DNA of 47,261 nt from Paenarthrobacter nitroguajacolicus JCM 14115 (GTDB lineage Bacteria > Actinomycetota > Actinomycetes > Actinomycetales > Micrococcaceae): positions 1-47,261 of the forward strand of contig BBFS01000028.1 in assembly GCA_001313365.1 (NCBI GenBank), in the 5' to 3' direction. Of this stretch, positions 1-47,261 are shown one piece after another. The notes under the pieces are model-generated. The model was given only the letters and a program-made list of their open reading frames with translations. It was not told the origin of the DNA and did no database searches. The translations under genes were made by a program, and so were the position numbers. Numbering within the stretch: the stretch's first letter is position 1; the number at the start of each line of letters is the position of its first letter.

Positions 1-11
1 CCCCCGCCCCC

Positions 12-946
12 TTACGACGCCGGCCCGCGCCACCCGCGCGACGCCAACGCATCGCGCACCTTACGTTCGGCGTTGGCCCATCCACCTTTCATCTGAACAT
101 CCGAGAACTTCAGCACGATCCACCCCAATGCTCGAAGCCGGTCGTCGCGTTCGATGTCCTTACCCCACTGCACTGGGTCGGATCGATGATGATCCCCCTC
201 ATACTCCATGGCAATTTTGTATTCCTTGTATTGGAGGTCCGGCGTGGATACGTACCTGCCTTGTTCATCGAAGACGGGCTGCGTGACCGCTGGCTCCGGC
301 AGCCCGGCGTCGACGATTTTCAACCGCAGCCGGGATTCCTGAGGAGAGTCCACCCCCGACGCGCAGCAACGGCAGTATCTCCCTGGCCATCCTGATTCCC
401 TTGACCTTCGGGCGCCGGTCAATGACGTCCTGGATTGCTCGATCGAAGACAGCGGATTCTCCCGAGCCAACAGAAAGTCGCCGGCCGCCACGAGCGAAGA
501 CCGCCCCCATGTGCCGAGCCAAATCCATCCAGGTCCACTCGGGCGACGTCAGTTGCACCCCGTTCACTGCACGAACGTCTCGGGCCAGCAACGGTGCTCG
601 ATGCCCGACCACGCCGCGACGTTTGACCCGCCCGATCTCGTGTCGTCGCGTCACGTGAATAACGCCGTTGTTGCCCTCCTCCTCGAGATATATCGGAAGG
701 GGGGATCGACCAGAGGAGCGCAGCGGTCACATGGCTGACCGCACAACGGGGGAGTGACGGCCGTGTGCAGCCGAGCAAGTAGCGCCACGTTGGGGGCTAT
801 CGCTCCGGTCAAGCCGGATTCCCCCCCGGCTGGGTGTGATGAGCCTGCCGCTTGCAGCCTCCCGCGTGGCACGCCGGCCGCGTAGCGTCGCTGACAAGGA
901 AGCCTTCCGGGTTGATCTCCGACGGCAAAGGCATAGGTTTCCGCAT
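12..946 (-). CDS. DUF559 endonuclease-like protein, copy 1 (frameshifted)
   Basis: This is a protein of about 310 residues in the actinobacterial family that ends in a DUF559/Vsr-like (PD-(D/E)XK-type) domain. The C-terminal part, near 12-330, contains IAMEYEGDHH and RALGWIVLKFS, the usual acidic/His core and the strand after it. The middle part reads RRGVVGHRAPLLARDV and WTWMDLARHMG. The reading frame moves between all three minus frames (breaks near 360, 490, 690 and 800), and joining the pieces gives a co-linear product. I chose ATG at 946 (MRKPMPLPSE) because it gives the family's usual length. The role is unknown; relatives are annotated as hypothetical or AbiEi-like proteins. A second copy in the same orientation lies at 4478-5421, with the amino-sugar operon between them. 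Confidence 0.7.
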
Positions 947-1112
947 TGGACCATGCTCGCCGGAAACGGCCAGCAGCGTTGCGTTATCCACAGATTTGGC
1001 CCCCCCTGAAGGACGCTGCGACTATTCCTCCACAGAAGTTGCGAGGCCCGCTCTGCGCCCCATTTCCCGGGGTTTACCGCGCAGAGCAGGCCCCCGCAAC
1101 ATAGGTTGATCC

Positions 1113-2067
1113 ATGGAAGCCACCGAGGTCGTTCTTGTTGCCGATGTAGGGAAGAGCCGTTGCCGCGTGGAGTTGCGCAGCGGCACGGAGTTGCTGGGCG
1201 CCGCCGACCAGCATGGCTTCCCCGGGGGGGTACACGTGGACAACGGGCCAGCCCTCGCGTTCGAGCTCCTCCTTGAAACCATGAGCCTGTTGCCACACGG
1301 GCTTCCCCTCAGCGCGATCACCAGCGTTGGCGCCGCAGTTGCCGGCGTCGAAGCGTCCGCGGAGAAGTCCCAGGAACTGGCCACCATGTTGTCCCGAAGG
1401 TTCTCGGTTCCCGCGGCGGTCCTCTCAGATGCGACGGCCGCCCAACTCGGCGCTCTCCAAGGCGCCCCCGGCACCACGCTCATCGTGGGCACGGGTGCCG
1501 TGGCCTTCCGCTTCGACGAAGCCGGCGTCCTGCACCGGGCCGACGGCTGGGGGCCCTATCTGGGTGATCGTGGCAGCGGACGATGGATTGGCCAGCAGGG
1601 TCTTCAGGCAGTTCTTGAAGCGCACGACGGCGGCCCGGCTACGTCGTTGTCAGCTGCGGCCGGCGCTCTGGTGGAGTCACCGGACATGCTCCCGGGGGGG
1701 TGGCTCGCCGCCAACGAGAACCCCTACCGGGCGATGGCCCGTTTCGCGCCGCTGGTTCTGCACGCAGCGGAGGCGGGTGACGCCGTCGCACATGGCATTA
1801 TCGGTGAGGCCTGCCGCATCCTGACCCGTACCGTGGGGGCTCGCATCCGGCGGCGACAACGGCAGCACAGCCCGTGTGGCGTTGCTGGGCGGAGTGGTGG
1901 GTTCGGACTTCTTCGCTGCGCTCTTGCGGAAGTCCCTTGCTTCGGCTGGGATTGAGGTGGTTGCACCGCTGGGCGATGGTTTGGACGGTGCTGCCCTCGC
2001 TGCGACGCGCCGCGGGCTCATCCAGGAAAGGTACATCCACCGTGACGGAACAAACTGGCCCGACTAA
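1113..2067 (+). CDS. BadF/BcrA-type N-acetylglucosamine (amino-sugar) kinase
   Basis: A cytoplasmic kinase of about 318 residues in the ASKHA fold family PF01869. Visible motifs are the first phosphate loop (VADVGKSRCRVEL, about residues 9-21), the catalytic-region LSDATAAQLGAL, the second phosphate loop LIVGTGAVAFRF and the adenosine-site VALLGGVVGSDFF near the C terminus. The frame shifts once near 1840-1860, and the C terminus continues in another frame to 2067. The start is ATG at 1113. The gene overlaps murQ by 26 bases, so the two are translationally linked. By family and context it should phosphorylate GlcNAc or a related wall-derived amino sugar with ATP; MurNAc as substrate is possible, since the next gene acts on MurNAc-6-phosphate. 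Confidence 0.85.
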
Positions 2068-2990
2068 CGCCGACAAACTAGCGGGCCTGCGTACGGAACT
2101 TGCCGGATTGCAGACCGAGGCCACGGCAGAGGGTTTGGAGAACCTGGACATCCTGGGCACCGAAGAACTGGTTGCGGCGATGCTTGCGCACAGTGCAGGA
2201 GTACACGCTGCTGTTGAGGCTGCGAGTCCCGCCATTGTTCAAACCGTCGACGCCGTTGCGGAGCGGCTTCAGCGCGGTGGCCGTCTTTTGTATGTGGGAG
2301 CCGGAACGGCCGGACGACTGGGTGTGCTCGACGCGAGCGAATGTCCGCCGACGTTCGGCACTCCGCCGGGACTCGTCGTCGGACTTATTGCGGGCGGAGT
2401 GCAGGCGATCCAGAAACCGGTTGAGTATGCCGAGGACAACGCGACTGCCGGTGCGCGCGACTTGCACGACATCAACGTGACCGAAGCCGACGCCGTCGTG
2501 GGTATTACGGCCTCGGGCCGGACGCCTACGTGATCGGCGCGCTGGAAGAAGCGCGGAAGCGGGGGCGCGTTTACGGCGTCGCTGGCGTGCAACAAGGGCT
2601 CGGCCGTTAGCCACCTGGCGGATGCCGCGATCGAGGTTGTTGTGGTCCGGAGTTCATCGCGGGCTCCACCAGGCTGAACTCGGGCACGGCCCAGAAACTC
2701 GTCCTCAACATGATCAGCACGTTGGTGATGGTGAAGCTGGGCAAGACCTACGGGAACCTCATGGTGGATCTGCGGGCCACGAACGAGAAGCTGCTTGCCC
2801 GCTCGCAAAGGACGGTCCAGCACGCCACCGGCGTGTCCGCCCAGGAAGCCGCCGCAGCTCTGGACTCCGTTGGCGGTTCCGTGAAGGCAGCCATTTTGGT
2901 CCTCCTGACAGGCATCGAGCTGGTCAGGCCAAGGGTGCTTTGGAAGAAGCCGGCGGTTTCCTGCGGAGGGCCATCGAGAACCAGAAGTAA
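2042..2990 (+). CDS. murQ: N-acetylmuramic acid 6-phosphate etherase MurQ (frameshifted)
   Basis: This enzyme cleaves the D-lactyl ether of MurNAc-6-phosphate to give GlcNAc-6-phosphate and D-lactate, in the cytoplasm, during peptidoglycan recycling. The SIS-domain signature is clear: YVGAGTAGRLGVLDASECPP, then VGITASGRTP, then FIAGSTRLNSGTAQK and VMVKLGKTYGNLMVDL. The start is GTG at 2042 inside the end of the kinase gene. Expected length is about 300 residues and the locus fits 316. The frame breaks near 2530 (CCC read as CC), 2562 (four G read as five), 2645 (GGG read as GG) and 2912. Each is a one-base homopolymer change in a highly conserved stretch, which points to sequence error and not decay. 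Confidence 0.9.
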
Positions 2991-3041
2991 CGCGGTCGGC
3001 GGGGTTAGCCCAAGCGCATAAAGTTGCATGCAGGAGGGCAT

Positions 3042-4396
3042 ATGAATACATACACGGCCGTGCCCAGCGGCGAACAAGTTGTGCAGGAACTGCCATGGCG
3101 GTGGAAGGTCCAAGGACGGATTTTCCTGATCGGCGGGCTCGGGTTCATGTTCGACGCCTGGGATGTCACGCTCAACGGCATCCTGATTCCGCTGCTGTCC
3201 AAGCACTGGTCGCTGCAACCGGCTGACGCCGCGTGGATCGGCACTGCAACTTGATCGGCATGGCTGTGGGTGCGTTCGCGTGGGGCACCATCGCGGACAC
3301 CATCGGCCGTAAAAAGGCGTTCACTGCCACCCTCCTCATTTTCAGCATCTTCACAGTTCTGGGTGCGTTCTCCCCTGACATCGTGTGGTTCTGCATCTTC
3401 CGCTTTATGGCCGGCTTCGGCTTGGGCGGCTGCATCCCTGTGGACTATGCCCTGGTGGGTGAGTTCACGCCCCGGAAGCAAAGGGGGCAAGGTGCTCACG
3501 GCCATGGATGGTTGGTGGCCGATCGGCGCTGCGCTCTGCGGTTTCGTCTCGGCTGGGCTGGTTGCGGCCTTTGGCGACTGGCGGCTCACCATGCTGATCA
3601 TGGTGCTGCCCGCGCTGCTCGTTTTCTGGGTTCGGCGTTCGGTTCCCGAGTCGCCGTTGTTCCTGATTCGGGCGGGCCGACGTGCTGAGGCGGCTGCGGT
3701 GATTGATGGTTTGGTTGAAGCAACCGGTGCAGAGCCGCGCGCTTACAGCCTGCCCGAACCACAGCCGCGCCGCGTCTCTCCCCCCCGGCAGCGCGTGGAC
3801 GCAGCTCCGGCGGATTTGGCAGTTCAACTGGAAAATCACGACGGCGGCCTGGGCTTTGTTCTTCAGCGTCCTGTTGGTCTATTACTTGTCGCTGACGTGG
3901 ATGCCCCGGATTCTCATCGGCGCCGGATTCGAGGAGTACAAGGCGTTCGTCACCACGGCGAGCATGGCCGCCGTCGGACTTTTGGGCGTCATTGTTGCAG
4001 CGCTGCTGGTGGAGCGCGTGGGCCGCAAGTGGATCCTCGCCATCACTGGTCCGTTGTCCGCGCTGACGCTGGTGATCGTCGCGATCGTGGTGGATGTGCC
4101 GTCGGCCGCTGTGTTCTGGCTGCTGGTGTTCGGATTCGTGGTGCAGGTGGCCATTCCTGTGCTCTATGCGTATGTATCCGAGTTGTACCCCCACCGAGCT
4201 TCGTGGCTCGGGCTTTGGCTGGGCTTCGACGTTCTCGCGCATCGGTGCGGGCTTCGGTCCCTTGGTGTTTGCCTCGTTCTTCTGGCCGGAGTTCGGCTTG
4301 GCGCAGTCGTTCGCGATGGCTGGTGGCCTGGTGCTGCTGTCCGTTCTGTGGATGGCGTTCTTCGCTCCGGAGACAAAGCAGCGAGTCCTCGAGTAA
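3042..4396 (+). CDS. MFS transporter, sugar/organic-acid porter type (frameshifted)
   Basis: A 12-segment major facilitator of about 450 residues. Loop 2-3 reads GTIADTIGRKKAF, the A-motif, and the end of TM4/loop 4-5 reads GGCIPVDYALVGEFTPRKQR, as in the SV2/NiaP-like and sugar-porter branches. The C-terminal half repeats the motif as LLVERVGRKWILA, followed by VSELYP. The start is ATG at 3042, behind the ribosome site AGGAGGG at 3032-3038. Frames break near 3250, 3480, 3800 and 4200. It follows murQ by 51 bases, so it is probably the third gene of the operon and may import the amino sugar or its precursor. The substrate is inferred from context only. Confidence 0.85.
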
Positions 4397-4419
4397 CCGC
4401 CCCCCCGCTTCCCCCCCGT

Positions 4420-4487
4420 ACCCAACTGAGTCGCATTAGTGCGCGTTTTGGACGCTCAAAACGCGCACTAATGCGACCTACTTGGGT
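4420..4487. terminator. Perfect 21-bp inverted repeat between convergent genes
   Basis: The arms at 4430-4450 and 4457-4477 are perfect complements with the 6-base loop GACGCT, and outer ACCCAA/TTGGGT pairs extend the stem. It sits between the end of the MFS gene (4396) and the end of the second DUF559 gene (stop at 4478), so it can serve both strands as a terminator. The right arm and the following CCTACTTGGGT recur near 5526-5555, so this is also a repeated extragenic element. Confidence 0.75.
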
Positions 4488-5421
4488 GCCCAACCGCGTT
4501 GTTCGAGCGCCCGCCTCACCTTGGCCACTGCGGTCGTCGCGCCGGTGGACATGTGTCGCTTGGAGATCCTCACAAGGATCCATCCTGCACGGCCGAAGTC
4601 TTCTTCGCGGGCAATGTCCCGAACGATCTGTTCCGGATCCGAATGCCCTTCACCTTCGTATTCAACGCCAACGCGCTGCTCGCGATACGTGAGATCCGGT
4701 TGACGTACGACGCCGGGACTTAGCTCCGTGCGTACGTTCACTTCCGCTGTGGCAGGCCAGCCCACTTGAGCGCCAGCCTCAGCCTCGTTTCGGGGGCAGA
4801 GTCGGCCCCCCCCACGCAGGCTTGCTCCAAAGCGAGGCGGGCCTTCCGAATACCCGGTGTCCCCCAGTGCCGGTCCAGCATTTCTTCGAGCTCATCCAAG
4901 GTGCAGTGTGGCTCACTGCGACCCTCGAATTCCGGCCTGGGAATGCGGAGCAAGTGATCGGCCACAACCGTGATCTCGTCAATATCCATCGTCCGCGCGC
5001 AATCCAGCCACGTCCGGGCCCGCTGGTGATAAGCAGGCCATTAAACGTGGTGATTTCATCCTCGAAGAACTGTCCCCCCCGATGCCCTACAACCCCCACG
5101 CCGGCGAGGGACGGCCATGGCGTGTGGCCGCGATATATGGATGTCGGGGGGGCTATCGCTGCCAGGTAGAAACCCTGGGAACTCCCACAGCAGAAAAGCA
5201 GTGGCATGCGAGGCAGCCGAAAATGGCGTGACCAGTGTGACCGGACGAACCATGTCCGCGAACGCATGTTCTGTTTTCAGACGAGGGACTCGAATCGCCC
5301 GGCTCGGCGAGTCCAGACCGTGGTGACTCAACCGCCGTCGAGATATCCCGGCGACAACAGCTTCCTGCCAGGTGAATGGTAGCGACGAGAGTGGTTCAGG
5401 CATCGGCCGAGGAGTCTTCAT
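4478..5421 (-). CDS. DUF559 endonuclease-like protein, copy 2 (frameshifted)
   Basis: A paralogue of the gene at 12-946 with the same order of parts. The N-terminal AbiEi-like region has FTWQEAVVAGISRRRLSHHG and RGVVGHRGGQFFEDEITTF. The middle has LDELEEMLDRHWGTPGIRKA. The C-terminal DUF559 core has RVGVEYEGEGHS and FGRAGWILVRISKRHM. The pieces lie in three frames with breaks near 5110, 5030, 4810 and 4750, most at G/C runs. I set the start at ATG 5421 (MKTPRP); 5403 is an alternative. Function is unknown. A shared ancestor with copy 1 is clear from the motifs, though the sequences have diverged. Confidence 0.7.
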
Positions 5422-5507
5422 GCCCCCCCATGCTGACAAACATCGCCATACCCGTGCGCCGTTATCCACAGGCGGAAGATGCTCTACGGAAACTAGGTAG
5501 CAGCACA

Positions 5508-5555
5508 GCGCGTTTTGAGGGGTCTAAACGCGCCTAAATGCGACCTACTTGGGTC
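5508..5555. repeat. Degenerate second copy of the 4.4-kb inverted repeat
   Basis: GCGCGTTT at 5508-5515 pairs with AAACGCGC at 5526-5533. The sequence then runs on into ATGCGACCTACTTGGGT, identical to the flank of the first copy. It lies between the DUF559 start and the purN stop (5554), and the last bases overlap the purN end. It may act as the purN terminator. The stem is shorter and less perfect than copy 1. Confidence 0.6.
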
Positions 5556-6129
5556 AGGGGGTGGGGGCGGCGGCGAGGTCCGCCAGGGTCTGGACCAGCA
5601 GGCGGCGCTCCACTACCTTGATGCGCTCGTGCAGGGATTCCTCGGAGTCCTCGGGCAGGATGGCAACGGCTTCCTGCGCGATGATGGGGGGGCCGGTGTC
5701 CACGCCGCGTCGGCCCAATGGACTGTGCAGCCCGTGACTTTTACGCCGTATGCGATGGCGTCGCGCACTCCGTGGGCGCCCGGGAACGATGGCAGCAGCG
5801 CGGGGTGGGTGTTGACGTACTTGCCCCCCGAAAGCATCAATAAAGTCGGCGCTCACGATCCGCATGAAACCGGAGGAAACCACCACATCCGGCTTGTAGG
5901 ACAGGACTTTGTCGCGCAAGGCGGAATCCCATTCGGCGCGGGTTTCAAACGAGTTGAAGTTGACCACGAACGTCTCAATACCAGCCTCGTCGGAACGCTC
6001 TACGCCGTACGTATCGGGCCGGTCGGCGCCCACAGCGGCGATCTCGACATCCAGTTCACCCGACTTCACGGCGTCGATGACAGCCTGGAGATTTGAACCG
6101 GTACCGGAGACGAGGACAACAATGCGCAT
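5554..6129 (-). CDS. purN: Phosphoribosylglycinamide formyltransferase PurN (frameshifted)
   Basis: The third step of purine synthesis: transfer of formyl from 10-formyl-THF to GAR. The N terminus reads [17 protein letters not shown], with the phosphate-binding GTGSN. The middle reads [20 protein letters not shown]. The catalytic block [18 protein letters not shown] (the family N-x-H-P-S-L-L-P-x-F-x-G motif) lies in another frame, and the protein then returns to the first frame for [20 protein letters not shown]. At 5824-5829 one extra G breaks FGGKYV. Near 5692 VDTGPII appears with an extra Pro because four C are read as seven, and one G is missing nearby. Length and order are otherwise normal. 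purN is normally required without purine supply, which argues that these breaks are errors. Confidence 0.9.
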
Positions 6130-6167
6130 TGCACTAGCTTATGGGCGGCTCGCGTAGGCTGGAAAAC

Positions 6168-6591
6168 ATGAATCCCGACGTCGGTTCCAAGCCGAGCCAA
6201 CAACCCCCGCTCCGAGGCCGAAAAGTCCGCCCTCGGCGTGAGCCAGAACCTCTTCCGTGCTTTCCTTTTGGCGGCTTTGGGCGCGTTCTTCGTGTTCTCA
6301 CTGAACGTGAACTACGTGTGGTTGAGCGCCATCCTCACGCTCGCAGCTTTGGTGTTGGGCATCGTCGTCCTGGTGCGGACGCTGAAGCACAAGCACCCAA
6401 AACTGATGCTGTTCGGAACGATTTCGGGCCTGGTTGTCACGGCCGTCATGTGCTTGCTGATCCTGACATCCGTGCTCTTCTTCAACCAGGTCAGCACGTA
6501 CCAGGACTGCTCACGCACGGCGCTGACGGAATCCGCCAAGACACAGTGCCTGACGCAGCTCGAGGACTCGATGCCGGGTCCGCTGCGCTAG
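6168..6591 (+). CDS. Small four-helix membrane protein (DUF4190-like)
   Basis: About 140 residues. A polar N terminus (MNPDVGSKPSQQPP) is followed by hydrophobic segments, including LFRAFLLAALGAFFVFSL, LSAILTLAALVLGIVVLV and LVVTAVMCLLILTSVLFF, and a short C-terminal tail with two Cys (DCSRTALTESAKTQC). The start is ATG at 6168, and the frame breaks once near 6207-6230, after the Pro-rich part. It is divergent from purN with 38 bases between starts. No specific function can be read from the sequence. Confidence 0.7.
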
Positions 6592-6616
6592 CCCAGGGTT
6601 ACTTGAGCGAGCCCGC

Positions 6617-7957
6617 TCAGGCGTGTTCGTCGTCGTACGCGACTTCGTCGAGGTTGGCCTCGCGCAGCTTCTGGCGGCGTTCCAGCCACGGCCCCCCCAC
6701 GCATAGCCAATTACGACGCCGATGCCCACTTCGGCGGCCAGCCAGACTGCCGTCCACATCGGATGGGGTCCGATTTCCGTGAGCCGTCCAATTCCTGCTG
6801 AACCTCGTGCGATCCACGCCAAGGCCCCCCCGCCGAGAAGCCCTGCAACGATGCCTATGAACGCGCCCAGGAACAGGGTGGAGGCGCTAGCCGTGAACCA
6901 GCGGGCTTTGATCTTGATGGAAAGCCACTCGTCGAAATGGTTCTCGCCTTCACGCAGGAACCACCATCCCGCCAGGATGCCGGCGACGACGGGAAGCGCC
7001 AGGGCCATGGCACCGGCGTCGAGTTGTCCCGCGGGAAGTGCCCCCCCAAGGACCGGGACGGCCGGAAGCGGTCCGACGGCGGTACCCAGCGGACCCGCTG
7101 TTGAGCCGACGCCGAGTGAGAAGCCTGCACCGGTGGACCAGGACAGGGCGAAAATGACGAGGTTTGGCAGGAAGCCGAGCTGCGCGATGGTGAGCACGGC
7201 ACCACCCATGGCGCCCGCCTGCAGACCTTCGTAGACGGCAATGATGTCCGTCCAATGCCACACGATGGTCACAGCCAGCAACAGCGCGGCCAAACAAACG
7301 GAGGCCATCGCTGCTACGAAACCGGCCTTCAACGCCGAGCCCACATATGAGCCGGCCCAGCGGGAATGCTGACTGGTCTTTGCGAGCCAGGCAACGGCGT
7401 CGACGCCGATCAGTCGGCTCCACGAGCCGCTTCGCGTCGGGCGCCACGATCATGCCGAGGCCGAAGGAGATCAGCGGGATGGTCATGGCGAACCACAGGT
7501 TAATGACGACTTCGGGGGGTGCGGCACACGAATCCCGTGGCCGTCCCGAATGCTGCGTACACCACGAACGCGCCAAGGAACGCCTGCCACAGTTGGTCGG
7601 TGTACGACGCCCGGGCGAGTCGACGGCCGGCACGCCAAGCGAGCAGGAACGGAATGAGTGTCAGGCCAAGTGGAATGAGGGACAGTAAACCCGAACCGGG
7701 TTGGGCAGCAGTGCCGAGGTTGACGTGCGCCAACTCCAGCGGGACACCGTGGATCAGCAGCCATGCTTGGCCGGCCAGACGCGCCAAGCGTCCACGTTCC
7801 GGTTCTGGAATCCGTCGGTAGCCCACACTCCCACCAGCGGAAGAATCACGACAATGGCCGAAATGAACGCTGCCTGAGCCGCTTCCAAACCACCCTGTAG
7901 CCAAAGGGGGGGCATCGGAAGGCCACGGTTTCCGGTCTGATCAGCGCGCAGTTTCAT
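6617..7957 (-). CDS. DUF6350 polytopic membrane protein (frameshifted)
   Basis: About 445 residues with many membrane segments, such as AAFISAIVVILPLVGVWA, LIPLGLTLIPFLLAWRAG, LAALLLAVTIVWHW and LPVVAGILAGWWFL. The C-terminal tail is charged (RRQKLREANLDEVAYDDEHA). This family sits beside purN in many actinobacteria and has been linked to cell division and envelope work (PerM-like), but its biochemical role is unsettled. Frames break near 7900, 7520, 7400 and 6690, all at or near G/C runs. The start is ATG at 7957. The G/A/L-rich, multi-helix pattern and the purN neighbour are the evidence. Confidence 0.75.
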
Positions 7958-8050
7958 CGTGATCTATCGTGCCACGGTAGGCAGCACTCCCCCCCGGCAG
8001 GCACCCCCTGAAATACAGGGAATTCCAGCGCTTTTTCCCATAGGCCGCCG

Positions 8051-8265
8051 TAAAATGGGAGGTGTTCTCCCGGGGGGACGGAGCCCTCAACGACCACCTC
8101 AGCTTCGCCCCGCCCTGCACAGGATTTGAAAGGCCCGGAAACAATCGAAGCCGGGAACTAGGAGCGGCCAATGGATAGGTGTCACAACTCATAACAGAAA
8201 GTCGTACTAGCAGCTGGTGCAGCCGCCTTGGGATTCTTTCCAGAGGCTGCACCAGCCTTCTTTTT
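8051..8265 (+). ncRNA. Possible small RNA or leader ending in a hairpin terminator
   Basis: The 466 bases between 7958 and 8423 hold no convincing gene. On the plus strand there is a -10-like TAAAAT at 8051-8056, then several G/C-rich hairpins (CCCGG...CCGGG near 8134-8154). A strong stem, GCTGGTGCAGCC (8213-8224) with GGCTGCACCAGC (8245-8256), is followed by CTTCTTTTT. The last part has the form of a rho-independent terminator although no plus-strand gene precedes it. A short untranslated transcript is the simplest reading, but no family is recognised and no good -35 box is seen. Confidence 0.3.
8213..8262 (+). terminator. Rho-independent terminator-like hairpin
   Basis: A perfect 12-bp stem (8213-8224 with 8245-8256) with a 20-base loop, followed on the plus strand by a T-rich stretch. 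On the minus strand no T run follows, so the direction is plus. Confidence 0.6.
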
Positions 8266-8423
8266 GGTTATCCCCGTGCCGCCCAATCCGACCTGCGCCA
8301 CGTATATTCACTGCCGCTGCTCACATCCAGGTGGCGCGGGTGGTCATCGACGGCCCTCAGGAATTTGGGTGTCAGGAATGGTCGACGACGGGGGCGCCTA
8401 GTACGCGCCAACCCCGCCGCCTG

Positions 8424-8814
8424 TCAAAGCTCGGGGGGCCCGTAGATGAACTCCTTGGCATGGTTGACGGCCTTCTTGAAGCGTCGTTGCGGAGTGTCAC
8501 TTGCTCCCGGCTCACTTCCCCGCTCGGTTCCACGAACGTCGTTGGCCCTGGGCGGAGCATCCAAATATCCCCCCCGGCCGGCGGCAGGTAGAAGACGCCA
8601 AAGGAGCGGTGCTCGGGGGGGTCGTCAGTCCAGATGGGGACCACGGCGACGGCAGCCCCCCCGGTGTCCGGTTGATCCACTGAGCACGCGGCATGGGTTG
8701 TTCGTGGACTTCGGGGTCCAGGAACGGGGGGCCGTCCCTCTCCCCCCAGCGTTTCTCGAACCGCTCGTAGAACGCTGGAATGATGTGACCGTCGTACGGA
8801 CGCCAAGCACTCAT
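8424..8814 (-). CDS. Conserved small protein of the heat-shock locus
   Basis: About 128 residues starting MSAWRPYDGHIIPAFYERFE at 8814, only 3 bases after the J-domain gene stop. Later parts read AVVPIWTDDPPEHRSFGVFY, GDIWMLRPGPTTFVEPSGEV and NHAKEFIYGPPEL. Frames break near 8660, 8580 and 8475. The last break is TTT read as TT, and correcting it gives a natural stop at 8424-8426. I do not recognise a named domain. The tight spacing suggests one transcript with the upstream J-domain protein, so a role with it is likely. Confidence 0.6.
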
Positions 8815-8817
8815 GGA

Positions 8818-9243
8818 TTACTCCTCGGTGATCTCATATTGCGGGGGGGTGAAGGTTCCCATCGGGGGGGTGGCCCAAACGCGAGCGGCGACTGGTCCCT
8901 TTCGCGGCCGGCAGACTCTCGTCCCGGGGGTAGGATCGCGCCGATGGAACCGGACCTTCACAGGCGTTCCGCCCGTACCGCCCGATCCGCTCTTACCGAC
9001 AGGACTCAGCCGCGCACGGTCGTATGCCGCCCGCTTCTCTGGGTCCGACAAAACGACGTACGCCTGCATGATGGCGTGCAGTTCCTGGAGGTCGGGCGCG
9101 GAGGTGGTGTCGCCGTCGTCGACCCTTTGGCGCGTGTCCGGGTGATGGGTCCGGAGCAGCGTGCGGTAGGCGCGGCTGATCTCGCGGGCCGTCGCGTCCG
9201 GCGACAGGTGAAGAGCGGCGTAGTGGTTAGGTTGGGTGCTCAC
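8818..9243 (-). CDS. J-domain (DnaJ-like) protein
   Basis: A 141-residue protein whose first 65-70 residues are a J domain: HYAALHLSPDATAREISRAY, then the HPD motif in THHPDT, then a helix ending in AYVVLSDPEKRAAYDRAR. The remaining C-terminal half is short, with no zinc or substrate domain, so this is a stand-alone class III J protein that would stimulate the ATPase of an Hsp70. The start is GTG at 9243. It lies downstream of the hsp20 gene with the same orientation and just before the small protein at 8424-8814. Confidence 0.85.
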   Translation of the reverse strand: MSTQPNHYAALHLSPDATAREISRAYRTLLRTHHPDTRQRVDDGDTTSAPDLQELHAIMQAYVVLSDPEKRAAYDRARLSPVGKSGSGGTGGTPVKVRFHRRDPTPGTRVCRPRKGPVAARVWATPPMGTFTPPQYEITEE

Positions 9244-9471
9244 TGCTGGTTCCGGTTCCTGCTGCGGATTTGGAGATGGCCCCCGGCTGAACCGGGGGGG
9301 GCATCAATCGGGAGACGACGGGCGGGGGGGCCGCTTTCATGTGCGTTAAAAAACGCTGTGACGTGGCGCGAAGCCTGCGCCCAACTATTCCGATGCGGCC
9401 GCCTCCGTTGTTCCCGGCTGACGCCCTGCCGGTTGGCCACCCGGGTGAGCCTTCCGGCAGGGCGGACGGGA

Positions 9472-9896
9472 TTAGGCGTTGATTTCCTGCCTCTGCCCGC
9501 TGGATTGGATCTCGATGCGCCGCGGTTTGGCCTTCTCGGCGACGGGGGGGATGCGGAGTGTGAGTACCCCGGCGTCGTAGCTGGCCAGGACGCCGTCGGT
9601 ATCCAAGGTGTCACCGAGGATGAGCTGCCGGCTGAAGATGCCCTGTGGTCGCTCGGCGGCGATCATCTCGGTGTTCTCGCCTGCGGGCGACTTACGTTCT
9701 GCCTTTACCGTGAGGACGTTCCGTTCGACGTCCAGCTCAACCGAATCAGGCTTACACCGGGCAGATCGAAGGCAACAACAAATTGTCCGTCCTCCTGCCA
9801 TGCATCCATCGGCATTCCGGCCGGGCGTGCTGTTGTGCCAAAAACCTGTTGGGCGAGCCTGTCGAATTCGCGGAACGGGTCAGTGCGCATCAGCAT
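9472..9896 (-). CDS. Hsp20/alpha-crystallin small heat-shock protein
   Basis: An ATP-independent holdase of about 140 residues. The N terminus has [15 protein letters not shown], and the alpha-crystallin domain begins at [19 protein letters not shown]. It continues [16 protein letters not shown] and [20 protein letters not shown], and ends with GVLTLRIP and a short basic tail, so the C-terminal strand and I-x-I-like region are present. One base (A of AAG) is missing near 9750, which splits the gene. The start is ATG at 9896 behind AGGAGTGAG. It is divergent from the MerR/HspR-like regulator, which probably represses it. Confidence 0.9.
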
Positions 9897-9975
9897 GTGG
9901 TTCTCACTCCTTTGGATCTTGATGCTGATTCTGTTGTAGGTACCAGCCTGCTCAGTCCTGCTTGATCTATGTTGG

Positions 9976-10001
9976 CCGGTATAGATTTTTTATAGCACCG
10001 G
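9976..10001. promoter_or_regulatory. Imperfect palindrome between hsp20 and its regulator
   Basis: CCGGTATA and TATAGCACCGG face each other around ATTTTT in the 154-base divergent gap. MerR-type regulators often bind spaced dyads of this kind. No clear HAIR consensus (CTTGAGT-N7-ACTCAAG) is seen, so this is a candidate operator only. Confidence 0.4.
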
Positions 10002-10050
10002 TGAGAGAGTTGGTGCAAGTAGTTTTCCGGAAGATTTTTGGAGGTCTTTG

Positions 10051-10512
10051 ATGGCAGCTTCGGATGTTGAGACTGCCGCTGAAGAGTACGACGGCGGCCT
10101 GGCTCCTTCTGGTGCGGACGGCGCCTCAAGTGAGGGCTCGGTTGATGGTCGGGACGCGCGCGGGGGGGTCTACGCGATCTCGGTGGCAGCTGAGCTCGTC
10201 GGCACAGGGCAGCAGAACATCAGGCAGTACGAGCGCAAAGGCCTGCTCACCCCCGGAAAGGACCGACGGCGGCACTCGCCGCTACAGCGAAAGCGACCTT
10301 ACGACGCTACGCAGGATCGGGGGGGTGTTGTTGGACGAAGGGCTGAACCTGGCAGGCGTGAAGCTGGTGCTGGAGTTGGAGGCGGAGAACCGGGGGGGCT
10401 GTCGGAGGACAACCGCGGGCTGGCTGACGATAACCGGGAGCTGCGGGCGGATAACCGTGGGTTGCGGAAGGACTTGAAACGGGCGCGAGGAACCACAGGC
10501 GTCGATGAGTAA
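10051..10512 (+). CDS. MerR-family HspR-like heat-shock repressor with heptad tail
   Basis: About 153 residues. An acidic N terminus is followed by a MerR winged-helix domain: VYAISVAAELVGTGQQNIRQ, YERKGLLTPGRTDGGTRRYS, ESDLTTLRRIGVLLDEGLNL. This is the pattern of HspR, in which the recognition segment reads IRQYERKGLL. The C-terminal tail is a run of heptads (SEDNRGL, ADDNREL, RADNRGL) that should form a coiled coil. The frame breaks near 10258 and returns near 10325 and 10395, each time at a G/C run. The start is ATG at 10051 after GGAGG. It is divergent from hsp20 and probably controls hsp20 and the J-domain gene. Confidence 0.8.
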   Translation: MAASDVETAAEEYDGGLAPSGADGASSEGSVDGRDARGGVYAISVAAELVGTGQQNIRQYERKGLLTPGKDRRRHSPLQRKRPYDATQDRGGVVGRRAEPGRREAGAGVGGGEPGGLSEDNRGLADDNRELRADNRGLRKDLKRARGTTGVDE

Positions 10513-10542
10513 ACCCTCGGCGTAAGTAGCCGCCCACGCATG

Positions 10543-10579
10543 GCAATAGCCACCCCCCCGGGATCGGAGTGGCCATTGC
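10543..10579. terminator. Hairpin between convergent genes
   Basis: GCAATAGCCAC (10543-10553) pairs with GTGGCCATTGC (10569-10579) with one mismatch, and outer bases GGCGTA/TACGCC may add to the stem. It lies 30 bases after the regulator stop and 22 bases before the lipoprotein stop, so it can stop transcription from both sides. Confidence 0.5.
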
Positions 10580-10600
10580 TACGCCTGCTGGCGAGGTTTC

Positions 10601-11279
10601 CTATTTATCGCAACCCCCCCAGCCGTCGCCATCCCTATCAAGGTGCCGACCGTATCCTGGCTGGCTGCTGTGAATGGGGGGGGCTGCGCCGGCGTTCCTG
10701 ACGGCTGTGCAGTTGGGGGGGTAGGAGACAGCCGCGGGTGGGGGGGCTGGTGGCGCCACAACGGGAGGCGCCTCCACTACCGGCGGAGCGACAGGTGCCA
10801 CAACTACCGGGGGGGGCGCCTCCACAACCGGCGGTGCAGCAGGTGCCACCACCACTGGCGGCGCCTCCACGACCGGTGCCGCTGGGGGCCACCAACGGGA
10901 CGACAGCCTGCGTAGGAGTCGGCGTAGGCGTCGGAGTCGCCGTCTCGTCAGTGAGATGTTTAACCCCCCCCAGCTTTACAGTCGAGCCCTCAGCTACCTT
11001 GACGCCACTCAGGGGATCTTCACTGACCACCTGCCAGTTCTTCTTGACCATGATGGTTTTATCGTCGTTTACATCTGTGGCGTCAACCTCCAGACCAAGG
11101 TCCTTGAGCTTATCCGTGGCCTTGTCGAGGGTCAGTCCAACGACGTCCGGAACTTCGATAGCACGATCAGCGACAGCTGATGCGGCCGCGGTTGCCGGCG
11201 TTTGGCTTGAGGCCTGCTTTGTCGCGCAGCCGGTCAGCATAAGACCGGTGAGCACAACTAGTGTGAGTGTTCTTTTCAA
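10601..11279 (-). CDS. Lipoprotein with PASTA and Excalibur domains
   Basis: About 225 residues. A lipoprotein signal (MKRTLTLVVLTGLMLTGC) has its lipobox Cys at about residue 18. A PASTA domain follows: VPDVVGLTLDKATDKLKDLG to VSEDPLSGVKVAEGSTV. A Thr-Pro run comes next, then a long linker with repeats of APPVVEAPP and APVAPPVVEAPP, and finally an Excalibur motif, LDRDGDGWG-C, a DxDxDG calcium-binding loop near the C terminus. The linker and tail lie in another frame because of several G/C runs. I chose TTG at 11279, which starts directly at the signal peptide after AAAAGGGG. It is likely on the outer face of the membrane, binding wall fragments or calcium; the exact role is unknown. Confidence 0.8.
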
Positions 11280-11503
11280 AATGTCCCCTTTTTGAAGCGA
11301 TGCCAGAACTGTGTGGAAGGGCGGGTTTGCCAAGTGCTTCCGTGGATCGCTGACATCAAGATACCAGCGCGAACGATGCAACTATTCCTCCAACCAAGTG
11401 TTACGAACTCGCCTGCCACCCAACCCACCTGTTAACCAACTCTTCCCCCACAAGCCACCCGTTCGAACCCGCCAAGCCAACAGCCGCGACGACCGTTGAA
11501 GGC

Positions 11504-12686
11504 GTGAGGATCGCAATCGTCGCCGAATCATTCCTGCCACTGATGAATGGGGGGGTAACCCATTCGATACTGCGGGTGCTGGAGCATCTGCAGGAGCGCG
11601 GGGGGGATGAGGTGATGGTGATCGCGCCGTCGACGTCGGACACTGATGTTTCGAGCGTCGAGAAGGGTGCGTATGTGCACCGGCTTCCTTCGGTGCCGCT
11701 GGCCGGTTATGCGAATGTGCGGGTTGCGTTGGGTGGTGTGAATCGGGTCAAGCGAATCCTTGCCGATTTCTCCCCCCCCGACGTCGTGCACCTCGCTTCC
11801 CCCCCGTTCGTCCTCGGCTGGCGCGCCGTGCAGGCCGCCCATCAGCTCGGCATCCCGACTGTCGCGATCTACCAAACCGAGGTTCCCAGCTACGCCGCCC
11901 GCTACGGTGTGCCGTTCCTGGAGAACTGGGCCTGGAACCGCGTGGACAACATCCACCTCCTGGCCACCCGAACGCTGGTGCCGTCAACGTTCGCGCTGAA
12001 CCAGTTGCGCGGACGCGGCATTCTGCGCGTGGACATGTGGCGCCGCGGTGTGGATACCGCGCGCTTCAATCCCGCTAAGCGTTCGACGGCGTGGCGCAGC
12101 TCAGTGGCGCCCGACGGTCACCGCATCATCGGCTACGTTGGCCGGCTCGCCGTCGAGAAACAGGTTGAGGATCTGGCTGTACTGGCGGATTTGCCGAACA
12201 CGAAACTGGTCATCGTTGGTGACGGCCCGCAACGTGAAGCGCTCCAAGCGGCCCTGCCGAACGCCCACTTCGCCGGCTTCCTCGGTGGGGGGGATGCGCT
12301 GGCTCAAGCTGTCGCCGGTTTCGACCTGTTCGTCCATCCCGGCGAGTTCGAGACCTTCTGCCAAACCATCCAGGAAGCCATGGCATCGGGCGTTCCTGTG
12401 GTCGCGACCGGCCGCGGCGGCCCCTTGGACCTCGTGGAGAACTCACGTACCGGCTGGCTGTATGAGCGGCAACCTTGGCCAGCTGCGCGGCTATGTGCAG
12501 GACCTGATCGGCGACGACGCCAAGCGCCGCGCGTTCGCAACGGCAGCTACTGCTTCGGTGCAGGGCCGGACGTGGCCTGTCCTCAGCGCCGACCTGGTGC
12601 GCCATTACAACGAAGTCATCTCCGGCGTGCCCAGCGGAACAATCGGGCCCAGCGAATTCATCTCAAGCAAAGGACCCTCCTCATGA
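11504..12686 (+). CDS. GT4 glycosyltransferase (MgtA/PimB-like)
   Basis: A GT-B fold enzyme of about 390 residues. The N-terminal half starts VAESFLPLMNG and contains PPDVVHLASP. The C-terminal half has IIGYVGRLAVEKQVEDLA, VIVGDGPQREALQAALP and the E-x7-E motif in FETFCQTIQEAMASGVPVVA, where the donor nucleotide sugar binds. The start is GTG at 11504. The frame breaks near 12465 (GWLYE), and the C terminus ends in another frame at 12686, overlapping the next gene by ATGA. Close relatives add mannose to glucuronyl diacylglycerol. The neighbouring UDP-glucose dehydrogenase would supply the UDP-glucuronate for that acceptor, so a glycolipid role is a reasonable inference. Confidence 0.85.
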
Positions 12687-14079
12687 AGATCTCCGTGATC
12701 GGCTGCGGCTACCTCGGCGCAGTCCATGCAGCAACGCTCGCTTCGATGGGCCACACCGTGGTGGGTATCGACGTCGACTCCTCCAAGGTTGAGCAGCTTA
12801 ACAAGGCGATGGCGCCCTTCCACGAGCCCGGACTGGACGAGCTCCTCCAGGATGGTCGCACCACCAGCCGACTCGTTTTCACCACGGACTTCGCGGCTGC
12901 CGCAGATGCCCAAGTCCACTTCCTCTGCGTGGGTACGCCGCAGTCCAAGACCTCAGACACCGCCGACCTCTCGTACCTGATGGGCGCTACGAAGAGCCTC
13001 CTGCCGCACCTGGCCAAGGGCGCCGCCGTCGTCGGAAAATCAACAGTGCCGGTAGGCACGGTGGAGACGCTCCGCGCAATCCTGGCTCGCCGCTCGGACG
13101 TGTTGCTCGGCTGGAACCCCCCCGAATTTCTGCGTCAGGGCACGGCCGTCAAGGATTCGCTGGTGCCTGACCGCCTGGTTTACGGCGTCCCCCCCGGCGG
13201 CAAGGGCGCCGCAGCGGGTACGCCGATTACTGCAGTGCTGGATGCGGTGTACGAGCCGCTGATCAGCGCCGGTATCCCGCGTCTGGTCTGCAATTTCGCG
13301 ACGGCGGAACTCATCAAGTCGGCGTCGAACGCGTTCCTGGCCACGAAGGTCAGCTTCATCAACGCGATGGCTGAGCTGTGCGACGCGTCGGGCGCCGACG
13401 TAAGCGAGCTCAGCGAAGCGATGGGCTTGGATCCGCGCATCGGCAACAGGTACCTGCACGCCGGGCTCGGTTTCGGCGGCGGCTGCCTGCCCAAGGACAT
13501 CAGGTCATTCCGTGCCCAGGCGCGCGAACTTTCGGTGCCGTCGGTGGATGAGTGGATGGCCCTGGTTGATTCGGTGAACCTGGACCAGCGTTCCCGCGCT
13601 GTTGAGGTCGCCCGCGAGATGTGCCGCGGCTTCCTGTCCGGCCGCACGGTGACCATCCTTGGTGCCGCGTTCAAGCCCGACACCGACGACATCCGCGACT
13701 CCCCCCCCGCCTGGACGTCGCCCAACAGCTCGCGGCCGCCGGCGCACACGTGACCGTCACGGACCCCCCCAAAGCCATCAACAATGCCTGGATCCGATAC
13801 CCGCAAATCCGCTTCGAAGCCTCCACCAAACGCGCCCTCGAAGGCGCCGAACTGGTGCTGCTGCTCACCGAATGGGACGAATACGTGTCGCTCTCGCCCG
13901 TTGTTGCGGGAGCACTCGTACGACGCCGGATGGTGCTGGACGCTCGCAACGTCCTGGACGCTGAGGCTTGGCGGAGCGCAGGGTGGACGGTCCGCGGTTT
14001 GGGGACGGGTGCTTCGGTTGTTGGCGCTGACGGAGGCCAGGCCAAGCCCGCCGACAGGAAAAAGCACGCACGAGCGTAG
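12683..14079 (+). CDS. ugd: UDP-glucose 6-dehydrogenase
   Basis: Oxidises UDP-glucose to UDP-glucuronate with two NAD+. The Rossmann start is KISVIGCGYLGAVHAATLAS. The conserved family block NPEFLRQG appears as NPPEFLRQG because four C are read as seven. The catalytic Cys block GLGFGGGCLPKDIRSF is intact, followed by GAAFKPDTDDIRDSP. The frame breaks near 13700, after DIRDSP, and continues with LDVAQQLAAAGAHVTVTDP to 14079. The start is ATG at 12683, overlapping the glycosyltransferase by four bases, so the two are coupled. Length (about 465) is close to the usual 430-460. Confidence 0.93.
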
Positions 14080-14158
14080 GCGATTCGACCGTCGCAGGGT
14101 CTGGCGTGGTCGCTCTCACGGGAGGACGATATTGCCGACGGCTAGTACGGAGGCTCCA

Positions 14159-14777
14159 ATGCGCGTGGTGATAGTTCCAGGTATAAATGGCTCGGATGCT
14201 GACCATTGGCAGTCGCACTGGGAGCGATCAAGCAGCGGTTGGAAACGTATTGCTCCAGCTTCCTGGGATGAGCCGAAGTCGACGACTGGATTGCAGCGCT
14301 GGACGCGGCGGTGGGAGATAGCAAACCCGTCTTGGTAACGCATAGCCTCGGCTGCCTAGTGGCCGCGCAATGGAGCTTTGCAAACGCGGGCCGCGTGGCA
14401 GGGATGTTTCTCGTTGCAGTCCCAGATCCGTTTGGCCCCCCCAATTACCCTGAGGGCGGTCCCCCCCGTTTCGGCGACGACTTGTACGGCCGGATTCCCA
14501 TGCCAGCCGTCCTGCTCACCAGCAGCAATGACCGCTATTGCACCCCCCCCGAGCGTTCACTGCAGTTTGCAGACACATGGGGCGCTGCCCGGATCGATAT
14601 CGGCCCCCCCGTGGTCATATCAATTCTGCGAGCGGACTGGGTGAATGGCAGGAAGGTCGCAACCTGCTGACGGCGTTTGCGGCAGGTCTCTCAGCCAGAT
14701 TTAGTGCGGCCGTGTCAGGAAGAACCGTCCCAGCGGCTCTGGACGTCGAGCAGGAACTTGACGCCGGCGTCGGATAA
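14159..14777 (+). CDS. RBBP9/YdeN-type alpha/beta hydrolase (frameshifted)
   Basis: A small serine hydrolase starting at ATG 14159 behind ACGGAGG. It begins VVIVPGINGSDADHWQSHWE. The nucleophile elbow is VLVTHSLGCLVA (H-S-L-G), and the acid/His part reads VLLTSSNDRYC and, in another frame, GHINSASGLGEWQEGRNLL, the typical RBBP9 ending. Breaks fall near 14225, 14275 and 14610, the last at a C7 run. The true stop may be earlier than 14777, since the tail after GLS looks non-family and overlaps the convergent gene. The substrate is unknown. Confidence 0.75.
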
Positions 14778-15989
14778 CTTCTGGTCAGACCGCCCCCAGC
14801 TGATGCCTTCCCAAAGCTCCAACCTGTGCAGGCTTCGGTTGATGTCGTAGTACAGGTCGGTAGCCCAGGACAGCGGTATTTCACCTTGGCCCGCTCTGGT
14901 CCTCAACCCAGCCTGATGAAGCGCTGCCTGAAGCACCTGATCCCTCAACCCGTAGGGCGGCTCGTCTCCGGTCAGCTCCCAGTGCACCAGCAAGGGCGTT
15001 GCGATCTTCTCTGCATCGGTGCCCGGATTCGCCAACTGGTCGGCGAGGAAATCCCATAGGCTGCGGGATCCCCCCCACCAGTTTCCGTCCCTTGGGTGTC
15101 AGGAGCAGTTTGTCCTTTAGCTTTCTGAGAAGCTTCCACTCCTGCAATTGCTCCCGAAGGTTCCGGATGGGCGGCGTGCTTACCTCGACCCGCCCTGCGG
15201 AGATCCACTCGTCATCCCAGCCGAGTTCAGTCATCGCCCGCTTCACAAACGCCGGCTTGAGATAGCCGGCCGACGTCAACGGCAACCCGTCAGAACGTGC
15301 CTCGTTGAGGAACCAAAGAATCGGACCAAGAACCGCTTGTTGGTCGGCGGTCGTCACTTCGCCTGGCCAGAACCGTTGCGCCAAACTGCGGAGCTGCCCG
15401 TTGATTGCCTCTAGGTCGAAAGCAGCCGGATCGAACTTGGACACACGTTCCTGCGTCACGAACTCGAGCCATTCCACGGCTTCCCTGTGCTCTGGATGCT
15501 TGGGGTTGGACACAACGGCAACCACGTTGGCGTACCCACCCACTCCCCCCGGAATCCTCAATCGGTCCCCGCATCGCTCCGTCAAGGCAAGCGAGAGTTC
15601 TCGTGGAGCACGGCAGGTCCAGCAACTTCAATCTCGTGAGTCCAGTTGTCCCCGAAATCGTAGTCGTACTCAAGGTCCGACAACCCAGGCGAGTGCGGGT
15701 CAAAAAGCTCAGTTAGCCGGACGTCAGCCGCTAACTCAGTACCAGCCGGACCGTCGCCGTCGTCGACTCCCATAATGATGCGTTTCTTGCCCGCGCGGTC
15801 ATGGCCGGCGACGGCGTAGAGATGAGCGTCCTTCCACCCGAATGCGGTCTGGATGGCACCGTGCAGCTCAGCGACTGTGGCGGTTTCGGGGGGGAGGACG
15901 AGTTGCCGCCAGATCAGCGGCTCGGTCTCACTGATTGAAATGCGCAACTCAACGGCCGGAACGGTGGTGGGTGACTCCATATCCGCCAT
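14715..15989 (-). CDS. Plasmid pRiA4b ORF-3-like protein with C-terminal extension
   Basis: About 425 residues. The N-terminal third is the pRiA4b ORF-3-like domain (PF07929): ELRISISETEPLIWRQLVLP, ELHGAIQTAFGWKDAHLYAV, and EYDYDFGDNWTHEIEV. The rest continues in a second frame (GGYANVVAVVSNPKHPEHRE, RSLAQRFWPGEVTTADQQAV) and a third (LVHWELTGDEPPYGLRDQVL). This C-terminal region resembles the long actinobacterial members, whose role is unknown. Breaks lie near 15600 and 15060, the latter at a C7 run. The start is ATG at 15989. It is a single gene and not two, because the pieces are adjacent and co-linear. Confidence 0.75.
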
Positions 15990-16088
15990 TCTGCCAGCGC
16001 GAGGAGAGGTTTCGCGTCACATGTCCTTGGTTCGGACTACTACCACTACGGACGGGGGGGTTGAACCTACAACGACAAGGACCTACCA

Positions 16089-16503
16089 GTGATCACGCAC
16101 TTCTACCCAGCAGCGCTTCGCATCATCACCTGCGTCATAGCTGTTTGCTCGGCGGTGTCGGCCACCCTGTTAGGAACTGCGCCCCCCTCCAGAAAGCCTG
16201 GACATCCTTGATCCTTCAGATTTGCGGACCACGGCTGTCGTTCTCACAATGGCGCTGGGCGTTGTGGCGCCCGTAGCGATGTTGATTGCCGAACCGCTCA
16301 CCTGTCTGCTCCTCAAAGCAGGCCTCTTCGCTGCATCCGGCTTTGGCAATGCCATGATGCTGAGCCCTCTGGTGGTGGTGCCATTCCAGGAGGCGTCCAC
16401 TGCGCTGGCTGTTGTCTGCTCTGTAACCCTGACTATTGCGAGCATCGTCACCTACATGGAGTCCGTGGAACGTAGGAACGCTCGACGCCGGGCCAACACC
16501 TAG
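16089..16503 (+). CDS. Small membrane protein, unknown
   Basis: About 138 residues beginning at GTG 16089 (ITHFYPAALRIITCVIAVCS). After a C6 run near 16182 it continues in another frame with LRTTAVVLTMALGVVAPVAM, LLLKAGLFAASGFGNAMML and ALAVVCSVTLTIASIVTYM, giving four membrane segments, then a basic tail (ESVERRNARRRANT). I recognise no family. The stop codon lies inside a CACCTAG box of the array described next. Confidence 0.55.
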
Positions 16504-16591
16504 ACGCTGCCGCTCAGCACCTATTTTTGATGAATTTACCCCCCCAATTATGCGTCTCCCGACCACCTAGTTTGAGGATTCGAGCACCTAG
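16497..16591. promoter_or_regulatory. Array A of phased CACCTAG boxes
   Basis: Boxes lie at 16497 (CACCTAG), 16518 (CACCTAT), 16564 (CACCTAG) and 16585 (CACCTAG), spaced 21, 46 and 21 bases. The 46-base gap contains a C7 run; if that were four C, as elsewhere, the gap would be 43, or about twice 21. The boxes therefore lie on one face of the helix. The same motif in the same kind of spacing precedes the LuxR gene (array B). Inferred to be binding sites of that regulator. Confidence 0.6.
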
Positions 16592-16696
16592 AGGCCGATT
16601 GCCGGTCATAGTCTCTTTTTGTGCCTCTCGGGGGGGCGGGATTCCCGGTGTCCGGCGGGTTACCCCCCCACTCGCTCCACGCGTAGGAGGCACTGC

Positions 16697-16740
16697 GGCA
16701 CGGCTCCATCCGACTACCCCCCAGATGGGGGGGCCGTGCC
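16697..16740. terminator. Long hairpin 3' of the APC transporter
   Basis: GGCACGGC (16697-16704) pairs with GCCGTGCC (16733-16740), with C6/G7 runs inside that also pair. It ends 11 bases before the APC stop at 16752 and could terminate leftward APC transcription and any rightward transcript from array A. Confidence 0.55.
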
Positions 16741-16751
16741 CAGCCGGAATA

Positions 16752-18025
16752 TCAGCTGGCAGGACGACTAATCCGCAGACGCACCAGACGGTACACGATG
16801 CCCACCGCGAACATCAGCACACCCAACCCGGCTGATACAGGCGGAAGGGTGGCAGCAAGAGCCACGCATGCAACAGCACCTGCCACCTGAAGGAACTTAG
16901 GGTAGCGGCGGTCTTCCAACGGCTGAGTGTAGGCGGCGATGTTGGCAACCAAGTAGTAAAGCAGCACGCCGAATGATGAGAAGCCGATAGCCCCACGAAG
17001 ATCAGCAACTGCGATAATCAGGCAGATCACTACAGCTAACGTGACTTCAGCACGGTGCGGGACCTTATAGCGCGGATGCACAGCGGAGAGCCAGCGCGGA
17101 AGATCGCGTTCGCGGGCCATGGCCAGGCTCGTCCGGCCAAGCCCTGCGACGAGTGCCAACAACGCACCCAGAGACGCAACGGCTGCACCGACTCTGATTA
17201 CGGGCGAAGCCCAGCAAGGTGCCTGCACCAACCGCGTCGGCCAAGGGGGGTCGCCGTAGCAGCCACTCCGTCGGGGGGGCCAAGAGCCGCCAGAAGAGTA
17301 ACCGCTATGACGGCGTAGATGACGATGGTGATCCCCAGCGCAATACTGATCGCCCGGGGGGGTATCGTGCGCTTGGGCTCACGCACTTCCTCACCCATCG
17401 TCGCGATCCTCGCATACCCGGCAAACGCGAAGAACAGCAGCCCCGCTGATTGCAGGATGCCGTACCAGCCGTGGGCCAGCAGCCCCTCGCCCATAAAGCT
17501 GTCAAAGTCAGGACCGGAGCCACCCCCCCAGACCGCCGCGACAGCAATCGCCAGGGCAGCAAGTACACCGACCACCAGCACGCGCGTCAGCCCGGCGGTG
17601 CGGGTCACTCCGTGATAATTCACAGCGGTCAAAATCACGACGGCGGCAATCGCCACCGGGCGCTCCCAACCTTGCGGTGCGGCATAGGCGGCGAAGGTCA
17701 TCGCCATCGCAGCGGCACTCGCTGTTTTGCCGATGACGAATCCCCCCCATCCTGCTAGGAACCCGGCCCAAGGGCCGAGCCGTTCCCGACCGTAGATGTA
17801 CGTACCGCCGGAGGTTGGATAGGCCGCAGCTAGTTGAGCGGACGAGGTCGCGTTACAGAAGGCAACGAAGGCAGCCACCACCAACCCGATCAGCAGCCCT
17901 GATCCCGCGGCAGCGGCGGCTGGGGGTAAACGCTGCAAAGACACCGGCGCGATCATTGACCCCAAACCGATCAGCGATGCGTCGAACGTACCTAGTCGGC
18001 GGGCCAAAGCCGGAGAGTTGCTCAC
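16752..18025 (-). CDS. APC-superfamily amino-acid/polyamine transporter (frameshifted)
   Basis: An integral membrane permease of about 425 residues. TM1 should read LIGLGSMIGAGVFAAFTPAA but is split over two frames near 17940-17960. Later segments include AAAYPTSGGTYIYGRERLGP (the family's P-x-x-G-G-x-Y), FVIGKTASAAAMAMTFAAYA and GLLFFAFAGYARIATMGEEV. The C-terminal part (LVAGLGRTSLAMARERDLP, VPHRAEVTLAVVICLIIAVA) is in another frame after breaks near 17270 and 17220. The start is ATG at 18025, 12 bases after the LuxR stop, so the pair is probably one transcript and the substrate may be the regulator's signal. Substrate not predictable. Confidence 0.85.
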
Positions 18026-18036
18026 GGATATCCAGC

Positions 18037-20667
18037 CTATCCCGGGTCAGCGCGGCGGAAGTGAATTCCCCCCACCAGCATGAAAAGACTATTGCGGGAT
18101 GTTGCACCAGTCTTCCGCAGCGCGTTGGAGATGTGGTTTTCAACTGTCCTCGCGCTGATGCCGAGATGCTCCGCGATTTCTACATTGGTGCGGTGACCGG
18201 CTAGTACGGCGACCTCGATCTCCCTTTCGGTCAGCGGCGTCGTCCTGAAGGAATTGAAGGAGAGCTGCTCATTGGCCGATGGGAAGCGGACAGCGAAGAT
18301 GGACGAAGCCTGCGCCAGGGCGTCAGCTGCTGCGGCATCACCGTCTATCACGTGGCGCTTGAGGGCTCCTCGGAGCAGCATTCCCACCTGGTACGTGTCG
18401 ACATCAGGTTCGTAGTGCTTCAGGAGCAGCCCCCCCAGCAGCTTATGGTCACCTTCAACAACCGCGGTAGCAATGGCAATGAGCTGGTCATGGACCGTGA
18501 TGCCGCTCTCCCGCAGGATCCTCTGCAGTAGATCCAAGACGGGCCTGCCCGGGCAAAGGCACGTACAGAGCAGCGCAGTCATCATGGCTTCAAGGACGTA
18601 GCCGCTCTTCAACTGCCGCCTGATGAGTTTGGCGGCTTTTCGGTCAAACACTGAAGGTTGGGCGTTGTGGTGGGCGATGAGCTCGTAGGCTCCCTTGCCG
18701 ATGCCGGGTATCGGACCAACGTCCGGCACCTCCGTCCGCGCCTGAGCGGCTATGGAAAGCGTCGGCACTATGGCAGTCGTCGCGTGCCTGAGCCCAGCCA
18801 ACCTGAGCATGGCGTCGTAGAGCGAGTCGACGACGAAGCCCGGCCGTCCCATCGCAAAGACACTGCTCATGAGGTACTCGGCCTCTTCAAAGTGTCCTCT
18901 GTAGAGCAGGCCGTGCGCGGCCACGTAGCTGCTGGTGACCGCGCCGAACTGGTCCAGATTCTTGAGGGCTTCTGCCCGCCAGTCCAAGGCGAAGACCAAC
19001 GACTCTTCTACGCGCCCGGCGGCGAAGAGCGCGAATCCGTGTATGAACGGCCGAAGATGAGAAAAGGCATCATCGTCGCCTGCACCGTCAACGGCTTCCA
19101 ACGCTGCAGCTGGCTTGAAGCGGTACAACTCAAGCAAACCATGGACCAACACCCCCCCATTCCCGATCCTTGGCCGCCAGAAACGCCTGGCTCGTCAGCG
19201 GGATCAGCTGGAACCCTGCCGTGGGAAGCGCCGATGAACAGAATGGCATTTTCGACTTCAGCTACCAGCTGCGGATTGTCCCCCCCGGCGAACTTTTGGA
19301 GGATGTCGACGGCGGCACCTGGCCCGCGGCCCTTGTGGATCGCAAGCATGGCCTCAGTGATGGTGACAAACAGGCGGTCTTTGGGATCGGCGTCGAAATC
19401 TGTTGTTTCGGCGCAGACAAGGCTGGCACGCTCCACATTCACGGGAGCACCCCAGTACATGCGGAGGAGTGCTGCGGCGTTGGCGGCTGACTTGTTGGCC
19501 TGCCAGCGTTCGAAGCGGATGTGTTCCCGGTCCGCGTTGTGGTCGTGGAAGTGCCTGGAAGTTATGGCGTCGTCGTCGCCCTTCTCCAGACGGAGAGATG
19601 AAAGCACACGGGAGAGGCAGTCTGCCGTGGTGTGCTTCTCCGGGGGCCACCTGAGGGGCAGCTTCAAGGACGCCGGCGATCTTGCTGCGGAGCAGTTTGC
19701 GGTCCCGGAGCTTCTTGTTCCCTCGGAAGTAGTCAGCGATGACGGGCGGACTGATGGCCGCTATTGAGCCATTGTGGTGGTCCGCCAGGACGGACAGAAA
19801 TCCCCTGCGCTCCAAGCCTTCCAAGGCATCGGGCTGGATGACTTTGTGGAGGACATCAACCCGTGCCGTACCGAGAATCGCCATGATGTGCAGCGCCGTG
19901 AACTCCTCAGCACTCAGTTCAGCCAGGAGGGCCTCCAGCGTGCCGCGAAGGTGTTCGTTCCATAGGGTGTCGGCAGTCATGCACCATTGCTTGTTCTTCA
20001 TGACCAAGAGGTTGCTCAGCGAGGCGGTCTCTGCGATCCGCACGATGAGCCGCGGGTTTCCGGCCGACTTGGTGAGGATGCGCGCTGTTGTGTCTGCGTC
20101 TGCGGGTGCACCAAGAACCTGCGCGATGAGTAAGTGGACCTGCTCGTAGTGGAGTGGGTCCAACTGCAGGTGCGCCTCCCTACCGTTGTTGAGCACGGCC
20201 AGCTGGCCCCGGGAGAAAGCCCATGTTTCCGGGGGGGCCGTGGCCACCATAGGACAATCGGATCTCCGCCTCACAGCCTCCAAGACTGCCAACGATTCAC
20301 TATCCACCAGGTGGAGATCGTCTACTACCAGCAGGTGTTTGCCGGCCTTGGCCAGCTGGCTCGAGAACACATCAGCAATATCGAAGACACCGCTACGGCC
20401 GGGTCTCATATCCAGACCGAGCCCCTTGATGGCCGAGTACGGGATGGTGCGGTGTGTACGGAGTCCGCTGATGAAGTGCACGGAAACTCCGGTCTTCTCC
20501 AGATTGCTCATGACGCTGCGTACCACCGACGTCTTACCGCTACCCGGGGGGGCGCCAACAACCCTCACACCAATGCCACGGGCAACAAAGTCGAGGATTC
20601 GCTGAACCTCTGAATCGAACACGCGACCTAGCCTTCTGTTTTTGTGGATGCCCGACATGAGGCTCAC
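18037..20667 (-). CDS. Large ATP-binding LuxR-family (LAL) transcription regulator
   Basis: About 875 residues. The N-terminal STAND/AAA NTPase has a Walker A that should be GAPGSGKT but reads GAPPGSGKT owing to a C7 run, and a Walker B LLVVDDLH. A middle helical repeat region (AAALLRMYWGAPVNVERASL, GAVTSSYVAAHGLLYRGHF) follows. The C-terminal LuxR helix-turn-helix reads LTEREIEVAVLAGHRTNVEI, AEHLGISARTVENHISNALR. Breaks fall near 19660 and 19160. The start is ATG 20667, or 20658 three residues later. Its own upstream region holds four CTAGGTG boxes, which suggests autoregulation; the APC gene follows at once. Confidence 0.88.
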
Positions 20668-20694
20668 TTCGCAGGCTAGATCTTGAAAACGGGA

Positions 20695-20790
20695 CTAGGT
20701 GGCAAAACGGCCTTGCACAGACCGATTTGGGGGGGCCGTCTAGGTGGTGATTTGGACGAAACTAGGTGCTGGCACGATCCGTCTAGGTGG
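20695..20790. promoter_or_regulatory. Array B of phased CTAGGTG boxes upstream of the LAL gene
   Basis: Boxes begin at 20695, 20740, 20762 and 20783 (CTAGGTGG, CTAGGTGG, CTAGGTGC, CTAGGTGG), spaced 45, 22 and 21. The 45-base gap contains a G7 run and would be 42 if that were four G. The nearest box is 28 bases upstream of the LAL start codon. Read leftward they are CACCTAG, the orientation of array A read rightward. Confidence 0.65.
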
Positions 20791-20879
20791 TGGGGGGGCT
20801 GTTCGAATGTTGGGCGATCCATGAGGATGCTCCTTCAGCTCTGCGGGTGGACTACGTTCCACGTTACGGAGAGCCGGAA

Positions 20880-20903
20880 GTGAATTACATGGGTGTAATT
20901 CAC
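20880..20903. promoter_or_regulatory. Perfect operator-like palindrome
   Basis: GTGAATTAC and GTAATTCAC are exact complements around the six bases ATGGGT. It lies upstream of the LAL array and beyond the csp terminator. The AT-rich dyad in a GC-rich gap looks like a repressor site, but no target gene is evident. Confidence 0.45.
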
Positions 20904-20968
20904 TATGTGGATATATGTTCTATGACCAAAAGGAGCACTAGAAGACATCTTCTTGCTGAGGGCAGACA

Positions 20969-21005
20969 AAAAAGCAGGGCCGGTCAGTGACCGGCCCTGC
21001 TTTTT
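20969..21005. terminator. Bidirectional terminator of the cold-shock gene
   Basis: AAAAGCAGGGCCGGTCA faces TGACCGGCCCTGCTTTT with a single G between, an essentially perfect stem with A/T runs on both sides. It starts 15 bases after the csp stop. Confidence 0.9.
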
Positions 21006-21019
21006 GAGTTATCCGAAGA

Positions 21020-21224
21020 CTAGACAGCCTGGATGTTTACTGCCTGGGGGACCCTTGGGGCCCTGCTCGACGTCGAAGGAAACCTTCTGGTTCTCTTCGA
21101 GGGAGCGGTAGCCCGAGGAGTTGATCGCAGAGTAGTGAGCGAAAACGTCCTGGCTGCCATCTTCAGGAGAGATGAAGCCGAAGCCCTTTTCGGAGTTGAA
21201 CCATTTTACGGTACCTGTAGCCAT
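21020..21224 (-). CDS. cspA: Cold-shock protein, CspA family (one-base insertion)
   Basis: A single cold-shock domain that binds single-stranded nucleic acid: [18 protein letters not shown] holds RNP1 (KGFGFI), and VFAHYSAI holds RNP2. After VEQGPKGP the frame is lost because four C are read as five. Removing one base gives QAVNIQAV and a stop at 21020-21022, exactly 67 residues, the normal family length. This is a clean calibration point for the homopolymer errors in the window. The start is ATG at 21224, with a long leader upstream. Confidence 0.93.
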
Positions 21225-21309
21225 TTTTTCAGTCCTTACTGAAGGTGGAGATTGTCCCGACTTTCGGGTCTCCGGGTGTGGGGTGTTCTCCACAGTTACT
21301 TCAGAAAGT

Positions 21310-21329
21310 CACGATCCGGAAGGATCGTG
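21310..21329. promoter_or_regulatory. Hairpin in the csp leader
   Basis: CACGATCC (21310-21317) and GGATCGTG (21322-21329) are perfect complements around GGAA. It lies about 86-105 bases upstream of the csp start on the leftward transcript, in a 425-base gap (21225-21649) with no gene. Cold-shock mRNAs often carry structured leaders; an operator is the alternative. Confidence 0.4.
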
Positions 21330-21649
21330 GGGACTGCCTGAACTACCAAATGCCAAACACAACAACACCAACTAGTCTACAGAGATTTGAGCAGATGGCT
21401 AGTGCTGGGAAATATTTATCCATCCGATGTTCGGACTGACGAAGAAATATATCAACCTCCTGGCCCACCTCGGGCGGCCAATCTCTATCAATCGTCGGCT
21501 CCAGCTAAGGCTGACAGCCACTCCCCCAAGCCGGTGTCGTGACGAAGTCGCATCTGTCGATGACATGCATTTTCGTATTGATTTTCCCACTGCGCGACTA
21601 CAGGATCAGGCAAAGGGGCCGCTCGCAAAGCCACATAGGAGAACCCACG

Positions 21650-22016
21650 ATGCAGATGCCCAAGCCCTCTGACGCCGATAAGGAACGCTTCCGTTCGGCG
21701 CTGCCAGATCGTCCGGATGTCATCGTCAAGCCGATGTTCGGCAATCTGGGCGCATTCGTAAATGGCAACATGTTCGCAGGACTCTTCGGCCCCCACCATC
21801 GGCGTCCGCCTTTCCGATGCTGACAAAGCTGAGCTCGAGGCTAACCACCTAACTCAACCGTTCGGCCCTGAAGAACGTCCCATGGGCGGATACACAGGTC
21901 TTCCCGCAGCTTGGAACCATGACGCTGAGAAGGCCGAGCCCTGGGTGGCCAAAGCCTTTGACAATGTGGCCTCGTTCCCGCCGAAAGCGCCAAAGTCGCG
22001 TCCGCCCAAGAAGTAA
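21650..22016 (+). CDS. TfoX N-terminal domain protein
   Basis: About 122 residues matching the TfoX_N domain: PDVIVKPMFGNLGAFVNGNM, then GVRLSDADKAELEA, then PMGGYTGLP. A Lys-rich tail ends the protein. The start is ATG at 21650 with GGAG upstream. The frame breaks near 21790 at a run of five C, where four would restore FGPTIGVRL. In Gammaproteobacteria the domain is found in competence regulators; in actinobacteria small stand-alone forms like this have no known role. Confidence 0.8.
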
Positions 22017-22083
22017 CCACTGTCCGCTCGGCAAGCATTGAAGGACCCTCGCAAAACCCGCCGTTTCGTGCTGAGATCAAGCC

Positions 22084-22956
22084 ATGGCCTCGATGAACGG
22101 ACGAACAGCGCTCGTAACCGGCGCTACGGGTGGTCTTGCCAAGGCCATCGCCACTGCACTGGCCCGCGAAGGTGCCACCGTCGTCGTGGTTGGACGGTCT
22201 GAAGGTCGGGCAGAAGAGGCTATGCGCGACATTCGGGCCGCAGTCCCGGACGCAATCCTCGAGCCGCTTACCTGCGATCTCTCAAGCCAGGCGTCAATCC
22301 GTTTGGCGGCTGAAGAGTTCCTTTCCCTTCACGATGAAGTTCACGTACTCGTTAACGCGGCCGGCGTTTTCCGCAAGGAACGCCACGTGACCGCCGATGG
22401 CCTCGAGCTCACGTTCGCTACCAACGTGATGGGCTACTTCCTTCTCACGAATCTGCTCCTGGATGCACTCAAACGCGGCGCGACCAGGGATCAGGGACAT
22501 CCATCGAGGATCGTAAACATCGCCTCCAAGTATTCGGGCGGGCCTTCAGTGACCAAGATTGATTTCGACGACCTTCAAACTGCGAAAGGCAGCTACAGCT
22601 ACCTTCGCTCCACACCGCCAACAATGCTCGGCCGGGTTTTGTTGACGCAAGAGTTTGCGGAGCGCCTTCGCGGATCAAACGTGGTGGTCAACGCGGTGCA
22701 CCCGGGCTTCGTCAAGAACACCGGTCTCCTGCAAGATGTTGGCGGACCGTTCCGTTGGATAACGAACACCTTCGGCAGGCCCGCAGAGAAAGCAGCCGAC
22801 ACGGCCGTCTGGCTAGCCACCTCGCCAGAAACTGCGGCGGTGTCCGGCAGGCTCTGGGCGAAGCGCAAGGAACTGCCGACGCCGGGCATGGGCTCTGATC
22901 CCGCCGCCCGAAAGCGGCTGTGGGAAGAGTGCAATCGACTGTCGAAAATGCTGTGA
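22084..22956 (+). CDS. Short-chain dehydrogenase/reductase, atypical active site
   Basis: A 290-residue SDR with an intact frame, related to the retinol-dehydrogenase type. The cofactor motif is ALVTGATGGLAKAIATALAR (residues 9-28), the acidic/basic cofactor part is VVVGRSEGRAEE, and VNAAGVF is the NAG motif. NIAS supplies the usual Ser. At the expected Tyr-x3-Lys the sequence reads SYLRSTPPTM, so the Lys is missing. Either the enzyme is inactive or altered, or a compensating pair of indels hides the usual SK-x-AN there. The VHPGFVKNTG segment after the active site is normal. The start is ATG at 22084. The neighbours give no substrate. Confidence 0.8.
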   Translation: MASMNGRTALVTGATGGLAKAIATALAREGATVVVVGRSEGRAEEAMRDIRAAVPDAILEPLTCDLSSQASIRLAAEEFLSLHDEVHVLVNAAGVFRKERHVTADGLELTFATNVMGYFLLTNLLLDALKRGATRDQGHPSRIVNIASKYSGGPSVTKIDFDDLQTAKGSYSYLRSTPPTMLGRVLLTQEFAERLRGSNVVVNAVHPGFVKNTGLLQDVGGPFRWITNTFGRPAEKAADTAVWLATSPETAAVSGRLWAKRKELPTPGMGSDPAARKRLWEECNRLSKML

Positions 22957-23002
22957 CGTGGGCAGCGTCCTCGTCGAGGATGACTTGCGAAAGCAGCTGC
23001 CT

Positions 23003-24407
23003 CTAAGCTTGCTCGAGCTCCAACTGCGGCGCAGGCTTGCGGAATCCGCGAGTCAGGAAGGCCAAATAGACCACGCCCACGCCCGCCCATGCGATCCCGA
23101 ACGTGAACGACAACCCACTCAGACTCGTCCACAGCCATGCCGTCAGGGCAAAACCCATGCCTGGCAGCACAAGGTTGCGAACCACGCCCCCCCGAGCTCC
23201 GCGTGCCTTCTCGTCAATGAAGTAATGCTTGATCACGGCCAAGTTGACTACGGAGAAAGCAACCAGCGCACCGAAGCTGATCAGCGATGAAATTGTCAGG
23301 AGATCCAAGACAAAGGCCAGAAGCGAAACGGCTGATGTCAGGAGAATTGGAAGCACGGGTGTGCGGAATCGAGCGTGAAGCCGACCCAACGCAGCAGGGA
23401 ACACACCGCTTCGACCCATCGAGTGAATGATTCGCGAAACGGACGCCTGAGACGTCAGCGCCGATCCAAGACTTCCTGCAATGTATGCGGCGGTGAAGAA
23501 GGCGACGAGTAAGTTTCCGCCCGCTGCGCCAATGACTTCGATGGCCGCCGCGTCCACATCCTTGAATGTGCTGACCGGGAGTACAAGGTGGCTGATATAC
23601 GCGAGTCCAAGGAAGATCACACCGGCCAGCACGGTGGTTAGCATGATGGCCTTGGGCAGATTGCGCTTCGGGTCCTTTGTCTCCTCAGCGAAAGTGGAAA
23701 CGGCATCGAATCCTAGGTACGACAGGCACAGAATTGCGGAGCCAGCCAATATCGGGGGAGACGCCCTCAGCCCCCCATCGACGCCGGTGAACGGAGCCAT
23801 CAAGTCAAGATTGCCGGTGCCGGTAATTGATGACAGTCCCAGCGCAACGAACAGGACAATGAAGAGCGCCTGAAGTCCCACCACAACGAAGTTGGCCTTG
23901 GCAATCGCGGTGATGCCCAAGATGTTCAGAACGGTCACGGCCAGGATGGAGACCACCATGAATACCATGCAGGGACGGCAGGGAATGCGGCTTCCATGTA
24001 GATTCCGATAAGCAGGTAGTTGATCATCGGCAGCAGCAGATAGTCCAGCAAGAGAGACCATCCAGCCATAAAGCCAAGCCCCCCCGCTCCAAACGATCGC
24101 GTCGCGTAGGTGTATGCCGATCCCCCCCCGAACGGGAATGCTTTCGCCATCCGGCCATACGAGCGCGCAGTGAATAGCATGACCACCAACGTCACTGCGT
24201 AGGCGGCAGAAAGGCGTCCGCCGGTCAACTCCACAACGATGCCGTAGGTGCTGAAGATCGTCAGCGGCACCATGTAGACCAAACCCAGCAACACCAGCGA
24301 GGGAACGCCGAGAACGCGGCGCCAACCTGGTTGGCGTTCTGAGCGGACATTGGCCCCCCCACAGGCTTCTCGCCTGCCGGTGTATCAGTATCGAACGTGG
24401 GGGTCAT
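23003..24407 (-). CDS. APC-family amino-acid permease (frameshifted)
   Basis: A 12-segment permease of about 465 residues. It starts at ATG 24407 (MTPTFDTDTPAGEKP) behind AGGA. The core reads LVYMVPLTIFSTYGIVVEL, MAKAFPFGGSAYTYATRSFG, SYLGFDAVSTFAEETKDPKR (the conserved FEE-like loop as FAEETKDP) and SLGSALTSQASVSRIIHSMG. Frames break near 24310, 24120, 24080 and 23960, two of them at C7/C8 runs. The FAEE/DPKR block and length place it with the amino-acid/polyamine permeases such as PuuP and YhdG. It is monocistronic here. Confidence 0.87.
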
Positions 24408-24710
24408 TGGGGATCCTAAATCTAATGCCGGGTGCCGGGAACTGCGCCAGAGCTGGGATTGCTAGCCCTTTGCGAACCGGGAGGGAGAGCCCGGTATAGG
24501 TCATAAATGAATGCCGTTCGTTTATTAAAGCGGTGAGCCGGATCACAGTCAATATGTGACGGCGCGCACCGCGCTTTGGCCAACGGCGCCGACACATCTC
24601 GCGCACCAGACCATCGAACGTGGGCGGTGATAGACCAGGCGACGTTGAAGCGAAATAGTTCCCGGAAACGGCAGCCAGGCCCCCCCGTCCATTGCTAGTG
24701 GCTGCTGGAC
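24408..24710. other. Gap without a gene
   Basis: About 300 bases between the permease start and the hydrolase remnant. The permease promoter must lie here. AT-rich ATTAAAG and CATAAATG near 24500-24530 are possible -10 regions, but no clear pair or palindrome stands out. Confidence 0.4.
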
Positions 24711-25079
24711 GTGGGCAACTATGAGCCGGCCCACGGCATCAATACCACCGAATTGTGGAAGCGGTTTGATGAACTCGAATCGCTGCCGTTAAAGCAGTTC
24801 ATGGAGGCGTTCACGAGGCTGGCTGTAAGGCCCGACGTCGTCCTTCCGCCTCCGTCGGCGGGTGCCCGCCGCCGTGGATTGCCAAGCGACCTGCAGGAGT
24901 CAACGCGGTTCTGGGCGATTTTGAGAAGTATCACCTGGACCACGAGCAACTCAGCGCGCTCGCAAAACCGGTCCTGTACGGCTCGAGGGCTCAGCACCCC
25001 GGACCTGTACGGGGGGGACATCGCGGACAGGCTCTTTAGAGTTCCGAGACTGCTGTCGACGGACTTCTCTACGAGATAA
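24711..25079 (+). pseudogene. Alpha/beta hydrolase C-terminal remnant
   Basis: Reading across two frames gives MEAFTRLAVRPDVVLPPPS, then VNAVLGDFEKYHLDHEQLSA, LAKPVLYGSRAQHP, then DLYGGDIADRLFRVP. This is the cap and acid-residue part of an alpha/beta hydrolase. No nucleophile elbow (G-x-S-x-G) and no N-terminal half lie upstream, so the copy is truncated and cannot be explained by homopolymer error alone. The end is uncertain. Confidence 0.5.
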
Positions 25080-25280
25080 AAGCAAGTGCACCGGTTCAGG
25101 GTCCGACTTGCCGACACTTAATCCACTGGCGCTCGAACATATTATCCGGCATAGTGACCCTGACCGCGACTCCCGTCAGAGTCCATTCCACAGTTGACCC
25201 ACGCAATTGACCTCCCCCATCTGCTCGCCATCGTACTGGGACGCTCTCCGCGAGCCCTCACCCCTGGATTTCTTGAAGGT

Positions 25281-28200
25281 CTACTGCGCCACTGCCGCTC
25301 CCTTTGCGAAAACGTCCGCCGGCATCTGGCGCTGCAACTTCCAGGTAATCGCGATGGGCTTCTCGCCTGAATGCTCGACATAGTCAACCGGCCCAAGACA
25401 GGTGTATGGAACGGTCAAGCCTGTTTCGTCCTCAGCAGTTTCGCGCGTGAACAAAAGGATCTGAGAGCCGTGCAGCTTCCGATCCAAATAACGCCTTCCA
25501 ACCGGGCTGGATGGCGCAGTACTGTTTTGCGACTCCCAGTGGAATAGTTCCGGGCTGATCGCGTAATCCTTGTACATCGTGGTTGCCGAGTGCTTCCGGT
25601 CATCTTTGTTGAGCGTGACGAAGAAAGCGTCGGTCGCCGTTGCAGGGCACCAGGCCACACCTTCGCGGTGCTGAACATTCTTTCCCAGCTCCAGCGACCC
25701 ATACTGAAGCGCCGCTAGAATTTCCTCACGTCGGTATGTCGCATGAGACAACAAGGGTATGTGTTGAAGCCCGGCACCTAAGCCCTTGGCCGCGTGCTTC
25801 GAGGCCATCACTCCCAAACGGACGATCTGGCGAATCTCGCTGCAGACAAATTGGTATTGGCGAAGGTGGTCGAGACCGTCGTCGTAGGTCTTGAAATCGC
25901 CGCCATCGTCCCAAAGCGTGTAAAACAGCATTCGCGCATAAGTCTGTTCCCGAATGCTCAGCTGTGAATAGCGGGGGGGTGCGTCGGCATCCACGAGCAT
26001 GGAATACGCTTCCGCCCGTTCCGGATCGTCGATGTGGATGAGAGCAGCCATCCGCCCAAGGAGCTTCTTTTCGTGGGCACTTGAACGATCGCGGTGGACA
26101 CCTTTGAGCACTGACTCAAGACCAGAAAATCCCTCAATGAGCTGGGCTTGGCGAAGGTAGCCTGTCCACGAGTCACGGGTCGAGCGGTAGATCGTCTTCA
26201 GGTCGTTGCCTGATTCACGTAAGTATGCGGCGAGCTCGATTTCCCCCCCATACGAGGCCACGTCTCTGACCAACTGATTCCGATTGAAGCGCAGCTGGGC
26301 TTTAATGTTGTCCAACACGACTTTCTGCGCCACGCGGTCCAGCACAATTTGGGACCCTGATGGAAGATACGGGAATTCTTCCTCGACAGCCTTTTCGAGT
26401 TGCTTTCGTCCATAGCCGGTAAGCGCTCTGTAACGCAGATCGAAACGGAACTCTCGGCGCTGCTGGCCAATGAAATCCAAGACCGTTAGTACGGCCTTGT
26501 CGTCCGCTCGCCTCAACCCACGACCCAACTGCTGCAGGAAGACTGTGGCGCTTTGCGTAGGCCGCAGCATGAGGATGGTGTCCACTTCGGGGACATCAAG
26601 GCCCTCGTTGAAAATGTCCACGGCGAAAATACACTTGATCTCTCGGTTGCGAAGCTGTTCCAAAGCGCCGGTACGCGCAGCTTCATCGGTGCCACCGTCA
26701 ACCGCAACCGACGGGATACCGGCGTCGTTGAACACCTTCGACATGTAGTGGGCGTGCTGGACGGAGACGCAGAAGCCAATAGCGCGCATGTGTTCAGTGC
26801 CGACGACCTTGTCCCGAAGCTCCCGAATGACCTTGGCGGCGCGGGCGTCGTTGCCCGTATACAGCCGGTCGAGTTGCGAGGTGTCGTAGTTCCCACGCCT
26901 CCACTCCACCTGGCTGAGATCGACATCATCGGAGACACCGAAATAATGGAACGGAACCAGTAAGTCGGCATCCAACGCGTCCCAAAGACGTAGCTCGCTG
27001 GCCGTTCGCCCCCCCTCGAAGAATTCATTGGCGACGTTGCCACCATCGCCGCGTTCCGGCGTAGCAGTCAGGCCTAGGAGCTGCTGGGGTTGCAGGAACT
27101 CGAGTAGTTGGCGATATGTAGGTGCCAGCGCATGGTGGAACTCGTCGATGACGACGACGTCGAACTCCTTGGCCTCAAACTTGTCGATCCCAAGCGACGC
27201 AAGAGACTGCACTGAAGCAAAGAGATGCGTCCACCGCTGCGGCCTGTGATCACCCACGAAGAGTTCACCAAAGGCGCCATCCTGCATGACGTTTCGGTAG
27301 GTTCTTAGGGATTGCTTCAGGATCTCTTGTCGGTGAGCCACAAAGAGCAGGGTTAAGGGCCTGCCCGCCGCTTCACAGAGGCGCTTGTAATCTAGCGCTG
27401 CAATGACTGTCTTACCTGTCCCGGTAGCGGCCACCAGAAGATTCCTGTTGAATCCCTTTGACCTCTCAGCTTCGAGGTCTTCAAGCATTTCTTCCTGATG
27501 AAGAAACGGCACGATTTCGAGGCCTGTGACGTCATCTGGAGCAGCCGTCCGCTTACCCCCCCGCTGCGTTCCAACGCAGCATCCAGCTTGTCGCCGTCAC
27601 GATCGGGGTCATAACTCTGGAATGCCCGTTGTTCCCAATAGCTGTCGAAAGTGACCTCGAACTTCTTGAGCAGAGCAGGCGTCGCAACCGAACTCAGCCG
27701 AACGTTCCATTCAAGACCGTCTAGGAGCGCAGCTTGACTCAGGTTCGAACTGCCAACGTAAGCTGTGTCAAAGCCGGTGTCCCGACGAAAGAGCCAGGCC
27801 TTGGCGTGTAGGCGCGTTGCCTGCGTTTCATAGCTGATCTTCACTTCAGCGGCATAACGGCGAACGAGCTCGTCGATGGCCCGACGCTCGGTGGCTCCCA
27901 TGTAGGTGGTCGTGATAACCCTGAACTTCACACCGCGATCTCGCAACTCTTCAAGGGCTGGCTGGAGAAGCCTCAGACCTGTCCATCGCACAAAGGCGCA
28001 AAGCAGGTCGACTGTGTTTGCCGATTCAATTTCGGATCGAAGTTCAGCTGCAAGATTGGGATCTTCTTTGCCATTGGTGAGCAGCGCAGAATCACTGAGT
28101 TTCGTGGTGGGCCGTCTGAGTTGGCGGCGCTTTAAGGCGTCCAGTCGGTGCAACGAGAGCAGCTGACGAGGGCCAGGGGGGGTAATCTGGTTGTCGGCCT

Positions 28201-28489
28201 GTACCTGGGACAGGAGCCGGTTGGCTAGCTTGACGCGTTCCTCCGGCTTGGCAGCCGTGAGCGCCTCCCTGACTACTTCGGCGATGTGGCGAGAGAGTAC
28301 GTCCGGGGCGTCGTCTTCGTGAATCGCATCAACTGTAGCGCTGAGTTCCGGGACTAGCGCGAGCTTGGCTTCCAGACGCCTCGTTTGCAGGAGTTCGTAA
28401 AGCCCTTCAGGGAGCACTGTGCTCCCGACTTCCCCCCCATCGAATGTATTCACATCGCCAGGGTATTGGGTAGGAGAGACAATAAACAA
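25281..28489 (-). CDS. PLD nuclease-SF2 helicase-DUF3427 protein
   Basis: A large protein of about 1,065 residues. The N-terminal third carries a phospholipase-D-type nuclease half-site, HAKAWLFRRDTGFDTAYVGS with SSN, the H-x-K-x4-D form. The middle is a superfamily 2 helicase: Walker A AATGTGKTVIA, VIDEFHHA, GLTATPERGDGG and the motif VI QQLGRGLRR. The C-terminal third is DUF3427-like (GRRYLDRKLHGSQILLFTRE). One break near 27545, at a C7 run between nuclease and helicase, splits it. The start is uncertain: ATG 28489 is the longest, and GTG 28450 is closer to the family start. Such fused nuclease-helicases are common in genomic islands and are suspected of DNA defence or repair; this role is not proven. 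Confidence 0.85.
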
Positions 28490-28519
28490 AGCCCCTGCAC
28501 ACGGCGCTCAAGAACTGTC

Positions 28520-28738
28520 CGTTCAGACAGCCGAGGCCAACGAGGCAGCTGGAATCAAGTTCCGATATGCCAATTTCACCTGCTTGCGCGGAACAAGCGG
28601 CGCACGAACACCACCCCAACTAACTGCAACCCCGACAACGCCTTCCCCAGGAATACGAACCCGAGTACTCGTAGCTACGAGCGGGCTCAGGAATCCCAGG
28701 AACGACACCACCATCGTCGGCAACCTCTGAATCCCCCC
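28520..28738 (-). pseudogene. EamA transporter C-terminal remnant
   Basis: The minus strand reads VVSFLGFLSPLVAT in one frame, then LGFVFLGKALSGLQLVGVVFV in the next. This is the last two helices of an EamA/DMT exporter, very like the end of the intact copy at 35579-36450 (AVSFLGFLSPLVATFLGFAF). The first eight helices are absent, so this is a fragment left beside the cluster. Confidence 0.65.
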
Positions 28739-28750
28739 TGAACCAGACCC

Positions 28751-29082
28751 TCAGCGTGATCGGTGCACTGGCTGCCGACCTGGGGGGGCACCCAACACGG
28801 AACTCTTGTCACCGGCGGGCGGCAACATACCGCCAAAGTACGCATTTTCCATAACAAGCCGAAGACGTCTTGAGGCTGCCACCCCGTGCGAGAAGAGGTT
28901 GTTGGGGGGGACCTCCTGCGGGCCAGTCATGTCCAGCAAGGTGCGCGACGGGGGGGAGTAGAAGGTGTTGTTGTCGATGTAGTGGTTGCCAGTGCTGCTG
29001 CTGCCGCCGTAGTCAATCGGACCCGGTCAGCCCCCCCTTGGCGGCGGTCAGGTTTGTTTGCTCTTATCCGCAGACCTTGCGG
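28751..29082 (-). other. Unassigned stretch with a possible coding remnant
   Basis: No intact gene. The minus strand has one protein-like run, LLDMTGPQEVPPNNLFSHGV and ASRRLRLVMENAYFGGM, possibly preceded by STGNHYIDNNTFYSP. I do not recognise it. It is cut off by stops on both sides and joins directly to the EamA fragment, consistent with a decayed region downstream of the biosynthetic cluster. Confidence 0.35.
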
Positions 29083-29773
29083 TCAACTCTCGAACAAGAA
29101 TTGACCGCTCTGAACGATCAGGCGAAAGGGTTCTAAGACACCGACCGTGACGACGGCGTCGCTCACCAACACAGATCTGAAGTAGACATCCCCCCCAGCC
29201 ATCATGAGGTCGTCCATGTTCCGGCGGTAGTTGAAATTCAACGGCGTCACGTCTCCGAGACCTCGTCTGCCAAGCTTGACCAGGCACTCGTGAACGGTCC
29301 ACCGGGTTACTGCAAACCGTTGGTCGATCTGATCCGCCCCAGCTGAGAGCAGGATTCCCAGGCTCTCAAGGTTGTGCACACGGGGGGGCGGAAACTCCTC
29401 ACAATCCACTGCGATTTCGCTATTTCGAGAGGTGGCCACGGCTACAACACCGCCTGAGTGCGCGATCGAAACGTGAATAGGCAAACCCTCGATGCTTGGT
29501 CGACCATGCGCTCCCCCCACACGTTTCGCAGAACTGGGCAATTCGCACGGCGGTCGCGGGAACGTGAAATTCACGCCCGACAACTAGCCGCGTCAGGCTA
29601 TGCCCGAGCGTAAATGTCTCCTGCGCACTAGCGGAAGCCAGGTTATCGAGTCGGCGAAGCTCCGGCTCAGTCAGCAGCATCTTGGCGACCTCAAGGGACT
29701 GTCGACTAAGTCTGGATATATCAATCACCCATAGGTGCACAGTCGCCACGGGATCCTGTCTGCTGGCAGACAA
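29083..29773 (-). CDS. Sfp-type 4'-phosphopantetheinyl transferase
   Basis: This enzyme moves the phosphopantetheine arm of CoA to the carrier-protein Ser; here the target is surely the PCP of the adjacent NRPS. About 230 residues. The N-terminal half has LTEPELRRLDNLASASAQET and FTLGHSLTRLVVGREF. The C-terminal half has HVSIAHSGGVVAVATS, the metal-binding IAVDCEEF (family D-x-E), and WTVHECLVKLGRRGL (family W-x-x-K-E-x3-K-x2-G-x-G, with His at the first Lys). The frame breaks near 29525 (C6 run). The start is TTG 29773, or GTG 29749. It is the last gene of the leftward cluster and overlaps the HAD gene end. Confidence 0.85.
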
Positions 29774-30473
29774 GTACTAGAAACCTTTACGTTCGGTCGC
29801 GATGGCTGCGAATGTCCTGCGCCCATGAGTTGGGAAACACTTGCCCAATTCCCCCCCACTGCGCCCTGGAAACTTCCGTGCACGCTTCCGGCTCCTGCTT
29901 CTGCGAGATCTGACGCCCTACCTACTCCGTAGCTGACACCTATAGTCCTAACGCCGGCCCTTCCTCCTGACTGGATGTCATAGCGCGAGTCGCCGACCAT
30001 CACGGCATACTTCGGTGGAACCCCAAGTCTTTCCAACGCAGCCAGGATCGGTGCCGGGTGGGGGGGCTTTGGATCTGCCACATCATCCGCACCTACGACC
30101 AGGTCTATGGCTGACACCAGGCCAGCGCTGGCTAGGATCTCAAGAGCCCCCTGGTGATTCTTGCTGGTAACGACACCAATCGACCATCCAGCTTCCCGAA
30201 GTTGCTTCAAGCCGACTTCCACAAAAGGGAAGACCAGACCTACCCCTGTCGGAACGATTCGTTCTATGTACCTGCGTCTATAGCCGGAAGCGATACGGTG
30301 TGCGTGATCGGCATCCTTGTCGGCCAATGCTTCAGCAATATCGTCTAAGGGGGGAGACCGACGAGGGCACGAATCGTATCGGTTACTCGGATCGTTTCCT
30401 CTCTTAGCGCAGCCACGATCATGGAAGGAGTATCAAGGAGAGTGCCGTCAAGATCGAAGAGCGCTGCCTTCAC
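29725..30473 (-). CDS. indB: HAD-family phosphatase (IndB/MinC-N-like)
   Basis: A haloacid-dehalogenase phosphatase of about 235 residues. Motif I is LFDLDGTLLDTPS, near the N terminus. Motif II lies at IGVVTSKNHQGALEILASAG. Motif III Lys is in ADDVADPKPHPAP, which here reads KPPHP because four C became seven. Motif IV is VMVGDSRYDIQSG. A C1 helical cap lies between motifs I and II. In indigoidine loci the equivalent gene is indB, and in the minimycin cluster a phosphatase of this kind dephosphorylates the nucleoside monophosphate. I chose GTG 30473; breaks lie near 30350 and 29855. The real stop may be nearer 29776, since the tail after NVKV looks out of frame. Confidence 0.83.
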
Positions 30474-30552
30474 GAGCTTCTCGAAACGACGATGTCGGCA
30501 CGTCGGGTGTGGTCCCGTGCCCTAGCGTTCGCGGTACCAGTGAGGACCACCA

Positions 30553-31536
30553 CTAGGACTTTTGCCCGTCCCCTGGAACAAGGGCATCCGGCCTGGTTGC
30601 GTAGGAGGCAAGTTGTCCTGCGACCTCTGCAGTACTGATGAGAACAGCCTCGTTCGCAGCTGATGACCGCCCATTTGTTGCGCGATCAATAGCCCGCATG
30701 AGGAACCGAGTAACATCCTTCCCGACGATGTCAGCTCTCTGGGCTGCCTGCAGGGCATCCTGTACAGCCGCCTGTGCCTCTGAAAAGTCGATTGCATCTT
30801 CGTGCCTGGGCGGTGTCGTCACCACAACGGCTGTCGAATTGCCCAGCGCCCAGTGTCGCTCTGCCGTTGCAGCCAGAAGTGCCGCGTCATCGATTCGTTG
30901 TGGGCTTCTAATTCCGCTGCTGCGGCAGTAGAAGGCTGGGAAGTCATCCGAGCGGAAGGACACGACTGGGACGCACTGCGTCTCCAGAAATTCCAAAGTC
31001 ATTGGCAGATTCAGGATGTTTTTGGCGCCCGCACAAACAACCATTATGGGTGTGCGGGTAAATTGAATCAGGTCTGATGAAATATCCATAGTTGTCTGGA
31101 CGCGTGGTGGACACCTCCGATTCCCGCCGAGCAGAAATGCTTAATGCCAGCTGCATGGGCAGCAACCATGGATGATGCCACTGTGGTGGCACCCATGCCA
31201 CCGGCTGCAAGTGCATGACCCATGTCTCGGCTGCTGACTTTGGGGGATGCCCTTACCTGTTGCGAAACGCTCAATGAGCCATCGGTCATGCCCACGAGTA
31301 TTTGACCGTTGTCGATGCCAATAGTGGCGGGAACAGCCCCCGCCCCCCCGCCGCACCGCATCCTGTACTTTGATGGCTGCCTCCGCATTGCGAGGATATT
31401 CCAAACCGTGCGTCACCACATTGGACTCCAGCGCCACAACCGGACTCCTATCCTCGAGCGCAGCTGCGACTTCCGGGCTGATAACAACATTCAAGGGCGA
31501 CACGCCATTTCCTTTTGCCATAGTTACTGCGGGCAT
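30553..31536 (-). CDS. indA: Pseudouridine-5'-phosphate glycosidase PsuG (IndA/MinB-like)
   Basis: PsuG enzymes reversibly join a pyrimidine-like base to ribose 5-phosphate through a C-C bond. Conserved blocks are VVALESNVVTHGLEYPRNAE (with the catalytic Glu), GAVPATIGIDNGQILVGMTD, SSRDMGHALAAGGMGATTVA and SSMVAAHAAGIKHFCSAGIG. These are followed by the catalytic-Lys block TPIMVVCAGAKNILNLP. The C terminus reads GKDVTRFLMRAIDRATNGRS. The first third shifts frame near 31345 (C7 run) and 31095. The start is ATG 31536, 12 bases after the NRPS stop. Beside a glutamine-cyclising NRPS, the likely substrate is the oxidised glutamine ring, giving a C-nucleoside phosphate. Confidence 0.9.
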
Positions 31537-31548
31537 GGTCTACCGTCC

Positions 31549-34500
31549 CTACAAGATGACAAGGTCTGCCTCATCCAACGGTGTTGGTGGGTCATCAGAG
31601 ATTCTTTTTACGTCCTGTGGCGCATCAAGTTCAATCGCACCGATAGCTTGAACGAGCTCGTCAACGTCATCCGCTAGCAGGCTGTAGTGGTCGCCCTTCA
31701 GAGTGCGAACATATGGGGTAACAGCCGAGTAATTTGGGTAAGCATCGAGGAACGAATAGTCATCACCTGCGGCCTTGATTATGGCAACTTTGGCATTGAG
31801 TTTCCTGCCTGCCAACTCTTCAAATGTGTACTCGAATTGGAAGGTACGATCGACGATACGAACGATGCGACGGACCACATTTGATTCCAGCCTGGGCATC
31901 GACGCAGCCATGAAGGCCACGAAGGAGCCCTCGTCATGTACCTCGCTGAGACACTGCTCGACCTTCTCTCCACGGATCGTTCCAGCGAAGACCGAATAGA
32001 GGATTCGCAAATAGATCGCGTCACTGAAGCTGGTAGTGCGCTGTGTCGCGGACGTGGCGCCTTCGATCATCGGGTTGCCGGGACATAGCAGCACAAGTCG
32101 GTCTACAACGTGCCCAGCTTGCTCGAGTTGCCAAGCGACTTCAAATGCCACCCTTGCACCAAAGGAATATCCCCCCCAGAGCGTATAGGGCCATGCGGCT
32201 GCACTTGCAGGATCTGGTCAATGTCTGCCCGGGCCATTGAGTTGATGTTGGCGAAGGGCTCCTCGGCAGCATTGATCCCCCCCAGGCTTGCACCCCCCCA
32301 GAAGTGGGCGCTCCGAAATCAAGGCTCCTAGGGCGCGCAAGTTCATGGGCGAACCGCCCAATCCCGGCCAGCAAAAGACTGCCCTGCCCGCCGTGCAAGT
32401 ATTGAGCTTTATCAAGCGCGAGTCATCTTGCCGTGCAGCGTCTACTTGCGCTGCGAGTTCGCGGAGTACTGAATGCCTGAAAAGAGTCTGCACCTTCAAA
32501 CTTGCGTTGCGCTGCTTATTAATGCGGTTGACGAGGCTGACAGCAGTCAGCGAGTCCCCCCCTCCCATTGCAAAGAAGTCATCCTCGGCTGACACATCTT
32601 TGTAATTGAGAAATTGGGACCACAAGCCGGCGAGCCAGCGTTCGGTGCGACTACGTGGATGTACAAGCCGCCTTGTCGGTCGGAACGTTTCCCGCTGGAC
32701 TCCTACACGGAGCGACTGTAGATCAACCTTTCCATTGGGGCTCAGAGGAAGGGAATCCATCACAAGCGTGCGTGCAGGAATCATGTAATGAGGTAGGGTG
32801 CGGCTGAGGTCATCCCTGATCATCTCAGCCGGGCCGCGCATGTGGACTTTGTCTCATCCATGCCCTCGCTATCAATCTGGTTCTGCGAAACTTTCCCGCC
32901 AAGAGCAAAGTACGATGCTCCAGGTACTTCGCCAGTGCCTTTCAGCAACCAATCCAGACGAACGGATGCCGGCAGCGGGTTGCCCGTTTTGGAGCTGTAC
33001 CCGGCGGACATAAGACCAAGCCCGGACTGGTTATTCTGGAGCCGGTGAAGCGCGCGGCCCAGCGCAATGTACTCCAGCCAGTGCCAGGTGCCTGTGTGAC
33101 CATCGAAATGCCAAACGAGGACCGGGTAAACACTTCCTGATTAATTGCAATGACGTGTGTCGGCTCAATACCAAGTGAACCAATCTCATGAAGCTGTCCA
33201 TCACGAAACTTGTATAAGCCGGATCGAGTCCTTGCACGCCACTTCCATGAGACTGGACGTAGTACGTGACCATTTCCGGGAAGTCCCCCCCAGCATGTCC
33301 CGGCGAAACCTCAAACGTACCTAAGTAAACATCTGAGCCAGCGGGTTGAAGATGCACCTGGAGCAAATCATTGAAAATAGCAGGTCGTAGCGACAAACCT
33401 TGCTCTGCGAGCGCTTCCTCAAGCATCCCAACCATATGACCGGCTTCTAATTCCAGAACCTCACGAACATTGACCTTGTAAACGCCTTCGATGGCGTCCC
33501 GACGTCCAAGAAGATGAAACGTGAGTTGAGGTCCAGTGCGAGCATGTTGCTGACAGGCCCGGCATACGACGCCGATTCGTACAACTGATGGTGGATGGGG
33601 TGGTAGTAGTACGTGCCGTCCGGGATCCCCCCCGGGATGTTACGCACGGAGATAAATAATTGTGTCGCGTAGAGTGCTCCCGGCGAGGCATAAGAAAATT
33701 TCGGGAGGAGTCGTTCGGGGCTGTGAAATTGCCCGAACCAGCGCAGTAGCTCGCCGAGCTGTGTCAAAGACAAAACGGAAGGATCTCCAGGGGGCGACGA
33801 TTCCAGGCCTCTCGGTCAACGTGCCGACGATGTCATCGCGAGCCACGTCTCCCCCCCGTCGAAATGCCGGTATGTTTTGCGGGCAAATGTACGTCGGCGC
33901 TGATTTTGGGTTCCAGCACTGTTATCCAAAGCAATCCGGCGATTACCCCCGGAGTTCATCGTCCGTCCTGACCCCGGGATCTGACAATTGAGCTCGCACC
34001 TGAACGCGACCAACCTTGGATTGATGATGGGAACCATGATGGCCCTGATCCATTAGCGCGGCCCGTCGGGCGTCGAGCTCAACGCAAGCCACGAGCGAAT
34101 CCCGACCAGTACGGCTGTCTTCTACAACCAACGTGGCCGCTCGCCGGACCCAGGGATGCTCTTCAATTCTGTGGCTTACTTCGTCGAGCTCAATTCGGTG
34201 GCCGTGGAGTTTTACTTGACTGTCCCGGCGGCCTTCGAAACGAAACAGTCCGTCCTCATCCTGGCTGACGATATCGCCTGTTCGATAGTAGATCTGTGGT
34301 CCACGTCCGGCTACGGTTACGAATCGCTCAGCTGTGAGTTCCGGGCGGTGGAGATACCCTCGCGCCAATTGCGGTCCACCGACGAGTAGTTCGCCCGACT
34401 CCCCCCCTTCGCTGACAGGGATCATTCCCTCGTCAACTATTAGGAAGCTGCAGCCTGGAATCAGTCGACCTATCGGCACAGTGCGAGCTCCGCTTCGGGA

Positions 34501-35468
34501 CCTTGAAGCTGTGACCGTATGGCTGGTGACGTTGATTGTGCACTCCGTGGGGGGGCCGTACAGATTAGTCAAACGGGCATGAGGAACCTCAGCTAAAACA
34601 TCCTGTGCGAGCACTTCACTGAGAGCCTCCCCCACCGCTGAAGATATGGCTGAGACTAGTCAGGGTCGCCAAACGCTGGGTGTCCACCAACGCCCGAAGG
34701 AGGGTGGGGGGGACTGCCTGTAGAGTCGTTACGGAGTTGGCGCTCATGGCATCAATCAGCGCATCAGGGTCCCGGTAAAGCCCCCCCGGCTGGCCCACCG
34801 CAATGCAGGCACCGGCAGCATTAGCCAACAACTCCCACTGTGCGGCGTCGAAGCTGATAGGTGTCTTGTGGAGGACCACAGCCTCTGGACTGAGGTGGCC
34901 GGCTGATTCCAACCAACGAATTTGGTGGGAGATGGAGCCGTGCTCGATCGCAACGCCCTTAGGCCGGCCCGTGCTGCCTGACGTGTAAATTACGTAGCTA
35001 GGTTCTCAAGGGCAGGGCCAGCCAGCTTTGGGCCTTTCACAATTGACTGCGACAGGTCCTGCAAATCGGACATCTGAACTGCCGAGCGCAACCTGCCCGA
35101 GAGGCTATTGCCCAAGTTGCGATGACTTACGACAACGCTTGCCTGCGAATCCTCAAGCATCTCAACCAACCGTTCCTCCGGGTAGTCCGGTTCCAGAGGC
35201 AGGTACGCGTAGCCCGCCCTCAAGATCCCCCCCAAACCGTGACGATGAGATCGATGGAGTGCTCCATGAGTACCCCGACGATCCTGTCCTCTGCCGGCGA
35301 GTATTGTGCCTTTCTGAGGTTCAGTGCAACGATTTCGCTGCGCTGCTTAAGTTCCCCAAAGGTCAGTTCCTTCAACCCGTCCTTGACGGCCAGCGCATGG
35401 GGACGTAGTCGAACCTGCCGGTCCAACATGTCGATCAAAGACGCAGAGCTATGAATTTTGGCAAGCAT
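31549..35468 (-). CDS. indC: Single-module NRPS, A(Ox)-PCP-TE, indigoidine synthetase type
   Basis: About 1,300 residues, the size of IndC/BpsA. The adenylation domain opens SSASLIDMLDRQVRLRPHAL; core motifs are YTSGSTGRPKG, NLYGPTECTINVTSH and GRRDSQVKLHGHRIELDEV. The specificity positions read D-A-W (FDAAQWE), Q (TLQAVPT), F-G (IFSGGE), L (NLYGP), I-N (CTINV), i.e. DAWQFGLIN plus the A10 Lys, a glutamine code. After RAALMDQGHHGSHHQSKVGR comes the inserted flavin oxidase domain (ATQLFISVRNIPGG, PDGTYYYHPIHHQLYE), then A10 LPLSPNGKVD. The PCP reads DDFFAMGGDSL and the TE reads GYSFGARVAFEVAWQ, ending at 31549. Breaks and one-residue insertions lie at many G/C runs (for example 34550, 33300, 32280). 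The start is ATG 35468. The product should be cyclised, oxidised glutamine, dimerising to blue indigoidine if free. Confidence 0.93.
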
Positions 35469-35578
35469 GTTTTGTCCGATTCCATGAAATGACGATTTAG
35501 TAGTTTGTGGCCCCCCCAACCTGCATTAACTGACGGCGTATCGTCAGCGCAGAGAGGCCTTTTGCGGATTCTCCCGCT

Positions 35579-36450
35579 TTAGAGTGTAGGGGGGGATCTC
35601 TGAGCGAAAAGCACCGATGCCAGGACCAGAACAGCGCCCGCAAGCTGAAGGGGGAGTGAGCGACTCCCCCTAGGAACGCGAATCCGAGGAAGGTGGCCAC
35701 CAGAGGACTTAGGAACCCCCAAGAACGAGACGGCCAGAGCCGGAAGGCGCTCGATCCCTCGGAACCAGACAACGTATGCCAGCAATGCCCCGACAATACT
35801 CAAGAACGCGAAGCCCGCCAGGTTGAGGCTCGAGAGTTCTTGCGGCAGCCCTTCGGCCACTAACGCCACCGGTAAAAGCATCACCCCGCCCATGGCAAGC
35901 TGCACACCGGTAAAGCCAAGAAGACCAACCCCCCGGCGGACGCCCCCACCTCTTGGTGAGCACAATTCCCGTTGCCATACTCAGAGCCCCCCCACCAGCC
36001 CGGCAAGAATGCCGACGGCCGTGAGTGCTGCCTCCGATCGCAGAACAAGCAGGCCTATACCCAGAGCCCCTACGGCGCAGGCAAGAATGTGCGCAGCGCG
36101 AATCTTCTCCCCCCAGCAACACGGCCCCCAAGAAGCAGTACGAACAACGGCTGTATGGACATCACGAGCGCTGCGACTCCGCCTGGCAACTCGTAAGCAG
36201 TGAAGAACAACAAGAAGAAGAACAACCCGATATTCAGCGCCCCAAGGGCAGCAGCTTTGAACCACCAACTGCCTCGGAGCACGGTGCGTGTTGCCAACAT
36301 CAGGACCAAGCCAGCTGGCAGAGCACGGATCGTAGCGGCCAACAACGGACGATCGGCCGGAAGAAATTGAGTGGTTATCAGATACGTGGACCCCCCCCAC
36401 ACGATGGGCGCGAATGCAGTGATCACTAAATCTGACGGCGAAGCCCTCAT
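35579..36450 (-). CDS. pecM: EamA/DMT exporter, PecM-like
   Basis: A ten-helix drug/metabolite exporter of about 290 residues. The first half reads PIVWGGSTYLITTQFLPADR, the family TM1 pattern, and LGALNIGLFFFLLFFTAYEL. The second half, in other frames, has VGILAGLVGGALSMATGIV, LAMGGVMLLPVALVAEGLP, FLSIVGALLAYVVWFRGIER and AVSFLGFLSPLVATFLGFAF. The start is ATG 36450, overlapping the previous gene by ATGA. Breaks lie near 36110, 35985, 35930 and 35715. In Dickeya the family member PecM exports indigoidine, so export of the cluster product is the expected role. Confidence 0.87.
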
Positions 36451-37140
36451 GGTCTGGGACCATCCGTACCAAAGAAGCGGTCACCGAAATCACCGATTCC
36501 TGGCACCATGAACGCATTGGCATCCAACCTTGACTCAACCGACGCCGTGACAATATCGATCTCCGGGTGCGCTGACAGGACCCGTTCAAGCCCTTGAGGC
36601 GACGACAACAGATTCAAGACAATTACCCGTGGGCTACTGACCCCGACGGATTCGAGAACCGCAAGCGCGGTCATGAGTGAACCGCCCGTTGCCAGCATTG
36701 GCTCAAGTAGCAGGACATGTTGGTCTCCGACTTCTAGGGGGTAAATGTGAGTAGAACAGCTGTGGCTCTTTGGTTGTCTTGTCTCGCTGGATGAGGATCT
36801 TGCCCAAACGCATTTCGGGAGCAATGGACCATAATTCGTGCTCAAAGCTCTCCCCGGCACGGACAACAGAAACCGCGCAAACTCTCTCGGTGAGCGTCTG
36901 TCCTTCAAAGACATGACCAGCGGGTGTGATTACTGCTTTGGGTTCGGTCGGCAGGAGGCCAACACCGGCTTCCAAAAGCAATCTAAGGATCCGACGGGAT
37001 TGCGTAATGAACACCTGGCGCGTTGCGTCCCGATCCCGGATTCTCGTTTGCGCGTCCATTAGATTCGCACTCGCTGGTAATACATGAACTTGACGTGGAA
37101 CCACGTAGTCAGTCGAAGCGCTCGTGGCTGCCCTGTTCAA
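36447..37140 (-). CDS. Uracil phosphoribosyltransferase-like protein (MinD-like)
   Basis: About 230 residues of the UPRTase family, which makes UMP from uracil and PRPP. The N-terminal hood has RQVHVLPASANLMDAQTRIR. Next comes VCAVSVVRAGESFEHEL, the family R-A-G motif. The PRPP loop reads LLLEPMLATGGS (usual form DPMLATGGS, so Asp is replaced by Glu). The C-terminal uracil site is VPGIGDFGDRFFGT. One break lies near 36740. Start and stop both overlap neighbours by ATGA. In the minimycin cluster, MinD is a UPRTase that protects the producer by raising the UMP pool. A self-resistance role is inferred here; the housekeeping gene should be elsewhere. Confidence 0.87.
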
Positions 37141-37821
37141 TTTGCTTGGCTTTCAGCGAATGCGATCCTAGCCTCGCTGACAAATCGAGTGACCTTGTCC
37201 AGGTCCTTTCGTTTGTTTACCCCCTCCAATCCTGTGTGAGCGTCAACCGCAGCCGGTTGAACTGCTCGGATCGCATCTCCCACGTTTTCGGGGGGGGTCA
37301 GCCCACCGGCCAGCATTAGCGGCCTCTCTGATCGCGCCACAAGCTGCGCACTAACTGACCAGTCATGCGTTCGACCAGTGGCACCCCTCGCGCCCGTGGC
37401 CTCGTGGAATGTATCCGTGATGAACATGTCCACGTGCTCTTGGGTAGCGTCAACTTGGGTGAGCAACTCTTTTATGTTGCTCTCACGAACGATCAACGAC
37501 TTGAGCACACCGAGATCGGGACGCAGGCGTCGCAACTTCGAAATCTCGGTGACACTTACCTCGCCGTGAAGCTGAACTGCTGAGAATCCCAACCAATCAC
37601 AGTACTTCGCAATTTCGTCCGCATCGGTCAAATAGCTGACCAACACTCCTGCGCGGTCTGCAGGTAAGCGTCGCAGTATGGAGTGTGCATCGCTTTCAGA
37701 GATGTCATCCATACCTGACGGCAAACGAAGTGGAAACCCCCAGCCAGTCCACGCCACACCCGACGAGCAGGTCAGCCTCCGCTTGGTCTATGATTCCAGC
37801 TACCTGAATCAGGTTCTCCAT
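37137..37821 (-). CDS. Phosphoribosylanthranilate isomerase-like (TrpF-family) protein
   Basis: A (beta/alpha)8 barrel of about 228 residues. It starts at ATG 37821 (MENLIQVAGIIDQAEADLLV) and moves into a second frame at a G5 run near 37738 (DWLGFP). Family blocks are SAVQLHGEVSVTEIS, MFITDTFHEATGARGATGRT with HDW (the phosphate-binding GGTG region, here GATG), PLMLAGGLTPENV (here with an extra Pro) and VDAHTGLEGV. TrpF-type enzymes carry out an Amadori rearrangement of a phosphoribosylamine. No other trp gene is near, and ATGA overlap places this one in the biosynthetic operon. It may act on a phosphoribosyl intermediate of the product; this is inference. Confidence 0.82.
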
Positions 37822-38502
37822 GAACTACCCCTAGTTGTTTGTTGTCCGGAAATGCGGCCGATTGGCCGTAATTGTTGTCAAAAATGTGCTTGTCGCTCAG
37901 GCGGCCCGGGTGGGCGGGAACATGGTCGGCATATCCGAGTGCCATTACGAGAGCGATTGCGAGGTCGTCTCGATCTTCAATGCCAATCACTTGCTTCACC
38001 GCTTGCTCTTCCCATCCGTTCATGGGAGCTGTCGCCAGCCCTTCTGACTGAGCGGCCAGCATGCAGAATGAGGCGGCAATCATTGCGTCCTTGACTGCGT
38101 ATTCACGCAGGAGACCCTTATCCTTCAGCCTTGCTGAAACGTCCGAGCAGTGAACACGGAGGTTTCGGCGTACTCAGCGGACCAAGCACCCCCCCGGTCA
38201 ATTGCCACTTCATGCATGGTGGAATGGTCAGCTTCTGGATGGTCGAGCTCCCCCCCGACAAAGACAAGAGTCACCGGCGCTTGGGCCACGGCACGTTGCC
38301 CACCGGTAGCTCGAACGAGAGCAGCCCGCGCATCGGTGTCATTCACGATGACCACCGAACGGGACTGATGGTTCCAGCTTGAAGGTGCTTCCATGGCCAA
38401 TCTGGTAATCCGATCCAGAACGTCTTTCCCTACCGGCGTGGGCAATAGGTGCCGAACAGACCGCCTGGCGAGGATTGCTTTCGGCACACTCAACTCGTTC
38501 AC
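37772..38502 (-). CDS. Nitroreductase-family flavoprotein (frameshifted)
   Basis: An FMN-dependent oxidoreductase of about 235 residues. The N terminus reads AILARRSVRHLLPTPVGKDV (FMN phosphate site R-R-S-x-R) and LAMEAPSSWNHQSRSVVIVN. The second half, after a break near 38150, reads RLKDKGLLREYAVKDAMIAA, SFCMLAAQSEGLATAPMNGW and IALVMALGYADHVPAHPGR. The start is GTG 38502 with GAGGTG upstream. The end at 37772 overlaps the TrpF-like start by 50 bases; a one-base error would put the stop just before that start. As the first gene of the leftward cluster it faces the PecS-like regulator. Its role could be redox tailoring or detoxification of the pigment. Confidence 0.8.
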
Positions 38503-38519
38503 TGTTCACCTCAGTATAT

Positions 38520-38540
38520 TTCGACATCGAACTATTCGAT
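38520..38540. promoter_or_regulatory. Overlapping dyads in the pecS-nitroreductase gap
   Basis: TTCGACATCGAA (38520-38531) is a 5-bp inverted repeat, and ATCGAACTATTCGAT (38526-38540) is a second with a 5-base spacer. They form an AT-rich dyad in the centre of the 88-base divergent promoter region. They are candidate PecS operator sites for the leftward operon. Confidence 0.5.
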
Positions 38541-38562
38541 AATGAACAATGTAGGTGATGTA

Positions 38563-38580
38563 GTGTTTGAGGTCAAACAC
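38563..38580. promoter_or_regulatory. Perfect MarR-type palindrome before pecS
   Basis: GTGTTTGAGGTCAAACAC is an exact 8-bp inverted repeat with spacer GG. It ends directly before the AGGAG ribosome site and 10 bases before the regulator ATG, the right place for autoregulation by a MarR-family dimer. Confidence 0.7.
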
Positions 38581-38590
38581 AGGAGTGGCT

Positions 38591-39090
38591 ATGGAGCAAG
38601 ATGCGGTCGACAGGATCCTCGAACAATGGCAGCGTGAGCGGCCTGACCTAGACGTGACTTCCATGGGAGTCATGGGTCGACTTACAAGGGCGAGCCGCTT
38701 GGCCTCGTTGGATCTTCAGGAGTTCATGAGTCAATTCGGACTTGAGCCTGGGAGTTTGATGTCCTGGCAACCTTGCGGCGATCTGCTGCCGAGGGGCCCT
38801 TGACGTCCGGGCAGCTAGCCAGTCTTACGATGGTCGGTTCAGCTGCCATGACGAACCGCGTGGATCGTCTTGTTGCACGAGGCTAGTCCGCCGTGAAACC
38901 AACCCGCACAATCGTCGGCAACTCTTAATCAGTCTCACGCCAGACGGCGAAGCCTCGCGGACGAGGTAGTCGAACACCACGTGATAAACCAAAAGAAAAT
39001 GCTCCGCGGACTGTCGAAGAGCGAAATGTCGAACTTGGCGGATCTCCTCCGCAAGTTCCTGCTGTCACATGACGACGCCGGGAAAAGCTA
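38591..39090 (+). CDS. pecS: MarR-family regulator, PecS-like
   Basis: About 165 residues. The N-terminal helix reads ILEQWQRERPDLDVTSMGVM, closely like PecS and the urate-responsive MarR subgroup (W-R-x-E-R-P-D-L-D). The winged helix continues GRLTRASRLASLDLQEFMS, FDVLATLRRS, SAAMTNRVDRLVARGLVRRE, then LLISLTPDGEALADEVVEHH. Breaks lie near 38757, 38882 and 38955. The start is ATG 38591 after AGGAG. It is divergent from the cluster and has a perfect palindrome just upstream. In Dickeya, PecS represses indigoidine genes and is divergent from pecM; control of this cluster is the natural inference. Confidence 0.87.
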
Positions 39091-39111
39091 AGCCGGCATT
39101 CCTGTTTGCTT

Positions 39112-39355
39112 AACGGAAGTCTCGCCCCCCCGCCTACAGAAACTCGCTATCGAAGCCGGCGCTCTTCACATGGAATTCTCAGACGGAAGCACCATCGATG
39201 TTCTGCCAGACGAGCGATACGAGGCTTGGACGCTTGCCGGGCCAGACGGCCTATTGCTCGTTTCCTTGCCGGGAGATGGACTAGCAATCTGGAGTGCTGA
39301 CGCAACACCTGCCGCTCAGGATGGGGATCAGCCAAGCTCTACCCCCCCTGCGTGA
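39112..39355 (+). pseudogene. DUF6188-like protein, 5' truncated
   Basis: The readable part is RLQKLAIEAGALHMEFSDGS, then DVLPDERYEAWTLAGPDG and LLLVSLPGDGLAIWSAD. This resembles DUF6188, a small actinobacterial domain of unknown role. No start with the expected N terminus precedes it. It lies 20 bases after the pecS stop, so it is either a remnant or a gene starting at a non-ATG codon around a C7 run at 39126. Confidence 0.5.
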
Positions 39356-39590
39356 CCCGTGCCGTGGAGGGCTTGCGTCCCATGGGTGCGGTGAGGTTGG
39401 GCAACGGCAGGCCGGGCCTCCTCCCCCGCATCGACCAAGTCTTGGTCAGCGTCAGCTAAGCTGCCCGCACTAAGGGCACCTACGCCGTCGTACTTTGTGT
39501 TAACGCACGAGATGAGCCGCGGCAAGGGGGCTACTCCGCGGCTAGCAGAGGTGTTAGCTTGATCGGACCATCTGGTCGAGGGGGGACGAC

Positions 39591-39830
39591 GTGGAAGCTT
39601 GGCAATGGATCTTCGTGTTGTTGGCGGGAGCCTCCGCTATTTTCGTTATGGCTGCAATCATCTGGGCAGTCTTTGATGTGCTCAGCGAGATTCGTCTCGA
39701 CCAAACCACCCGGGTGCTCTGGGTGGTCCTACTTTTTGTACTCCCGCTCCTCGGACTCCTCGCGTGGCTCTACGCGAAACCGCGCCTGGCCAGCTTCGGG
39801 AATAGCGCCAGATTGCGGAAGACACTCTGA
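39591..39830 (+). CDS. PLDc_N-domain small membrane protein
   Basis: 79 residues, two membrane helices: IFVLLAGASAIFVMAAIIWA and TRVLWVVLLFVLPLLGLLAW, followed by the short tail YAKPRLASF. This is the phospholipase-D-nuclease N-terminal (PF13396) pattern, W-V-x-x-x-L-x-P-x-x-G-x-x-x-W. The start is GTG 39591 with GAGGGGGGA upstream. The frame is intact. Such proteins are common in actinobacteria and have no defined role. Confidence 0.8.
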   Translation: MEAWQWIFVLLAGASAIFVMAAIIWAVFDVLSEIRLDQTTRVLWVVLLFVLPLLGLLAWLYAKPRLASFGNSARLRKTL

Positions 39831-39862
39831 CCCCCAACACGAGTCCCGGCGTCGTGCTTTCC

Positions 39863-39881
39863 GCACCGATCGCGGTGCTTT
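39863..39881 (+). terminator. Short terminator hairpin
   Basis: GCACCG and CGGTGC pair around ATCG and are followed by TTT. It lies 33 bases after the PLDc_N stop and also borders the stop of the convergent regulator. Confidence 0.6.
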
Positions 39882-40187
39882 AGCCGCCAGCAATCTCCCG
39901 CAGCGTCTGCAAGTGCACCGCCCATACATCCCGGCCGGCAGCCGTCAGGCTAGCCGACGTCCGAGGCATCTTGCCGGCGAAGCTCTTCTTGATCTTCACG
40001 AACTCGGCCTTCTCCAAAATTGAGAGCTGTTTGCTCAACACGGAGTCGCTCACCTGGATGGCGTCTCGCAGGTCCTTGAAGTCCAACGACTCAGCTGGAG
40101 AGGGCCGCCATGATGGAGAAACGGACTGGCGAGTGGACGAGCTCGTTGAGCTTGTGCCGCGGGGTGTTCTGGGGGGGGCGTGCTCAC
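39880..40187 (-). CDS. Winged-helix transcription regulator (DUF/ArsR-MarR type)
   Basis: About 101 residues: NELVHSPVRFSIMAALS, then FKDLRDAIQVSDSVLSKQLS, ILEKAEFVKIKKSFAGKMPR, TSASLTAAGRDVWAVHLQTL. This is the small transcriptional-regulator fold with helix-turn-helix and wing. One break near 40105. The start is GTG 40187, overlapping the stop of the membrane protein gene by GTGA, so the two form one operon. It probably binds the AAGTACTTT palindrome upstream of the pair. Confidence 0.82.
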
Positions 40188-40630
40188 GCGCGCAGCTCAC
40201 GGAAGGCGGCGGCAAGGCCGATGGCAGCCAGGGCGATAGCGGCCGGGATGTAGAACCAGAGGTTACCGTTCGGGAAGAAGTACGCACCGCCAACAAGCGC
40301 CACAACGTACAGAGCGAAGTAGGCGATGAGGGATGTGAGGAAGCGTTTGGTGAAGCCAGCTTTCGTTGACCTTTGGAACATGGGCCAGATGCACGCTGTG
40401 ATCGCACCCCCCCAGGCGCCCACTGAACAGGCCAGAAGGGCCGCCCCGTATCCGGTGTGGGCAACGATGTGCATACCGATCATCAGCAGAGAACCCATGA
40501 TTGCGAGGCTCGTGAAAGTGACGGCGACCGGCCAAGCTGCAGCGTTGATTGATGTTGCGCCCAGCGAATCCGCCTTAGCCAGAAGTTCGCGCGCTTCAGC
40601 TGCTGACACGCTGCCTGTGTTCTCGTTCAT
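40184..40630 (-). CDS. Four-helix membrane protein paired with the regulator
   Basis: 148 residues. A soluble start (MNENTGSVSAAEARELLAKA) is followed by four membrane helices, including AAAWPVAVTFTSLAIMGSLL, AALLACSVGAWGGAITACIW, SLIAYFALYVVALVGGAYFF and FYIPAAIALAAIGLAAAFRE. The start is ATG 40630 behind a G-rich site. It is translationally coupled to the regulator. Such pairs, with a regulator sharing a transcript with a small membrane protein, are common in Gram-positives; the role is unknown. Confidence 0.75.
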   Translation of the reverse strand: MNENTGSVSAAEARELLAKADSLGATSINAAAWPVAVTFTSLAIMGSLLMIGMHIVAHTGYGAALLACSVGAWGGAITACIWPMFQRSTKAGFTKRFLTSLIAYFALYVVALVGGAYFFPNGNLWFYIPAAIALAAIGLAAAFRELRA

Positions 40631-40672
40631 GATTCCCCCCCCAACTTGTCGCTTCCAATGACCTGACTTTAG

Positions 40673-40705
40673 GAAAGTACTTTCCAAATTGTCAAGTACT
40701 TTCCT
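40673..40705. promoter_or_regulatory. AAGTACTTTCC operator repeats
   Basis: GGAAAGTACTTTCC (40673-40686) is a perfect 14-base palindrome. AAGTACTTTCC occurs again at 40695-40705, 19 bases on. They lie about 43-75 bases upstream of the membrane protein ATG, probably over its promoter, and are likely sites for the winged-helix protein. Confidence 0.65.
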
Positions 40706-40818
40706 GACCAGCGCAGTGTCATCCAGTTAGCACCCGCCGCAACGAAGCCGGTAAATTTGAGCCCAGAAGTTCTGACCCTCGGTGAGTACCACGCCGCACC
40801 TCACGAAAGCAGGATCAC

Positions 40819-42011
40819 ATGACTGTCTCTCCCCTCATTTGGGGGGGCATCACCATCGTCGTTATTTTGGCGCTGCTCGCCTTCGACTACTTCTTCCACA
40901 TCCGGAAGGCACACGTCCCCACCTTGAAGGAAGCGGCCGTGTGGTCCGGCATCTACGTGGGCTTGGCAGTGGCCTTCGGCATCCTGGTGCTGATCTTCGG
41001 CGGCGGCCAAATGGGGTCCGAGTACTTCGCCGGCTACATCACGGAGAAGGCCCTCTCGGTAGACAACCTCTTCGTGTTCCTGATCATCATGGCGAGCTTC
41101 CGGGTTCCCCCCCGTGAGGATCAGCAGAAGGTCTTGCTCTTCGGCATCGTCTTCTCGCTGATCGCCCGGACAGGCTTTATCTTCCTGGGTGCCGCGCTGA
41201 TCAACTCGTTCGCCTGGGTGTTCTACATCTTCGGCTGATTCTGCTCCTGACGGCCGGCAACCTCCTCAAACCCGGCGACCACGGCGACAACCAGGCCAAC
41301 AACTTCATCATCCGGCTCGCCAAGAAGTTCTTCCACACCACGGACAAGTACGACGGCGACAAGCTCTTCACCATGGTCAACGGCAAGAGGGCCCTGACTC
41401 CCATGCTGCTGGTGATGGTAGCCATCGGCGGAACGGACATCCTCTTCGCCCTCGACTCCATCCCGGCAATCTTCGGCCTCACTCAGAACGTCTTCATCGT
41501 GTTCACCGCCACGGCCTTCTCGCTGATGGGCCTGCGCCAGCTGTACTTCCTCATCGACGGACTGCTGGACCGCCTCATCTACCTCTCCTACGGCCTGGCA
41601 GCCATCCTCGCGTTCATCGGAGTCAAGCTGATCCTGCACGCCCTGCACGAGAACAACCTGCCGTTCATCAACGACGGCGAGCACGTCAACGTCATCGAAA
41701 TCACCACGGGCCTCTCGCTCGGCGTCATCATCGGCACCCTGATCATTACCGTGGTGCTCTCGCTCCTCAGCCCGGCCGGCAAGGCCCAGACTGCCATCAA
41801 CAACGCCCGCCGCCACGCCGTCAACTACCTCGACCTCGACTACACGGCTGATGCCAACGAGCGCGAGCGTATCTACAGGGCCCTGACTGCGGAAGAAGCC
41901 CAGATCGTGCAGATGCCGCTGAAGTACAGGAACAAGGCCAAGGACGTGGAGCAGATCCGCGAGCAGGTGGCGGAAGCGCACCGCCAGCACGAGGCGTTCC
42001 TCAACCGCTAA
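40819..42011 (+). CDS. TerC-family membrane protein
   Basis: An integral membrane protein of about 397 residues in the TerC/Alx family, linked to tellurite resistance and metal (manganese, calcium) handling. It starts at ATG 40819 (IWGGITIVVILALLAFDYFF). Typical blocks are ITEKALSVDNLFVFLIIMAS, REDQQKVLLFGIVFSLIART, VAIGGTDILFALDSIPAIFG and YGLAAILAFIGVKLILHALH; the Asp/Glu in the helices are the likely metal ligands. One C is missing near 41237 (FGLILLL), which creates a false stop. A Pro is inserted at 41107 by a C7 run. No yybP-ykoY riboswitch could be recognised in the 110 bases upstream. Confidence 0.92.
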
Positions 42012-42044
42012 GGCCCACTCGGCAAGCGACCAGCCCACTCAAAG

Positions 42045-42647
42045 TCAGGCGCCCAGGAGCACGCTGATCTGATCCCGGATCTCGTCGCCAACCTGGGCGT
42101 CCGTGTGTCCGATGTTGGCTGATGACGTCATGCTGATGAACATGATCGATGAGACGATCCGGGCCAGCTTCTCCGGATCACGGGCAACCAGCTGCTCATC
42201 CCGTGAAAAAATCCCGGCAATGGCCGCTTCAGTACGGATCGTGAGAGACAACGCCTCTGCATGGTGCGGTTCGGAAGGATCGCCGAAGACGATTTCCCTC
42301 AGGTAAGTGCGGCCGTTTTCGATCTGAACACGGTTGCACTCGATGATGGGGAGAATGATGGCCATCACGGCGTCGAGCAGCGATTTTTCCGTGGAGGCGG
42401 CTTCGATTCCCGCGTCGAGGGCTTGGGCGTATTTCACGTTGTGCACCAGGAGAAGTAGCTCCGCCTTGGTCTTGGCGTACAAGAACAAGGTTCCCGATCC
42501 GACGTCGGCCTTCTCAGCCACCTGCTGGGTGGTGACCTCGTCTACTCCGTACTGGGTGAAAAGTTCTCGTGCGGCCGCGGTGATGCGGTCAAGCTTTTCC
42601 TGCTTATTCCGCTCACGTCGGCCAAGTGTCTGGGGCGCAGGCTGCAT
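42045..42647 (-). CDS. TetR-family transcription regulator
   Basis: 200 residues with an intact frame. The N-terminal helix-turn-helix reads RITAAARELFTQYGVDEVTT, QQVAEKADVGSGTLFLYAKT, KAELLLLV. The C-terminal ligand domain is family-specific and not recognised. It starts at ATG 42647, 28 bases after the hydrolase gene, and is the third gene of a leftward operon. It probably represses the operon at the dyad near 44603-44640. Confidence 0.9.
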   Translation of the reverse strand: MQPAPQTLGRRERNKQEKLDRITAAARELFTQYGVDEVTTQQVAEKADVGSGTLFLYAKTKAELLLLVHNVKYAQALDAGIEAASTEKSLLDAVMAIILPIIECNRVQIENGRTYLREIVFGDPSEPHHAEALSLTIRTEAAIAGIFSRDEQLVARDPEKLARIVSSIMFISMTSSANIGHTDAQVGDEIRDQISVLLGA

Positions 42648-42675
42648 TCAGCTACCGTATCAGCGGCCCGACAAA

Positions 42676-43542
42676 TCAGCGGCCCAGGAATTCGAGGGCT
42701 ACAGGGACGAACCTGTCATGGAACTGGAAGATGCCACCGTGCCCGGAGTCGGGGTAGATGACCAGCTCGCTGCCGGGAATCCTCCGGCGCATGTCGCTCG
42801 ACAGAACCGAAGGCACCATGCGGTCGTTGTCACCGTTGGCGATCAGCGTCGGCTGGGTGATGACGCCCAGATCGGCCGACGGCGACAGTCCCCCCCACCT
42901 GCGGATGGCCTTCAGTTGCGTCTGGAACGCCTGGAGCTTGACGGGTGCCTCGCGATTGGTGGTGCGCTCTTTCAGTCGCTCGATGAAAGCCCGCGCAGCA
43001 GGTTTGCCTGCAGAGTTGCGGTTGAAGAACAGGAATTCCTTAGGATCCTGCCGGGTCAAAGTACCCCCCCGGAGTATGTCGTAGTACGTGGTTCCGATGA
43101 TCTTCTGGATTCCTTCTCCACCGGCAGGACCCGTGCCGGCGAGCACAAGTTTGCGGACCAGCCCGGGATGCTTGATCACCAGCGACTGGGCGATCATGCC
43201 ACCAAGCGAGAAGCCGAAGAGATCCACTTTCGGATAACCAAGGGCTTTGATAAAGGTGGCAGCGTCGTCCGCCATGCCTTCGATGCTGTCCGGAACTCTG
43301 CCCGTTGACGCCCCCCCACACCGCGGTTGCTGAAGGTAATCACGTGATGTTTTTCGGCGATGGGATCGATGATGCGCGGGTCCCAGTTGTCCATGTTCCC
43401 GGCAAGATGAATGAGGAAAACCACCGGAACCCCCCCGCCCTTGGGCCCCCAATTCGCGGTACGCGTAGCTAACACCGTTGGCCGTCACGTTTTTCGCGGG
43501 CACCTGGAAGTAATTGCTCTGATTGTGCTGTTCACTGCTCAT
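42676..43542 (-). CDS. Alpha/beta hydrolase
   Basis: About 289 residues. The N terminus reads NVTANGVSYAYRELG. A central stretch in another frame gives VVFLIHLAGNMDNWDPRIID and VITFSNRGVG. The nucleophile elbow is DLFGFSLGGMIAQSLVIKHP (G-F-S-L-G), the acid region IANGDNDRMVPS, and the His region YPDSGHGGIFQFHDRFV. Breaks near 43440 and 43318, at C7 runs, move the frame out and back in. The start is ATG 43542, 32 bases after the dehydrogenase. The pattern matches haloperoxidase/esterase-like hydrolases. Confidence 0.88.
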   Translation of the reverse strand: MSSEQHNQSNYFQVPAKNVTANGVSYAYRELGAQGRGGSGGFPHSSCREHGQLGPAHHRSHRRKTSRDYLQQPRCGGASTGRVPDSIEGMADDAATFIKALGYPKVDLFGFSLGGMIAQSLVIKHPGLVRKLVLAGTGPAGGEGIQKIIGTTYYDILRGGTLTRQDPKEFLFFNRNSAGKPAARAFIERLKERTTNREAPVKLQAFQTQLKAIRRWGGLSPSADLGVITQPTLIANGDNDRMVPSVLSSDMRRRIPGSELVIYPDSGHGGIFQFHDRFVPVALEFLGR

Positions 43543-43574
43543 GGTTTTGGTCCTGACGTTTCGGATGGTTGTGG

Positions 43575-44576
43575 CTAGATACGGCTGACGACGGTCTTGC
43601 CGCGGACGCCGCCCTTTTCAAGTGCTGCCAGGACATCGGAGGTCTGATCGAACGGAACCACTCGTCCCACTACCGGCTTGATGTCTCCGGCATCGATGAG
43701 TGCCGCAATTTCCCTCAACTGCTTGCCGTTGGCCTGCATGAAGAGGAACTCGTAGGTGACGCCGAGGCGCTTGGCTTTGCGTCGCACACCCGAACTGAGC
43801 AGGGTCATGACACCACGCAACAGCAAGTTCGCACCCAGCTGGCGAGCGAAGCCGGCGTCCGGAGGCCCGGCAATTCCGATGACTTTCCCTCCAGGCTTCA
43901 GGACTGTCAGCGAGCGCTCCTGGTTCTCGCCACCGAGCTGTCCAGGACAAGGTCGTAGTCGTGAAGGATCTCTGCGAAGTCCTCGGTCCGATAGTCAATC
44001 ACCACATCAGCACCGAGTTCCCGAACAAAGTCCTTGTTCCCGGCACTGACCGTAGTAGCTACCGTGGCCCCGAGGTATTTGGCTAGCTGGATAGCGATGG
44101 AGCCCACTCCCCCCGGCACCCGCATGGATGAGCACCTTCTGGCCGGGGGGCGCACCGATCCCCGCTCTACCAGCGCCTGCCAAGCGGTCAAGGCCACCAG
44201 CGGAAGCGACCCGGCCTCTTCCATGCTGATGGTTGCCGGTTTGATAGCCAGGTCTTCCTCGGGGACGGCGATGCGTTCAGCGAACGTGCCAATGCTGTCT
44301 TTGCTTGGGCGCGCAAAGACCTCATCGCCCGGCTTGAAGTGCCGCACCTCTGGGCCGACCTGCAGAACCACGCCGGCCACGTCGTGACCCAGGACCTGCG
44401 GCAATTTGTACGGGAGGATCTGCTTGAACTCCCCCCCCAACCTGATCTTCTCGTCCAACTGGTTCAGGCCTGCTGCGTGAACCTCCACCAACACATCGTG
44501 GTCCCCGAGCACAGGCTCAGGCACGTCGATCTGCTGCAGGGGGTTCCTTGTACTGGTTGAGGACGAAGGCTTTCAT
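43575..44576 (-). CDS. Zinc-independent quinone oxidoreductase-like MDR dehydrogenase
   Basis: About 334 residues of the medium-chain dehydrogenase family. It starts at ATG 44576 (MKAFVLNQYKEP). The substrate domain includes VLVEVHAAGLNQLDEKIRLG and LGHDVAGVVLQVGPEVRHFK, without the catalytic zinc Cys. The cofactor domain is IAIQLAKYLGATVATTVSAG, then FVRELGADVVIDYRTEDFAE. The C terminus continues in another frame, VTYEFLFMQANGKQLREIAA, to GKTVVSRI. Breaks lie near 44535, 44110 and 43920. An NADPH-dependent enone or quinone reduction is likely. First gene of the operon with the hydrolase and TetR. Confidence 0.87.
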
Positions 44577-44602
44577 GTGGATTCTCCCGCGCTAGATTTT
44601 AT

Positions 44603-44640
44603 GACTTAACTCAATTATGAGCACACTCAGTTATTTAGTC
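44603..44640. promoter_or_regulatory. Dyad upstream of the dehydrogenase operon
   Basis: GACTTAACT and AGTTA-TTTAGTC face each other across an AT-rich centre, 27-64 bases upstream of the dehydrogenase start. This is a likely promoter and TetR operator for the leftward operon. Confidence 0.5.
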
Positions 44641-44673
44641 AAGGTGGAGACCTGCGGTTTGAAGGCCCCTATC

Positions 44674-45622
44674 TCAGGAGATGGATGCAGATCGTCGGTA
44701 GCCACTCGGGCTGACGCCATACTCGCGAGAGAACGCAGCGCTGAACGTGAAGGCGTTGCTGTAGCCAAGCTCTTCGGCGATCACCGCCGTCGTCGCATCG
44801 CTCGAAGCCAACCTGTCGGCGGCCAGCGTCAGCCGCCACGTGCTGAGGTACGCCATGGGTGACTGCCCGACGGCGGTACGGAAGCGGGCGGCCATGGTCG
44901 CCCTTGAGACGTGGCAGCTGTGCGCCAATGCGGCGACGGTCCATGGCGCCGCCGGATCCTGATGCAAGAGCGCGAGCGCCTGGGCAACCATTGGATCGCG
45001 GGTTCCGGTTGCCCAGCTTGGATTGTCCGGCCCCGCACGGTGGACGCTGGCGCGAACGAGCTGCAGCAGGAGAAGATCCAAGAGCCTGTCCAGCGCGCTT
45101 CCTGCCCCCCCAAGCCTTGGTGTGTGAGTTCGCGTTCCAGCATGGCCAGCAGGCCGGCGTCGAGGTCTTCTTCCGCGAAGACAGCCACAGCAGGCAGCGC
45201 CGCCATGGCCAGTTGGCCGGCCGCAGCCTTCGATTGATACGTGCCGATCAGCAGCACCGTCTCCCCCCCGCTAGGGCTATTCCCCCCCCAGGTCCGCACG
45301 CCTTGAGAGAACGTGAGCTCCAGATGCTCGCCTTCGGGAGTGCGGCAGGACTGGTCTTTCCCGATCACAACGGTGGCTCGCCTGCCGGGTGCATCGCTCA
45401 CAACATACGGGCCCGGCCCGCGGACAGTGGCCGTCTGGCTTGAATCATGCGTTCCGGGACAGCGCCTTCCGCGGCGATCCAAGCTTGTCCACGAACGGCA
45501 ACAATGACGGTGAGGGCGGCCTGGTCCTGAACGTCGATGGCAAACGGAGGGTCCATGACCACGCGCAAGGCGAACGCAGCTTGGGCGCGAGGTCCTGTGA
45601 GGAACTGCGATAACGGGTCCAT
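44674..45622 (-). CDS. AraC-family regulator (frameshifted)
   Basis: About 315 residues. An N-terminal cupin-type domain runs from MDPLSQFLTGPRAQAAFALR over VIGKDQSCRTPEGEHLELTF and VLLIGTYQSKAAAGQLAM. The C-terminal pair of helix-turn-helices reads WTVAALAHSCHVSRATMAAR, FRTAVGQSPMAYLSTWRLTL, AADRLASSDATTAVIAEELG, YSNAFTFSAAFSREYGVSPS. The order matches the AraC cupin branch. Breaks lie near 45420 and 45100. The start is ATG 45622. It is divergent from the DUF1772 gene, which it most likely controls. Confidence 0.85.
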
Positions 45623-45671
45623 GCGGTCAGCATAGACGCTCACGTATGAAAAAGAGAGTCATACCTATTCA

Positions 45672-45702
45672 GAGTCCAGAATCGAATGCGCAGACTGGAC
45701 TC
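45672..45702. promoter_or_regulatory. Inverted repeat abutting the DUF1772 start
   Basis: GAGTCCAG (45672-45679) and CTGGACTC (45695-45702) are exact complements with a 15-base spacer, ending at the base before ATG 45703. It could be an operator in the 80-base divergent region or an mRNA hairpin that would mask the start. Confidence 0.5.
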
Positions 45703-46158
45703 ATGACAACTCTCAGCACATGGCTACCCACGGCGGCAGGAACTGGTTCGGCACTGGTTGGCGGCTTCTACTTCGCCTTCTCCGCACTCGTGATGCCCGC
45801 CCTTAGGAGCCGGCCAGCAAGCGAAGCCGTCACCGCCATGAACTCCATCAACCGGAAGGCGGTTACCCTGCCGTTCATGATCTTGTTCTTCGGCTCGGCT
45901 GCCGCCTCAGCTGCTGTGGTGATTACCGCCGTCGTGGATCCGGCGAGCCAACCCCCGCTGCGGGTGGCAGGAGCCGTCGCTTGCCTGGCTGGGTTCGTCT
46001 CAACCATGGCAGTCAATGTGCCGCTCAACAACCGGCTGGCGCAGGCTGGCAGCCAGGACTGGAGCCGGTTCCTGAGAGGCTGGGTGCCGGCCAATCACGC
46101 ACGCGCAGCACTCTCCATTGCCGGGGCGGTGGCACTCCTGGTCCCGCTAAACCCCTAA
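45703..46158 (+). CDS. DUF1772 (anthrone-oxygenase-like) membrane protein
   Basis: About 151 residues with an intact frame and four helices: GTGSALVGGFYFAFSALVMP, LPFMILFFGSAAASAAVVIT, LRVAGAVACLAGFVSTMAVN and AALSIAGAVALLVPLNP. The family core is FYFAFSALVMPALRS and VNVPLNNRLAQA (V-P-x-N-x-x-L). I prefer ATG 45703 over the longer start at 45646 because family members begin near this point. It is divergent from an AraC regulator, and its end overlaps the MFS gene by four bases. Confidence 0.85.
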   Translation: MTTLSTWLPTAAGTGSALVGGFYFAFSALVMPALRSRPASEAVTAMNSINRKAVTLPFMILFFGSAAASAAVVITAVVDPASQPPLRVAGAVACLAGFVSTMAVNVPLNNRLAQAGSQDWSRFLRGWVPANHARAALSIAGAVALLVPLNP

Positions 46159-47261
46159 ACACCGGGAACCCTAAACCGCTGCTTACGCCACATCACAGCC
46201 AGCAACAGCACCACAGCACTGAGCCAAGCATCACCAGCACCATGATCCCCCCCCAGTTCGCCTGGTTCACGCCCGGGCCATAGAGCACGCCGATCAATAC
46301 TGTCGCGGTGATGGCCCCCGAGGTAGCGGCAGGTCTGGAAGATCCCGGAGGCCACTCCCCCTCTCTCCGGGGGGCGGGCGGAAACGTAAAGGCCCTGGTT
46401 CGACGCCGTGCTGACCACCCCATACGGCACGCCCATCAAGGCAGTCAGGACGAACACCAACGGCGCCCACAGGGTCATGGTCAGGAACCCGAGTGCGCCG
46501 GTCGCGATCGTCAGGATCAACACCCCCGGTGATCAGTACGGAACGCACGCCGAAGCGCTCAATGAACCGCACGGTCAGTGGCGTCACCACAACCGACAAC
46601 GCCGCAAGTGGCAGCATCAGCAGGCCCACCACGCCGGCGTCGTAATTTCCCGCCTCCTGCAGCAATTGCGGAAGTCCGAAAAACGCAAAGTAATAGACGC
46701 CGCTGAACACCACAAACAGCAAGTAGACCAGCAGCAACGGCCGGTTCCGGCCCAGCAAACGGAGGTCCAGGAACGGCGGTTGGAAACGCAGCTCGCGCCA
46801 GGCGAACAGCGCGCCGATCACCGTAGCGGCGCCCAGCAGGTACCAGCGGTAGCCGGGCATCACGTTGAGCAGCGCCATCATGGCCAGCATCAGCGAGGTG
46901 ACGAACGCGAGGATGCCGGGGATGTCGGAATCGCGGATCAGTTGCCCGAGCTTGCCGGTCTCGCGCCCGGAATCCACCGGGGGCCACCTTGTACACCACG
47001 ATCATCGCCAACAAAGCGATGGGGGGGACATTGATCGCGAACAACGCCTGCCACCCCACCAAACTCACCAAAAGCCCGCCCACCACAGGGCCCACAGCCG
47101 CGGCCGACGTGTTCGCCATCTGGATCCGGCCCAATGGCCGCGTGGACGGCAGGTTCATTAGCCGGCTCAACTCGGTAACCATCACGACGGCGGACGGGGT
47201 ACGCCGTCGCGGTCCCTACAGCCATCAGCGCGCGGGCCACGCAGACCAGCGCGAAGTTAGG
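46155..47261 (-). CDS. DHA2-type MFS drug exporter, partial
   Basis: The 3' part of an EmrB/QacA-like 14-segment exporter; its start lies beyond the window. From the window edge it reads CVARALMAVGTATAYP, VGPVVGGLLVSLVGWQALFA (the antiporter motif C region), INVPIALLAMIVVYK (with an extra Pro from a C7 run) and LLLVYLLFVVFSGVYYFAFF. Next come VRFIERFGVRSVLITGG, the A-like loop, and a C terminus ending KQRFRVPGV. Breaks lie near 47200, 46980, 46530, 46370 and 46250. It likely expels a hydrophobic compound; the substrate is unknown. Confidence 0.87.

Follow-up and report, generated by a model that had tools for sequence, protein, structure and literature searches.

A TrpF-marked gene cluster of Paenarthrobacter nitroguajacolicus, probably for a C-ribosylated pyridone and distinct from the minimycin class

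Results

Gene content of the locus

The window analysed here, 47,261 nucleotides of contig BBFS01000028.1 from P. nitroguajacolicus JCM 14115, holds a set of nine genes:

38591..39076, + strand: PecS-like regulator of the MarR family, transcribed divergently to the operon and split between frames
37775..38505, - strand: nitroreductase-family flavoenzyme in two pieces; PF00881 on both (44.1 and 37.5 bits)
37140..37821, - strand: TrpF-like protein; PF00697 (PRAI/TrpF), 68.1 bits; broken near the N-terminus
36450..37152, - strand: uracil phosphoribosyltransferase (UPRT) in two pieces; PF14681 on both (90.9 and 111.5 bits)
35500..36480, - strand: EamA-family exporter in three or more pieces; PF00892 on two (29.7 and 32.7 bits)
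31552..35525, - strand: single-module NRPS, A(Ox)-PCP-TE, of the indigoidine-synthetase type, in six or more pieces; PF00501, PF00550, PF00975
30525..31539, - strand: PsuG/IndA-like C-glycosynthase in three or more pieces; PF04227 (Indigoidine_A/PsuG), 46.1 and 182.5 bits
29728..30480, - strand: HAD phosphatase in two pieces, start approximate; PF13419 (HAD_2), 88.3 bits
29086..29776, - strand: probable 4'-phosphopantetheinyl transferase (PPTase) in two pieces, called from its relative P0121 and motifs

Pfam domain calls were made on separate stop-free pieces and, together with motifs and tblastn, they bear out the synthetase, PsuG, HAD, UPRT, exporter and regulator named in the first-pass annotation. 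The NRPS pieces match AMP-binding (85.5, 54.6 and, below the 29.9 cut-off, 24.5 bits), PP-binding (48.4 bits) and Thioesterase (36.4 bits); three further pieces, situated between the A-domain and PCP regions, have no Pfam match. The A-Ox-PCP-TE architecture is seen on separate pieces; the intact relative in Rhodococcus (L034) has A, PCP and TE domains and no condensation domain. The Ox domain is assigned from alignment to relatives and from the motif MDQGxHGSHHQSK in an A-domain piece, which we take to be a BpsA-type insert. Core motifs of the NRPS are kept, and three of its five compared pieces share 60-64% identity with Millisia.

The PsuG-like protein carries AGAKNIL and is 68% identical to the Millisia copy, and its Rhodococcus relative matches the AlnA and PsuG structures. 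HAD motif I (DLDGT) lies upstream in another frame; the protein is 48% identical to the Millisia HAD and 42-43% to the HAD part adjoining DUF4243 in L141 and L142. The UPRT retains RAGESFE, EPMLATGGS and PGIGDFGDR. Identities reach 71% for EamA against Millisia and 44-62% for the nitroreductase pieces against the best cluster copies, while the regulator matches the Millisia (L002) MarR by tblastn (5.6e-27) and the Corynebacterium aurimucosum MarR in two frames. The PPTase is weakly supported: VDCE and WTVHE motifs are present, but neither piece has a Pfam match and the relative P0121 (219 aa, 84% identical) scores 20.1 bits for ACPS, under the 25-bit cut-off. No tautomerase, alkene reductase or PRPP synthetase was found in the window by tblastn at E 1e-3, and the search for a plasmid near-match to the window gave none.

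Frame breaks and assembly quality

All nine genes are broken, each over two or more frames, and the ATGA overlaps noted previously can therefore not be trusted at face value. Breaks in nine of nine genes could be read as a decayed, non-functional cluster. However, G/C runs of seven or more number 123 in the window (77 C, 46 G) against about 11 expected (7.4 C, 4.0 G), and no such runs occur in L002 or L034. Furthermore, an intact TrpF-like protein, P0001, is 100% identical across the aligned 97% of the query; P0001 and P0002, both intact and matching at 99-100%, carry the species name P. nitroguajacolicus. These are single TrpF-like proteins rather than a whole cluster, and no protein of that name was among the matches of the PPTase search. 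Given the excess of G/C runs and the intact P0001, the breaks look like errors, and assembly error is their most likely cause. Decay, which also sits poorly with the intact PPTase-like relative and the preserved core motifs, is considered extremely improbable.

Comparison with related clusters

The nearest gene content is found in Millisia brevis (L002) and Rhodococcus (L034), with HAD in both and a tautomerase detected in neither. Of 12 window pieces compared, 7 match Millisia best (48-70% identity). In L034, eight of the nine genes follow one another in window order, with an alkene reductase inserted after PsuG and before HAD, and the locus is thus no chance assembly of genes. Both relatives differ from the window in having an alkene reductase and in that a PPTase-like gene was not detected, the L034 contig ending after HAD; nor was a nitroreductase detected in L002.

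More distant is the indigoidine cluster of Epibacterium ulvae U95 (L036), with TrpF-like, UPRT, EamA, NRPS and PsuG genes in the same order. It has in addition a tautomerase and an alkene reductase, whereas nitroreductase and HAD were not detected. The black-pigment cluster of C. aurimucosum pET44827, as far as its available description goes, likewise combines a PecS-like regulator, TrpF-like protein (48% identical), UPRT, NRPS, PsuG and EamA, but additionally encodes a stand-alone tautomerase and an NAD(P)H-binding protein, and has no annotated HAD, PPTase or nitroreductase.

An altered TrpF active site

We take Cys7, Arg36 and Asp126 of TrpF (phosphoribosylanthranilate isomerase) to act as general base, in carboxylate binding and as general acid, respectively. 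In contrast to TrpF, all 71 distinct cluster copies have Ala at the Cys site and Asp or Glu at the Arg36 site, and the family has invariant His152 and His194; Asp126 is kept in all 71, and Asp136 is likewise invariant. The alignment comprises 73 rows from 71 distinct places, as L083 and L084 are the same records as L037 and L038. The window copy also has Ala; residues 1-28 of this copy are read from a different frame, on an N-terminal piece that carries QVAGI. A model of P0001 predicts a TrpF fold, and the NCBIfam equivalog cut-off for TrpF (EC 5.3.1.24) is not reached (best 114.9 bits against 215).

The scan of relatives kept 80 of 100 loci. Among these, a deeper lineage of seven (L070-L076) bears the same Ala, with NRPS, PsuG and UPRT not seen in the fetched stretches, some of which are short, and L077-L080 have the canonical Cys.

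Distribution of the class

The remaining 69 loci (L001-L069), here called TrpF-type azaquinone clusters as defined in this analysis, are spread over actinobacteria and proteobacteria. UPRT accompanies the TrpF-like gene in every one and lies within 300 bp downstream of it in 65. Both NRPS and PsuG are seen in 62, five of the other seven being cut by contig ends, and a PRPP synthetase gene in 22. The window belongs with them: its TrpF-like protein (Ala at Cys7, acidic Arg36 site) is joined by an adjoining UPRT, an Ox-NRPS and PsuG. Genes were surveyed by tblastn, at a sensitivity that detected HAD in just two of the 69 and missed at least one more, that of L034; dephosphorylation is hence not uniformly encoded.

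Many, though not all, cluster UPRTs have Glu in place of the PRPP-motif Asp. The idea that the UPRT base pocket might betray a new substrate was rejected, since the L034 enzyme matches solved UPRTs (the best presumably from Toxoplasma) and shares PGIGDFGDR with them.

TrpF-like and DUF4243 genes divide the Streptomyces loci

Among 295 Streptomyces genomes we found 43 Ox-NRPS loci, 13 with PsuG and 30 without, six of the latter with an NRPS flanked on one side by less than 4 kb. UPRT follows PsuG, being present in 12 of the 13 and in 1 of the 30. Eight PsuG-bearing loci, which include the search centre's own (L149), have a TrpF-like gene, four have DUF4243 (the minimycin gene set), none has both, and one, L138 on a 5.7 kb contig, is unclassed. 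The split has a Fisher p of 0.007 (0.010 without L149), calculated over Streptomyces that are related and not independent. DUF4243 was located by tblastn from questin-oxidase ORFs, and the same four loci give the four full-length PF14027 matches. G880, one of the eight TrpF-type genomes, has a weak partial DUF4243-family match elsewhere on its chromosome.

Discussion

Based on the gene content and the comparisons above, we propose, with a probability of roughly 0.55, that the locus is a probably horizontally acquired cluster for a C-ribosylated, glutamine-derived pyridone, belonging to a TrpF-like-marked class distinct from the minimycin class. The synthetase together with PsuG, HAD, UPRT, exporter, PPTase-like gene and regulator supports the earlier C-nucleoside-type reading. 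The earlier suggestion of a minimycin-like product fares differently.

According to the available part of a minimycin review, MinC carries HAD plus DUF4243, and its C-terminal domain acts first and its N-terminal domain second in converting the C-riboside to minimycin. The comparison with minABCDT, as far as that cluster (minimycin, also oxazinomycin) is described in the available text, is therefore two-sided. An indigoidine-type NRPS, PsuG-like C-glycosynthase, HAD phosphatase, UPRT and transporter are common to both, but the window shows neither DUF4243 nor a tautomerase and adds TrpF-like, nitroreductase and PPTase-like genes. DUF4243 (PF14027) is absent from the 20 cluster pieces and 30 flank pieces scanned, which represent part of the frames of an error-rich window. 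TrpF-like and DUF4243 genes co-occur in none of the 12 classed Streptomyces loci, and among 20 TrpF-type genomes 15 lack any match to the DUF4243 family at E 0.001; in the other five, the 3-4 kb surrounding the match held no genes of the cluster. Most likely, then, the cluster does not make minimycin; that an unrelated enzyme replaces DUF4243 on the way to it appears very unlikely. The TrpF-like gene, previously passed over as a bystander, instead marks a separate class.

The pathway that we propose draws on what the sequences show: the gene set, the motifs, the lack of DUF4243 in the scanned pieces, and two recurrent pairings, TrpF-like with UPRT and UPRT with PsuG. Primed by the PPTase, the NRPS would activate, oxidise, cyclise and release glutamine as an aminopyridone, which, if left free, would dimerise to indigoidine. 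PsuG would join the aminopyridone to ribose 5-phosphate, HAD would strip the phosphate, and the nitroreductase may set the redox state of the ring. EamA would export the product under control of the MarR protein, and UPRT may protect the cell through an increase in UMP, the role suggested for MinD. The TrpF-like protein is proposed to handle phosphoribosylated aminopyridone on a branch from the indigoidine precursor: standing in for the DUF4243 branch, it would open, isomerise or re-close this compound. A tryptophan-type Amadori step is not expected, as the general-acid Asp is kept while the general-base Cys and the carboxylate-binding Arg are gone.

Alternatively, and more speculatively, UPRT and the rewired TrpF could form a relay resembling TrpD/TrpF, in which UPRT adds phosphoribose from PRPP to the uracil-like aminopyridone and the TrpF-like protein, lacking the general base, opens or migrates the sugar, leading with PsuG to a C-nucleoside of new scaffold. 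UPRT would then be a biosynthetic rather than a resistance enzyme, with PRPP supplied by the PRPP synthetase of those loci that have one, the window showing none.

Indochromes are C-ribosides, and an indochrome-type blue pigment, for which PsuG would C-ribosylate the aminopyridone and HAD dephosphorylate it before dimerisation, is a minority possibility. HAD is present, and DUF4243 was not found beside it. Both Ox-NRPS loci among 204 genomes of the genus of G022 have PsuG, HAD, UPRT, EamA and MarR, and both lack TrpF-like and DUF4243 genes. The accessible part of PMC6262435 credits Arthrobacter with indigoidine and indochrome, and a paper title links Pseudarthrobacter to indochrome; the available texts give no genes for the pigment. 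However, this route leaves the TrpF-like protein and the nitroreductase unneeded; TrpF-like is missing from both G022-genus loci and was found in none of 206 genus and 395 family genomes, two sets counted with their overlaps and holding no positive-control genome. With the NRPS of L144, a locus from that genus, as query, no named indochrome producer appeared among the 120 matches listed.

The ind loci combine an NRPS with IndA (PsuG-like) and IndB (HAD), and plain indigoidine, with PsuG, HAD, UPRT and TrpF-like serving in supply or salvage, accords with this pairing. It is possible also since E. ulvae U95 itself gave HPLC/MS peaks matching indigoidine in the available text of PMC7989816, where the cluster is placed on a U95 fosmid. 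That fosmid is antibacterial yet not blue in E. coli, and other indigoidine genes are stated to be absent from it, in the accessible portion of PMC3564156. Moreover, PsuG is unseen in most of the Streptomyces Ox-NRPS loci and seems dispensable for such NRPSs. We regard plain indigoidine as improbable, and retain the C-ribosylated pyridone as the preferred product.

Clusters of this kind are labelled 'indigoidine' or 'minimycin', and in the available text of PMC12701797 even a homologous pair of reference clusters goes under different product names. As a marker, the TrpF-like gene sets a third class apart in a simple way, and it suggests that a sugar-isomerase active site has been redesigned for C-nucleoside biosynthesis. 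Among the open-access papers listed we saw none that describes a TrpF-like step for such NRPS clusters, and we found no blue Pseudomonas with accessory trp genes among the 80 loci kept. A link between TrpF and blue pigment is already in print for those strains: as far as the available sources describe it, their c4_BAR region, whose pigment is named leucoindigoidine/indigoidine in one review, holds a second trpF, likened to ours by gene name rather than active-site residues and, unlike in the window, accompanied by trpD, trpA, trpC and others.

Results

Scanning genome contigs with an alignment of the TrpF-like protein, which has the TrpF fold with Ala at the catalytic Cys site, found 100 relatives, 80 of which were retained. 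In loci L001–L069 (Streptomyces, Rhodococcus, Millisia, Microbispora, Micromonospora, Pseudoalteromonas, Rheinheimera, Chromohalobacter, Agrobacterium, Epibacterium and others), the TrpF-like gene is accompanied by UPRT (69/69), NRPS (65/69), PsuG (63/69), tautomerase (53/69), EamA (51/69), alkene reductase (34/69), MarR (32/69), PRPP synthetase (22/69) and nitroreductase (13/69); HAD was detected in 2/69, an undercount, as one more is shown in the Rhodococcus locus L034. The closest counterpart is Millisia brevis (L002), the best match for 7 of 12 window pieces at 48–70% identity. This TrpF-type class and its rewired enzyme are new here. In L070–L080 (n=11), no cluster gene besides TrpF-like was detected. 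Two of these, from Ignavibacteria (L070, L072), have an Ala-type TrpF-like gene adjoining genes that by eye resemble DAHP synthase and prephenate dehydrogenase, with neither UPRT nor NRPS found in the surrounding stretch that was scanned; an older role of the protein there is possible.

In the window, Pfam searches of stop-free pieces largely confirmed the gene set of the first-pass annotation, with nitroreductase, TrpF (PRAI), UPRTase, EamA, AMP-binding, PP-binding, thioesterase, Indigoidine_A (PsuG) and HAD matches on the minus strand of the ~38.5–29.7 kb stretch. The proposed PPTase was the weak member, the intact relative P0121 scoring 20.1 bits against the ACPS domain vs the Pfam cut-off of 25; judged from sequence, the last gene of the cluster is probably a PPTase. 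Adenylation, Ox insert, carrier Ser and thioesterase Ser and His motifs of the NRPS are intact, and the PsuG Lys motif and the UPRT and HAD motifs are likewise retained. No tRNA was found in the window. The PecS-like divergent regulator was also borne out:

38591–39076, divergent: MarR gene, with PecS-like matches in both C. aurimucosum and Millisia

With the Ox region of the Rhodococcus NRPS as query, a search of 295 Streptomyces genomes gave 43 places in 40 genomes; all 43 were compared together with two loci from the genus of the relative genome G022 (taken as Arthrobacter). Four Streptomyces loci combine NRPS, PsuG, HAD, DUF4243 and UPRT, the set given for minimycin in PMC8724604, and coincide in place with full-length PF14027 matches. 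Eight others carry TrpF-like, UPRT, PsuG and NRPS without DUF4243, and a further locus with PsuG, whose contig is short, was left unclassed. TrpF-like and DUF4243 occur together in none of these 13 PsuG loci (Fisher p = 0.007; 0.010 when L149, the locus of the search centre itself, is left out). PsuG was not seen in 30/43, one of which has UPRT. From these counts, UPRT accompanies PsuG, which is partnered by either TrpF-like or DUF4243. In L147, alone among the Streptomyces Ox-NRPS loci, UPRT and EamA are present but PsuG was not found. Among 20 TrpF-type genomes, five have a DUF4243 match (four above cut-off), with no cluster genes within 3–4 kb of it. L143 and L144, the pair taken from G022's genus, hold MarR, UPRT, EamA, NRPS, PsuG and HAD, with neither TrpF-like nor DUF4243 found, and are candidate indochrome-pathway loci.

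The G+C content of ~19–40 kb is 0.56–0.61 vs 0.60–0.66 in the flanks (2-kb windows), and TrpF-like had no match in genomes of G022's genus (206) or family (395), overlaps included, in a search run without a positive-control genome. Together, these observations fit horizontal acquisition of the cluster. The neighbouring stretch contains:

16752–18022 and 23003–24322, minus: two amino acid permease genes, near or in the low-G+C stretch
25281–28489, minus: PLD-domain, ResIII helicase and DUF3427 pieces of a restriction-like gene in two frames, adjoining the cluster
28526–28750: piece enclosing the EamA-like stretch listed next, with no Pfam match
28643–28732, minus: 30-residue EamA-like piece beyond the PPTase-like gene (53%, 1.7e-6), which may be left over from another exporter gene

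Frame breaks are abundant across the window, and its genes were analysed as broken pieces with frames left unrepaired. G or C runs of at least 7 number 123 in 47 kb (1–47261) vs ~11 expected under a first-order model, 107 being exactly 7 long, and zero occur in 19–20 kb from each of two relatives. Such an excess of 7-base runs marks homopolymer error in the assembly. Over the 97% of it that aligns, the TrpF-like piece is 100% identical to a protein named P. nitroguajacolicus, which is intact and 226 residues long. On both grounds, the breaks are taken as assembly errors.

Discussion

The cluster had been proposed to make a minimycin-like C-nucleoside, indigoidine or both. The C-nucleoside type is supported, and NRPS, PsuG, HAD and UPRT are indeed common to the minimycin set; however, the window is TrpF-type, with no DUF4243 in the pieces scanned, and since the two genes share none of the surveyed Streptomyces loci, minimycin is not supported as the product. 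Candidate products are a C-riboside that would be new, a dimer resembling indochrome, and indigoidine.

C. aurimucosum pET44827 has the TrpF-type gene set, tied to black pigment; in the paper that describes it, activation of the NRPS is offered as a guess for what the phosphoribosyltransferase and TrpF proteins do (PMC2830990). Native extracts of E. ulvae U95 (L036) give peaks matching indigoidine (PMC7989816), and its fosmid 19F10 in E. coli is antibacterial and not blue (PMC3564156); PMC7989816 also terms the clone antinematodal, an activity that does not appear in Table 1 of PMC3564156. An Arthrobacter antioxidans NRPS turns E. coli blue (PMC13405713); neither ribosylation nor mass spectrometry came up in a word search of that paper. 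An accessory trpD, trpF, trpA, trpC region is tied to blue pigment in blue Pseudomonas (PMC8490086, PMC8701193); its gene set differs from that of the window cluster, and it provides a second link of a spare trpF with an indigoidine-like pigment.
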